From a virus: a DNA stretch of 44,156 nucleotides. Below the pieces are notes generated by a model. That model saw only the letters and a program-made list of their open reading frames with translations. It did no database searches and had not been told where the DNA came from. The DNA is taken from the IMG/VR virus record IMGVR_UViG_3300034152_000193, positions 1 to 44,156 of that record. One strand, written 5' to 3'. The position numbers were made by a program, and so were the translations under genes. Of this stretch, positions 1 through 44,156 are shown piece after piece; the first letter of the stretch is position 1, and the number at the start of each line of letters is the position of its first letter.

Positions 1-29
1 GAGGACACCGCCACTATGTTCTGCTGCAT
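1..29 (-). CDS. start of a gene cut by the window edge
   Basis: An ATG at 29-27 opens a frame reading MQQNIVAVS that runs off the left edge. It lies 3 bases after the stop codon of the preceding gene (TGA at 35-33), the spacing typical of this array. Nine codons allow no functional call. Confidence 0.35.
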
Positions 30-32
30 AGA

Positions 33-236
33 TCAATTGTCAACCTCCGGGTCATGCTCTAGGCATTGCTCAATTGCCTCTTCGAGCAACAACCATTCGC
101 TGAAAAGCGTTGCCACCGGTCTGGAAGCACCAAGCACCGTCGGCGCTATAACGTATCGAACATCGTCCCATTCTTCAAGGACGCTCAGGATACGCTCAAT
201 GAGTTGTTTCGCTTGTTCTTCTGTTGGTCTGCTCAT
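33..236 (-). CDS. small hypothetical protein (67 aa)
   Basis: Unrecognised. The ATG at 236 (MSRPTEEQAKQLIERIL) is preferred because a longer frame to 371 would cover most of the upstream zinc-ribbon gene. With this start the overlap is about 40 bases. The product looks helical, rich in Glu and Leu, and acidic at its end (EQCLEHDPEVDN). No membrane segment is visible. Confidence 0.6.
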   Translation of the reverse strand: MSRPTEEQAKQLIERILSVLEEWDDVRYVIAPTVLGASRPVATLFSEWLLLEEAIEQCLEHDPEVDN

Positions 237-411
237 TATGGGGAAAGTCAATCCTCTCGAAGGGTTTTTCCATCGGTCTGTTCTGAACCACTGCTTCATC
301 GAAACTCGGTACAGGCGTCGGGTCAGCACCATGTTGTCCACAAGCTGGACAAAACCAAGCACCATCGTCAAACAATGTGATCACGCCGTTGCAGTGCCAA
401 CAATATGCCAT
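196..411 (-). CDS. small zinc-ribbon protein
   Basis: A 71-aa protein with CxxC at residues 4-7 (CWHC) and again at 21-24 (CPAC), separated by GVITLFDDGAWF. This is a typical four-cysteine zinc ribbon. The rest is polar and probably disordered. It is the first gene after the intrinsic terminator at 424-452, so it may have its own promoter or depend on readthrough. A role in nucleic-acid or protein binding is inference only. Confidence 0.7.
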   Translation of the reverse strand: MAYCWHCNGVITLFDDGAWFCPACGQHGADPTPVPSFDEAVVQNRPMEKPFERIDFPHNEQTNRRTSETTH

Positions 412-423
412 GATTTTATCCTT

Positions 424-452
424 AAAAAGAAAAAGCGGGCCATCCTTGGCCC
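424..452 (-). terminator. intrinsic terminator
   Basis: On the minus strand GGGCCA-AGGA-TGGCCC forms a 6-bp hairpin with a 4-base loop, followed by GC and TTTTTCTTTTT. It lies 20 bases downstream of the secreted Cys-rich gene (stop at 472) and before the zinc-ribbon gene start at 411. It is the clearest rho-independent terminator in the window and may end the long leftward transcript. Confidence 0.8.
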
Positions 453-471
453 TGGCCCTAAGGAGGTTGTT

Positions 472-927
472 CTACACGTCCTTGTCGGGATTCTCGGCGT
501 TCTCGATTCGCTCACTCAATTCTTGACCGATCTTGTTGAGTTCAATCTCAACGCCGTCCAAAATGTCCTTGGCCTTCGTTGCCACACGAGCGGCTGTTTC
601 AAATGTAAAGCCCTCGATGTCGGCGCAGTCGGCGACGTCGTAGATGAGGCGAGCAATACCGAGTGTCTTCTGTGATTTCATGTACTTCGGATATGCTGCA
701 CTCATCCGCTTGCTTAGGTCGGCAACATCGAGTTTGTACTCGTTCTTAGCGACCCACAGGCCCTGGCTCAGCCCGCCGGCGAGCTGTTGCACCTTGCCGT
801 CCTGTTCACAAGCAGCCTGAAAACACTCGTCACAATAGGTCTTGCACTCTTCCTGTGCGAAGGCACAGCATGAACCGACGGCCACAACGGCCACCGCCAT
901 GATCAAAATCAAAGCGTAGTTGCGCAT
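472..927 (-). CDS. secreted Cys-rich protein with signal peptide
   Basis: A 151-aa protein. Residues 1-24 form a signal peptide: MRN, a hydrophobic core (ALILIMAVAVVAVGSCC), then AFA, a good signal peptidase I site before QEE. The mature start has a cysteine cluster (CKTYCDEC, then C at residue 40), suggesting disulphides or metal binding outside the cytoplasm. The remainder looks helical and ends in an acidic tail. Start codon is preceded by AGGAG. It is the last gene before a strong terminator. It could act in envelope modification or superinfection exclusion, but the family is unrecognised. The stop is TAG. Confidence 0.75.
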   Translation of the reverse strand: MRNYALILIMAVAVVAVGSCCAFAQEECKTYCDECFQAACEQDGKVQQLAGGLSQGLWVAKNEYKLDVADLSKRMSAAYPKYMKSQKTLGIARLIYDVADCADIEGFTFETAARVATKAKDILDGVEIELNKIGQELSERIENAENPDKDV

Positions 928-929
928 GG

Positions 930-1484
930 TTAGAAACTCCTGCAGCGGTCATAGTCAAACAGTACCCACCGACCATATGTCTCATCATCGAATCCGAACG
1001 CAACATCACGTAAATACTGATACACATCTTGCCATGTCGGGAACATCATTTGCCAAGGCACTTCGCCGAACAACCAATCCGGGCATTTTTGGAGTCCACT
1101 CTCAATGTGGATGATGATTGGTTTCCGTTGGTCGTTGGCTAGAAATAGCTCACGATATGTCCCGCACATATGGACTTCAACGTCAACGTGCACAACAAGA
1201 AAATCGCTAACGTCAACCATACGTAAATCCACATGTCTCAACTCCCTAACGTGTTTCGCAATTTCCTCAAATTGTCCGCGTTTCTTAAGTTCGGCACGTC
1301 GCTGATGATTTTCCAAGTCTTCGCAGCCGATGTCGCAAGGCTTGTGCGTGGGATCGAGCCACGTGACGCCTAGGTCTTGCATCTCCTCTTGAAGCCGGAC
1401 TCGCCAACCAACTCCACCATCGGCAACCCGGTCCATTGGTCCTGCGAGGTACGCACGGGCCGCTTTGAGTCTAGACTCAAACAT
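930..1484 (-). CDS. nucleoside 2-deoxyribosyltransferase-like protein
   Basis: A 184-aa protein. The N-terminus reads ARAYLAGPMDRV and then GVGWR, the nucleotide-binding start of the nucleoside 2-deoxyribosyltransferase family. Further on DVSDFLVVHVDVE is followed by HMCGTYREL, matching the family's segment with a glycine-threonine turn and catalytic glutamate. Known relatives move deoxyribose between bases or hydrolyse deoxynucleotides, so this fits the nucleotide-salvage theme. I chose ATG at 1484; a frame from 1547 is possible. A perfect 18-bp palindrome starts just after this start codon. Confidence 0.65.
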   Translation of the reverse strand: MFESRLKAARAYLAGPMDRVADGGVGWRVRLQEEMQDLGVTWLDPTHKPCDIGCEDLENHQRRAELKKRGQFEEIAKHVRELRHVDLRMVDVSDFLVVHVDVEVHMCGTYRELFLANDQRKPIIIHIESGLQKCPDWLFGEVPWQMMFPTWQDVYQYLRDVAFGFDDETYGRWVLFDYDRCRSF

Positions 1485-1591
1485 AATGATATTAACTCCA
1501 AGTTGTCGCGGTGAATAGGGTGTCCGTACCGGCCAACGAAAATCCATTCGTCATCAAGTCCTAATCGGGCGCGTAAATTCAATGAATCCAT
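1370..1591 (-). CDS. possible small overlapping ORF
   Basis: A 73-codon frame beginning MDSLNLRARLGLDDEWIFV, bridging the GNAT gene end (1554) and the deoxyribosyltransferase gene. Its first half fills a 70-base gap, but its second half overlaps 115 bases of the clearly coding gene. The early residues look protein-like and the tail does not. It may be a short real gene or an out-of-frame artefact. Confidence 0.3.
   Translation of the reverse strand: MDSLNLRARLGLDDEWIFVGRYGHPIHRDNLELISLCLSLDSKRPVRTSQDQWTGLPMVELVGESGFKRRCKT
1464..1481. promoter_or_regulatory. perfect copy of the dispersed 14-bp palindrome
   Basis: TTTGAGTCTAGACTCAAA is an 18-bp perfect palindrome containing the 14-bp core at 1466-1479. 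On the minus strand it begins one base after the ATG at 1484, so a bound protein would cover the start of the deoxyribosyltransferase-like gene. Confidence 0.6.
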
Positions 1592-1949
1592 GTTTTATGA
1601 GCCTTGAAGTGAAGCCTAGTCGTGCGAGAAACTTAGAGCCAATGAGGTTTGATTCAGGAATCGTGATTCTTAGAACGGTTTTTCCTTTATCAATGGCTCG
1701 CTGCACAAGCCATCGGATGACCTGAGTACCTCTACCTTGCCTCCGCAGGTCTTGGCGGATAACAATTTTTTCGATTTCAATCACTGTTCCCTTGAAGCGA
1801 TAGCTGAAGAAACCCTCACCGTCGCCAACCATGCGAATGGCTACGTGCTCCGGCAAATCCGCCCAGTCATACACACCTGGGCCGTAGACTTCAAAGTCCA
1901 TTTCTTCCAGCTTGATCGCTGCAACCTGATCTATGATTTGGTTGGCCAT
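1554..1949 (-). CDS. GNAT-family acetyltransferase
   Basis: A 131-aa protein. The acetyl-CoA-binding motif A is visible at about residues 66-80 (VIRQDLRRQGRGTQVI, matching V-x-x-x-x-R-x-x-G-x-G/A). A C-terminal ESNLIGSKFLARLGF matches the motif B helix (N-x-x-A-x-x-x-Y/L-x-x-x-G-F). GNAT enzymes transfer an acetyl group to amines of small molecules or proteins; the substrate here is unknown. It overlaps the upstream gene by 19 bases, indicating translational coupling. Confidence 0.8.
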   Translation of the reverse strand: MANQIIDQVAAIKLEEMDFEVYGPGVYDWADLPEHVAIRMVGDGEGFFSYRFKGTVIEIEKIVIRQDLRRQGRGTQVIRWLVQRAIDKGKTVLRITIPESNLIGSKFLARLGFTSRLIKHGFIEFTRPIRT

Positions 1950-2416
1950 AGTTGGTAAGCCGCAGGCTTCTCCTCGAACTGATGATACGGCCTGGTTGAA
2001 CCATCGTCCGGTTTGATCATCTTCAGGAACTCGTGTTCAAGCTCCGCTGGGTCTTTGATGTTGCGAATTGTCGTGACCAAGCGTTGCCTGTCCACACCCT
2101 TTGCGATGAGATACGTGGTCCAGCCTCTCAGTACCAACAGTGCCCGGTGCCGAGTATAGTAATTGATCATAAAATCAGGCCATTGCGGATCACCACCGAA
2201 GCGAGTTACCCAGAATGTTTGCTCAACCAGTACCCTGTCAGTCCGAACACGAAGTTCGTGGCTCAGGGCTAGACCATATTTCGCAAGCATCTGCATCCCG
2301 AGTGTATCAGGGTCATCGAGCAACTGATCACGGGTGGCCTTGATTACGACCTTGAGATCACTAGTCTCAAAGCACCGGGCACTGTCAACAACGTCAGAGA
2401 ATGGAATCAATAACAT
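1931..2416 (-). CDS. hypothetical protein (161 aa)
   Basis: Unrecognised. Starts MLLIPFSDVV, with a basic, aromatic-rich middle (TFWVTRFGGDPQWPDFMINYYTRHRALL). No signal peptide or membrane segment. The ATG overlaps the TGA of the upstream gene by 10 bases and its TAG stop lies inside the GNAT gene start, so it belongs to a coupled run. The Tyr/Arg/Trp-rich middle could suit nucleic-acid binding, but this is a guess. Confidence 0.65.
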   Translation of the reverse strand: MLLIPFSDVVDSARCFETSDLKVVIKATRDQLLDDPDTLGMQMLAKYGLALSHELRVRTDRVLVEQTFWVTRFGGDPQWPDFMINYYTRHRALLVLRGWTTYLIAKGVDRQRLVTTIRNIKDPAELEHEFLKMIKPDDGSTRPYHQFEEKPAAYQLWPTKS

Positions 2417-2610
2417 GATCTGAAAAGCTCCAAGACAGCGTTGTGATGAATTCCGAACTCTTTTATCACTCCGTAGAACGCCTCACCATCGTAGGCCAGC
2501 GACAGTCCTTTCGCTTCACGTTCCGTATTCTCAGCTTTCATGCCCTCGATCATGGCTTGAGCCGCAACCGACTGGGCATGAACATAGGCGGCAGCTTGCT
2601 CCGGTGTCAC
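2407..2610 (-). CDS. small hypothetical protein, GTG start
   Basis: A 67-aa product beginning (V/M)TPEQAAAYVHAQSVAAQA. The GTG at 2610 is chosen because AAGGAG lies 8 bases upstream and it follows the nuclease gene's stop directly. The longer open frame reaching 2877 runs antiparallel in phase over coding sequence and is not credible. Helical, mixed charge, no recognised domain. Confidence 0.65.
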   Translation of the reverse strand: MTPEQAAAYVHAQSVAAQAMIEGMKAENTEREAKGLSLAYDGEAFYGVIKEFGIHHNAVLELFRSCY

Positions 2611-2611
2611 G

Positions 2612-3559
2612 TTAACACTCCTTAAGGATGTCGTCAACCTCATTAGGCTTGGTGTGGGTATCTTCGAGTAACTGCAAATACGCATCACTTTCTTCGCGAC
2701 TTCGATCGCGGAAGATGTGGCCGCTGTCAATGATCGACCAAATCTGACCAACTCGTTCCATGAGTCGGTACTGGTAGACTGGCTGAATCTTGAGCCGGTG
2801 AGAGCTGATTCTTGAACAGCCGGGACCGGTGATCTGGTCAATGCCAAAGATGACCTTCTCAGAGCCGATCTCTTCACCGAGCAACCATGAGTATATACTC
2901 AATTGGTCGGCCCAGTGCTTGTTTCCATCCTCCAAAAACATCATGCAATTGATGTTGATTCCTTTGAACGCTACAACCATCGCATCCTTGTGTTGCTTCC
3001 GTGTCTTGCCGTCTCGACAACACGTGTAGCCCTTCATCGGGCTCGTGTTTCGGTGGCTACAGTATCCATTGACCTTCCAGTCGTACACCACACGCACGCC
3101 TTCGGCGTTGATGAAGTAGCAGTCTGGTTTGCCGAGCAACGGAGCGTACCACTGATCCATACGTATGGTATCTTGAACCGAGAACTCAAAACGCGGCGGA
3201 CCGATGGCCGTTTGAAGCTCGGTCATGAGATCCGCTAGCGCGCCCCATTGCTGGTACTTTTCAAAGCAGTCCTGTCCAGCTTGTCTCGCAAAGTCTCGGT
3301 TGTGCGGCTCGACTTGCTGTTCGAAAATGGTGTCGCGTTCGTACTCACCATTCGGGCCGAAGTTGCCCATCAACGCCTTATACAGATAAGACTTGACATA
3401 GGCATCGAACGCTGAGCCGACGGCCATCGGTTCCGTTTGTGGCGGACGTGGTGGTCGGTTTTTCAAGAGATACTTAACCGCGTAGTCTTCAATGTCCTTC
3501 TCGAATGTGCTGATTGAGCTAGGACTTAAAAACTCAGGCTTCCTCATTTCGTATGTCAT
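2612..3559 (-). CDS. PD-(D/E)XK nuclease, RecB/Cas4-like
   Basis: A 315-aa protein. An N-terminal LSPSSISTFEKD resembles the entry helix of RecB-type nucleases. GSAFDAYVKSYL (residues 48-59) sits where these enzymes usually have a G-x-x-x-H motif. The core GKPDCYFI...VVYDWKVNGY supplies D and D-x-K of the PD-(D/E)XK site. Later SIYSWLL fits the Q/Y-x-x-x-Y helix. Such phage nucleases act as 5'-3' exonucleases in recombination or host DNA breakdown. Four cysteines (CSHR, CC, CMM) are scattered, with no clear iron-sulphur spacing. ATGA overlap with the upstream gene. Confidence 0.7.
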   Translation of the reverse strand: MTYEMRKPEFLSPSSISTFEKDIEDYAVKYLLKNRPPRPPQTEPMAVGSAFDAYVKSYLYKALMGNFGPNGEYERDTIFEQQVEPHNRDFARQAGQDCFEKYQQWGALADLMTELQTAIGPPRFEFSVQDTIRMDQWYAPLLGKPDCYFINAEGVRVVYDWKVNGYCSHRNTSPMKGYTCCRDGKTRKQHKDAMVVAFKGININCMMFLEDGNKHWADQLSIYSWLLGEEIGSEKVIFGIDQITGPGCSRISSHRLKIQPVYQYRLMERVGQIWSIIDSGHIFRDRSREESDAYLQLLEDTHTKPNEVDDILKEC

Positions 3560-3897
3560 TGGACAGTGTACCCCACTACGACAACGGTGTCTTTGATATT
3601 GAAATCAGAGTACGCGGTGTGCATGGCCTTTTCGAGGCCGCTGCGGTCACGGCACTGCGGGTCGTGCTCATACGAGTACACTTGATTCGGGATTTCGTCG
3701 AACACGCAAACCAAAATGAAGACACATTTCGCGTACGAGTAGGGACCGGGATTATTAGTTTTGACGATCTTGAATATCTGACTGGGAACCAGCTTGTCCC
3801 GCCACTTGAGACCGCGGCGCACTGTGGTGTTCAAGCCAAGCCTGTGCGTGCTGCGCAAGAACTCCATGACTTCAATAGAGGCGTCTTTTCTTTCCAC
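3556..3897 (-). CDS. hypothetical protein (113 aa), GTG start
   Basis: The GTG at 3897 has AGGAG 9-10 bases upstream; an ATG at 3867 (MEFLRSTHRLGL) is an alternative with a weaker ribosome site. The middle (GLKWRDKLVPSQIFKIV) and a beta-rich end (DTVVVVGYTVQ) faintly resemble small ASCH/PUA-like folds, which bind RNA or modified nucleotides. This is only a shape impression. Confidence 0.55.
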   Translation of the reverse strand: MERKDASIEVMEFLRSTHRLGLNTTVRRGLKWRDKLVPSQIFKIVKTNNPGPYSYAKCVFILVCVFDEIPNQVYSYEHDPQCRDRSGLEKAMHTAYSDFNIKDTVVVVGYTVQ

Positions 3898-4474
3898 TTT
3901 TCTTGGCTCCTATATAGTGTCGAACCGCATCGACGTGCGTGCCGACTGTGATTTTGTTGTCGGAGGCGCTCAGCGTCCCGACATACTCACCTTTTGAGTT
4001 TAGAATCGGACCACCTGAATCTCCTTGTCTCGCCACTGCTTTCAACTCGATCAACCACGCATCCACGAAATTCGTATCAGTCATCCTTCCGCTATCCGAG
4101 CCCGGAATCCCGTGTCCGTATCCCCAGATCGTCAAGACATCGCCGGTTTTCGGTTTTGATCCGAGCGGCAGTGGTGAAACCGACGCTGGCCGGGTCATAC
4201 GTAGAACAGCGAGGTCGAGGGACTTGGATTTCTTGACCAACGTACAGTTGAAAACATCCCAACTTGGAAACAGGATTCGGATGCTCTTGGCGTCCTTCAC
4301 CACATGATAGTTCGTAACCACCGTCCGCCGGTCTAGAATAAGCGCCCCTGATCCACATGCTGGGCCGCCCTGCTTCTCCTCCACGACGATCCGCACAACC
4401 GCATCCGGCGGTTTTACGCTTTCTGCGGATAAACTGAGTGTAACCACTAGCGCCAATAACAATGCTTTCAACAT
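3872..4474 (-). CDS. secreted trypsin-like serine protease
   Basis: A 200-aa protein. The start MLKALLLALVVTLSLSAES is a signal peptide (likely cut after LSA). The triad is visible in order: His in VTNYHVV, Asp in KSLDLAVLRM, Ser in RQGDSGGPI, the classic GDSGGP. This is the compact fold of DegP/HtrA-like and bacterial trypsin-like proteases without a PDZ domain. It should act outside the cytoplasm, perhaps on envelope proteins during lysis or exclusion. An exported phage-encoded protease is unusual. Start chosen at ATG 4474 to place the signal peptide at the end; the open frame extends to 4549. Confidence 0.85.
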   Translation of the reverse strand: MLKALLLALVVTLSLSAESVKPPDAVVRIVVEEKQGGPACGSGALILDRRTVVTNYHVVKDAKSIRILFPSWDVFNCTLVKKSKSLDLAVLRMTRPASVSPLPLGSKPKTGDVLTIWGYGHGIPGSDSGRMTDTNFVDAWLIELKAVARQGDSGGPILNSKGEYVGTLSASDNKITVGTHVDAVRHYIGAKKSGKKRRLY

Positions 4475-4577
4475 CGCCCTTGGCCACATAGACTTCTGGG
4501 ACACCGCCGAACGTCTGTGTTTCAAGGGCTTCAGCACCATAAATTTCAACCTTATCTTCTAGAATCTTGATTTTCAT
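4092..4577 (-). CDS. small protein overlapping the protease gene
   Basis: Starts MKIKILEDKVEIYGAEALE at ATG 4577, overlapping the deaminase stop by 4 bases. About the first 35 codons fill the gap upstream of the protease; the frame then stays open for over 120 codons across the protease gene in another phase. The start resembles the gene at 7963-8181 (both MKIKI). I infer a real short gene whose 3' part overlaps the protease or has lost its natural stop. The end coordinate is that of the open frame. Confidence 0.4.
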   Translation of the reverse strand: MKIKILEDKVEIYGAEALETQTFGGVPEVYVAKGDVESIVIGASGYTQFIRRKRKTAGCGCADRRGGEAGRPSMWIRGAYSRPADGGYELSCGEGRQEHPNPVSKLGCFQLYVGQEIQVPRPRCSTYDPASVGFTTAARIKTENRRCLDDLGIRTRDSGLG

Positions 4578-5053
4578 GGTTGCCACAGTTCTCCATTCAC
4601 GATGATTTTCGGGGCACCGGGAATCGGCGTCTCCAGTTCGATGATCTCGATTCCAGCCTCACGAATCATGTTGAGTGCGTACTCAACATCATCTTTCCAA
4701 CGATCTGGTGTAGTCCGCATCCTCGGACCATGAGTCACAAGTGTTACGATCTTGTTCGTGCCGATGATAGCGAGAGCACAATCACAACACGCTGCCCAGG
4801 GACAGACCATCATCGCACGTTTCACGACGTGCGAACCCCACCCGCTTAGGATGGCATCACGTTCGGCGTGCTGGATACGCTTGTACTTCTCGGGCCGAGT
4901 TTGCACCGGCTTGATGCCGTGCGGGAAATGGTTATAGCCGAAACCGACAACGGTATTCTCGTCGAGATCAACGATAACAGCACCGTTCTGGTTCGACTCG
5001 TCAGGACTCTTGGTCGCCAGTTGATAGGCTCTGCTCATGATGTCTTCAAGCAT
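4574..5053 (-). CDS. dCMP deaminase-like cytidine/deoxycytidylate deaminase
   Basis: A 159-aa protein. The zinc site is visible: HAERDAI (His and catalytic Glu, about residue 62) and CPWAACCDCALAI, the P-C-x-x-C-type half. The N-terminus (MSRAYQLATKSPDESNQNGAVIVD) matches the dCMP deaminase family, where deaminated dCMP gives dUMP. That dUMP would feed ThyX, encoded directly upstream with an 8-base overlap, so the pair form a dTMP-making unit. Extra cysteines near the motif make the precise ligand set uncertain. Confidence 0.8.
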   Translation of the reverse strand: MLEDIMSRAYQLATKSPDESNQNGAVIVDLDENTVVGFGYNHFPHGIKPVQTRPEKYKRIQHAERDAILSGWGSHVVKRAMMVCPWAACCDCALAIIGTNKIVTLVTHGPRMRTTPDRWKDDVEYALNMIREAGIEIIELETPIPGAPKIIVNGELWQP

Positions 5054-5693
5054 CGACGAATAACTCCGGTAAGGTGCCTTGGAATGTATTGCGAAGCGGA
5101 ACCATCACTTCTCGCATCTGCGGGTGAGCTGCCTTGTCGCACCGCAACTTGAAAATGTGACGCCATTCACGCGGATTCGCAGTAACTACGATTTCTGTCT
5201 TGAGTGAGTTTGGGAGCACGGATCTTGCTTGTTGAGGCTGCCAGCCCTTATCCAAGAGCTGGAGATAACGATACTCACTATCCAACATCGCCATTGCCCA
5301 CAGATGGTCAGCGTTACAAATGCCATCGAGTTGAAACTCATCCTGGTACTCACCAGGTTGTAGGTTAACCCACGGCGGGATCACAAATGTAACTTGACCG
5401 CCCTTCTTTTTGTAGTTGCAGTACCGTGTTGATTCCTGGCTGAAGCTCGCGATCCGATGCCGCACAAGCTCATGGGACACGCCACGATCAATCACAAACT
5501 TGACACTAATCGCCCAGTGTTCAATCACACTCTCGTGTCCCAGGCCCCTGATCCTCTTGCAGAATGCGGAGGCGCTGTCTTCCGTGATCCTGTCCTCTGA
5601 TTTGTAGCACGTCCGGCCCGCCAGCTCGATGAATTCGAGGGCCATCGGCGTTAGGCCGGTTAATACCGTGAAACTTGGCTTTACGAGTATCAT
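5046..5693 (-). CDS. thyX: flavin-dependent thymidylate synthase
   Basis: A 215-aa protein with the ThyX signature RHRIASFSQESTRY (R-H-R-x7-S-x-R) at about residue 75. It methylates dUMP to dTMP using FAD and methylenetetrahydrofolate. LGHESVIEHW matches the conserved folate/FAD segment. The ATG at 5693 (MILVKPSF) is preferred because GGGGAG lies 5 bases upstream; a GTG at 5720 is the alternative. Its first 173 bases overlap the 3' end of the dUTPase frame. Together with dUTPase, dCMP deaminase and class II RNR it makes thymidylate without a host ThyA. Confidence 0.93.
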   Translation of the reverse strand: MILVKPSFTVLTGLTPMALEFIELAGRTCYKSEDRITEDSASAFCKRIRGLGHESVIEHWAISVKFVIDRGVSHELVRHRIASFSQESTRYCNYKKKGGQVTFVIPPWVNLQPGEYQDEFQLDGICNADHLWAMAMLDSEYRYLQLLDKGWQPQQARSVLPNSLKTEIVVTANPREWRHIFKLRCDKAAHPQMREVMVPLRNTFQGTLPELFVDA

Positions 5694-6132
5694 CTGTACT
5701 CCCCATTCTACCTTCGCCACGTATCGTTGCGTCGAGTTTTGTTACTTCTTTCGGAAGTACCGGACCCATGAAACACGGAACAAAAAGTACCTGAACAACC
5801 GCAGCTCCTTGCTCCACGAACATGAGTTTATTGCTGAAATTGTAAACAACAGCTTTCCACTCACCACGATAATCAGGGTCGATGACTCCTGCGAAACGAT
5901 GTATGTTCTTAGCACCTAAGCTGCTTCTGTCCCACACTTGGGCTACCCAACCACGTCGGAAGCTGCATCTGATTCTAAAATCAACGATCACCGATTTATT
6001 CCGCTCGATGTTGAACGGATACGGCGCATACAGGTCGTAACCCGCAGCACCAGGAGTCCCTCGTCGAGGAAGGTAGCCACCATCTTCGACCAGGAACTTA
6101 GGTCTTGGGCCAAAGATCAGCGAACAGAGCAT
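5521..6132 (-). CDS. dut: dUTP diphosphatase with unusual C-terminal extension
   Basis: The five dUTPase motifs can be traced in order: GAAGYDLYA (1), DRSSLG (2), GVIDPDYRGEW (3, catalytic Asp in a D-x-D-Y-R-G segment), the segment around QGAAVVQVLF (4) and RGEGRMGSTD (5, usually RGxGxFGSTG). It hydrolyses dUTP to dUMP. Homologues normally end just after motif 5, but this frame stays open for over 50 more codons, entirely inside thyX. The tail is low in hydrophobics and probably not structured. The phenylalanine of motif 5 is Met here. RBS GGCGGAGT precedes ATG 6132. Confidence 0.9.
   Translation of the reverse strand: MLCSLIFGPRPKFLVEDGGYLPRRGTPGAAGYDLYAPYPFNIERNKSVIVDFRIRCSFRRGWVAQVWDRSSLGAKNIHRFAGVIDPDYRGEWKAVVYNFSNKLMFVEQGAAVVQVLFVPCFMGPVLPKEVTKLDATIRGEGRMGSTDDTRKAKFHGINRPNADGPRIHRAGGPDVLQIRGQDHGRQRLRILQEDQGPGTRECD
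5970..5983. promoter_or_regulatory. dispersed 14-bp palindrome, exact copy
   Basis: TGATTCTAAAATCA inside the dUTPase gene, matching TGAKTYYRRAMTCA exactly. Confidence 0.5.
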
Positions 6133-8054
6133 ACTCCGCCCTCACATTCCAGTGTTGTGTCAACGTCGCTCACATTTTCTATTTCCAACCGACCAAACGG
6201 CTTAACCTCAGAAGCCAAGGCTTCGTACTCTTCCTCGGAGACTGGCTGAATCGGTGCCTGCTTGAATCCGTGGTCCGTGGCAAGTAGGAACGAGCAGCCT
6301 TTGATATTCTCGTCGTACTTGTTCGCGAGCCATTCCTTGATCGTCCCCACATCCTCTGGCTTGTAATAATGTGTAGCAGAAACGGCATTGTCGCTCCACC
6401 ATGTTTGAAGGATACACTGGTTCGTTAAGGAATCGGTAACTCGTGTATGTTTAGCCAAAACGGCGTCAGTCGAGTGTTTAACCGGGAATGTCACAACCAT
6501 CGTCGAGTGATCCGGGCGGCCGTCAAGCATGAGTCTGGGCTCAACCGGATAACCAGCTTCACGGCAGGCTTCGACAAGTGGGTTGTTGGCTGCAAAACGC
6601 ATCGTCCTGTAGATGAAGTGTCCAAGTGCCGGATGTATGCCAGGTGTGCAACCTGATAATAAACTCAAAGTTCCCGACGGTTTGATGGTTGTGATTTTCC
6701 GACTCAGTGGACAACCCAGCAAGCGGCTATGATCCTCGTCAACTTGTTTCAGGTGCTTGTAGACCTTATCAAGGTGCTCGGCATTCGGGAACGCCTCCAT
6801 AACACCCGTTAGGCTTACCCCAGTGCGGTAGTTCCGATGCACGACGGCATTGACGCTGGGATCGGAGTATCTTGCGTTGGCGATCGTCTTACAGGCTTTG
6901 AACAGGATTGCTGCGACCTGTTTGAACATTGTAAGACTGGTAATTCGTGGAAGCACGATTTCTGCGAGGTTACAGGGCTCTCTGTCTTCGAGTGTAATCT
7001 CACCACAGGGGTTGACTCCAACCACGAGCGGGTCGGCCGTAACCCTTCGTCCGTCAGCCAGTCGTCCGAATTCCCGGCAATTCCTGAGGCTAACAAATCC
7101 ATATGGCTCACCGTCGCCATTATATCCCTCCCAAAAGCGATCACCCTCCAAATCTGCGAAGTGGTCTAGTGCGATACTATTGTTTGAGGCTGTTCTCCAA
7201 TCTGGGATTTGCTGCCTCTTCCAGTTCTTAGCGTTCAGGAACTCACGGTCCTGGTGGTCGCCGATAGCTATTTGGCTGCAACGCCTTACGTTGCCGCTTC
7301 TAACAATTGATCCTACGATGTTCATAACATCGAGACAATCAATGGGGCGTAGCTTCTGGCCGAGCCTTGATCGGATGATGTGGATGATTTGATTTATCCC
7401 ATCGACCAAGGGCTCGCTACCAGAAGCAATACCTCCAAATCGGCTGATCTTGGTTCCTTGGGGCCTGATTGCTCTCGTGCAGTATTGCAGACGCTTGCCG
7501 GTGACGAAAAATGATTCTAAAATCTCTTCCAGAAGTTCAACCCAGCCTTCGCGATTGTCTGTGACAATGAGATCACAGTCCCAAGTGTCAACACGCTCGA
7601 TCAGCGGGATCTTTGTAATGCGCGGAAGCTCATACACGTACTCAGGAAGGATGTTGAAACCAACGCCGCCGCCCAACATAAGCTGATTGAAGGCAAAAGC
7701 AAAGCTACTAAGCTGATTGCAGGCAACGTGCCAACAATTCTGAAGACTGTCCGCTCCCACTTCGCGTACCGTTTCAGTGCCAAGCTGCCAAAGTGCGCGA
7801 CCAGAAACGAGCCCACGCAGATGAAACAGTGTATCATAAAGGTATTCGAGTTCATTTTGTGTGAACAAACCTCCGAGTTCGATGAGGCCGCTGCAAACAC
7901 GAGCACAAGTCTCATGCCACTCCTCCAAGCGCCCGGTGGATGTTTGACGAGCGTACGTCCGCTTATACGTTATGTACCCGATCGGTCCCCACGGCACCGG
8001 TTTGCCCGTATATTGCTTGAGGAACGTCTTCGTCAGTCCTTTGCTGTACTTCAT
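6117..8054 (-). CDS. nrdJ: class II (adenosylcobalamin-dependent) ribonucleoside triphosphate reductase
   Basis: A 645-aa monomeric enzyme closely following the Lactobacillus-type reductase in order: YITYKRTYAR near the N-terminus, QNCW (first active-site Cys), GGGVGF, NREGW, FGGIASG, VNPCGEITLE with the thiyl-radical Cys, EPCNLAEI (second redox Cys), WSDNAVS, and a C-terminal CEGGVC shuttle pair. It reduces NTPs to dNTPs and needs vitamin B12 cofactor from the host but no oxygen. Shorter than the 739-aa reference. I choose ATG 8054 (MKYSKGLTK), directly next to a palindromic site; an open frame extends to 8135. Confidence 0.93.
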   Translation of the reverse strand: MKYSKGLTKTFLKQYTGKPVPWGPIGYITYKRTYARQTSTGRLEEWHETCARVCSGLIELGGLFTQNELEYLYDTLFHLRGLVSGRALWQLGTETVREVGADSLQNCWHVACNQLSSFAFAFNQLMLGGGVGFNILPEYVYELPRITKIPLIERVDTWDCDLIVTDNREGWVELLEEILESFFVTGKRLQYCTRAIRPQGTKISRFGGIASGSEPLVDGINQIIHIIRSRLGQKLRPIDCLDVMNIVGSIVRSGNVRRCSQIAIGDHQDREFLNAKNWKRQQIPDWRTASNNSIALDHFADLEGDRFWEGYNGDGEPYGFVSLRNCREFGRLADGRRVTADPLVVGVNPCGEITLEDREPCNLAEIVLPRITSLTMFKQVAAILFKACKTIANARYSDPSVNAVVHRNYRTGVSLTGVMEAFPNAEHLDKVYKHLKQVDEDHSRLLGCPLSRKITTIKPSGTLSLLSGCTPGIHPALGHFIYRTMRFAANNPLVEACREAGYPVEPRLMLDGRPDHSTMVVTFPVKHSTDAVLAKHTRVTDSLTNQCILQTWWSDNAVSATHYYKPEDVGTIKEWLANKYDENIKGCSFLLATDHGFKQAPIQPVSEEEYEALASEVKPFGRLEIENVSDVDTTLECEGGVCSVR

Positions 8055-8181
8055 TGATTTTAATCTCACAACCGAGTGGGAGCGACAGTTCGATAGACTC
8101 AATCGGACCAGATAACCGCAAATGATCATCCTCACCGTTCATGAGAACAGTGAGTCCAGACCGCGAAATCTTGATTTTCAT
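7963..8181 (-). CDS. small hypothetical protein (72 aa)
   Basis: Starts MKIKISRSGLTVLMNGEDDHLRL and looks beta-rich. Its 3' end overlaps the reductase gene by 92 bases. The MKIKI start is shared with the gene at 4577. Its ATG follows the stop of the upstream gene directly. No domain recognised. Confidence 0.5.
   Translation of the reverse strand: MKIKISRSGLTVLMNGEDDHLRLSGPIESIELSLPLGCEIKINEVQQRTDEDVPQAIYGQTGAVGTDRVHNV
8055..8068. promoter_or_regulatory. 14-bp palindrome abutting the RNR start codon
   Basis: On the minus strand TGAGATTAAAATCA ends immediately before ATG 8054. It has one mismatch to the consensus. It occupies the ribosome-binding region (TGAGA), so a bound protein could affect transcription or the DNA site may double as an RBS. 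Confidence 0.45.
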
Positions 8182-8390
8182 TAGTTCACCAGATCGAAGG
8201 GCATAGTTGGAGTGTAGGAATCAGACTGGATGATAACGGTCCTGAAGGTCGTATCTTGAGCGATCTTGTCGCTTAGATACAGAACCTCCAAGGTACCGTT
8301 GTCAACCATTCGAACGCTCCTGAGCGGAATGTGCAACATTTTGCCATCCGGCTTCAGGACAAAGCAGCGAATAATGAGTCGATCAGCCAT
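8181..8390 (-). CDS. small hypothetical protein (69 aa)
   Basis: Starts MADRLIIRCFVLKPDG; beta-rich pattern of alternating hydrophobics, no recognised family. Its ATG overlaps the 3' end of the holin-like gene by 37 bases and also the end of a 14-bp palindrome (8390-8403). Confidence 0.6.
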   Translation of the reverse strand: MADRLIIRCFVLKPDGKMLHIPLRSVRMVDNGTLEVLYLSDKIAQDTTFRTVIIQSDSYTPTMPFDLVN

Positions 8391-8497
8391 GAGATCAAAA
8401 TCACAAGTTTCATGAAAGCGAAGAGAGCGCCGATGACGGCGACAAAGGCAGTGACGCCGACAATCATTACTACCACGAAGTCCTTAAATATTGTCAT
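8354..8497 (-). CDS. small membrane protein, holin-like size
   Basis: A 47-aa protein beginning MTIFKDFVVVMIVGV and almost wholly hydrophobic, with one long or two short membrane spans (residues 7-25 and 28-45). Starting at ATG 8497 keeps the overlap with the upstream gene to 14 bases; the open frame continues to 8554. Size and hydrophobicity suit a holin or antiholin, but no endolysin is adjacent, so it could also be a host-membrane modifier. Confidence 0.5.
   Translation of the reverse strand: MTIFKDFVVVMIVGVTAFVAVIGALFAFMKLVILISWLIDSLFAALS
8390..8403. promoter_or_regulatory. 14-bp palindrome overlapping a start codon
   Basis: TGATTTTGATCTCA on the minus strand; its last A is the A of ATG 8390. 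One mismatch to consensus. Confidence 0.4.
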
Positions 8498-8678
8498 GAC
8501 CTGTTGACACCATGAGATTGAAGGCTTGATCCGCAACCCGGCGACATGATTCATCGTCGAGTGCTATCCGGGCGTCTCCATGCTCAAGCACGATCTTGGC
8601 TTCATCGCCGTAGAATCGTACCTTGAGCAATACGTTGTGTGTTTGGAGGAACTTAATCAGTTTGTCCTTGTCGTGCAT
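8484..8678 (-). CDS. small hypothetical protein (64 aa)
   Basis: Begins MHDKDKLIKFLQTHNV. ATG 8678 is preferred over 8693 since GAGG lies 9 bases upstream. Charged, alternating alpha/beta pattern, unrecognised. Confidence 0.55.
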   Translation of the reverse strand: MHDKDKLIKFLQTHNVLLKVRFYGDEAKIVLEHGDARIALDDESCRRVADQAFNLMVSTGHDNI

Positions 8679-8955
8679 CTTCGGAAACCTCATTGGGTAT
8701 CGTCGTCGCCTCGGGCTGGTCTCCGATATCGCATTTGATTGCGGCGATCGCCAAGGCAATGACTTTGATCATGCAGCGGTGAAACGTGTATTTCACCGTA
8801 TCGAACGTGAACGGCATCGCCCAACGACTTGCGTAGTTGACGATGTAACTAACAAACAGGCCGGGCGTGTTCTTGTCGTCACGCCAACCTTTTTCTTCCT
8901 GATACGCGAGTTCGGTCTCAACATCAGCTAGGATCTCTTCCGGGATTCTGGACAT
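8653..8955 (-). CDS. small phage protein, MazG-like-neighbour family appearance
   Basis: A 100-aa protein beginning MSRIPEEILADVETELAYQ, then EEKGWRDDKNTPG and later MIKVIALAIAAIKC. This order (acidic helix, E-x-K-W/G, short linker, K-V-A-A-L-A-x-x-A helix) resembles a common family of small phage and plasmid proteins of unknown role. The resemblance is from memory and needs an HMM search. Confidence 0.6.
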   Translation of the reverse strand: MSRIPEEILADVETELAYQEEKGWRDDKNTPGLFVSYIVNYASRWAMPFTFDTVKYTFHRCMIKVIALAIAAIKCDIGDQPEATTIPNEVSEDARQGQTD

Positions 8956-9130
8956 CGCAAGCTAACCTTTTGATAGCTTCCAAGACACCTTCACTGGTAC
9001 GGGAGTCGAGGAACGTGAACTTGTTGCCGTACCGCAACAGAAAACGCATAGTTGAATCGCAGTGCTTCCTGAGCAGGTCGTTGGATCGGTATTCAAGAGT
9101 CACTCGATTCAGGTCGATCGTCATTTCCAT
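8924..9130 (-). CDS. small hypothetical protein (68 aa)
   Basis: Begins MEMTIDLNRVTLEYRSNDLL. AAGG lies 9 bases before ATG 9130. Basic, likely helical C-terminus (EGVLEAIKRLACDVQ). No family recognised. Overlaps both neighbours by about 30-40 bases. Confidence 0.55.
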   Translation of the reverse strand: MEMTIDLNRVTLEYRSNDLLRKHCDSTMRFLLRYGNKFTFLDSRTSEGVLEAIKRLACDVQNPGRDPS

Positions 9131-9431
9131 CAATGTGTTCCTTGGAGAGGATGTTCCACTGCGCATCAATAACTTGCGTTGCGGTTAAAATCAAACTGAG
9201 AGATTTGTGCCTTTCCTGATAGTATTGGACCTCTTCTGGTTTGTCTCGAAGGTTACGGATGTTCTCAGCCATGAGCGCATAGATTGTGCGTTTCAAGGCG
9301 TAGCTGTTTTCAAGCAAGCGTGCCAGTTGCTCAGGAACCGCCGCACGGATCTTGGTAAAATTGCGTTCAAGATCATCGACGCTCCTGAGCAAATGTAACA
9401 CCTTGCTTAACAAGCCGTCGTAATCAGTCAT
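9093..9431 (-). CDS. helical hypothetical protein (112 aa)
   Basis: Begins MTDYDGLLSKVLHLL and appears all-helical with coiled-coil character through residue 90, then an acidic, Ser-rich tail. ATG overlaps the ligase stop by 8 bases. Unrecognised; could be a structural or ligase-partner protein given coupling. Confidence 0.6.
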   Translation of the reverse strand: MTDYDGLLSKVLHLLRSVDDLERNFTKIRAAVPEQLARLLENSYALKRTIYALMAENIRNLRDKPEEVQYYQERHKSLSLILTATQVIDAQWNILSKEHIDGNDDRPESSDS

Positions 9432-10500
9432 TACGTTTTCTCAGATAGCGTGCTTCCTTGGGAACGCCATCGTCACTGAGTTCACGGTATGTGAACGTGA
9501 CCAGCGAGCCGCGTGGAAACGTTGGGTTTGTGATCCAATCAGGCACCCGCTCGCCGGGATGCTCGGCACACCATTGCGTGTCTGTCGAATCCGTGAACTC
9601 TCGTTCGGCGTCCGTGAAGCCACTGAGTTTGAACGTAGCACCCTGGTAATCAACTTCCAGAGCACCCATCATACCAAGTAGCTTAGAACCCTTGTCGGTT
9701 TCCTTACCGGCATAGTAACCGACTACCACGGCCTCGGCGTCCAGTACCGGCTTGAATTTCAGCAGATCGTGTGAGCGTTCTGGAATCCAAAAGCCGTTAC
9801 GCTTCCGAATCATGACGCCCTCACCATCAGCCTCGAAAACGGTGCGGGCAAACTCTGTCGCCTGCTTCTCAGCTTCCGCCGGATTGAACGATAGTTCCGT
9901 TTGCTCCACTAGAGAGACTTGACCGAGCTTGGCGAAACGCTTCTTCAGAAAAATGAGCACAAGCTCAAAAGTCCAATGAGACTTAACGCCATTAGAATCA
10001 AGGAACTGGGATCGCTTATCGGTGGCCCAGCGCCCAGCGTGGTCAAGCACATGATATTCGTATTCATTTCTGACCTTGATAGTTCGTGGTTTGAAGAGTT
10101 GTTTCCAAGGTGGTGAGTCAAAGACCATGTAGCTTACAAGGTGCCAGCGCTCGTCAGGCTCCTGCTGGCTCACGATCGAGCTGAGTTGTTGCCAGTTCTT
10201 GCGTCCCGCGTAGAGTTCTCCGTCAAGTGGAAAGGCGGGCAGCGCATCCAGAAACCACCCCGGTGCATGAATGACTTTTCCCGTGCGGCTCCAGAGGCCC
10301 GTCGCGATCGGCGGTTCTTTGAGTCTGAAATCTTTAACGGTGTTTGCATAAGGAACATCAGAAGCTGGAACATCTCGTGAGATACCTCCATCCCAGATCG
10401 CCCGTTCGCCGTCCAATTTCTCGGACACAAACGCACCGGCGATATTTTGTTTTCCGGGCTTGAACGTGTGTGCAAGTTGTACGAATTCTTGCTTGGCCAT
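9424..10500 (-). CDS. ATP-dependent DNA ligase
   Basis: A 358-aa protein of T7-like size. Motif I is EKLDGERAIW with the adenylated lysine (K-x-D-G, about residue 28), motif III is LDGELYAG, motif IV EGVMIRK, and motif V LLKFKP. The C-terminal 100 residues would form the OB fold (VVGYYAGKETDKG onward). It seals nicks in replicating phage DNA using ATP. The A of its ATG is also the last base of the upstream TAA. Its partners in the window are the polymerase, primase-helicase and exonucleases. Confidence 0.93.
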   Translation of the reverse strand: MAKQEFVQLAHTFKPGKQNIAGAFVSEKLDGERAIWDGGISRDVPASDVPYANTVKDFRLKEPPIATGLWSRTGKVIHAPGWFLDALPAFPLDGELYAGRKNWQQLSSIVSQQEPDERWHLVSYMVFDSPPWKQLFKPRTIKVRNEYEYHVLDHAGRWATDKRSQFLDSNGVKSHWTFELVLIFLKKRFAKLGQVSLVEQTELSFNPAEAEKQATEFARTVFEADGEGVMIRKRNGFWIPERSHDLLKFKPVLDAEAVVVGYYAGKETDKGSKLLGMMGALEVDYQGATFKLSGFTDAEREFTDSTDTQWCAEHPGERVPDWITNPTFPRGSLVTFTYRELSDDGVPKEARYLRKRND

Positions 10501-10967
10501 TACGGGATCTCTTCAAAGAGGACAATGGAGATCGGGTCGTAGTTACGGGTATCGAAATCAGATTTCTGAGTGTAGGTGAACGTGGTGCCAGAGTTGGCGT
10601 CAACACACTTGCCTTTACAAAAGGCAAGATACTTGTCGTTGTGACAAACCACGATGCCGTTGCCGTCCTTGATTTTCTTCTCAACGTCGCTGAAGCTCAT
10701 GATCTGGCGATAGTATTCCAGGCCACGCAACTTCGGATGATACCCAACCTGCGTTTTCGCAGCTATGTCGATCTCCGTCGCCTTGTAACCTGCATCAAGC
10801 GCCTTCATCACGGCTTCGTGGATCGTGAAATCGGTTTGCTTGCCGTCGTGTTCGATACTATCCGTAACACTTTTGCAAGTGTGACCGATCGCGATTGCTA
10901 CCCCATTTGGTAGCTTTGATTTTGAGTCCGGCGGTGCCTGAGCACTAATGTCCGTCGGGAGTCCCAT
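10500..10967 (-). CDS. hypothetical protein (155 aa)
   Basis: Starts MGLPTDISAQAPPDSKSK with a disordered N-terminus, then a mixed alpha/beta region. Three cysteines occur around CKGKC and HNDKYLAFC. Unrecognised. It is coupled to the ligase gene by a shared base. ATG 10967 chosen since the upstream neighbour ends at 10945. Confidence 0.55.
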   Translation of the reverse strand: MGLPTDISAQAPPDSKSKLPNGVAIAIGHTCKSVTDSIEHDGKQTDFTIHEAVMKALDAGYKATEIDIAAKTQVGYHPKLRGLEYYRQIMSFSDVEKKIKDGNGIVVCHNDKYLAFCKGKCVDANSGTTFTYTQKSDFDTRNYDPISIVLFEEIP

Positions 10968-11226
10968 CTTTCGGCTCCAGTAGGAATTGGCCGTTGGTGA
11001 AAACATGGTCAACGGCCTCGTTTTGTTGTTTTACGTAACCTTCATCCCAAAGGATGACCTCTTCTTCCTTGTCTTGAACACCATCCTTCATACGACTGAG
11101 TTCAAAATGACTGAATGTTCGTCCGGTTTTGATCATCCAGCGATGCGCTTCGTGTTTGACCGTGAAGGTTCCAACAAGGTGTTGTTTGACGTCTCGAATG
11201 AAGTAGATGTACTTAGCTCTTGCCAT
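10945..11226 (-). CDS. small hypothetical protein (93 aa)
   Basis: Starts MARAKYIYFIRDVKQHLVGTF with a beta-hairpin-like pattern (YIYFIRD, VGTFTVKHEAHRWM). An acidic stretch follows (DKEEEVILWDEG). Similar short proteins occur in many phages without known function. Overlaps neighbours by 14-23 bases. Confidence 0.6.
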   Translation of the reverse strand: MARAKYIYFIRDVKQHLVGTFTVKHEAHRWMIKTGRTFSHFELSRMKDGVQDKEEEVILWDEGYVKQQNEAVDHVFTNGQFLLEPKDGTPDGH

Positions 11227-11902
11227 GAATTCCAAGCTCCACGTGATAACGATTGATCTGTTCGTCTTCCTGACGTGACCACTTGTTGATAAGAACTGAG
11301 TTTGGTGCCTCCCATGTCAAGTGTGCCCAATCGAACTGACTGTACCAGTTGATTTCGTTGGTTTGAGGAACATCTTTCCCGTCGAGGTACTCGCGAAGCT
11401 CGGTTGGCCGTGTGAGTCTAAGATCAAGAAACGTCCCGTACAGATTGACACGGTTCTCAAGGCAGCGAGTCACCTGGACGTGCAGCTCACCCAGATACAT
11501 GAGAAACTCACGATGCACCTGGATTGCACCTGACATCGGACCACCGGCTACCAAGGTTCGACGAGTCTTCGTCATAACCTTGGCCCAAGATTTAGTACGA
11601 TGGTTCTTACGCGGTAGGTGGATACCCAGATACCGAGCGTAGCTGAAGTTGTTTCTGGCAAACGCTGCGGCGTAGGCCAATTCCCTGTGAGCCGTACAAA
11701 GCCGCTGCGCGGATTCCGAGTATCCGGGTTCCACTTGCCACGGAATATCCGCCGGTCCCTTCAACATTGGGAACTGGAGTCGTGTGGGCCAACCGTCCGG
11801 GTTTGCTCTTGCGTCGATTGGTTCCATTTCTTCTCTCAGGTGGCACCTGTTGTCGGTTCTGAAACCGAGTTCGTGCTGCGGGAACGGTGATGGGCGTTTC
11901 AT
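11213..11902 (-). CDS. hypothetical protein (229 aa)
   Basis: Unrecognised. Basic N-terminal half with LCTAHRELAYAAAFARNNF and KNHRTKSW, a helical middle (AIQVHREFLMYLGELHVQV), and a Trp-rich C-terminal region. No signal peptide or membrane span. Its ATG overlaps the upstream TGA (ATGA). Confidence 0.65.
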   Translation of the reverse strand: MKRPSPFPQHELGFRTDNRCHLREEMEPIDARANPDGWPTRLQFPMLKGPADIPWQVEPGYSESAQRLCTAHRELAYAAAFARNNFSYARYLGIHLPRKNHRTKSWAKVMTKTRRTLVAGGPMSGAIQVHREFLMYLGELHVQVTRCLENRVNLYGTFLDLRLTRPTELREYLDGKDVPQTNEINWYSQFDWAHLTWEAPNSVLINKWSRQEDEQINRYHVELGIHGKS

Positions 11903-12141
11903 ACATACCTCGTACTGAGTTCTTCGATTGCGGCACGGAACACGGTGACACGCAACATATCAACGACATCGCCTTGTGGCGGTTTCAAGTTTCCGTTGTC
12001 GTAAGCTACAACAAGCTCACAAAACTCGTCGCTCAGATGATCGCTCAGCAACTCTTTCTCCTCGTCCGTGAGTTTGGCCTCAAGCTGAATATACAGCTCG
12101 ACCGCTGCAACGTCGTCCCTATACTTCTGCTCCGCTTCCAT
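11899..12141 (-). CDS. hypothetical protein (80 aa)
   Basis: I choose ATG 12141 (MEAEQKYRDDVAAVELY), which has GGACGAGG just upstream and leaves a 23-base overlap. Longer starts at 12204 or 12276 would overlap the upstream zinc protein much more. Acidic and helical, containing KLTDEEKELLSDHLSDEF. Unrecognised. Confidence 0.55.
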   Translation of the reverse strand: MEAEQKYRDDVAAVELYIQLEAKLTDEEKELLSDHLSDEFCELVVAYDNGNLKPPQGDVVDMLRVTVFRAAIEELSTRYV

Positions 12142-12463
12142 CCTCGTCCTGTTCGCGTGCCTCCAACATCTCGCGATCAAGTACGACAAGTCTTCCTTTC
12201 GCATCGACTTCCACGTTTGCGGGGAATTGGGAGTCAGGACATCGCTCGGTCGCGTAGACGAGTTTGTTTCGCTCATCTGAGTTTGGACTCACAGTACATC
12301 CACACAATGTGCATTCACGGGACCGTGGATCATAGTGCCCACAAATGTCGCAATAGCGATAGAACAAGAACCACACAAATTCGGAATGCCGTCGCACAGC
12401 TCCGGCGGACCGCCACCGGAACCATGCAACAGCAAACCGTAGGAGGAGACGGATGAATCTCAT
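12119..12463 (-). CDS. small zinc-binding protein with N-terminal hydrophobic segment
   Basis: A 114-aa protein. Residues 1-16 (MRFIRLLLRFAVAWFR) are basic-hydrophobic and could insert at a membrane. CDICGHYDPRSRECTLCGC gives a CxxC-x8-CxxCxC zinc site, and a later ERCPDSQF resembles the C-terminal CPxG(K/Q) tail of small phage zinc ribbons. Such proteins recur in tailed phages with unknown function. ATGA-coupled to the upstream gene. Confidence 0.65.
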   Translation of the reverse strand: MRFIRLLLRFAVAWFRWRSAGAVRRHSEFVWFLFYRYCDICGHYDPRSRECTLCGCTVSPNSDERNKLVYATERCPDSQFPANVEVDAKGRLVVLDREMLEAREQDEDGSGAEV

Positions 12464-13194
12464 CGAGCACGGCCTTTGAGTTCGATTGTGATTGTCTCAA
12501 GTTCGTGTTCCTTTTCCGGTACTCCCGCTTCCGGTGCATACTGGTACGTGATCACAGAGGCACCAGCGCCCTCGTCCTTCAAGGCGTCTCGTACGTTCTT
12601 GATCAGAAGATCATCGACTTCCTTCTTCGTGAACTTGAACGTCACCGCAACGCTGACGCCTTCCCGGTCAACACTGTTTTTGGGTGGAAACTCAACGGTC
12701 CAGTGATCACCACCTTCCTCGTGGTGCAGCGTGACCACGGCATTGGACTTGTCTTCGACGTTGCACGCCTCAATGATGAAAGCGTGGGCAGCGATCGGGA
12801 TCAACGTGATAGTGGTTGACATTTCGGGCATCGGTTTCTTCTCCTCCTCAAATAACGACTCAAGGAACGTTTGACCGGGTTTGGGTTGGTAGGAATCAAG
12901 ACTCGGTGGATCAGGAATTGATTTTAGTAGCTTCTCAAATTCTTGCCTCTTGACGTATGGGTTGTGGATCATAACCGGATTCGGCCGCATGTAGACCGAA
13001 TACGGAACAACATCGGATTTTGGCCTTGGCGGCACCTTAATGTAAGTTCGCTTCGGCAGGGCGTTGATTCCCCGATTCGGAGGAATCACTCGGATCTTGT
13101 TTCGACACTCAATAGGATATGGGATCGGGAGTATTGGAACATGAACCGGAGGATGCCCTAACGTCGCCAAGACGATTAGCAGGGATGGACCCAT
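12460..13194 (-). CDS. proline-rich hypothetical protein, possibly two-part
   Basis: A 244-aa frame. The N-terminal 120 residues are proline-rich (VPILPIPYPIECRN, VPPRPKSDVVPYSVYMRPNP) after a short hydrophobic start (MGPSLLIVLATLG) that might be exported. The second half, from MSTTITLIPIAAHAF, is a beta-rich domain with an acidic amphipathic helix (KKEVDDLLIKNVRDALKDEG). A strong GAGGAGGAG lies upstream of the internal MPEMSTT methionines, so an internal translation start could give the second domain alone. Confidence 0.6.
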   Translation of the reverse strand: MGPSLLIVLATLGHPPVHVPILPIPYPIECRNKIRVIPPNRGINALPKRTYIKVPPRPKSDVVPYSVYMRPNPVMIHNPYVKRQEFEKLLKSIPDPPSLDSYQPKPGQTFLESLFEEEKKPMPEMSTTITLIPIAAHAFIIEACNVEDKSNAVVTLHHEEGGDHWTVEFPPKNSVDREGVSVAVTFKFTKKEVDDLLIKNVRDALKDEGAGASVITYQYAPEAGVPEKEHELETITIELKGRAR

Positions 13195-13457
13195 TTCAAT
13201 ACCTTACCATCGCGGTACGTGCCAGGACCAGGACGCTGCGGCCTGAGTTTAGAATCAATGAATCGCTTCATGCTGATGCACTGAGCCTTGAGGAACGAGT
13301 TCTCCCGACGGAGCCACTCGACCTTGACTTTCTCGTCCTTGATGTACTCGATACAGTAGCAAGTGCGATCAACAGAGAGAACTAACGCCGCCCCGATGAT
13401 CAGCCATACCAGGGCTAACCCAATGGAGCTTCGTCTGGGCGCGGGTGATTGCGACAT
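13176..13457 (-). CDS. small inner-membrane protein with coiled-coil tail
   Basis: A 93-aa protein starting MSQSPAPRRSSIG, then one membrane span (LALVWLIIGAALVLSV), then a charged helix (YIKDEKVKVEWLRRENSFL). N-in/C-out topology with a coiled coil resembles an i-spanin, but no partner lipoprotein is evident, so lysis function is only a possibility. Its start lies within the 3' end of the UvrD-like gene (89-base overlap). Confidence 0.5.
   Translation of the reverse strand: MSQSPAPRRSSIGLALVWLIIGAALVLSVDRTCYCIEYIKDEKVKVEWLRRENSFLKAQCISMKRFIDSKLRPQRPGPGTYRDGKVLKWVHPC
13244..13257. promoter_or_regulatory. dispersed 14-bp palindrome, exact copy
   Basis: TGAGTTTAGAATCA inside the small membrane-protein gene; exact match to the consensus. 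Confidence 0.5.
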
Positions 13458-14898
13458 ACTTGAGGTTCTCCTCGGCTCTGAGTGCCTCTGGTGACTTGGC
13501 GAGCTTGTGCGGGAGAAGATCCGGTCTAAGAATGAAAACCTCATCGGCTTCTAGCCCTTTCGCTTTGTGGATGGTCATGAGGTTGATAGCGTCGTCTGAC
13601 TCAACCCCGAAAATATCGGCAAACTTGTCGAAAATATCAACAACACGGTTGCATTCTTCCATGACTGCCATGATTGTGTCGATTTTATCCTCAAGAATGA
13701 TCTGCTTTTCCTCGCGGTCATTTCTCTTGAGTTTCTCGACTTCCTTTTCGTGATAGGCTCGGAGCAAGTCTCGAAATTCCTCGACGCCCATATCCACATA
13801 TCCTTTGCAGATAGTTTTAACGAGTTCTTCGAGATTGTGCCCGATATCACGACCCTTAACAATAGCCTTTCTACCCTCGCGAATGAACCTCAGACACTCC
13901 TGCACTACGGGAGCAGTCGTGCGACACAGAACTACGTCTCCCGGCGCGGCCTGTGCTCGGAACTCATCTTCCTTAATGTTGTCAACAACTCCTTCTGGCG
14001 ATTTCTCAAACGGTTCGATGTCGGGAACAATGAGTGCGGCCTCAGCCACAACTGCCTTCGAGCACCGATAACAGATACTCAGCGGCAGCAAATGACAATC
14101 CATCATCATTTGAACATTCTCCATTGCACGACTATCCGCCCCGCGAAACTGGTAAATCGCTTGCCGACGATCACCAACATATAGAGCGCGTCCCTCAGGA
14201 CCAATTGCTCTAGACGTGAGTGCAATCTGCGCTGGTGTAAGATCCTGCGCCTCATCGACAAAAACAAAATCAAACTTAGGCACAGGAAGGTCACGACGAA
14301 CGGGGATAGCAATTTGATCGTCATAGTCAATCACCTTCGTCTTTTGCTGGTCAAGCTGGAATAGCTGAAGCAAGACGCCCTCGTAAACACTCAAATTGAT
14401 GTCAGGGATTTCAACATCAAATTGGTCAGCGATCTGTTGCCAGTTACTCGCTAGGTCTTCTATCTCGAAGACCATTTGTGCCTTCGCTAACGCTATGATG
14501 CGTAGCATTGATCCCTGAATCAGACAGAAGCGCTTGAAGTTTTCCTTCGTGTAGCTCTGTCTGGTGAGCTTCATGATGTCAAACTTCAAGATGTTTCTGA
14601 GTTTGTTCTCATTGACTTTGTACCAGCCAAGGAACTGTTTGCACACGCTGTTGCCGAAGCTATTGAGCGTATGCACTGTGACGTGGACAAGATGCTCCAT
14701 CCGGTCCTTCAGCTCATCGCGGATGTGACGATTGAACGCTAGGGCCAAGACGCTCTTGTCCTGGGGAACACGGTTGATTGCCTCCTCAATTACGGTTGTT
14801 TTACCACTGCCGGGTTTGGCCTCAACAAGGCCGTTGCCGGAGCCAGTGGCCACGAAGTCAAACACTCCTAGTTGATACTTGGACCACTGCCTACTCAT
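13369..14898 (-). CDS. UvrD/Rep-family superfamily 1 DNA helicase
   Basis: A 509-aa SF1 helicase. Walker A is EAKPGSGKTT (about residues 27-36), Walker B/motif II VDEAQDLTPAQ, motif III region YVGDRRQAIYQFRGAD, motif IV with SICYRCS, motif V MTIHKAKGLEADEVF and motif VI YVAITRAQTKL. It should unwind DNA 3'-5' with ATP. At 509 aa it is shorter than full UvrD (about 720), lacking large 1B/2B insertions, as in other phage versions. Likely roles are repair or recombination-dependent replication. Its start overlaps the preceding 33-codon gene. Confidence 0.92.
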   Translation of the reverse strand: MSRQWSKYQLGVFDFVATGSGNGLVEAKPGSGKTTVIEEAINRVPQDKSVLALAFNRHIRDELKDRMEHLVHVTVHTLNSFGNSVCKQFLGWYKVNENKLRNILKFDIMKLTRQSYTKENFKRFCLIQGSMLRIIALAKAQMVFEIEDLASNWQQIADQFDVEIPDINLSVYEGVLLQLFQLDQQKTKVIDYDDQIAIPVRRDLPVPKFDFVFVDEAQDLTPAQIALTSRAIGPEGRALYVGDRRQAIYQFRGADSRAMENVQMMMDCHLLPLSICYRCSKAVVAEAALIVPDIEPFEKSPEGVVDNIKEDEFRAQAAPGDVVLCRTTAPVVQECLRFIREGRKAIVKGRDIGHNLEELVKTICKGYVDMGVEEFRDLLRAYHEKEVEKLKRNDREEKQIILEDKIDTIMAVMEECNRVVDIFDKFADIFGVESDDAINLMTIHKAKGLEADEVFILRPDLLPHKLAKSPEALRAEENLKYVAITRAQTKLHWVSPGMADHRGGVSSLC

Positions 14899-14992
14899 AA
14901 CGCCTCCGCCAGCAGTATAGGAATACGAAAGTGAGACAGGTCACGGTTGCGATAAGACCGGACCACCACCAGTCTTGTTGCCAGAAGTTCAT
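14891..14992 (-). CDS. 33-aa single-span membrane protein
   Basis: ATG 14992 follows the upstream stop by ATGA overlap, and its TAG stop (14893-14891) overlaps the helicase start. It reads MNFWQQDWWWSGLIATV, then CLTFVFLYCWRRR. One membrane span with aromatic residues before it and arginines after it, so C-terminus in the cytoplasm. Too short for usual gene callers, but coupling on both sides supports it. Confidence 0.65.
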   Translation of the reverse strand: MNFWQQDWWWSGLIATVTCLTFVFLYCWRRRYE

Positions 14993-15231
14993 TTGAGTGT
15001 GATCTCCAGACCAGGATAGGTCTCGCCGTTTTCCTTTTGCTTCTCAACTTGTCGGAATCGGGCGTGCGGGAACAGTTCGTTCATGAGGTTGTTGAAGGCG
15101 GCGTTGTTGCGGGCTCGCTGTCGCACGAACTTGCACAACTTGGTGATCGCCCACAATTGTTGCACCGACATGGTGTCAAAAGCGCCGTCGATGGATTCTC
15201 TGAGTTCGTTCTTTTGCCATTGTGCGGCCAT
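14989..15231 (-). CDS. hypothetical protein (80 aa)
   Basis: Starts MAAQWQKNELRESIDGAFDTM. Helical, basic in the middle (KLCKFVRQRARNNAAF). No recognised domain. Close-packed between neighbours (1-base gap upstream, ATGA overlap downstream). Confidence 0.6.
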   Translation of the reverse strand: MAAQWQKNELRESIDGAFDTMSVQQLWAITKLCKFVRQRARNNAAFNNLMNELFPHARFRQVEKQKENGETYPGLEITLK

Positions 15232-15232
15232 T

Positions 15233-15535
15233 TTAAGACTCCGGTTTGACGATAATGTTGAGGGAACGCCAACGTTCGATCATGCAAGTGACGGCTTTTT
15301 CAAGGCCGGGAAAGAGTTTGTAGGCTTGCGGTGTGACGTTGCAAATCTGGTTTCCTCGCTCCAGAATCATCTTGACATTGTTGCCTTTGATTCTAAACTC
15401 AAGGAGACCTACGTCTTCGACTTCCATGATAAGTCGCCAAGTTCCACCTTCGCCGGCCATCAGGACCGGACGCTCGGTGTTCGGATGCTCATCAATCGAG
15501 AGCTTTGCCTCTGCAACTCTACGTCTGCCGAACAT
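15233..15535 (-). CDS. hypothetical protein (100 aa)
   Basis: Starts MFGRRRVAEAKLSIDEHP. Beta-rich centre (WRLIMEVEDVGLLEFRIKG) and a helical end. Unrecognised. An exact 14-bp palindrome (15388) encodes part of LEFRIK. Confidence 0.6.
   Translation of the reverse strand: MFGRRRVAEAKLSIDEHPNTERPVLMAGEGGTWRLIMEVEDVGLLEFRIKGNNVKMILERGNQICNVTPQAYKLFPGLEKAVTCMIERWRSLNIIVKPES
15388..15401. promoter_or_regulatory. dispersed 14-bp palindrome, exact copy
   Basis: TGATTCTAAACTCA, inside the 100-aa gene. Confidence 0.5.
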
Positions 15536-15749
15536 CTTCTTCCTTTCCGAAGGGTAACTGGTGCCAAACGCGCTCGTGAACGTAGAACAAGAGAACCTTG
15601 ATCAAAAACTCACAAACGCCCAATTTGCCAGCAAGAACCTAACTTCCGGTAAAAGCGTAGGCAAGGATCGGCGAGACTGGCATCGAGATCAACCGATAAG
15701 TAAATCCTTTCGCTACGCTCCTGATCGGCTTGCTGGGATCATGCTTCAT
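15519..15749 (-). pseudogene. DUF2061-like membrane protein interrupted by in-frame amber codon
   Basis: The frame from ATG 15749 reads MKHDPSKPIRSVAKGFTYRL, then a membrane span, then TGS and a TAG codon at 15641-15639. The same frame continues VLAGKLGVCEFLIKVLLFY, VHERVWHQLPFG and ends at TAG 15521. Both halves together match the DUF2061 layout (R-S-x-x-K-x-x-x-x-R, two spans, Y-x-H-E-R-x-W-x-x-x-P-F-G). The stop sits where family members have a variable, often large residue after TG. TAG is a normal stop elsewhere here (for example 472, 14891), so this is a nonsense mutation, suppressed readthrough or an assembly error. Starts overlap the upstream gene by 11 bases. Confidence 0.75.
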
Positions 15750-16017
15750 TGATCAGTATCTCCAGGTACTTGTCCCAGTGATCCGCGATATGGTTGTTGG
15801 CATCCAAGTCCAACGCTTCCGGGTTGCTGGCTTCCTCTCGCTTGAATGTGCCTTGGTCGATCGTGAACTCAAGAACCCTGACACTGACAAGCTCAACGTC
15901 ACCGGGAACACGGTATCGGCCGTAGCCGCCTGGATCTTCGGGTGGATAATAGTGATAGTTGACTTCAACCTCCATGATCGCCGAGACTGCTTCAATCGTC
16001 AGACGAGCGGTGCTCAT
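15739..16017 (-). CDS. hypothetical protein (92 aa)
   Basis: Starts MSTARLTIEAVSAIMEVEV; beta-rich first half with YHYYPPEDPGGYG, acidic helical end (DHWDKYLEILINEA). Unrecognised. Overlaps the upstream gene by 26 bases. Confidence 0.6.
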   Translation of the reverse strand: MSTARLTIEAVSAIMEVEVNYHYYPPEDPGGYGRYRVPGDVELVSVRVLEFTIDQGTFKREEASNPEALDLDANNHIADHWDKYLEILINEA

Positions 16018-16279
16018 GTCTAGGCTCCCATTGCCAGCGGTCACGAACCACAACAAAAGCGCTCGTTGCCTCGTCTATGACTGTTGACAGACGATGCACA
16101 CGATGCGGGCCATAACTGTTCGGCCAAGCAACAATCTCACCGTAGGACGGGTTGTGCTCCAAGCTGTGCAGAATTCTTATCCCTGCTCTGTTGATGGCTT
16201 GAGCTTCCATGTAATTGCCGATCGGTTGTCCGTTGAGTTCAAAATCACCCGTTCTCTGATTCACTTCCAGTAGTCTCAT
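15992..16279 (-). CDS. hypothetical protein (95 aa)
   Basis: Starts MRLLEVNQRTGDFELNGQP. Contains HRVHRL and a Trp-rich end. No recognised domain. The first codons carry an exact 14-bp palindrome that also supplies the stop codon of the upstream gene. Confidence 0.6.
   Translation of the reverse strand: MRLLEVNQRTGDFELNGQPIGNYMEAQAINRAGIRILHSLEHNPSYGEIVAWPNSYGPHRVHRLSTVIDEATSAFVVVRDRWQWEPRHEHRSSDD
16234..16247. promoter_or_regulatory. 14-bp palindrome supplying a stop codon
   Basis: Minus strand TGATTTTGAACTCA; its TGA (16247-16245) is the stop of the gene 16245-16643. Exact consensus match. Confidence 0.5.
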
Positions 16280-16643
16280 CGCAATACTCCTCAACTTCGC
16301 AAAGAAGGGCACGTCCAGACTCCGAGGGTCGCACGACTCTCAGTGACCTGACACGAACCTTATCATCCACAACCTCACACTTTTTGATGACATCGCGGCG
16401 AGCCCGCGTCATCAGCACGCATTTCCAGCCGATGCTGTGGTCATCATTCTCACCGCGAACGTACCATCCGAGCGTGTCGTCCAAGACCTCGGAGACAAAG
16501 GCTCGACCGTATACAAACGGTGGCTTGCCTTCCTCGATCTGCACGTGCAGTATCACGGGCGAGTCGTCATACGTCTTGAGAATGTCACCAGCCTTCGGCG
16601 GATTCTCGACGGTCTCTTTGTACTTCGATAACAAGTCACTCAT
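16245..16643 (-). CDS. hypothetical protein (132 aa)
   Basis: Starts MSDLLSKYKETVENPPKAG, then a beta-rich region (SPVILHVQIEEGKPPFVYG, GWYVRGENDDHSIGWKCVL) and a basic stretch. No family recognised. Overlaps the sigma-like gene's stop by 8 bases, so both are probably co-translated. Confidence 0.6.
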   Translation of the reverse strand: MSDLLSKYKETVENPPKAGDILKTYDDSPVILHVQIEEGKPPFVYGRAFVSEVLDDTLGWYVRGENDDHSIGWKCVLMTRARRDVIKKCEVVDDKVRVRSLRVVRPSESGRALLCEVEEYCDETTGSESENG

Positions 16644-17190
16644 TCTCAAGTCTCCTGTAGCGCTTACGAATGGCAGCGATTCTTCGGAAAATGTTGCCCT
16701 TGTGAAGGGCCAAACGGTGTCCAATCTCAGTTACGCTGTGACCGGTTTGTAGCAAGTCCACTATTTCCCGGTCAGTTCTATCCTTTGTGATAGCATTGAC
16801 CGTTTCTTCAACTGTGACCGCCGTGTGCTGAGTATAACCAGCAGCGTCATCCTCGTGCAAGTCAAAGTGAAGATACGGTGAACCATCCTTATCAGAAATG
16901 TACTCCTGTCTCCTCTGTGCCCTCCTCACATCTCTGTGTATGAAGGTTGCGATGTAGGCGTCTGGGCTGTCGTGTGTGAGTTTGCCCTCAGCAATGTAAT
17001 GAACTGCTTTGACTACAGCGAACAAGGCAACCGAACATAGTTCTGACCGGTTTCTACACCGTTTCACTACGGACATTGCAAGTCGCATGTGTCCTTCGAT
17101 CATTTCATTTATTGCCGCGGGGTCTCCTCTCTTGACAGCTTCAGTCACGGTGGGGAGCCGTGACTTCTTAATCCTTGGCGGCAGTCTCAT
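16636..17190 (-). CDS. sigma-70-like RNA polymerase factor
   Basis: A 184-aa protein. Residues 22-90 match sigma region 2: IEGHMRLAMSVVKRC, then ALFAVVKAVHYI and DAYIATFIHRDVRRAQRR, the last resembling the -10-melting segment. Residues 135-180 form region 4: DREIVDLLQTGHSVTEIGHRL followed by IFRRIAAIRKRYRRL, a helix-turn-helix for -35 contact. Small phage-encoded sigma factors direct late transcription; with the window's non-standard -35 sequence (about 33.4-33.75 kb) this is a natural candidate regulator. Neither region is long enough for a full housekeeping sigma. ATGA coupling on the 5' side. Confidence 0.75.
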   Translation of the reverse strand: MRLPPRIKKSRLPTVTEAVKRGDPAAINEMIEGHMRLAMSVVKRCRNRSELCSVALFAVVKAVHYIAEGKLTHDSPDAYIATFIHRDVRRAQRRQEYISDKDGSPYLHFDLHEDDAAGYTQHTAVTVEETVNAITKDRTDREIVDLLQTGHSVTEIGHRLALHKGNIFRRIAAIRKRYRRLENE

Positions 17191-17393
17191 GTTGGTCTCC
17201 CGTCGATCACATTCAACAATTCCAATAAATCAGGCCCTCTCCTACGCTTGGGGCTGTAACGATAGTCGCGAGCCAGTGGGCTTCTGTTCGATGGTCCGCG
17301 CGCTTTCTGAGGTCGTTTGATTTTGAACGCACGTTTCAAAGCCCAACCTTCCGCTTCCGCAGCACTGTCAATCGGCGACCACTCAATAGTCAT
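17187..17393 (-). CDS. small basic hypothetical protein (68 aa)
   Basis: Starts MTIEWSPIDSAAEAEGWAL and is very basic in the middle (KIKRPQKARGPSNRS, YSPKRRRGP). Could bind nucleic acid. It sits between the mini ParB-fold gene and the sigma-like gene, with ATGA overlaps on both sides, so it may act with them. Confidence 0.6.
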   Translation of the reverse strand: MTIEWSPIDSAAEAEGWALKRAFKIKRPQKARGPSNRSPLARDYRYSPKRRRGPDLLELLNVIDGRPT

Positions 17394-17587
17394 TTCTTAA
17401 TCTCCAGAACATCAATCAACTTAACAGACCCGTCTGGATACTCGGCATAGACCGGGATACCCAAACCCTGAGCAACATTAAAACGGTGGTGACCCTGTAT
17501 CAGCGTGTTCTCGAAATCCACCATGATCGGCGGAGTCTTTGAAACGAGCCTTACGAGCCTCCGAATCAGCGAAGTACGAACACGCAT
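17390..17587 (-). CDS. mini ParB/Srx-fold protein
   Basis: A 65-aa protein carrying the ParB N-terminal signature: TPPIMVD, FENTLIQGHHRFNVAQG, LGIPVYAEYPDG. The G-H-H-R element matches the nucleotide-binding motif of ParB (GxxRxxA) and of ParB-like nucleases. No DNA-binding domain follows. It overlaps the upstream gene by 110 bases; a shorter start at ATG 17524 would cut into the motif set. It could be a free-standing CTPase-like or nuclease domain, or a remnant of a larger ParB. Confidence 0.6.
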   Translation of the reverse strand: MRVRTSLIRRLVRLVSKTPPIMVDFENTLIQGHHRFNVAQGLGIPVYAEYPDGSVKLIDVLEIKK

Positions 17588-17981
17588 CGTTTTTCCATCC
17601 TTTCATAAAGAATTTGCGTTCGTCCGCAGCTTCCAAGCTGTCTAGACCGCACCAGGCGCGTATTCCCCACCACTCCTCGTTGGGAACCGTATCACAGATA
17701 GCATCAACGATGCTGTCAAGACGCTGCATCACGGCTTTACTGGTATTCTTTGGCAGATACCAGAAGCAAGTAGTTGGTATGCAGTGATGCTGCACATTGG
17801 GTGAGATTTGGAAGGCAACCATCCGCCAGACGTAGATAGCGTAACGGCTCTCGGCGGAATCGTGGATCTTGGGGCGGGAACTTCTGAGTTTCCAATCACG
17901 AACAACACGACGAACAATCGCCATGTCTTCGGCTGATAGCTTTCTCCATAAAGCCTGCATGTCTATTCGAGGCATGTTCAT
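17478..17981 (-). CDS. conserved-looking hypothetical phage protein (167 aa)
   Basis: Starts MNMPRIDMQALWRKLSAED. It has a helix-rich core with NVQHHCIPTTCFWYLP and NEEWWGIRAWCGLDS, a pattern I associate with an uncharacterised phage family. The C-terminal 35 residues overlap the mini-ParB gene in another frame and look disordered. No enzyme motif. Confidence 0.6.
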   Translation of the reverse strand: MNMPRIDMQALWRKLSAEDMAIVRRVVRDWKLRSSRPKIHDSAESRYAIYVWRMVAFQISPNVQHHCIPTTCFWYLPKNTSKAVMQRLDSIVDAICDTVPNEEWWGIRAWCGLDSLEAADERKFFMKGWKNDACSYFADSEARKARFKDSADHGGFREHADTGSPPF

Positions 17982-18007
17982 CTTCAGATCCCTTTGATCT
18001 TCAGCTA

Positions 18008-18021
18008 TGATTCTAAAATCA
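18008..18021. promoter_or_regulatory. 14-bp palindrome supplying a stop codon
   Basis: Minus strand TGATTTTAGAATCA; its TGA (18021-18019) is the stop of the 54-aa zinc protein. Exact match. Confidence 0.5.
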
Positions 18022-18183
18022 GCCGGTCACTTCTTCGTTGAAGGTCGTGATCACTTTGTCAATTTTGTTGAAGAGTTCACTACGACACTCAAAACAAAGC
18101 ACCGGCAACAATTCCATTCCGCCAAGACGAATGACTGTTCCAAAAGCCTCGTCACTACCACAGTGTTCACACTTGCGTTTCAT
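18019..18183 (-). CDS. 54-aa zinc-finger-like protein
   Basis: Frame from ATG 18183: MKRKCEHCGSDEAFG, then VIRLGGMELLPVLCFECRS and a short acidic end. Two CxxC pairs (CEHC and CFEC) 22 residues apart form a four-cysteine zinc site. It fills the gap between two genes with a 2-base spacing upstream. Its stop codon lies in an exact copy of the 14-bp palindrome. Probable small regulatory or nucleic-acid-binding protein. Confidence 0.7.
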   Translation of the reverse strand: MKRKCEHCGSDEAFGTVIRLGGMELLPVLCFECRSELFNKIDKVITTFNEEVTG

Positions 18184-18185
18184 GA

Positions 18186-18551
18186 TTAGTACAGCCAATA
18201 CGTTGTGAAGTCGCTTGGTGAGTAATAGTCAACCCATTCTGGTGCGCCGTTGGCCGCACCCTGGTGTCTGCGTTCAGTCTCATGCGGTATGACCCGCGTC
18301 AAGACTTCCGGTACTCCCGGTTCAGGCTCACCTGGGATCGGCGGATCTTGAACATCGACGATGAAGTTATAGTTTCGATCCAGATAGTAACCTCGCTTCG
18401 AGGTCGGATGGTAGATCAAAACGTAGGGTTGTGTGAAATGCCACAACCATTCAGCCTTCTGCTGATCCATCGGCGATTCGCACATTCCATTGATTTCAAC
18501 CTCAAGTTTCGCCGCCTCGTGCAAATACAAAAACGCTCGTCTGCTTAACAT
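18186..18551 (-). CDS. hypothetical protein (121 aa)
   Basis: Starts MLSRRAFLYLHEAAKLEVE. Contains a Pro/Glu-rich linker (PPIPGEPEPGVPEV) and a Tyr/Trp-rich end (EWVDYYSPSDFTTYWLY). ATG 18551 is 4 bases after the upstream stop. Longer frame to 18683 overlaps a good gene and is rejected. Function unknown. Confidence 0.6.
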   Translation of the reverse strand: MLSRRAFLYLHEAAKLEVEINGMCESPMDQQKAEWLWHFTQPYVLIYHPTSKRGYYLDRNYNFIVDVQDPPIPGEPEPGVPEVLTRVIPHETERRHQGAANGAPEWVDYYSPSDFTTYWLY

Positions 18552-18555
18552 AGCA

Positions 18556-18753
18556 CTAACCTCCAAAAGCATCCAACGCGAACTCGATTTCCTTATGACT
18601 AATTGAAACTCCGTTGCTGAAGTTGACGTGTGTCCTGGTGATACCAGTGACTTTGACGATCTGCGGTTCCGCATCAGGATCAATCAGATCACCGTTGCTT
18701 GTGAGTTTGACCTCAGTCCCGATTCCCAAAATGTGTCTTGAGTTTGAACTCAT
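18556..18753 (-). CDS. first gene behind the consensus promoter (65 aa)
   Basis: Starts MSSNSRHILGIGTEVKLTS. Short beta-rich protein resembling an SH3-like or YopX-type small phage protein (EVKLTSNGD, QIVKVTGITRTHVNF). ATG 18753 with GTGGAG 9 bases upstream; the frame could also start at TTG 18774. The start codon itself lies in an exact 14-bp palindrome (ATGAGTTCAAACTCA), 50 bases downstream of a perfect promoter. It is the likely first product of an early transcript. Confidence 0.65.
   Translation of the reverse strand: MSSNSRHILGIGTEVKLTSNGDLIDPDAEPQIVKVTGITRTHVNFSNGVSISHKEIEFALDAFGG
18739..18752. promoter_or_regulatory. 14-bp palindrome on the start codon downstream of P18.8
   Basis: TGAGTTTGAACTCA; on the minus strand its T is the T of ATG 18753. 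It lies about 40 bases downstream of the predicted start of transcription, a classic roadblock position. Confidence 0.6.
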
Positions 18754-18800
18754 GAACTCAACTCCACTTGACAAGTAAAATTCGATAGTCCGGCTACACT

Positions 18801-18829
18801 ATTATACTATATTTTCGAGCGCTTGTCAA
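18801..18829 (-). promoter_or_regulatory. consensus sigma-70 promoter (P18.8)
   Basis: On the minus strand TTGACA (18829-18824), a 17-base spacer, and TATAAT (18806-18801) are both perfect. Transcription would start near 18794 and read the 18556-18753 gene and on leftward. Exact 14-bp palindromes flank it at 18739-18752 and 18868-18881. It suggests a strong early promoter under repression. Confidence 0.85.
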
Positions 18830-18867
18830 GCGACTAAAAATTTTTTCTTTTTCCTGAGTTGAGTTTT

Positions 18868-18881
18868 TGAGTTTGAAATCA
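18868..18881. promoter_or_regulatory. 14-bp palindrome upstream of P18.8 and on a stop codon
   Basis: Minus strand TGATTTCAAACTCA; its TGA (18881-18879) is the stop of the 58-aa gene. Lies 40 bases upstream of the -35 of P18.8. Exact match. Confidence 0.55.
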
Positions 18882-19055
18882 ATCGTAGAATTTCACAAGT
18901 TCCATCACATCAATCGAGTCTGGACTCACGTGCGTGTGAACACTCATGTAGTTAGCCGTCGCGACAACGATCGCCCAACGCTTCAACGGACGCGGTAGCA
19001 AGCGCGCCCAGAAATGCCAAAACCGACTGTGATCTTTACCATGCCACTTGAACAT
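18879..19055 (-). CDS. 58-aa hypothetical protein
   Basis: Frame from ATG 19055: MFKWHGKDHSRFWHFWARLL, then PRPLKRWAIVVATANYMSV. A strong RBS (AGGAGACGGAG) immediately precedes it and it overlaps the sulfotransferase stop by 20 bases. Aromatic and basic at its N-terminus with a hydrophobic helix in the middle, possibly membrane-associated. Missed by size-limited gene callers. The last gene before P18.8. Confidence 0.65.
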   Translation of the reverse strand: MFKWHGKDHSRFWHFWARLLPRPLKRWAIVVATANYMSVHTHVSPDSIDVMELVKFYD

Positions 19056-19533
19056 CTCCGTCTCCTGTGATTTTGATCTCGGGAAGTGCTATTCCTGGAA
19101 TTACCTCTTGGAATGGCTTACCGTCGCGGACCTTACCTTTGCCGCGATGTGGAATCTCAGTTCTAGGCCAACCTACCTCATCACAGAACACATCGAAATC
19201 ATCTTGTAGGTGCTCGAATCGCAGGACGTGTGTCGCATATGGCAGACCGTAGAACATTCCACGATCAAGCCACATGAAATCGGATTCTTGCTCCAGCCAA
19301 TCGTGGAAACTACCCTCAAAATGTCGTCGCACGTAATACCACGAAACAAGGGTGTCGAATGCGTTGCGCACAACACATCCGACTTTCCAATCAGGACGAA
19401 GGATCTCAGGACTTACACCATGCTTTGTCCCTACCAGTTTCAGGTTCATCCCGTTGAATACTGAAGACAATGAAGTCGAGGCTGCCCTCGGATGTAAGAT
19501 AAAAGCTGCCTTGCGTGCGTTATCCACGTACAT
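19036..19533 (-). CDS. sulfotransferase-family protein
   Basis: A 165-aa protein. The PAPS 5'-phosphosulfate loop is AAFILHPRAASTSL (K/R-x-A/G-x-T-S pattern), and the 3'-phosphate motif is VVRNAFDTLVSWY, close to VRNPFDRLVSAY of Sulfotransfer_2 enzymes. These transfer sulfate from PAPS to carbohydrates or other hydroxyls. ATG 19533 places the loop near the N-terminus; the open frame to 19626 overlaps the upstream gene. At 165 aa it is shorter than most (200-300), so it may be a minimal or partly degraded enzyme. The target could be host surface glycans or phage DNA/lipid. Confidence 0.8.
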   Translation of the reverse strand: MYVDNARKAAFILHPRAASTSLSSVFNGMNLKLVGTKHGVSPEILRPDWKVGCVVRNAFDTLVSWYYVRRHFEGSFHDWLEQESDFMWLDRGMFYGLPYATHVLRFEHLQDDFDVFCDEVGWPRTEIPHRGKGKVRDGKPFQEVIPGIALPEIKITGDGDVQVAW

Positions 19534-19573
19534 GCGTGTGCGCCTTAAAAATAAATATTGAACGTGCCCGCGC

Positions 19574-20185
19574 CTACGCGAAGCGAGGTGGCCCTTTGTA
19601 TGCGGCTGGCATTTCTTTGAGTCCAATCTTGTCAGGGAAGACCGGCTCGGGTTTCAGGTCTGTCCTACCGCGGTTCACGATTGCGTTCAGGAAACTTTGT
19701 CCGAGTTTGTGCTCATTTTTCATAAAGACGTAGAACGTGGCGATTTTGATCGGCGGCTTTTCCTTCGGCAGTACCGGACCAGACGGATCAAGCCAAAGCT
19801 GCTTTTCACTGTCCCAAGCGACAACGTGCCACCAGTTCTGGTCCCACCTTTGCCCGTAGACGACGCCGTTGTACCTCTTGAGGTAGTTCTCGACTCTGGC
19901 ATATGCCTTCTCTCGCTCAAAGAGTTCTCGGGTTTGCACGCCGTCCGACGTCACCACAGGGATTGTTTCAATCGGAGTTATTGACCACCCACAATTGAGT
20001 GCAAAATCAATAATCTCCTGAATGTCGAAACCGGCACGGCACATCGGCTCCCGTAGGTCAGGAAACACGATCTCGGACCCATCGTGCCCAATGCCATCAA
20101 TTAGCTCTTGGATCTCAATGTCCATGACCATAGCCGCTGCGGCTACACTGCATGACCATCTATTCGGTTGTCCCCGGAATCTCAT
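19574..20185 (-). CDS. cysteine-peptidase-like (C39/papain-fold) protein
   Basis: A 203-aa protein. The N-terminus GQPNRWSCSVAAAAM mimics the Q-x5-C active-site helix of C39-type peptidases (Cys12). WWHVVAWDSEKQLWLDPSG supplies His and Asp in the usual order. No signal peptide. Such domains cleave double-glycine leaders or process peptides; here it might process a phage protein or act on a host one. The C-terminal 50 residues look like a basic extension. 26-base overlap with the upstream gene. Confidence 0.65.
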   Translation of the reverse strand: MRFRGQPNRWSCSVAAAAMVMDIEIQELIDGIGHDGSEIVFPDLREPMCRAGFDIQEIIDFALNCGWSITPIETIPVVTSDGVQTRELFEREKAYARVENYLKRYNGVVYGQRWDQNWWHVVAWDSEKQLWLDPSGPVLPKEKPPIKIATFYVFMKNEHKLGQSFLNAIVNRGRTDLKPEPVFPDKIGLKEMPAAYKGPPRFA

Positions 20186-20342
20186 AGTCTTTGAGCCTTT
20201 GCTTGTCTCGATGTCTCTCTGCCCGATTCATTGCTTTCTTGTTCGGTCGTCCAGGGTCGCGTAGATGCTTACCCTCGCCGTTCGCTCTGCGAGACCAATA
20301 CTCATGGCCCGGACCTTTCCCACCCTTCTTCGATCTACTCAA
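20160..20342 (-). CDS. small basic phage protein (60 aa)
   Basis: Starts MSRSKKGGKGPGHEYWSRRA and is strongly basic throughout (KKAMNRAERHRDKQRL). The opening matches a short uncharacterised family common in phages. Likely nucleic-acid or ribosome associated; inference. 8-base overlap with the NYN-like gene. Confidence 0.7.
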   Translation of the reverse strand: MSRSKKGGKGPGHEYWSRRANGEGKHLRDPGRPNKKAMNRAERHRDKQRLKDYEIPGTTE

Positions 20343-20820
20343 GGAGATCCTCCGTTATTTCGATGACTCTCGATGCGTGGTGCCGAAGTTCCTTTCCGAC
20401 ACCACAGCACAGTACAACACACTCAAGATCCGTCTCGGTGAGATATTTCGCAAGTGGCGACATGATATTGCTTCCGGTGCCTAGAATCACCTTTTCATCT
20501 TTGAATATTTCCAAACGTGTCTGCACGAAACGAAACACGTCACAGGCAATCCCACATTCCCAATTTGAGCGTTTCAGCTCACGACCGCCACAGCGAATGA
20601 TCTCGGGATACTTGAAATGAGTTTGAAATCCAAGCCGTTGAAGACAAGTGATAAAACCGGAAGCCTCGTTGTTGCGCTGTATACCATAGGCATGAAGCTC
20701 CTCAACATCGCCTTCCTCGTTCAATACTTCGAGGACGGATGAGAAATTGAGCTTCTTCCCAAACTTCCGATTTACCCTGTGGTACAAGTCCGACAGGTCA
20801 AGAAAGATACCAACGGCCAT
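20335..20820 (-). CDS. NYN/LabA-like PIN-fold protein, degraded active site
   Basis: A 161-aa protein. MAVGIFLDLSDLYHR matches the first NYN strand with its acidic residue, CGIACDVFRFV the helix with the second Asp, and VILGTGSNIMSPLAKYL the third strand, where active NYN nucleases read SGDSDF. The Asp pair there is replaced by Ser/Asn, so ribonuclease activity is doubtful. ATG 20820 is used; the frame extends to 20964 over the next gene. Confidence 0.65.
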   Translation of the reverse strand: MAVGIFLDLSDLYHRVNRKFGKKLNFSSVLEVLNEEGDVEELHAYGIQRNNEASGFITCLQRLGFQTHFKYPEIIRCGGRELKRSNWECGIACDVFRFVQTRLEIFKDEKVILGTGSNIMSPLAKYLTETDLECVVLCCGVGKELRHHASRVIEITEDLLE

Positions 20821-20824
20821 GATA

Positions 20825-21013
20825 CTACCTCTTCGGGATCTGGTGCCCGGCTTCCCGAGCCTTACTGATTGATACCGCGCGACCTTGCTTTTCCGCTCTT
20901 TGACGAGCACGAACTCTCGATTGCGTGTTGCCCGGCGTGTAGGTGTAACATTTACCGCTATCACCCCACTTGAAACCGGGTTTGCCGTTACTCTGGCACC
21001 GTTTGACTGGCAT
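20825..21013 (-). CDS. small conserved phage protein (62 aa)
   Basis: Starts MPVKRCQSNGKPGFKWGDSG, then KCYTYTPGN and a basic helix (RVRARQRAEKQGRAVSISKA). I recognise the opening as a small uncharacterised family in phages and prophages. Two cysteines flank the G-rich loop. Overlaps NDK's stop by 26 bases. Confidence 0.75.
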   Translation of the reverse strand: MPVKRCQSNGKPGFKWGDSGKCYTYTPGNTQSRVRARQRAEKQGRAVSISKAREAGHQIPKR

Positions 21014-21464
21014 CTTTGATCTCCTGCGCCACATTATCAGTGTTGATGTCAACGAATAACGCTAGTTCACGCGGTGCCTCTTCTTGAGACTCTGAAACGT
21101 GAATCAGGTTATACATGGCTGGGAAACTTCCCCAATCGCCCCTTATACTCCCAGGCGCGGCCTGCCACGACTTTGTGTCACCAACTAGCTTACGCAAACG
21201 ACTGATCGCATGTGGTCCCGAAACAACGAAACCGATGATCGGGCGAACCGTCATGAAATTAACAAGATCAGGAAAGAACGGCTGATCGTTGAGAATACCG
21301 TAATGTTTCTCAGCCCATGCCGCCGTCTTGTGGCGCATCTGCATCATGTCAATTTGCAGGAACGCATCCTCAATGCGGGAGAATATCCTCCCAATCATGC
21401 CGCGCTCGATTGCGTCTGGCTTGATAAGACAGAATGCCCACTGGATATGCTCTGGCTTGTTCAT
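20988..21464 (-). CDS. ndk: nucleoside diphosphate kinase-like protein
   Basis: A 158-aa protein. CLIKPDAIERGMIGRIFSRIE matches the NDK N-terminal motif, FVVSGPHAISRLRKLVGDT the kinase core, and IRGDWG with YNLIHVSES the segment bearing the phosphorylated His (usually N-G-x-H-G-S-D-S). The His is present, but the flanking G is changed. It would convert dNDPs to dNTPs, complementing the reductase and dNMP kinase. ATG 21464 overlaps the upstream TGA. A phage NDK is uncommon. Confidence 0.8.
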   Translation of the reverse strand: MNKPEHIQWAFCLIKPDAIERGMIGRIFSRIEDAFLQIDMMQMRHKTAAWAEKHYGILNDQPFFPDLVNFMTVRPIIGFVVSGPHAISRLRKLVGDTKSWQAAPGSIRGDWGSFPAMYNLIHVSESQEEAPRELALFVDINTDNVAQEIKDASQTVPE

Positions 21465-22165
21465 AGAAACCTGTGCCAATTCGGGGGTTCGTGAATCAGG
21501 CTTAATTGATCGCCTGAGGTTAAAATCCAAATACCAACACCTTCTGCTTGCATTCTCGGAAAAACTTCCAACTGTCTGCCTGTGAACTTGTACCCTTTGG
21601 GCTGCTTGACTTCGATCCAGCGTTGCCCTTCTCCCCGTTTGCAAGCATACAGATCAGGAAACCCGCTCTGAAACAACGAACCAAAGGTTTCGAGCACGAA
21701 CCACCCATCTAGGGTCAGTGCCTCAATGATCTCATCTTGTATAGCGCGCTCTGGCCCATGCCCTGCTTTTCGTAAGTCTTGTTTCGGTTTTTCTTTCTTC
21801 GCACGGAACCGCGCATACGGATTGGCAACCTGTAAGTAGGTTGCCCAGTTTGGTGCCTTGAATAAGCGTTCATAGGAATCATCGGTTGCCTCTTGAAGCA
21901 CCCAGATTCCTACATCACAAGCTGAAATCTTAGGAAAAGTATCAAGTTGTGCGTCTGTGAACTTGTAATTCTTTACGTTTTTGACTTCAATCCATCGTGG
22001 ACCGTAACGGCGTTTAGCAGCAAAAAGATCGGGAAAACCGGACTGGTAGGCACAGCCGTGAGTGGATCTAACAAACCAATCGCGCATCCGAAGATAGCGA
22101 ATGATATTGCTCTGAATCTTAGCTTCTGGCCCTTTCGCAGCCCGGATTTTCCCGATCTTAACCAT
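21461..22165 (-). CDS. tandem VRR-NUC nuclease (two PD-(D/E)XK domains)
   Basis: A 234-aa protein made of two copies of the same domain. Copy 1 (about residues 12-105): GPEAKIQSNIIRYLRMRDWF, GFPDLFAAKR, RWIEVKNVK, FPKISACDVGIWVLQ. Copy 2 (about 140-230): GPERAIQDEIIEALTLDGWF, GFPDLYACKR, RWIEVKQPK, FPRMQAEGVGIWILT. Each holds D of GFPD and E-x-K, the VRR-NUC site. Single-domain relatives are phage or DUF nucleases that act as dimers on branched DNA, so this may be a single-chain dimer resolving junctions. Start ATG 22165. Confidence 0.88.
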   Translation of the reverse strand: MVKIGKIRAAKGPEAKIQSNIIRYLRMRDWFVRSTHGCAYQSGFPDLFAAKRRYGPRWIEVKNVKNYKFTDAQLDTFPKISACDVGIWVLQEATDDSYERLFKAPNWATYLQVANPYARFRAKKEKPKQDLRKAGHGPERAIQDEIIEALTLDGWFVLETFGSLFQSGFPDLYACKRGEGQRWIEVKQPKGYKFTGRQLEVFPRMQAEGVGIWILTSGDQLSLIHEPPNWHRFL

Positions 22166-22166
22166 G

Positions 22167-22658
22167 CTACTTGACCTCGTACTTGACGCCATTAACAATG
22201 GCCCATTCGATAGTACGAGGATCAACTGATTTCAAAATCCGTTTCGGGTCTTCCATATCGACGACCTTCAGACGACCGTGGACATCAAAGTCCCCATAGT
22301 GACGGCCCTTCATGACTCGCAACTCACCTTTCATGGCGTTGCGAATAGCCTTCTTCAAGTCGCCTTCATCTGCGGCCGCCAACGCAGCTTCGATGACGGT
22401 CTTCGGTTCCACCTTCTTCCGAAAGGCAATCGTGATCGCGGTGCGCGGATACTCCAGTATCTTCTTCAGGATGCGGGTTCGTGAATCTTGGCCCTCAGAA
22501 CTGTAAACATCCGCAACCGTGAACTCCTTGTCAAAGATGTCACGGCTGATGCTCCATTCGAGTCCATCCTCATTCTGAACAACGACGCTACCGCCGCCAA
22601 CTTCAAGAACCTTGCCAAAAGAAACGCGCGACCAGTAGTCACCAGATTGAATCTTCAT
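22167..22658 (-). CDS. hypothetical protein (163 aa)
   Basis: Starts MKIQSGDYWSRVSFGKVLEVG. Beta-rich N-terminal part, then ILKKILEYPRTAITIAFRKKV and helical segments, ending in YEVK. The N-terminal sequence is reminiscent of a T7-like uncharacterised family, not firmly. GGAG precedes ATG 22658. Directly upstream of the tandem nuclease (3-base gap), suggesting functional linkage. Confidence 0.65.
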   Translation of the reverse strand: MKIQSGDYWSRVSFGKVLEVGGGSVVVQNEDGLEWSISRDIFDKEFTVADVYSSEGQDSRTRILKKILEYPRTAITIAFRKKVEPKTVIEAALAAADEGDLKKAIRNAMKGELRVMKGRHYGDFDVHGRLKVVDMEDPKRILKSVDPRTIEWAIVNGVKYEVK

Positions 22659-22699
22659 AGGATTTCTCCAAGGTTAAAGTTTTTAGGTCCATTGGACCA

Positions 22700-22954
22700 C
22701 TATTCGTTGATTTCACTCTCCGCAATCGCTAACGCCAAAATCGAGATACACTGACGCATGACCGCGTTACCCGATTCCTTATCACAATCCTCAGCGTCCA
22801 GCGTTTTCAGCAATTCACAAACGCGTTGGCGATAATACACAGGATTGCCAACGTCTGCAATAATTCTCATAGGACCGGGATCGGTCGGCTTGAACCGGCA
22901 GCTATACAGGACTGCCTTGATGCGCGCCGCGTTGACGCCTGTCGTTCTTGCCAT
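22700..22954 (-). CDS. hypothetical protein (84 aa)
   Basis: Starts MARTTGVNAARIKAVLYSC, helical, with VYYRQRVCELLKTLDAEDC and an alternating helix (RQCISILALAIAESE). Overlaps the upstream gene by 53 bases. Unrecognised. Confidence 0.6.
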   Translation of the reverse strand: MARTTGVNAARIKAVLYSCRFKPTDPGPMRIIADVGNPVYYRQRVCELLKTLDAEDCDKESGNAVMRQCISILALAIAESEINE

Positions 22955-23306
22955 CTTTGATACTCCTGTTCGGACCAAACATACGGGGTCGTTTCTGTCG
23001 CCAACGAGTCTGTACTGCCTTCTTCGCTTTTTCGAGAATCAACTGTTCCGCCAAACCCTCAACACCGATCAACTCGTAATGCGCCCAAACATCCGGCGGA
23101 CGTAAGTCCCATGCTTCCTGCAAACCGACAAACTCTTCACTGAGTTTGAACTCATGCAACCAGTCGAACGCACGTGCGAAGTGGCTGGAGTTGTACCGCG
23201 GACCCTGAGCAACATTGATCTGATGCTTTGGGATACCCGCAAGTTTCAATAGTGATGCGATCGACTTCAAAAGTTTCTCGACATCAGCGCGTGCTTGTTT
23301 TGCCAT
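22902..23306 (-). CDS. hypothetical protein (134 aa)
   Basis: Starts MAKQARADVEKLLKSIASLL. First 90 residues helical; the C-terminal 45 are highly basic (KKAVQTRWRQKRPRM, KNDRRQRG), apt for nucleic-acid binding. Contains an exact 14-bp palindrome at 23141. Unrecognised family. Confidence 0.6.
   Translation of the reverse strand: MAKQARADVEKLLKSIASLLKLAGIPKHQINVAQGPRYNSSHFARAFDWLHEFKLSEEFVGLQEAWDLRPPDVWAHYELIGVEGLAEQLILEKAKKAVQTRWRQKRPRMFGPNRSIKDGKNDRRQRGAHQGSPV
23141..23154. promoter_or_regulatory. dispersed 14-bp palindrome, exact copy
   Basis: TGAGTTTGAACTCA inside the 134-aa gene (codes HEFKLS). Confidence 0.5.
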
Positions 23307-23583
23307 TACTGGTCAATGCCTCAACAAGTTCATACTTCAGCATCCGACTGTAGTTCGGGATGCCATGATAACGGGCCAGATCAACCAACTCCTGTTTGGT
23401 CTTATCCTCAAGACTGCGTTCTCGCATCCACGCACGAACGCCCTCAATATCACATTCTTCGATTGCGCCAATGAGCCACTCACGATCGTCTTTCGTCGAT
23501 GATTCCCAGAGTTCTCGGAAATTGTACTGTTCGACTACTCGCTTAATGGCTCTGAGGTTCAATGTCCTACGTCGAACCTCCAT
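23284..23583 (-). CDS. Rho_N/SAP-like DNA-binding protein
   Basis: A 99-aa protein from ATG 23583. The C-terminal 32 residues (KTKQELVDLARYHGIPNYSR then KYELVEAL) match the Rho N-terminal/SAP helix-extended-helix: K-x-E-L-x-x-L-A-x-x-x-G-I-x-x-Y-S-x-x-x-K-x-E-L. Such modules bind single- or double-stranded nucleic acid. A basic N-terminus (MEVRRRTLNLRAIKR) precedes it. Just downstream of the polymerase, so a replication accessory role is plausible. Longer start at 23685 overlaps the previous gene. Confidence 0.7.
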   Translation of the reverse strand: MEVRRRTLNLRAIKRVVEQYNFRELWESSTKDDREWLIGAIEECDIEGVRAWMRERSLEDKTKQELVDLARYHGIPNYSRMLKYELVEALTSNGKTSTR

Positions 23584-23794
23584 CTGGATTTGTACCGCCG
23601 CGTCCTTGGTTCTCACGAAACGAATCCTCCATCGTTTTGGCATACTGTTCAAACGTATTGCAGAGCTGGCAATATAAACTGCCATCTGCTGGTCCGAGAG
23701 GAACGTATGCGCTTTTCTCTATCAAGCTCTCAAGGAGACTTGCAAGAGAGTTTAAGTGGTCGTACCAAGCCTCTGCGTTTATTTCTCCGCCCAT
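23567..23794 (-). CDS. small protein with CxxC (75 aa)
   Basis: Starts MGGEINAEAWYDHLNSLASL, overlapping the polymerase stop by 16 bases. Contains a single CQLC at about residue 42 and a helical core. May dimerise through zinc, but family unknown. Confidence 0.6.
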   Translation of the reverse strand: MGGEINAEAWYDHLNSLASLLESLIEKSAYVPLGPADGSLYCQLCNTFEQYAKTMEDSFRENQGRGGTNPDGGST

Positions 23795-26067
23795 GATTGT
23801 AAGTCTTCCTCCCATTCGATTTTAATCAGAGGAATAATGTCAACGTAGCGTGAGACTTCTTCTTTAACGGTTCGAGTGATTTGTTTACTGATTTTAGGAT
23901 CAGCGGCAACCATGATCTCGTCATGGACATTCATAGGAGCGACGAGCCAAGGAGCCACGCCCGCAGGTTGTAGATCCCAAACTCTGCGCTCGACTGCTTT
24001 CGTAATCCCCGCCCCAGTAGACTGGATGACGTGGTTTGCGGCAGCCCGCATATTGTTGCCTTGCAATCCGAAGGCCGCGCCAAAAAGAGCGCTTCGACAT
24101 GCGCCTGAAGCCGTTTGCTCGCGATCTCGACGCACAACCTTGATACGGACCTGCTTCCATTCGTCAGGAGGGTCGTTGGCAAGGTCGTATAGGGCCTTAC
24201 ATATTTGATTTTCGAGGGTGAAGTACCGTCGGAATCCGAGGAGTGATTCAATGTAGTCTCGTGGTTCATGCCATATAACCTTGCTGCCGATTCCACCCGG
24301 TTGACGCATCGAGCAGAACCAATCAATGACTTGTTTGCGTGCTTTTTCAACTCCCGGATATCGTTTGTAGAATCGGTCGAATGTTTCTTCTGCTGCTTCC
24401 TTCGTTACACCAAGTCGATTGACAAGTGTGTTAGCGTCGCCACCATAGTTCAAACCGAAGACTGCTCGTTTTCCTTGAGTATAGTAGTCAATACCCGACT
24501 TTGCACCCTTAGAACGCATGACAGTATCATAATCAAGATCCGGGTAAATGCTCTGAGCGAGTAAAGCGTGAATCTTCTTGCCACTTTTGAGATCATCCTC
24601 AAGACCTTTGTCTTTGTAAACGGCACAAGAGATAACAACCTCAAAGGACCAGAAGTCGCCACCATCAAGCTGCATACCAAGGTCAGCAAGTGTGAAGCAA
24701 CTTCTCACGTATTCCGAGCTTATGATGCCTTGCGGATTAAGACCATCAGCGCCTGACATCCGGGTTGAAAGCGTTCCGATGACAACAAATGATGCGTGAA
24801 ATCTCCCTGCTTGGATGAGCTTGTCATAAAGCTCAACCTCTTTCTTTGCTTTACGGGCGTCCCTGACGGCTCGTGCTCGCTCAGCGACTGGGTGTGGGTT
24901 TCCTTCTTCATCTTCCCAATAGTCCGTGAATTTTTGGGTTTCTTCGTCCAGCTTACCGCCGATCTCTTCTAGCACCACATCTTTGGTGCCTCGGAGATCA
25001 AGTATTTTGATTTCATCCTCATCCATGACTTCCCCGAGCCAGCGTTTCACCGCAGTCGGGGCAATGGGAGCCTTGGCAGCACGAACAAGGGCGTCGGATC
25101 TTTGGGCTTTGACCTTTTCGAGATCAACCGCGTACCCACGCCACCTTACAGCGCCGACCATACACGCGAGTTCAGAATCATCGTCACCGGCCACAGCATC
25201 GGCAAACTTCTCGTGTTTGTGAAGACCGCGCGTGTAAATGACATCATTCGTAGCGTATCGTTGGGCAAGTTCGTTATACCGCCAATGATCAATATGGAAC
25301 TTAATGACCTCTGGCCATGTACCATTCCATCGACCAGGACGACCCCAAGTCAAGGCAAAAGGCGCGTATCCGCCATTTTCTCCTCCCTCATATGGTCTCA
25401 GTTTTGCGGGCGGATCAACATCCGTGAACTTGAAAATTAACTCTTCCTTTACCCCGAGCAAATGTTGTGCGAGAGATTTTAGACTCATGTCCGGCTTGAA
25501 CTTGAGTACAATATCTCGGAACTCAGGATCTTTGTTCCCGTCTCTGTCTTCGTTGTCGGCAATGTTCCACTGTGGAGCGGTCGGGTCTTTCCGATTGTTG
25601 AAGTAAATACCGTCGAGTTGAACTCGGTTTGCTAATTCAGAACGCAGACGCTCCGCCATGATGGACGGAACTCGCTTGACTCGAATATCCTTTCGCGCCA
25701 TGAGACACTGGTACGGTCCCTTGCGGGCGTGCAGCATCAGATCCAGTGCGGCCTTCGGCTTGATGCAAAGTCCTTCGGTCCGTGCTCGTTCTTCAAGAAC
25801 GGCCAGTTCCTCAATGTGATCCTCTGGCAAAGCATCGTAGTCATGGAACAAGCTGAAGGTCGTATAGAGTTTGGAAATATGGAACCAATCAAACGTGAGA
25901 TTGAACCCACAAACCTCATTCTCGCAGAACCACTCGATCAGCTCCAAAGTCTCTTGGATCGGCCGCTTCCACACATGATGCAGGACAACCGGACCATCAT
26001 CCTCGGCATATTGAATCAGGACGCACATGCCGTGCAGTCCACAAGTTTCAGTATCGAAGTAGATCAT
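23779..26067 (-). CDS. family A DNA polymerase with 3'-5' exonuclease domain
   Basis: A 762-aa replicative polymerase. The exonuclease has FDTETCG (Exo I), GFNLTFDWFH (Exo II) and YATNDVIY (Exo III). Polymerase motif A is LDGGDFWSFEVVI, motif B KRAVFGLNYG with the template-contacting Lys, Tyr and Gly, and motif C MNVHDEIMV with the HDE catalytic acid. There is no 5'-3' exonuclease. Length is near T7 gp5 (704 aa). Motif A replaces the usual DYSQIE by GDFWSFE. ATGA overlap couples it to the gene upstream. It would work with the primase-helicase on the opposite strand. Confidence 0.93.
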   Translation of the reverse strand: MIYFDTETCGLHGMCVLIQYAEDDGPVVLHHVWKRPIQETLELIEWFCENEVCGFNLTFDWFHISKLYTTFSLFHDYDALPEDHIEELAVLEERARTEGLCIKPKAALDLMLHARKGPYQCLMARKDIRVKRVPSIMAERLRSELANRVQLDGIYFNNRKDPTAPQWNIADNEDRDGNKDPEFRDIVLKFKPDMSLKSLAQHLLGVKEELIFKFTDVDPPAKLRPYEGGENGGYAPFALTWGRPGRWNGTWPEVIKFHIDHWRYNELAQRYATNDVIYTRGLHKHEKFADAVAGDDDSELACMVGAVRWRGYAVDLEKVKAQRSDALVRAAKAPIAPTAVKRWLGEVMDEDEIKILDLRGTKDVVLEEIGGKLDEETQKFTDYWEDEEGNPHPVAERARAVRDARKAKKEVELYDKLIQAGRFHASFVVIGTLSTRMSGADGLNPQGIISSEYVRSCFTLADLGMQLDGGDFWSFEVVISCAVYKDKGLEDDLKSGKKIHALLAQSIYPDLDYDTVMRSKGAKSGIDYYTQGKRAVFGLNYGGDANTLVNRLGVTKEAAEETFDRFYKRYPGVEKARKQVIDWFCSMRQPGGIGSKVIWHEPRDYIESLLGFRRYFTLENQICKALYDLANDPPDEWKQVRIKVVRRDREQTASGACRSALFGAAFGLQGNNMRAAANHVIQSTGAGITKAVERRVWDLQPAGVAPWLVAPMNVHDEIMVAADPKISKQITRTVKEEVSRYVDIIPLIKIEWEEDLQSWAEK

Positions 26068-26282
26068 ATTTTGATTGTGAGTCCGAGCTTGTGTTCTGAG
26101 ATTTGTTGACCGTCTGCTTCGTAAAGGATCATTGTTCCGCTGTCGAAATTGATTTCGATTATCGGAACAACCATGTCCAGCTTGAAATTTCCAAGTCCAA
26201 CTTTAAGTCGGCAACGGTAAAATTTAAGATGACCTTCGTCAATGATATCAACATCTTCCCAATCGAACAGGTCTTTTTCCAT
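26064..26282 (-). CDS. small hypothetical protein (72 aa)
   Basis: Starts MEKDLFDWEDVDIIDEGHL at a TGATG junction (ATG 26282), then a beta-rich pattern (FYRCRLKVGLGNF, PIIEINFDSGTMILY). Unrecognised. Directly coupled to the polymerase gene, so it may be a polymerase accessory protein; inference. Confidence 0.65.
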   Translation of the reverse strand: MEKDLFDWEDVDIIDEGHLKFYRCRLKVGLGNFKLDMVVPIIEINFDSGTMILYEADGQQISEHKLGLTIKI

Positions 26283-26449
26283 CAACTGTGCTCCAGACAG
26301 AAATCTTCGGAACATTCCCCGGTGTGTTCATCAACCAAAATCTCAATTTCTTCCTCGTGTTTCAAGGCTTCCTTCAAAATCTCGGCTATCTCTTTTGGTG
26401 TCCGTACCGAATTGTAGATCGCAACCGACAATCTCATATAAGCTGTCAT
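26282..26449 (-). CDS. small acidic protein (55 aa)
   Basis: Starts MTAYMRLSVAIYNSV with a helical acidic core (EIAEILKEALKHEEEIEIL) and ends GECSEDFCLEHS (two cysteines). Its ATG 26449 follows an abutting 14-bp palindrome. A start at 26464 would put the palindrome in the coding sequence. First gene after the tRNA cluster. Confidence 0.6.
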   Translation of the reverse strand: MTAYMRLSVAIYNSVRTPKEIAEILKEALKHEEEIEILVDEHTGECSEDFCLEHS

Positions 26450-26463
26450 TGATTTTAACCTCA
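26450..26463. promoter_or_regulatory. 14-bp palindrome abutting a start codon
   Basis: Minus strand TGAGGTTAAAATCA directly before ATG 26449; one mismatch. The GAGG within it would also serve as Shine-Dalgarno. Same arrangement as at the RNR gene (8055). Confidence 0.45.
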
Positions 26464-26475
26464 AAATGTGGGTCG

Positions 26476-26540
26476 CGGAGTGACTGGAATTGAACCAGCA
26501 TTTTCACCTGGGTGATGTCCTACCGTTAGACGACACTCCC
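26476..26540 (-). ncRNA. anticodon-less tRNA-like RNA
   Basis: A 65-nt element with acceptor (GGAGTG/CACTCC), D-arm (GTCT-AACGGTA-GGAC) with GG in the loop, and T-arm (GCTGG-TTCAATT-CCAGT) with a standard T-loop. The central arm reads TCACC-CA-GGTGA: a perfect 5-bp stem with only two loop bases where seven are expected, so there is no anticodon. The variable loop is AAAT. It lies 17 nt from an intact tRNA-Glu. It could be a broken gene, a decoy or a fragment of a processing reaction. The outermost acceptor pair is mismatched (G-G). Confidence 0.65.
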
Positions 26541-26557
26541 ACCCACTTTGGACCAAG

Positions 26558-26630
26558 TGGGGCGTAGGGGATTTGAACCCACTGATACGGGGTTGAAGGC
26601 CCCGTGTGCTAACCGCTACACTAACGCCCC
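26558..26630 (-). tRNA. trnE: tRNA-Glu (anticodon TTC)
   Basis: A 73-nt cloverleaf: acceptor GGGGCGT/ACGCCCC, D-arm GTGT/GCAC, anticodon arm CGGGG-CCTTCAA-CCCCG, variable TATCA, T-arm GTGGG-TTCAAAT-CCCCT (one T-C mismatch), discriminator A. Anticodon TTC reads GAA/GAG. Base 33 is C rather than U and the discriminator is A rather than G, both unusual for Glu. No 3' CCA is encoded. Confidence 0.8.
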
Positions 26631-26633
26631 AAA

Positions 26634-26703
26634 GGGCTCTGGCCTGACTACACCAGGCTGCACTTCTAAGCTGACATCCGCGGCTTGTCTACTGGCAGAG
26701 CCC
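26634..26703 (-). ncRNA. tRNA-like or other structured RNA
   Basis: Closed by an 8-bp stem (GGGCTCTG/CAGAGCCC). Inside are a D-arm-like hairpin GACA-AGCCGCGGA-TGTC (with GG in the loop) and a hairpin GCCTG-GTGTAGT-CAGGC adjoining the 3' acceptor strand as a T-arm would. No anticodon arm is visible, and the loop is not a normal T-loop. Ends 3 nt before tRNA-Glu. A second anticodon-less tRNA-like element is possible. Confidence 0.4.
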
Positions 26704-26704
26704 T

Positions 26705-26728
26705 AAAAGGGAAGACACCACATCTTCC
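26705..26728 (-). terminator. weak hairpin with short T run
   Basis: Minus strand GGAAGA-TGTGGTG-TCTTCC followed by C and TTTT. Six base pairs and four Ts, so at best a weak terminator or an RNA processing hairpin between the large terminator and the tRNA cluster. Confidence 0.4.
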
Positions 26729-26735
26729 AAAGTTC

Positions 26736-26797
26736 AAAAAGCCGAGGCTGCGGCGGGACCATGCCCTTTCGGCACCCGGTCCCGCCGCTGGCCTCTA
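26736..26797 (-). terminator. long GC-rich hairpin terminator after the ParB-like gene
   Basis: On the minus strand GAGGC pairs with GCCTC, then GCGGCGGGACC pairs perfectly with GGTCCCGCCGC (11 bp), enclosing a small TGCC/GGCA hairpin. It is followed by GGC and TTTTT. It sits 14 bases downstream of the second ParB-like gene. No obvious promoter lies between it and the polymerase operon, so it may stop only part of the transcripts or serve as a processing or stability hairpin for the tRNA precursor. Confidence 0.75.
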
Positions 26798-26810
26798 GCC
26801 ACCGTCGTGA

Positions 26811-27743
26811 CTAGGTACAACTCTCCGTCGAGAGAGGGGCGCTGCAGTCGCCTGGAGTTGCCACCTCGGCGCTCTGTTGCTCTAACGCAGCAACAGGAAT
26901 GACATAAGATTTTCCAATCTCCTGGCATTGGTGTTTGATTTCGAGATACAACTCAGCCGTGTTGATCTCACCATTCGCCCAAGCCAGGCAACGTGTAGCG
27001 AAGCCAAAGCCGGGACCGGATTTACCAATGTGGTGAATCATGTCCTGAACTTCATTCTTCGCTCGTCGCTTCTTCTTGTAGGGGTCTGCTTCTGGTTTCT
27101 TCGCGACACTGATTCCCTTCTCACCACGAAGCAGAGCATTCTTGATTGCCCGGACAGCAGCAAACTGCGCTTCCTGTACCTTCGTCGGGTCATCAGATGT
27201 CCCCTTGAGTCCGTAAATCTGCTTAATCTGCGCCTGGTTCAAAAGACCCGCGGCAGCTTCCTCCTGAATCACTTCCGGCAGTTCTAACAGATTGTATCGA
27301 ATCTGCACCCAAGATCGAGTGCGCCCAACAGCTTCCGCAGCCGCTTCCTGCACAAGACCCAATTCCTTGAGCTTGAGGAGCGCCTTCGCCTCCTGCAAAA
27401 TGTTGAGTTCGGCCCGTTGGAGGTTCTCGCTGAGGTTGAACACCCGAGCTTGAACCTCCGTGAGCCCACGTTTGATCATCGCCGGAATGACATCTCTGCG
27501 AAGAATCTCAAAAGCACGGTGTCGTCTGTGACCGGCAACAATTCTGTAACATTTTCCGTCCGGCAACTCGCCCGCAATCTCTTCGGCTGGCTGCACGGCG
27601 ATCGGAAACTGCAAACCGTTTTGGTCAATATCCTTCGCAAGCGAATGAACATCCATCGGAGCAATAAATCCACGACAGTTGAAACCCTGATCCGAATGGA
27701 TCTCAGCCATCGGAATCTCATGTACTTCATAGTTGTTGTCCAT
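26811..27743 (-). CDS. ParB-like protein with HTH
   Basis: A 310-aa protein. Box I/II of the ParB N-domain is visible: NGLQFPIAVQP, then CYRIVAGHRRHRAFEIL (G-x-R-R-x-x-A). The HTH region follows (NLSENLQRAELNILQEAKALL, then VQEAAAEAVGRTRSWVQIRY). The C-terminal third is basic then cysteine-poor, ending with a Ser-rich tail. ParB proteins load on parS sites using CTP; phage copies also act as nucleases or regulators. Start ATG 27743 follows the upstream TAA by 1 base. It may be the factor for the 14-bp palindrome; untested. Confidence 0.85.
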   Translation of the reverse strand: MDNNYEVHEIPMAEIHSDQGFNCRGFIAPMDVHSLAKDIDQNGLQFPIAVQPAEEIAGELPDGKCYRIVAGHRRHRAFEILRRDVIPAMIKRGLTEVQARVFNLSENLQRAELNILQEAKALLKLKELGLVQEAAAEAVGRTRSWVQIRYNLLELPEVIQEEAAAGLLNQAQIKQIYGLKGTSDDPTKVQEAQFAAVRAIKNALLRGEKGISVAKKPEADPYKKKRRAKNEVQDMIHHIGKSGPGFGFATRCLAWANGEINTAELYLEIKHQCQEIGKSYVIPVAALEQQSAEVATPGDCSAPLSTESCT

Positions 27744-27744
27744 T

Positions 27745-29028
27745 TTAACCCTCTGGCGATGCGAGTGAAACTTTATAACGCTCAGGTGTTTCCACTTCAC
27801 GGCGGAGCTTGATAGGCAAACGCCACGTCATGCCGCGTTTTTCGTGGACGCCATGCAACAACTGCATGGGCTCGTTGTATGCGTCCAAGCTGTTAAAGGC
27901 ATAAGGATCAGTCCCGATCCAGGCCCCATTGATTATAGTCTCACCCTTCAACGCTTGCTGCGTTCCGAGCGTGTGGAAATGGCCCATACAGTAGTAGTCG
28001 ATCCTTCGATCATGGGCGGCGTTCAGGGCCATGAGTCGGCGTGTCTTGCGTTCAATACCATACCAAGGCACGCCAGCCCAACCACGAATGTCATCGCCGT
28101 GCGAAGTGTGGAAGTAGAATCCTTCGATTTCGATGACGGCGGAGAATGAGTCTGGAATCAAAAATTCAACGTTCCACAAATCCTTGCAATACGAACGTGA
28201 TGTCTCAGCGATCAGATAATCCCAACTGTCCCAGGCTGCCTGGTAATCTTTCTTCCGAACATCCTTGCGACGGCCGTGGTTGCCACTCAGATACAGAACC
28301 TTAACCTCGGGGAACCACTCCGAGAGATCACGGATCATTTGAGCATGAAACTGACCAATCGCCAAACAATTCCTCATCATGTTGCCGAAATGACTGTGTT
28401 CAACGGCTCGATGAATCTCACCGCCTGTGTGGTCGCCGTAGGCCAAAACCCAAAGCGTATTGAACTCATAACCCACCATCCGATTGCGGGTAAAATCACA
28501 GACCGTATCGACAAGATTCTCGCCGCGAGCCATTGCTACATTGAAGTCGTGACGCTCCAAATCCTGAACACGGTGCGGTAGGATCACAGAATCATGATGT
28601 CCGTCGCTCAAATGTAGAGCACATGATTCCTTAACAGGGCCTTTGACTAACTTCTGCCAGGATGGATATGGTGGCGGAATCGGTTGTGCCAATTCCTGAA
28701 GCTGCTCTCCCAGAGCTTTCAAAAGCATCTGGTTCTTTTGAGCTGCGGATAGTTGAGCCTTCGTGACACGGAGTTCATCCTGCATCAGATGAATCCGGCC
28801 TTCTAGCTCATTCACAACTCCGAGTTCAGACTCAGGCAAATCAGCTTTCGTTTGCTTCTTTTGTGTCTCCCCTCTACTGAAGACACCCATCTTGTTCAAG
28901 CGGTAACTCAGCGATGACACAGGCATCTCAGCTTCACGCGCTGCCTGAGCTATCGACATTCCGTTTGCAACTTTGGCCGCTGCCGCAGCGACCAGCTCAT
29001 CGGAGTGTTGTTTCTCGAACTTAGTCAT
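27745..29028 (-). CDS. HTH-calcineurin-like phosphoesterase
   Basis: A 427-aa two-domain protein. Residues 10-55 form an HTH (AKVANGMSIAQAAREAEMPV, then SLSYRLNKMGVF), followed by a coiled coil (ELGVVNELEGRIHLMQDEL). From about residue 135 the metallophosphoesterase motifs appear: LHLSDGHHD, GDHTGGE, GNHGRRKD, TSHGDD and GHFHT. Relatives cleave phosphodiesters with two metal ions. DNA binding plus nuclease fits a DNA-processing role. Overlaps the SNF2-like gene by 8 bases. Contains exact palindrome at 28147. Confidence 0.85.
   Translation of the reverse strand: MTKFEKQHSDELVAAAAAKVANGMSIAQAAREAEMPVSSLSYRLNKMGVFSRGETQKKQTKADLPESELGVVNELEGRIHLMQDELRVTKAQLSAAQKNQMLLKALGEQLQELAQPIPPPYPSWQKLVKGPVKESCALHLSDGHHDSVILPHRVQDLERHDFNVAMARGENLVDTVCDFTRNRMVGYEFNTLWVLAYGDHTGGEIHRAVEHSHFGNMMRNCLAIGQFHAQMIRDLSEWFPEVKVLYLSGNHGRRKDVRKKDYQAAWDSWDYLIAETSRSYCKDLWNVEFLIPDSFSAVIEIEGFYFHTSHGDDIRGWAGVPWYGIERKTRRLMALNAAHDRRIDYYCMGHFHTLGTQQALKGETIINGAWIGTDPYAFNSLDAYNEPMQLLHGVHEKRGMTWRLPIKLRREVETPERYKVSLASPEG
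28147..28160. promoter_or_regulatory. dispersed 14-bp palindrome, exact copy
   Basis: TGAGTCTGGAATCA inside the phosphoesterase gene. Confidence 0.5.
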
Positions 29029-30979
29029 TAAGACTCTCCAAGACTTGAGCCATTGAGATGTCGATACCCATTGTTAGATCCTGTCTCGCCCTCTTCTCCT
29101 CTATGTTTTGATAAACAAGGTAATCTGTTGGTAGATGAAAAAGATCAATAATGGTAGCACCGCGTACAGTATCCATACCAACGCGGTGAATGCGATCTTC
29201 GCTCTGTATCCGATCAACAGCGTTAAAAGTGTTCGACCAGTACACACACGAAGGCGACGCAGTGAGCGTAAGACCCATACCAGCAGCACCAGGCTGACCA
29301 ACAAACCCAATGTTCCGATTGTCATTGCTTTGGAATAACTCAAGAGGGTTGACATCTGGAATAGAACAATGCTTCCCACGGCCGTCCCAACGGAAGACTT
29401 CCCACTTCATGTCTTCGAAGATTCGGACGCAGCGATCGACGGAACCAGTGAATCCTGCGTACACGACCAAGCGTCCAACCTCTGCGTGTCGCTCAATCAG
29501 ATCACGTAGGGCATCCTCCTTCGGACACTGAACTTCTTTCGCGAAGCGTGTGAACGTGTCTACCTCACCCCTACCACTGCAACGAATGCACTCAATGAGT
29601 TTACGATCAAAATGTCGTTCTCGCCAGTCATCCTCGGACTCATCGAGTTGCAACGGTGGAAGATTGAGTTCAAACTCGGGTTTGATAACCCAATCCATCA
29701 TTTCCTTTTTGCCCTCGCAAATTGGGCAGGTCTCAACACCTGTCTTCTCCTGGTCGTACAGGAAGCCGTCAGATAGCGTTCGAAGGCGGACCAACGCTTC
29801 AGCAACGCTTGGAGCCGTCGAGGCAATAGTCCGAGCAATCTGGATGAGCTTCTTCGTGGGTTCAAGATGTATCTTGTCATAACGCTTGTCGGGCAAGTCT
29901 ACGCAATCTTTCTTGAATTGCGTTAGAACAAGGCCGCTCATTCTGCGGTGTAATTTTGCAACCTCATTGACTGCGAGTGTGAAATCATGGATAGCGACAT
30001 CTTCGTCATCGCAGAACTGAGCCATCTCAGAATTGTGCTCCGGCGCGCCTTCTTCCTTGCCACACACGTCACATATACCGTCTCGATCTTTCCATGTCTC
30101 GATGTGCGGAAACGCACCAGCACCAAAATCGCGTTCAACCACAACGGCCAAGCGACTTCGTAGTTTGTTGTAATCTCCCTCAATCAAATAACCCGGACGA
30201 GCGATGTGGCACTGCATCCACCAATCCAGTGGACTTTTGGGTGCTGGAGAGCCCGTCATCAGGACAATGTAGCAATCGTCTCCCCAATACTCTCGCATTG
30301 CACATGCGATCATGTACGCGGCCTGGGATCGTTGCGACGTTGGATTCTTATACATGGACGACTCATCCAGAGTCAACCACTGCGGCGGAACAATGTCCAT
30401 GCCTTCGAGTTCCCGGATACGCTTGACCAAGCCTCTGTCGGTCATCATTTCCGGTCGAATTCTGGCGTTCCACTTTTTGAGTTCAAGATCAACGGCATCC
30501 AGAGCAGATCGCGGGGCGACGTACCAGCAACCATGTGGATCAGCCTGTTCGCGAGCCTCGATCTCGGATAGAGTTTTGCCGACGCCCATTTCGCCAGCTA
30601 GGATACACTGCTTGCGAGTCAGAAAGAAACGTACTGCGGTACACTGATGGCTCATGAGACAATCACGAACCATCGTGGTCTCAATCAAATCCTGCTTGTA
30701 CCTGGCATACGGTTTGTGACCCTGAAGATAAGCCAGTTGGAAAGCGTTATGCTGCGTATCCTTTGCGGACCAGAGTTTGTCACGGCCAAAAGTCTTGAGA
30801 ACGAAATCACGATGCGGAGCGCCCTCGTACCCGTGGTACGCATGACCCTCCATCATCTTGATTTCAGCATTTAACTTTTTACTAAATCCTGCGAGAAAGA
30901 AGATTCGATCTGCGACATACACCAGTTTCACAGGAAACCAGCGCTTCCCTAGGGCGAGCTTCGTCTCGATTGTTTTCAT
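29021..30979 (-). CDS. SNF2-family helicase with zinc inserts
   Basis: A 652-aa SF2 ATPase. Walker A is AGEMGVGKTLSE (about residue 130), motif II LDESSMYKNP, motif III LMTGSPAP. The C-lobe has YAGFTGSVDR, GAAGMGLTLTASPSCVYWS and motif VI QSEDRIHRVG. A zinc insert occurs between the lobes (CDVCGKE; then CPICEGKK with CIRCSGRG, DnaJ-like). The N-terminal 100 residues form an extra module. It remodels DNA or protein-DNA complexes; phage versions assist replication or recombination. ATGA overlap with the gene upstream. Confidence 0.88.
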   Translation of the reverse strand: MKTIETKLALGKRWFPVKLVYVADRIFFLAGFSKKLNAEIKMMEGHAYHGYEGAPHRDFVLKTFGRDKLWSAKDTQHNAFQLAYLQGHKPYARYKQDLIETTMVRDCLMSHQCTAVRFFLTRKQCILAGEMGVGKTLSEIEAREQADPHGCWYVAPRSALDAVDLELKKWNARIRPEMMTDRGLVKRIRELEGMDIVPPQWLTLDESSMYKNPTSQRSQAAYMIACAMREYWGDDCYIVLMTGSPAPKSPLDWWMQCHIARPGYLIEGDYNKLRSRLAVVVERDFGAGAFPHIETWKDRDGICDVCGKEEGAPEHNSEMAQFCDDEDVAIHDFTLAVNEVAKLHRRMSGLVLTQFKKDCVDLPDKRYDKIHLEPTKKLIQIARTIASTAPSVAEALVRLRTLSDGFLYDQEKTGVETCPICEGKKEMMDWVIKPEFELNLPPLQLDESEDDWRERHFDRKLIECIRCSGRGEVDTFTRFAKEVQCPKEDALRDLIERHAEVGRLVVYAGFTGSVDRCVRIFEDMKWEVFRWDGRGKHCSIPDVNPLELFQSNDNRNIGFVGQPGAAGMGLTLTASPSCVYWSNTFNAVDRIQSEDRIHRVGMDTVRGATIIDLFHLPTDYLVYQNIEEKRARQDLTMGIDISMAQVLESLND

Positions 30980-31506
30980 ATTTTGTATTCTAGAATCAAG
31001 GTTCCATCTGAGAGTGATTTCTGCCGATAGTCATGCCAAACATCACTAAAGCCAAGTTTCTCGAACATAGCTTTGATTTGGTTGAACAGCGCACGCAATC
31101 GTTTGGGTGCATTCTCAGAGCAGCACGTCAGCACTGCTTGTCGCCATTCGCCCAAATTTCCAGAAACAATTGCAAGTCGTTGTTTGTCAGCTTTCGTTGA
31201 AACAGTGTCCAGGTTCGTATTTTCAGCAATTTCCAAGATCACTGAGTTTGAACTCAGGACCATGAACGAGAAGAACAGATGCTGAAGATACGGGCCTGGA
31301 CGCCTAAGCTGTGCTTTGGCGTCCACTTCCTTACCGATTTTGAACTCAGCAAGGCTGGCCGCATACTTAGCCAGGTCGGATAACTTCGAGGGCGAAGCAT
31401 CAGTACCCCTAGCAGGACTACGACCGAGTATCTCCGTACATACTTGTAGATATTGTTGCCAAGCAACATTTGTCAACGCAATAGGAGCAACTCGGTCGTC
31501 ATACAT
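30976..31506 (-). CDS. hypothetical protein (176 aa)
   Basis: Starts MYDDRVAPIALTNVAWQQY at a TGATG junction. Helix-rich, with LRALFNQIKAMFEKLGFSD and an end ILEYKI. No recognised family. Sits between the acidic-tail protein and the SNF2 helicase, all coupled, so possibly in the same complex. Has an exact 14-bp palindrome at 31243. Confidence 0.65.
   Translation of the reverse strand: MYDDRVAPIALTNVAWQQYLQVCTEILGRSPARGTDASPSKLSDLAKYAASLAEFKIGKEVDAKAQLRRPGPYLQHLFFSFMVLSSNSVILEIAENTNLDTVSTKADKQRLAIVSGNLGEWRQAVLTCCSENAPKRLRALFNQIKAMFEKLGFSDVWHDYRQKSLSDGTLILEYKI
31243..31256. promoter_or_regulatory. dispersed 14-bp palindrome, exact copy
   Basis: TGAGTTTGAACTCA inside the 176-aa gene. Confidence 0.5.
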
Positions 31507-32180
31507 CAGCGCTCAACGTCCTCCTTGTCGCTGTCATCCACCTTCTCACCGGGGCTGAGCTTCGGAGGATTCTTGAAACGCTGAATCTCATCCTCGACCG
31601 CATCAGGGTCGGGGAGAACGGAGGGGAGCGCGGAACAAGCACCGATGACGGGTCCGTGCCACTTGTACTTTCCGTTGTCGATCAGGCGAGACTTGAGATT
31701 GCACGCCTTTCCACCGAGGAACGGACTGAACTTGCGGGCCACACGCTTCATCGTTTTGGAGCCGCAGAACAGCGTAGCAAAGACGTTCTCGGAAGGAACC
31801 CAGACAAGGAACTCGGGGCCGCACATTGCGCCAACGACGCCACTGGCCTGGAGTTCTTTGATACGAACGTACTCGGGATCAGCCGTGTCGTAGACGACGG
31901 TGATTTCGCCGTCTTCTTCTTTCTGGAAAGCACGAGCACGTACAACGAAGATGACAACATCGATCTCTTTGCCGAGATCAGTAATGTTGCCGTCGCGGAC
32001 GATACCGTAGTTGCCGCCACTGATTTTACCCTCAGCGACGGCACTGCTCTTCGTGGTGAACAATTGAACATAGGGAAGGAACGTACCGCCGGACGCGACG
32101 TCGTTCAGCAACGCCTGATCCGCGGCAATCATTTCACCACCAAGAGACTCAACAGGAACGAGAGCTTTGTCTTCTGACAT
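31506..32180 (-). CDS. hypothetical protein with acidic C-tail, ssDNA-binding-like layout
   Basis: A 224-aa protein beginning MSEDKALVPVESLGGEMIA. A beta-rich core (EIDVVIFVVRARAFQ, EFLVWVPSENVFATLF) ends in an acidic, disordered tail (PGEKVDDSDKEDVER). Abundant operon-leading proteins with this layout are often phage SSBs, but no OB signature can be proven by eye. AGAGG RBS precedes ATG 32180. Placed between ParB-like and helicase genes. Confidence 0.65.
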   Translation of the reverse strand: MSEDKALVPVESLGGEMIAADQALLNDVASGGTFLPYVQLFTTKSSAVAEGKISGGNYGIVRDGNITDLGKEIDVVIFVVRARAFQKEEDGEITVVYDTADPEYVRIKELQASGVVGAMCGPEFLVWVPSENVFATLFCGSKTMKRVARKFSPFLGGKACNLKSRLIDNGKYKWHGPVIGACSALPSVLPDPDAVEDEIQRFKNPPKLSPGEKVDDSDKEDVER

Positions 32181-32201
32181 TTGTACCTCTGAAGTGAAAG
32201 G

Positions 32202-32258
32202 TTAAAAGAAGAACCCAATGAAACCGGCAAAGAAAAGCAACGACCTGCGCGGCATCAT
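32202..32258 (-). other. hairpin plus possible 18-aa hydrophobic peptide in a gene gap
   Basis: The 108-base gap between the first ParB-like gene and the next one holds a hairpin GCGGCA-TGA-TGCCGC (32249-32263). Its loop contains an ATG opening an 18-codon frame (MMPRRSLLFFAGFIGFFF). There is no T run and no clear RBS. It may be a weak attenuator or a leader peptide; evidence is thin. Confidence 0.25.
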
Positions 32259-32288
32259 GCCGCACAGGCCGCGCCCGGGAGATGGAAA

Positions 32289-33275
32289 TCAGTCTTGCGC
32301 TGCCTGCTTGGCCTCGTACTCTTCCTTGGCCTTCGCGGCGGCTTCGGCGGCTTCCTTCGCCTTCTTCTCTTCGCGCTCGGCCTTCCGCTTGGCCTTCTCT
32401 TCCTCGATACGCTGACGCCGCTCATTCCAAGCAGCCTCTTGCACCTGCACGCTGACAGGATCAAGATTCAGCACCCACTGAAGGGCGAGGTAAGCCGCGT
32501 CTTCCTTGGTGTCGCAGTCAGCGACCAGCGAGGACACGACAGTGCGGCTGGCGAGTTCAGACTCAATATCGGTCTTCTTGCGAAGTCGAACCGTGGGTTT
32601 GAACTCAGGCTTGCTCGCTTCCTTACCCTTCTTCTCGGCTTCCTTGATTTCCTTCAGGCGGGTGGTCACGAGCGGGCCGAACTCGGTCGTCGGCATGGAC
32701 ATCGCACCGTCAATGTAGTTCATCTGCTCCTCGTGAGGCAGCTTCGCCAACACAACGGCGTTCGATACCGCGATCTTGCCTTCATCAACGAGAGCCTGGA
32801 CCTGCTGCTCCAACTTGAGCAAGTTGAAACGCTGGCTCAGCCACGTCGGGCTCCGGTGAACACGATTCGCCAGATCGACCATCGTCCACGTCGGGTTGGC
32901 CGAAATGATGCGCTGCAAGTGCTTCGTGTACTGGACCGGCTTCGTCTCGACACGCATCGCGTTGCCGATGATCTGAGCCAAGTGAGCCTCGGTCTCGTCA
33001 AGATTCTTGACGAGGACGGGGATCTCGCTGAGTCCAACCTCAGAAGCAGCCGTGTACCGGTGCAGGCCGTCGATGATCTCGTAAAACGTAACGGTGGTCC
33101 CTTCAACGTCTTCGGTTCGCTCACGAACGTTGATGGGGTTCAGAATACCGATCGAAGGATCGGCGATCGAGTCCCGGAGTTGGATATAGTCTTCGGACTC
33201 TCGATCAACGGAGCGGAGGGCGACCGGATTCGGTCGAATGTCGGAGATGGGAACTACTGCTGTGGTTCCACTCAT
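32289..33275 (-). CDS. ParB-like protein with HTH (first gene of the leftward array)
   Basis: A 328-aa protein. IGILNPINVRERTED and YEIIDGLHRYTAASEVGLSEI match ParB boxes with G-x-H-R replacing G-x-R-R. An HTH follows (WTMVDLANRVHRSPTWLSQRF). Then come charged linkers and a long Lys/Glu/Ala coiled coil at the C-terminus (RKAEREEKKAKEAAEAAAKA). ATG 33275 is preferred over 33290 because GGGAG lies 8 bases upstream. Being first behind the minus promoter and next to the putative origin, it may control or segregate the replicon. Confidence 0.85.
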   Translation of the reverse strand: MSGTTAVVPISDIRPNPVALRSVDRESEDYIQLRDSIADPSIGILNPINVRERTEDVEGTTVTFYEIIDGLHRYTAASEVGLSEIPVLVKNLDETEAHLAQIIGNAMRVETKPVQYTKHLQRIISANPTWTMVDLANRVHRSPTWLSQRFNLLKLEQQVQALVDEGKIAVSNAVVLAKLPHEEQMNYIDGAMSMPTTEFGPLVTTRLKEIKEAEKKGKEASKPEFKPTVRLRKKTDIESELASRTVVSSLVADCDTKEDAAYLALQWVLNLDPVSVQVQEAAWNERRQRIEEEKAKRKAEREEKKAKEAAEAAAKAKEEYEAKQAAQD

Positions 33276-33337
33276 ACTTAGTTCTCCCATGAAATTGAAA
33301 AGAAACTCAAAACGTCTTGGAGGTCGTTTCCATTTTC

Positions 33338-33351
33338 TGAGTTTGAACTCA
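33338..33351. promoter_or_regulatory. 14-bp palindrome in the leftward 5' UTR
   Basis: TGAGTTTGAACTCA lies about 60 bases downstream of the predicted leftward start of transcription and about 60 bases before ATG 33275. Exact match. Confidence 0.6.
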
Positions 33352-33413
33352 AGTTGCCGGTTTCAAAAACTCAACTCAGAATTCCATCTGAATGGAAATC
33401 CTCCCGCTACTCT

Positions 33414-33442
33414 ATTATAGCCCGAAAATCGCGAATTGTTGC
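33414..33442 (-). promoter_or_regulatory. leftward twin promoter
   Basis: Minus strand TATAAT at 33419-33414, with GCAACA 17 bases upstream (weak -35, 3 of 6 to consensus) embedded in TTCTGCGCAACAATTCG. The same element recurs on the plus strand at the right arm. Transcription should start near 33407. Confidence 0.7.
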
Positions 33443-33489
33443 GCAGAATTTTATTCAATTATATTATATACACGCACGCGAGGAATCAT

Positions 33490-33516
33490 CGTAAGTTGTT
33501 GCTATCAAAGGACTTA
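33490..33516. repeat. iteron copy 1
   Basis: 27 bp beginning CGTAAGTTGTTGCTATC and ending GGACTTA. The ends TAAGT and ACTTA are inverted, so the repeat is a dyad with 15 bases between arms; the next bases extend it to CGTAAGT/ACTTACG. Identical to copy 2. Confidence 0.85.
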
Positions 33517-33553
33517 CGTCGCCTGTTAAATTGACTAGTGTTTTTAGTTACGT

Positions 33554-33580
33554 CGTAAGTTGTTGCTATCAAAGGACTTA
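33554..33580. repeat. iteron copy 2
   Basis: Identical to copy 1 over all 27 bases; starts 64 bp after it, about six helical turns. Confidence 0.85.
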
Positions 33581-33684
33581 GGTGCAAAGTTACAGGTTAT
33601 GTCGCGCCACTTACTGCTATATATTTTATTGAGTTGAGTTGAAAGCATACGGGCAATACAGAAAATATGTAACCTGTAATTCGA

Positions 33685-33711
33685 CGTAAGTTGTTATTAT
33701 CAAAGGACTTA
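33685..33711. repeat. iteron copy 3
   Basis: Differs from copies 1-2 at two adjacent central bases (TTGTTATTATC for TTGTTGCTATC). Starts 131 bp after copy 2 and runs one or two bases into the right inverted-repeat arm. Confidence 0.85.
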
Positions 33712-33720
33712 AAATTCTGC

Positions 33721-33749
33721 GCAACAATTCGTGTAAACTGGGCTATAAT
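33721..33749 (+). promoter_or_regulatory. rightward twin promoter
   Basis: TATAAT at 33744-33749 with GCAACA at 33721-33726, 17 bases apart. Same upstream element as the leftward promoter, so both probably answer to one regulator. Transcript starts near 33756 and reaches the primase-helicase ATG at 33900. Confidence 0.7.
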
Positions 33750-33799
33750 AGTCTAGACAACCATTCTATCTAAACACATAAAACACTGATTTGAGTTCT

Positions 33800-33872
33800 T
33801 GAGTTCAAACTCAATTTCCCATCTTCGCCTCTGAGTTCAAACTCAATCCTTAATGTTCTGAGTTAAGAATCA
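33800..33872. promoter_or_regulatory. three tandem 14-bp palindromes (operator cluster)
   Basis: Exact copies at 33800-33813 and 33832-33845 (TGAGTTCAAACTCA) and a one-mismatch copy at 33859-33872 (TGAGTTAAGAATCA). Centre spacings are 32 and 27 bp. They lie between the rightward promoter and the primase-helicase start, downstream of transcription initiation, as in roadblock or stoperator systems. Confidence 0.7.
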
Positions 33873-33899
33873 GTAGGGTCCGGGAGATGGGAGATAAAT

Positions 33900-36578
33900 A
33901 TGCCGTTGCAGACCGAGGCTATCAAGGTTTTCCTTGAGGCCAACACTCACGCTGACTTAGCAGCTCTTTATAATGCGGAAATGGAAGTCCAGGTCAATGC
34001 CGCCCAAGATGGTGGTGTCAGAATCACTGGGGAGTACCAAGGCCGCCAATGGAACGGATGGGCCGATCCTGACGATCCAGCTCTAATCTGGAAATCGTAT
34101 CGTATTCCCTACAAAGCAAAGACCAATCCTGAGTACAAACCCAAAAAACAATCTTGGCCTCTGGGTTTGCACGCCGAAGGGATTGGAATGACCGGGTGGA
34201 ACTGGGTCAAGAAACAGAGTATCTGGGTTGCTTACGACTTTGACTCTGTTGCGAATCACAAACAAGGACTGACGGCAGAAGAACTGGAAGCAGTTAAGAA
34301 CGCCGTTATGTCGATTCCTTGGATCACGGTTCGCATCTCAACGTCTGGGAAAGGAATCCACTTCTACACGTTTCTCTTGTCGGTTGCTACCGCCAACCAC
34401 ACCGAACACGCTGCGCTCGCACGTGCGATTCTCGGTATGCTCTCCGCTAAAACCGGGTTTGATTTTCAAAGCAAACTCGACGCCTGCGGTGGGAATATGT
34501 GGGTCTGGCACCGCAAGATGAAGGACACCGATGGGCTTAAACTCATTAAGAAAGGTTCCATCTTACGTGAGATTCCAGCCAACTGGAAAGATCACATTGA
34601 CGTTGTTCGTGGCAATCGTCGCAAATGTCTGCCTCGTTACGTTGAACAAGACGAGATAGACGAGTTCGAGGAACTATGCGGCACGCGCCCGCGTATCAAG
34701 CTCGACAGTGCGCATTTGAGATTACAATCATTTTTGGACGACAATAACGCTCAATGGTGGTGGGACAAGGATCACTGGATGATGGTCTGCCACACCGCTG
34801 ATCTCAAAAAGGCACATACTGAGCTTGATCTCAAAGGGATCTTTGAAACAGTCGCACAAGGCAAGGAACGTGGAGCCGATCATAACTGTTTCGCTTTCCC
34901 GCTACGCAAGGGAGCGTGGACCGTGCGTCGTTACACCCCAGGTGTAGGCGAACACGCATCATGGGAGCAGGACGGCACGGGTTATACTCGCTGCTTCTAT
35001 AATCAAGAACCGGATCTCAAAACAGCCTCACGCTCGCACGATGGCGTTGAAACTGAACAAGGCGGTTTTGAATTTACGGAAGCCGAAGTCGCAAAATCCG
35101 TAGCCACGTCGCTCGGAGCAAATGTTAGTCTACCGCCGTGGGCAGCCGGTCGTCGTACTATCCTGAAACATCACAAAAAGGATGGCCGTTTGATCGTTGA
35201 GGTCAAACGCGAATCCCAAGATAATGGTGGTGATATGTCAGGATGGCGCGAAGACAAAGGTTGGTGGAAACGTATCTATAATACCAAAGTTACGCCGGTC
35301 ACTGAACCTGAAACGGGCAATTATGACGACGTTGTTCGTCACTTGATCACAGACGGTGGTGATGACTTTGGCTGGGTCATCAACGCTGGCGGTGGTTGGC
35401 AAACGGAACCGTTGAACCATGTCAAATTGAGTTTGAAATCACTGAACTTCAACGACCGTGAGATTAGCACAATCCTCGGTCAATGTGTCATGCGCGGCTG
35501 GACGTTAGTAAACAAGCCATTTGAAGACGAATTCCCCGGCGACCGCCAGTGGAACCGCGGCGCTGCACAGTTGAAGTTCAAACCCAAACTGGATGAACCA
35601 TTCATACATCCGACCTGGACTCGTGTTCTCGATCACGCGGGCGCTGGGCTCACAAAGACTATAGAAAAACACCCTTGGTGCCAAACGAATGGCATCCTGA
35701 CGGGTGGTGAGTATCTCAAGTTATGGGTCGCATCGTTGTTTCAAAAACCAACGGAGCACCTGCCTTATTTATTCTTCTTTTCAGAGGAGGAAAATACAGG
35801 AAAATCAACGTTTCACGAAGCAATCAGCCTGCTTATGACAAAGGGTTATACGCGGGCGGACGCTGCTTTGACTTCAAACTCAGCTTTCAACGGCGAACTT
35901 GAAAACGCCGTTCTTTGCGTCGTGGAAGAAGTTGACTTGTCTCAGCATAAGCAGGCCAGGAATCGAATGAAGGATTGGGTCATGGCCGAGCTTCTGCCAA
36001 TCCACAAAAAGAACCAAACGCCTTACCACATCGTTAACACTACACACTGGGTCCAATGCGCAAACTATGAATCATACTGTCCAATCTTCCCAGGTGACAC
36101 GCGCATAACAATGTGCCACATGCGCCCACTGACTGAGGCTGAACTCATTCCTAAAGTTCAACTTATGAGCATTCTGGAAAAAGAGGCTTCAGACTTCCTC
36201 GGTGCGTTGATGGCCGTTGAGCTACCGCGGTCAAATTCTAGGCTCAGTATTCCAATCATAGAGACGCAAGAAAAGAAACAAACCTCACGCAAAAACATGA
36301 ACGCTCTGGAATTATTCATTGAGGAATGTTGTTTCCACATTCCAGGTTCCATGACTGAGTATAAAATCTTTTGGGAAACCTTTTTCAATTGGCTTGACGC
36401 TGAGGAAGCGGGCAACTGGACCAAAATCCGGGTGGGACGAGAATTGCCGAGGCGATTCCCGAAGGGCCGCAACATGAAGGATAAAGCCAAATTCTATATC
36501 GGAAACGTGAGTCTGGACTCAACGAGACCAGACAATGAAACTCCTTGGGTCTTAGATGGAGATAAATTGGTACAATGA
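33900..36578 (+). CDS. primase-helicase: AEP-like primase fused to SF3/D5-like helicase
   Basis: An 892-aa fusion. The N-terminal primase has WVAYDFDSV (metal-binding D-x-D) at about residue 107 and RISTSGKGIHFYTF (S-G-x-G-x-H), the archaeo-eukaryotic primase fingerprint. The C-terminal ATPase has EEENTGKST (Walker A, about 630), LCVVEEVDLSQH (Walker B) and WVQCANYESYCPI (sensor-like). A helical, Trp-rich linker joins them. It would prime and unwind DNA at the origin just upstream, feeding the family A polymerase. ATG 33900 has GGGAG upstream. Its stop overlaps the next start (ATGA). Confidence 0.88.
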   Translation: MPLQTEAIKVFLEANTHADLAALYNAEMEVQVNAAQDGGVRITGEYQGRQWNGWADPDDPALIWKSYRIPYKAKTNPEYKPKKQSWPLGLHAEGIGMTGWNWVKKQSIWVAYDFDSVANHKQGLTAEELEAVKNAVMSIPWITVRISTSGKGIHFYTFLLSVATANHTEHAALARAILGMLSAKTGFDFQSKLDACGGNMWVWHRKMKDTDGLKLIKKGSILREIPANWKDHIDVVRGNRRKCLPRYVEQDEIDEFEELCGTRPRIKLDSAHLRLQSFLDDNNAQWWWDKDHWMMVCHTADLKKAHTELDLKGIFETVAQGKERGADHNCFAFPLRKGAWTVRRYTPGVGEHASWEQDGTGYTRCFYNQEPDLKTASRSHDGVETEQGGFEFTEAEVAKSVATSLGANVSLPPWAAGRRTILKHHKKDGRLIVEVKRESQDNGGDMSGWREDKGWWKRIYNTKVTPVTEPETGNYDDVVRHLITDGGDDFGWVINAGGGWQTEPLNHVKLSLKSLNFNDREISTILGQCVMRGWTLVNKPFEDEFPGDRQWNRGAAQLKFKPKLDEPFIHPTWTRVLDHAGAGLTKTIEKHPWCQTNGILTGGEYLKLWVASLFQKPTEHLPYLFFFSEEENTGKSTFHEAISLLMTKGYTRADAALTSNSAFNGELENAVLCVVEEVDLSQHKQARNRMKDWVMAELLPIHKKNQTPYHIVNTTHWVQCANYESYCPIFPGDTRITMCHMRPLTEAELIPKVQLMSILEKEASDFLGALMAVELPRSNSRLSIPIIETQEKKQTSRKNMNALELFIEECCFHIPGSMTEYKIFWETFFNWLDAEEAGNWTKIRVGRELPRRFPKGRNMKDKAKFYIGNVSLDSTRPDNETPWVLDGDKLVQ
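35428..35441. promoter_or_regulatory. dispersed 14-bp palindrome, exact copy
   Basis: TGAGTTTGAAATCA inside the primase-helicase gene. Confidence 0.5.
36508..36521. promoter_or_regulatory. dispersed 14-bp palindrome, exact copy
   Basis: TGAGTCTGGACTCA in the last 70 bases of the primase-helicase gene, upstream of the dNMP kinase. Confidence 0.5.
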
Positions 36579-37129
36579 AAATCGTCGCTGTTGGACATAA
36601 GAAAAGTCGTGGCAAAGACACTCTCTGCAACTTCATGTTGAACCATCTTCAGATCAACTGTGATGGTTGCACTGTGCGGAAAGTAGGATTTGCGGATAAA
36701 CTCAAAGACGTGGCTTACCAACTATACGGTTGGGCCGGTCTCCAGCGTGGTGTGTACTACGAGACTCACTACAATGAAAAGGAAATCGTACTACCCGCCA
36801 TCGGCCAAACACCACGTGATCTCTGGATCGGCGTCGGCAACAAAATGCGTGAAGTCTATGGCCCAACTTGGATACACTACATCACAAAAACCGACCAAGG
36901 GGTCGATGTTTTGCTGATCAAAGATTTGGGCTATCGCAACGAAGGTTACGCCGTCCGAGAGGCTGGTGGCGTTCTGGTCAGAATCGACCGTGAAGGCCCT
37001 CTTGACGATGATCCTCGTGAGACTGAACTCGATGAATGGTCTGACTGGGATGCCATCGTGTGCAACAATGGCTCATTGCCTGACTTACACGCTCAGGCTG
37101 TGACTTTGTGTGAGGATTATGTCCTATGA
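36575..37129 (+). CDS. deoxynucleoside monophosphate kinase
   Basis: A 184-aa protein. GHKKSRGKDTLC is the P-loop (G-x4-G-K-D/S). TPRDLWIGVGNKMRE and VLLIKDLGYRNEG match the dNMP-binding parts, and DWDAIVCNNGSLPDL the C-terminal motif of the T4 gp1-like family. It phosphorylates dNMPs, including dTMP from ThyX, before NDK. ATGA overlap with both neighbours, so it is translated with the primase-helicase and exonuclease. Confidence 0.85.
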   Translation: MKIVAVGHKKSRGKDTLCNFMLNHLQINCDGCTVRKVGFADKLKDVAYQLYGWAGLQRGVYYETHYNEKEIVLPAIGQTPRDLWIGVGNKMREVYGPTWIHYITKTDQGVDVLLIKDLGYRNEGYAVREAGGVLVRIDREGPLDDDPRETELDEWSDWDAIVCNNGSLPDLHAQAVTLCEDYVL

Positions 37130-37767
37130 TCCACCTAAACGGAAACCTGTTGGCCGTTGTCGATGTCGAAACGACCGGATTCATACCCGGTCACCATGAT
37201 GTCGTACAAGTCTGTGTTCTGATTTTGAACGAATTTCTAGAACCGGATAAGCGCGTCCTTCCATTTTACGTGGACATGAAGCCGAAGCGACCTGAGAATA
37301 TCGACCCTAAGGCGCTCAAGGTCAACCGTCTCAAGTTCGCTCAGTTACAACAACGGGCTCTTGATCCTTTCGACGCTGCCGATATGTTCGACGATTGGTT
37401 TGAAGCTCTCAAAACAGATACGCAGAAACGGGACGCGCTATTACCAGAAGGTAAAAAGCTCGCCCCGGTGGCTCAGAATTGGGTTTTCGACCGTGGGTTC
37501 ATAATCGACTGGCTTGGTCCGAAGACCTATGACTCAATTTTCCATCCCTGGTATCGGGACACCTTACCGACAGCACAATATCTCAACGACGCACACTACC
37601 ACGATCCGATGACAACTCACCAGCACAAGGCCCCATTCCCGAAATCAAACCTAGCGTATCTTTGTTCACAGCTTGACATCAAGAATCATGGAGCCCACGA
37701 TGCGCTTCAAGATTGCATCGCTACCGGAGAAGTGTATAAACGGATGGTGCTACGCCAGATCCGGTAG
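37126..37767 (+). CDS. DnaQ-like 3'-5' exonuclease
   Basis: A 213-aa DEDDh exonuclease. VDVETTGF is Exo I (D-x-E), the middle has QNWVFDRGFI around the second Asp (Exo II), and HGAHDALQDC is Exo III (H-D...D). It trims single strands during replication or repair. The family A polymerase already has its own exonuclease, so this may serve recombination or RNA-primer removal. Its last 18 bases are antisense to the 3' end of the Cys-rich gene. Confidence 0.85.
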   Translation: MIHLNGNLLAVVDVETTGFIPGHHDVVQVCVLILNEFLEPDKRVLPFYVDMKPKRPENIDPKALKVNRLKFAQLQQRALDPFDAADMFDDWFEALKTDTQKRDALLPEGKKLAPVAQNWVFDRGFIIDWLGPKTYDSIFHPWYRDTLPTAQYLNDAHYHDPMTTHQHKAPFPKSNLAYLCSQLDIKNHGAHDALQDCIATGEVYKRMVLRQIR

Positions 37768-38073
37768 CTTGCATTGTTTGCAGATTTCCATGTTCACATC
37801 CTGATTTCTGATTTCAGAATCAGGATGGTTACACTTACTCATAACAGTGTACTTGCCATTCTGCAACAAATACGGTGCAACAATCCGAAACTTGCACGGA
37901 CGTATATCGGGAATCAGGCGTCGTGGATTATTAGGGTCGTGCGCAAAGCCACCCATATTCGGCGCAATGCCGTCAAAAAGCAGACTCCCATCGGGACGTA
38001 CCACGAACGACTTTCGGGAAACCGGAGCGTCTCGTGGTACGTCTTTTTGTTGATTACAACCGCCACAACCCAT
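37750..38073 (-). CDS. small Cys-rich protein, convergent with the exonuclease
   Basis: A 107-aa protein from ATG 38073: MGCGGCNQQKDVPRDAP, then a middle with PCKFRIVAPYLL, and an end with SKCNHPDSEIRNQD and CKQCKL. Clusters CGGC and CKQC suit zinc binding. It is convergent with the DnaQ gene (18-base 3' overlap) and is the last gene of the tail operon. Probably a minor virion or late regulatory protein; not recognised. Confidence 0.65.
   Translation of the reverse strand: MGCGGCNQQKDVPRDAPVSRKSFVVRPDGSLLFDGIAPNMGGFAHDPNNPRRLIPDIRPCKFRIVAPYLLQNGKYTVMSKCNHPDSEIRNQDVNMEICKQCKLPDLA
37809..37822. promoter_or_regulatory. 14-bp palindrome at convergent gene ends
   Basis: TGATTTCAGAATCA, exact; nested in a longer hairpin CCTGATT...AATCAGG (37800-37824). 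Lies 42 bases after the exonuclease stop, where the two operons meet. Confidence 0.5.
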
Positions 38074-38083
38074 TGCTGTTCTC

Positions 38084-41000
38084 CTATAGCCATTCGTCGT
38101 TGATGTCTTTGATATCTTCCCATCGTTGCGGGTCACCAGGTCGGCTACCGGCGTTCATAGCACGCTCATCCTCAGGCGGCTCTTCACATTCCGGTCCCCA
38201 CTTGTCGATCAGAGTCAATCGACCACTTAGCGCGCCCACAATCCACGGCTGACCAACAGTTGCATTGTACGAATTGGCCAATTCCTTGAGAGCTGCACCA
38301 TAAGCGTCGGCCGCCTCTCGCGAGTTGAACCAGATATTCGAACATTTCTCAGCAACGTCGATCACACCGAAGCCAAGGGCTTGACCCATATCGCCTTCTT
38401 CGGCTGAGATTGTATCGTCTTCTTTCTTAACGATACCCACGTCAGAGACGCAGAATCTCACACCAGCCGAGCAGTCAGGTGGCTCTTCCGGCAAGCTGTC
38501 CATTGGGTCTTGGTCACCGTCACCACCGCCACCATCGCCCGAGTTGGGATTGTTGGCGTTCGTGTTGCCTTGACTCTGCGCTTCCTGCTCAGCGAGCGCT
38601 TGCTCCACGTCGATGATTTCAGAGCTACGTGCTCCGATCGGGTTCTTAGCGGTGCCGACATCAGTCTCACCGGAGCCCGGTACCTCTTTCGTGGGCGCTT
38701 GATCATCTTGGTCGGACGGCTGCGAGTCTCCCTGGTCCGGCCGACAGTACGGGTTGCCAGGATCACCAGGAGGCGTAATGGGCGCAACACCAGCACGCCG
38801 ACCACAGTTCGTGGTCTGGAAGTGTGCTGTGAATCCCTGCGGTGCGGCCAGTGGGTGACTTCCCGGCGGCTCGACATCAACATTCGGGCCACTACCGCCA
38901 GCCTTGCCTTGTTGATGATCCTCGATGGTCGGGAAAATGAGTGTAGTATCAATGTTGGCAGGCCACGCAAAATCGTAAGCACTTTGTTCTCCAGATCGAA
39001 CTGGTGTCCAGAGAACAAAATCAATCTCGTGATTCTCGGAATTGTACGTAGCCTCCTCTACAATGCATTTTATTGTGCTCAGTGAAAAATCTGGCAGCGT
39101 TACGCTGGCAATGTCGAAGACTTCAGCTTGCAGCTTCGTCAATGGCGTTCGACATTGAATCTTGCGCCAAGTGTTGGCCATACGAATCAGCCAAAATGTA
39201 GCCGTCTTTTCAACAAGCTGTATGTGGTCAAGAGCGAAGAAATCGAATTCCTGCTCCTGAGTCCCATAGCGCGCCACATTGTACCGGTAAATTGCAGTGT
39301 TGGGATCGTCGATCGCGTGATCATGTTTCCATCTTGCAACAAACTTGGTGACAAGCTCTTCCGTCTCAGTGTGCGAAAGCACAAACGTTTCCGGTAGGAC
39401 ATCAGTCTCATTGATTGTAAAATCAGAAGACGGTTCTTCACTCAAGTAGATAAGATAAAACGTATCATTTCGGAGGATAAGCGCGCACCTCGCCTGGAAA
39501 GCAATATCTCGAAGCAAATCGAGAATATTGCCACGGTCCAGTAACGGGAAGTGCATCGGATACTCTGTCAGTTTCGTCTTGACAGCGTTGAACGTCGTTG
39601 AGTCGTAACTGAACGACGTATACTTGTTGATCAGCCAGATCAAAATGTCAACGGTGTTTGGTCCGACACTTGACGTCAACGTTACATAAATGTCGTCCTC
39701 ATAACCCTCGCCGTACCGGCTCAAGGGCTTGTTCATAACGACCTCGGTGACGTTGTAACCGCCGAAATCGGTAATCCTCGTGGTGTACCGACTGGTCGGC
39801 ACCGACACAAGCTGTCTGACGCCAGTATCCGGGAACGTGCGGTACGCCGCCACACGCAAAATGGTGCTAGGCAGAATGTTGCAGATGTACGGAATTTCCT
39901 CGTTCCCGACCAGGACTACCTCGCAGCCCGGCTCCGCCCAATAGAAATCCGCGTGCGGGAACGTCGCAAGGTACTCCCAACCTAGACCGTGACTATCATC
40001 TGTTTCACCGCATCGCGTGATGTGAAACAGAACCTGGTCACGTGAGGCGTATTGTGGGATATCGCCACCGGCGAACCCGCCTGGGTTCAATAGATTCAAA
40101 GACCGCACTGCACAGACCGTTCGCGACTTGACAGGAGGAACTGTGAGTTCAAACTCCTGCGGGTGTGTCGCCGAAAGCACGGTGAATGTCTTGCCAGCGA
40201 ACGTCCCTCTAAGAACCGCCGCGTCACAGACCTTGATGTTGATGATCTGGTTCTGCGGAAACAGCTCCCCATTGATGATTTGGAGCGTCTGTCCCGGCTG
40301 AATTGAGTAGCTGTTTTGCAGCGCTAGCTCAGCCTCCCACTCTGCAATTGTCCCCTTCTTACGACAATAGCAGCCCGGCTCAGGCATAAAGACAGTATGC
40401 GCCGTCTGACCAGACAGCGTTAGCCGGATATGGAATCCTCGGAACACAAGAGGGCAGCAAACACTCTTTAACTGTTCAAGTCGTGCAGCGAGTGTAAAAT
40501 CAGCGATACCGAACGGCGTCTGCAAGATGCCGGTGTACGGCGAGCGCGTACGGAGAGCGGGAACATGGATCGGCGTTCCGAAACAGAGAGGCCATGCCTT
40601 GCCAATCAATGAAGGGTCAACGTACTCGAAATTTCCCTGCTCGATCGAGAAACCATACTCAATATCCTCGATCTGTTGCATCACGTCGAATCGAACAGTG
40701 CGGTCGCCCTCATGCCATTCGATTGGACTAGAGATCAGGCCCTTGAAGAGAAGAAATCGATCAGAGAAATCAAGACCCTTATACCATTGATACACCCAAG
40801 CTGGCCGCTTGTGTACGTCAGTCTGGTCAAGGATATTCTTGACGCTGCCATCAGTATCATCAAGCGTAAAGGTCAATTGCTGCGAGTCACCTACGGTGCC
40901 TTGCGACACACCGCTAATAGTGATCACATTATCAAGGCCACCGACTTCCAGAATGGTGCCGCTGACGCTTTCTCCAGGGACTTCAGTGTCGCCATATCGC

Positions 41001-41104
41001 ATCACAGAGGCATCATCAGCCCATTGCACTTCGAGAATGATAACGGGTTCCGTACCCTGTTTCTCGGCCAGTTTTGCTAAGCCATTGGCTGAGATTGTTC
41101 TCAT
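38084..41104 (-). CDS. large tail-tip/hub-type structural protein
   Basis: A 1006-aa protein, the largest in the tail cluster. The N-terminal 650 residues are beta-rich with repeated small domains and many cysteines (SVCCPLVF, GCYCRKK), fitting a tail tip, hub or receptor-contact protein. Residues about 720-860 are low-complexity (Gly/Asp/Pro/Asn), followed by a folded C-terminal segment. The neighbouring genes are small tail components, and the overall order (minor tail proteins then a large tip) is as in siphoviruses. No protease or lysozyme motif is seen. Confidence 0.7.
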   Translation of the reverse strand: MRTISANGLAKLAEKQGTEPVIILEVQWADDASVMRYGDTEVPGESVSGTILEVGGLDNVITISGVSQGTVGDSQQLTFTLDDTDGSVKNILDQTDVHKRPAWVYQWYKGLDFSDRFLLFKGLISSPIEWHEGDRTVRFDVMQQIEDIEYGFSIEQGNFEYVDPSLIGKAWPLCFGTPIHVPALRTRSPYTGILQTPFGIADFTLAARLEQLKSVCCPLVFRGFHIRLTLSGQTAHTVFMPEPGCYCRKKGTIAEWEAELALQNSYSIQPGQTLQIINGELFPQNQIINIKVCDAAVLRGTFAGKTFTVLSATHPQEFELTVPPVKSRTVCAVRSLNLLNPGGFAGGDIPQYASRDQVLFHITRCGETDDSHGLGWEYLATFPHADFYWAEPGCEVVLVGNEEIPYICNILPSTILRVAAYRTFPDTGVRQLVSVPTSRYTTRITDFGGYNVTEVVMNKPLSRYGEGYEDDIYVTLTSSVGPNTVDILIWLINKYTSFSYDSTTFNAVKTKLTEYPMHFPLLDRGNILDLLRDIAFQARCALILRNDTFYLIYLSEEPSSDFTINETDVLPETFVLSHTETEELVTKFVARWKHDHAIDDPNTAIYRYNVARYGTQEQEFDFFALDHIQLVEKTATFWLIRMANTWRKIQCRTPLTKLQAEVFDIASVTLPDFSLSTIKCIVEEATYNSENHEIDFVLWTPVRSGEQSAYDFAWPANIDTTLIFPTIEDHQQGKAGGSGPNVDVEPPGSHPLAAPQGFTAHFQTTNCGRRAGVAPITPPGDPGNPYCRPDQGDSQPSDQDDQAPTKEVPGSGETDVGTAKNPIGARSSEIIDVEQALAEQEAQSQGNTNANNPNSGDGGGGDGDQDPMDSLPEEPPDCSAGVRFCVSDVGIVKKEDDTISAEEGDMGQALGFGVIDVAEKCSNIWFNSREAADAYGAALKELANSYNATVGQPWIVGALSGRLTLIDKWGPECEEPPEDERAMNAGSRPGDPQRWEDIKDINDEWL

Positions 41105-41502
41105 TGCTTCGTTCCCTCAAATTCAATCTGGATACTTGCGTACGTTTCACCGGTCAGGCCCGGATTGGGCGAGGCAAAATAACTAGCGTTCTCAAACTCG
41201 TTTGGATTCGTTGTGATCCACCCAATCCAGAGCTGATCCTCATGATCGAGAAGTTCGATCTTTGTTCGATAATAAGCGAGCAGAAACGCCCGAAACTCAA
41301 GCGCTTTCATGCGAGTCATGCGAAATCGCATCTGTAGGCGCTTCCGGCCGTCCTTTGATCTGACATACGTGTATAGCGTATTATCCATACTACGCTTACG
41401 ATCCAAGTCCATTGTGTAACCTTCCGAGTCCCCAAACTCAGGATTCGGAAGGAACACGTATGTTTGGACACCTGGATATGGACCGCCAAATCTTACGCTC
41501 AT
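41101..41502 (-). CDS. minor tail protein, paralogue of its neighbour's C-domain
   Basis: A 133-aa protein. Its second half (LQMRFRMTRMKALEFRAFLL, then IELLDHEDQLWIGWITTN, ending IQIEFEG) aligns with the C-domain of the gene 41499-42749 (ILALQFMGLTEGEALEVQSF, TVGFTDWEGRTWHGIIVT, ending ISFEFEG). This points to one fold used twice in a tail ring or collar. ATGA overlaps on both sides. Confidence 0.7.
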   Translation of the reverse strand: MSVRFGGPYPGVQTYVFLPNPEFGDSEGYTMDLDRKRSMDNTLYTYVRSKDGRKRLQMRFRMTRMKALEFRAFLLAYYRTKIELLDHEDQLWIGWITTNPNEFENASYFASPNPGLTGETYASIQIEFEGTKQ

Positions 41503-42749
41503 TGTAACTCACCTTCAAACTCGAAGGAAATATCTACACGACACGTTCGTCCGTTACGAATAAAGGGCTCATCTGGTGTCACAATAATACCGTGCCACGT
41601 TCGTCCTTCCCAATCGGTGAATCCAACTGTTTGTCCCAGCGTGGAAATGAAGAAACTTTGCACTTCCAGTGCTTCGCCTTCAGTCAACCCCATGAACTGC
41701 AATGCCAGGATTTGCAGCTTCGGCCACGTCGGATCAGCAAAGATTTGCAGCGTACCGCCTCGTGATTCACGCTGAATCCGCATCTGACTTAATCTATCGC
41801 GATCGCCGAGATTTGGTGCTCTAATTTCAACCGTAACTGTCGGGCTGACAGTCGGATAAAATAGAGTTACTGTGCTCTGTCTCGTGAGCGTCGGAGCCGT
41901 TGCAGACGGCGGCGTCGGCGCATTTGGATCATTGTTTGCTCCGACCTTAGGATCATAGGTGCAGAGGCTTACATCGTCAATATACACAAAAGAGTGCGTG
42001 AAAACAAGGCCGTTTGAAGCACTTCTTACCGCATCGTGATTATATTCAATTTGATCCTGCGTGAAGACCACCGTGTGTTCAACAAGACGATCAACCTCGA
42101 CATTGAGAACATGCGAAAAGATGATCGAGTGTGGGATCTGGACTTCAGTCGGGAAGCCAGCATACTGACTAAAGACAAGACCACTAGTTCCTACCGCAGC
42201 CGTAGCCGTCGCAAGAATCTTAACTTCTGTTGCAGTTTGTGAGAATACTAAGTTGCTGGATGTGCTTCGCTCAATACCGCCAGGAATGATTTTACCAGCA
42301 GCAGCATTCTGAGTAAAGACAAGTGACTGCGTAGTTGTTGATGCGTAAAGTCCTGGCGTTGCGGTTTGACTGAAAACAAGACTCTGTGTGAGACTCTCTT
42401 CAATCGGAATACCGTCAGATGCATACTGTGAGAATTGAAGTGTCTGTGACACTTCTTTTGAAACACGATCGGACCCAGCACTATGTCCGAATTGTAGAGC
42501 CTGTGCGGACGGAGCAACACTGAGTTTGAACGCAATAGCCGTAGACTGGCTGAATTCGAGACTCTGAGCAACCGTCTTCTGAATGGTATCGGCGCTGGCG
42601 CTCTGAGAGAAAATCAGAGACTGCGAAATACTCTTATTGATCGGTTCTTTCTGCGAGGTCAAAATCTCGACAATTTGCCGAGTTCCGCGCAGTTTACCCG
42701 CACCGCCAGCCGCGGCTTCAGTGACTTGTTGCGTGCCACGAAGAGCCAT
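41499..42749 (-). CDS. tail protein with SLVFSQ repeats
   Basis: A 416-aa protein. Residues about 30-260 carry about ten degenerate tandem repeats of 18-24 aa with core (Q)SL(V/E/I)FSQ(S/T/Y)A, e.g. SLIFSQSA, SLEFSQST, TLQFSQYA, SLVFSQTA. The C-terminal 120 residues are the paralogous tail domain shared with the next gene. Short MALRGTQQV and KLRGTRQIV near the N-terminus also repeat. Repeats of this type suggest a fibre-like stalk with adjustable length. Confidence 0.75.
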   Translation of the reverse strand: MALRGTQQVTEAAAGGAGKLRGTRQIVEILTSQKEPINKSISQSLIFSQSASADTIQKTVAQSLEFSQSTAIAFKLSVAPSAQALQFGHSAGSDRVSKEVSQTLQFSQYASDGIPIEESLTQSLVFSQTATPGLYASTTTQSLVFTQNAAAGKIIPGGIERSTSSNLVFSQTATEVKILATATAAVGTSGLVFSQYAGFPTEVQIPHSIIFSHVLNVEVDRLVEHTVVFTQDQIEYNHDAVRSASNGLVFTHSFVYIDDVSLCTYDPKVGANNDPNAPTPPSATAPTLTRQSTVTLFYPTVSPTVTVEIRAPNLGDRDRLSQMRIQRESRGGTLQIFADPTWPKLQILALQFMGLTEGEALEVQSFFISTLGQTVGFTDWEGRTWHGIIVTPDEPFIRNGRTCRVDISFEFEGELQ

Positions 42750-42753
42750 GATC

Positions 42754-43776
42754 TTATCCTACTTCAAGGCCAAATTGGGCCGCATTGATGCCGCTCTCGG
42801 TCCAGAGTGCAGATGTGTCAGGATCTTCTTCAACAATTCGTCGCAGTACACGGTAGTCGTTCGTTGCCGGTTGACCTGAATCAGCGTCCGTTGTCGTTCC
42901 AGACTTGACAAGTGTTTTGAGGTCGAAACTCTCTGCGTCAGTCAACCTTGCCAGCGTATTGATTTGAACGCCTCTGACACCGCCAATACTGGCAGGCATT
43001 GAAGCGTAGTTGTAGAGATCCTGATCAGTCGCTGTATCCGACTCCACATAAGTCGTATCGCCATCGTCAGGGTTTTCATCCATTGCCGCGTAGTTCGCAC
43101 CAGCACTGGGGGTAAAATCAGTCTGATCACCGGCAGCGTCTGGAAGAATCCCATCAACACGACACTTCCCAAGGAAATCGTTATTGTTTGAACCTGAGTT
43201 GTCCAAGATATAAATGTCGTCAAACCACATATGGTCAAGAGAAGACGACGGCATAATCCATTTTGCAAGATCAATTTGAGCGAAACTGCTTGCCTGTGTA
43301 TCAATACTTGAGGCACTTAACTCCGTTGTTTCATCGACTCGAAGTTCGTAAGCACCAGCCGAGTTGTGGACTGTGACTTTGAACTCGATGTAATACCAAG
43401 TATCAACCTGGAGATTGAGCGTAGACGTGGTGGCAAGAGTTGTGCTGCCGCGTCGAACTCTGAGTTCATCCCCAATGATCTGGAGATTCATTCCCAAAGT
43501 TTTGCCTGGCTCATAGAATTCAAAAATACTGAGGTTACTGACAACCCTGTTCACCTTGAAGCCAAAGCCGACAACGATAGTTGAAGCACCACCGAGATGC
43601 TCTGTTGTGATTTGCGGATTGGAACTGGTGGTTGATTTCCAGGCATAACCCGCCAAACGGCCTGTGTCGAGTACCGTGAAGCTGATTCGATGAGTTTCAA
43701 GGTACTTCTCTTCTACGCCTTGCGGCGCACCAGTAGTACCAAAACCCTCGAAACCTTCGATCCAGAGAAGAGCCAT
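42754..43776 (-). CDS. lectin-like tail/virion protein (tandem copy 1)
   Basis: A 340-aa protein. The N-terminal 200 residues have a jelly-roll pattern (VVGFGFKV, SIFEFYEP, LNLQVDTWYYIEFKVTVHN, WFDDIYILDN) as in LamG/concanavalin A-like carbohydrate-binding domains. The remainder is shared with the tandem paralogue upstream (DTTYVES, DQDLYNY, VQIN, AAQFGLEVG). Likely a virion surface protein binding host glycans. Two-base gap to its paralogue. Confidence 0.7.
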   Translation of the reverse strand: MALLWIEGFEGFGTTGAPQGVEEKYLETHRISFTVLDTGRLAGYAWKSTTSSNPQITTEHLGGASTIVVGFGFKVNRVVSNLSIFEFYEPGKTLGMNLQIIGDELRVRRGSTTLATTSTLNLQVDTWYYIEFKVTVHNSAGAYELRVDETTELSASSIDTQASSFAQIDLAKWIMPSSSLDHMWFDDIYILDNSGSNNNDFLGKCRVDGILPDAAGDQTDFTPSAGANYAAMDENPDDGDTTYVESDTATDQDLYNYASMPASIGGVRGVQINTLARLTDAESFDLKTLVKSGTTTDADSGQPATNDYRVLRRIVEEDPDTSALWTESGINAAQFGLEVG

Positions 43777-43778
43777 GA

Positions 43779-44156
43779 TTAACCTACCTCCAGGCCGAAT
43801 TGAGCACCATTCAAGCCACTCTCAGTCCAGGCGGACGATGTGTCAGGATCTTGCTCTGCGACCCTGCGTAATACTTCATAGGTTTGACCAGCAATCGCCT
43901 GTGCCGAGTCGGCGCTTGTCGTCGTTCCGGTCTTGATCAACGTTTTGAGTGTAAAATCAGAGGCATCGGTTTCCCGAACCATCGTATTGATCTGGACGCC
44001 ATGAATCGTACCCACCGTCGGCATCGACGTGTAGTTGTAGAGATCCTGATCTGTGGATGTCGAAGATTCAACATACGTCGTGTCGTCATCGGGCGGCACT
44101 TCATCCATTGCGGCATAGTTTGAACCAGCGCTGGGGGTAAAATCAGTCTGATCACC
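43779..44156 (-). CDS. lectin-like tail/virion protein (tandem copy 2), 5' end cut
   Basis: The frame is open to the window's right edge and codes at least 125 C-terminal residues: DQTDFTPSAGSNYAAMDE, DTTYVESSTSTDQDLYNY, ending NGAQFGLEVG. It is a close paralogue of the neighbouring gene's C-terminal third, showing a recent tandem duplication. The start is outside the window. Confidence 0.75.
   Translation of the reverse strand, partial: GDQTDFTPSAGSNYAAMDEVPPDDDTTYVESSTSTDQDLYNYTSMPTVGTIHGVQINTMVRETDASDFTLKTLIKTGTTTSADSAQAIAGQTYEVLRRVAEQDPDTSSAWTESGLNGAQFGLEVG

Follow-up and report, generated by a model that had tools for sequence, protein, structure and literature searches.

The closest precedent for the system described here is provided by the phage-encoded sigma factors gp36 of phiEco32 and gp47 of phage 7-11. 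These two sigmas are only 15% identical and recognise unrelated promoters (tAATGTAtA and GTAAtg-16-aCTA, respectively) located at similar genome positions, and the early genes of both phages use host sigma70 promoters (PMC8948821, PMC4331800). Phage 7-11 is devoid of a gp79-type inhibitor of host sigma70 transcription (PMC8948821).

The window analysed here, i.e., the whole 44,156-nucleotide stretch of virus record IMGVR_UViG_3300034152_000193, likewise encodes a sigma factor. It further resembles the phiEco32 strategy in the predicted host-type sigma70 promoter 1.6 kb upstream of the sigma gene and in the small number of putative phage-specific promoters before later genes, three copies of one element being recognised by sequence in a near-identical record. 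Unlike in phiEco32 and 7-11, one element is shared by the late operon and a divergent promoter pair flanking a putative origin, the promoters keep the -35/17/-10 layout, and many lineages are involved instead of two.

Two other groups of regulators are comparable. Like Group 4 (ECF-type) factors, the sigma of the window is short, comprises sigma2 and sigma4 without regions 1.1 and 3, and matches PF07638 above the cut-off; unlike them, the sigma of this clade is very divergent, with 13–35% identity within the clade. The promoters of the window resemble primary-sigma -10 boxes, not typical ECF motifs. The presence of a protein with ParB_N and HTH_ParB domains, together with dispersed, putative palindromic operators near promoters, recalls KorB/ParB of IncP plasmids, although the palindrome found here, TGAGTTYRAACTCA, presumably differs from the KorB operator of these plasmids. 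No description of this phage clade was found in the literature, within its partial open-access coverage.

Mirrored promoter elements of the window

The following features define the divergent region:

33414–33453, minus strand: putative left promoter element, 22-bp block and GCAACA-17-TATAAT, directed towards the ParB-like gene
33710–33749, plus strand: putative right promoter element, 22-bp block and GCAACA-17-TATAAT, directed towards the primase gene
32289–33290, minus strand: first gene of the left operon, ParB/KorB-like protein (PF02195, 2.3e-11; PF17762, 4.4e-7)
33900–36578, plus strand: first gene of the right operon, DUF5906 primase-helicase (PF19263, 4e-13; phrog_1829 DNA primase, 3.7e-21)

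The mirrored pair is genuine, and the original prediction that one element occurs in both arms was confirmed by arm alignment. The 47-nt arms (33407–33453 and 33710–33756) are 81% complementary and lie 256 nt apart; the highest-scoring 36-nt inverted match of the region reaches 29, whereas none of 30 shuffles exceeded 23. Read towards its gene, each arm comprises the 22-bp block TAAAATTCTGCGCAACAATTCG (33710–33731 on the right, 33453–33432 on the left), then 8 nt with one match, then the 12-bp block GGGCTATAATAG. The -35-like hexamer GCAACA (33721–33726 in the right arm, 33442–33437 in the left) and the -10 hexamer TATAAT (33744–33749 and 33419–33414, respectively) are separated by exactly 17 nt in both arms. 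TATAAT is perfect and GCAACA agrees with TTGACA at 3 of 6 positions, so that the predicted combination of a 22-bp upstream block, a perfect -10 and a poor -35 stands, as does the assignment of the left arm to the ParB-like gene and of the right arm to the primase. An unmatched stretch between the blocks was also correctly predicted, except for its length, which was given as 9–11 bases and is 8 nt, one of them matched. Seven of the nine mismatches between the arms fall within this stretch; identical blocks flanking eight diverged nucleotides point to selection on contacts, not to a recent copy. The reading of the arms as putative divergent promoters is well supported by their correct orientation, the 17-nt spacer and a third copy placed in the same direction before a late gene.

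A third copy at the head of the late operon

Record G001 (also L019; 60,442 bases) is 99.93% identical to positions 11282–44156 of the window and reaches into the structural genes. It contains a third copy of the element, TTCTGCGCAACATTTAGTCATTTCTGGGCTATAATAA, at position 3525 on the plus strand, also with GCAACA-17-TATAAT. This copy shares 29 of 33 positions with the consensus of the two arms, compared with 21 for the next-best site in the genome and a maximum of 22 in shuffled genomes, and it repeats the block pattern of the arms, with matched flanks and a diverged middle. It faces a gene for a 192-aa TerS-like protein, which heads the packaging/structural operon of G001; the genes for the terminase large subunit and the portal follow about 5 kb further on. 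The idea that mirroring serves balanced expression of the two arms found no support, the same element also standing alone before the late operon. Besides this copy, the putative palindromic operators and the sigma gene described below go beyond the original prediction.

Homologues of the gene behind the third copy were found in 18 genomes. In one of them, G010, the gene is preceded by a third copy of that phage's own element (33/38); the genes behind the copies in G001 and G010 are homologous (E 4e-24), while the elements share little. The 350 bases preceding the late gene were scored against every phage's arm regions. A phage's own arms were the strict best match in 10 of 17 cases, with about one expected, and the tested late region of the other seven had no strict own-arm match. 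Scores on the diagonal reached 32, against an off-diagonal mean of 22.0 (sd 1.1, n=272). A whole-genome scan revealed further element copies in G029 (35/37), G033 (27/29), and G014. The late copies and the matching to own arms indicate a low-copy promoter class, located at the putative origin and the late operon, that changes coordinately between phages. In G014, two weaker matches to its private element (24/29 and 22/29) form another divergent pair, overlapping and outside the primase region, at 57862 (minus) and 57870 (plus).

Conserved layout and private sequences in relatives

Alignment of the primase identified 11 contigs in genome bins and 297 relatives in IMG/VR; 80 of the latter were retained. 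Six of the 11 contigs are labelled as Planctomycetota or its groups, which is a weak hint of the host. Counting the window, 66 distinct records were compared; in 46 of them the mirrored arms upstream of the primase beat every one of 30 shuffles, and in 26 of these 46 TAnnnT occurs at an equal offset in the two arms. These counts use an unconstrained inverted-repeat score, since detection starting from TAnnnT was faulty, often shifting the alignment or choosing iterons; some other repeats upstream of the primase in relatives are iterons and not promoters.

Conservation of the arms in relatives, on which the original prediction had staked its claim, extends to the arrangement and not to the sequence. 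The arms read GATTAGAGAAAAGTAGGAAATnnGCGTATTATATGATGG in G010, GGACAAAAAG..G.AAAAACCGTATATATAAAT in G006, and ATGTTACTATAG in L015, and GCAAC[A/T/C]-17-TAnnnT was found only in the nearest relatives of the window, namely L004, L005, L011, and G012 (late promoter). Because the element is private, a DNA search with its 61-nt sequence matched none of 12 other relatives. A sigma70 position-weight test of the arms gave mixed support, p ≤ 0.05 being reached in only about 15 of 43. We therefore do not extend the -35/-10 interpretation to all relatives. A collection-wide scan for GCAACA-N13-GGCTANNATA returned at least 120 matches, and none among the matches listed carried the core replication genes of the clade. 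A relative with a 41%-identical primase (L012) has an upstream region without the divergent ParB arrangement, in which no mirrored arms were found.

The phage sigma factor

Two features of the minus strand are relevant to the recognition of the element:

16636–17190, minus strand: divergent sigma70-family factor of 184 aa, sigma2 and sigma4 with a flexible linker at residues 103–123 (PHROGs, Pfam, PDB profile, AlphaFold2, Foldseek)
18801–18829, minus strand: predicted host-type sigma70 promoter with perfect consensus (TTGACA-17-TATAAT), on the strand of the sigma gene and 1.6 kb upstream of it

By its domains and fold, the 184-aa protein is a sigma70-family factor. It has a weak sigma match in PHROGs (phrog_351, E 2.6e-5) and matches PF07638 (Sigma70_ECF) over residues 16–180 with 22.6 bits at a cut-off of 21.1. 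Iterated profile search recovered orthologues in about 20 related genomes; among 18 orthologues, Sigma70_r2 was detected in seven and r4_2 in nine. Compared with PDB, the family profile matches SigF (5.3e-24), FliA (1e-15), and SigA (3e-15). The AlphaFold2 model (pLDDT 87.8) comprises helical domains at residues 1–98 and 127–183 joined by a loose linker, and its best Foldseek matches are sigma factors, including an RpoS sigma2 fragment (TMt 0.78). Some relatives possess two sigma-like ORFs: G019 (5943–6599, minus, and 24426–25070, plus), G017, G032, and G033. No single-subunit phage RNA polymerase family was detected among the scanned proteins of the window and G001, which cover part of their ORFs.

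Across 18 genomes the mean pairwise identity of the sigma is 22%, against 52% for the primase and 53% for polA, as expected if the promoters diverge together with the sigma. A conserved 176-aa protein evolves equally fast (mean identity 23%), so that sigma divergence alone is not decisive and another factor could be the co-diverging partner. The only close relative of the window sigma and TerS-like protein in IMG/VR is the near-identical record G001; the closest relatives are fragments from which sigma genes were not recovered, and co-divergence could therefore not be followed in small steps.

The suggestion that a phage-specific factor reads the conserved block gained strong circumstantial support, from the sigma70-family gene conserved in the clade and from elements that are matched within phages and differ between them; no support was obtained for an activator in place of a sigma. 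The phage sigma is most likely the factor that would read the mirrored elements. We estimate the probability at about 0.7 that the arms are phage-specific divergent promoters, GCAACA-17-TATAAT with private flanks, read by host RNA polymerase with the phage sigma.

The perfect TATAAT and ideal 17-nt spacing would also suit ordinary promoters read directly by host sigma70, the matching within a phage then reflecting selection for equal strength, and near-consensus pairs do occur in relatives (TGGACA/TAGACA-17-TATAAT in L096, TTGACT in L057). This is unlikely, as the matching runs well past the consensus into the flanks, varies from phage to phage and reappears at the late operon; moreover, the -35 of the window matches only half of the consensus hexamer (3/6), the true consensus promoter lies elsewhere, before the sigma operon, and a phage sigma gene is present. 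Still less probable is the binding of another phage activator to the 22-bp block, recruiting host sigma70 polymerase while the sigma does something else. The -35 is poor, the longest conserved block covers the -35 region and extends upstream of it, and proteins of 224 and 176 aa are conserved; however, profile scans of the Pfam/PHROGs type found no DNA-binding family for these two proteins, the flanks of the -10 (GGGC...AG) are matched too, and the two blocks coincide with the positions of the DNA contacts of sigma regions 4 and 2.

If promoters read by the phage sigma are typical of its relatives, the large uncultured clade would possess one sigma per lineage and private promoters in about three copies, diverged in step, giving many dissimilar and possibly orthogonal systems; we advance this generalisation tentatively, at somewhat under even odds. 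Were it true, the transcription programme of each phage would be closed to relatives in a co-infected cell. If the main reading is right, dozens of phages offer a sigma together with the promoters that belong to it, forming a natural series for how sigma residues set promoter sequence; orthogonal expression parts could also be drawn from them. Transcription in uncultured phages could also be annotated from sequence alone, by comparing the divergent origin region with the head of the late operon.

Candidate palindromic operators and proposed order of expression

Candidate operators, to which no strand is assigned, were located at the following positions:

33338–33351: candidate palindromic operator TGAGTTTGAACTCA, between the left promoter and the ParB-like gene
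33800–33845: two candidate palindromic operators TGAGTTCAAACTCA (33800–33813 and 33832–33845), between the right promoter and the primase
18739–18752: candidate operator with the same palindrome, immediately following the host-type promoter that precedes the sigma operon

The palindrome TGAGTTYRAACTCA has six exact copies in the window (18739, 23141, 31243, 33338, 33800, and 33832) and 12 one-mismatch sites, i.e., 18 sites at ≤1 mismatch compared with 0.25 in shuffles (about 70-fold). All six exact copies read TGAGTTCAAACTCA along the direction of transcription. Palindromes are found just downstream of all three early promoters, both mirrored ones and that of the sigma operon; a degenerate third one follows the right promoter at 33859, and one-mismatch sites lie near the sigma-operon promoter at 18702 and 18868. 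ParB_N and HTH_ParB domains were identified in two ParB/KorB-like proteins, and such proteins are encoded in the left operon. The dispersed palindromes are likely operators of a ParB/KorB-like regulator. In the 240 bases around the late copy no TGAGTTYRAACTCA palindrome was seen. The third promoter of G001 lies within an inverted repeat (CATGATACCRAATCTCGGCAA, about 24 bp; approximately 3490–3620), which is perhaps a separate late operator.

The site at 18801–18829 is the only one in the window with ≤1 mismatch to the host sigma70 consensus. In 7 of 18 genomes, the 3.5 kb preceding the sigma gene include a site of this quality, compared with 1.55 expected; whole-genome scans allowing two mismatches were at chance level and were dropped. 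The presence of a host-type promoter before the sigma operon suggests the order host polymerase, phage sigma, private promoters. Host sigma70 polymerase would start at 18801–18829 on the minus strand, and the phage sigma would be made early. It would then redirect the polymerase to the element at three places, namely the left ParB-like/replication operon, the right primase operon and the TerS-like gene heading the late packaging/structural operon. Finally, ParB/KorB-like repressors would probably damp the early promoters via the TGAGTTYRAACTCA operators; both this pairing and the timing of expression we infer from the arrangement of genes and sites. Since its gene shares a strand with the left operon, the sigma might also be subject to feedback by transcription continuing from the left promoter. 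The early region also contains a weak match to a sulfotransferase family (phrog_3347) at 19036–19626.

The core between the arms

The arms enclose a candidate replication origin:

33489–33714, no strand assigned: core with three 31-nt iterons (33489, 33553, and 33684) and an AT-rich stretch, candidate origin

The iterons of the core read CGTAAGTTGTTGCTATCAAAGGACTTA. This AT-rich core with its three iterons lies between the arms beside the primase gene, and the core of relatives contains inverted repeats as well. The arms might accordingly not be promoters but the sites where a replication initiator binds at the borders of the origin. We regard this as very improbable: in many phages far-off copies are located before the late operon and point at the late gene, and 26 of the 46 significant arm pairs have -10-like TAnnnT at equal offset on the two sides. 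The late-operon copies and the shared offset led to the rejection of an origin-only role as the main explanation.

Recent inverted duplication or gene conversion as the source of arm identity is hardly credible and was rejected as the main explanation, for although arm identity is high in some phages (36/36 in L007), the concentration of 7 of 9 window mismatches in one 8-nt stretch between identical flanks of 22 and 12 bp, with the same block pattern in the third copy, refutes simple recent copying.

A second iteron cluster was found in G001 (L019) at 283–430, upstream of another ParB-like gene (692–1741, plus strand).
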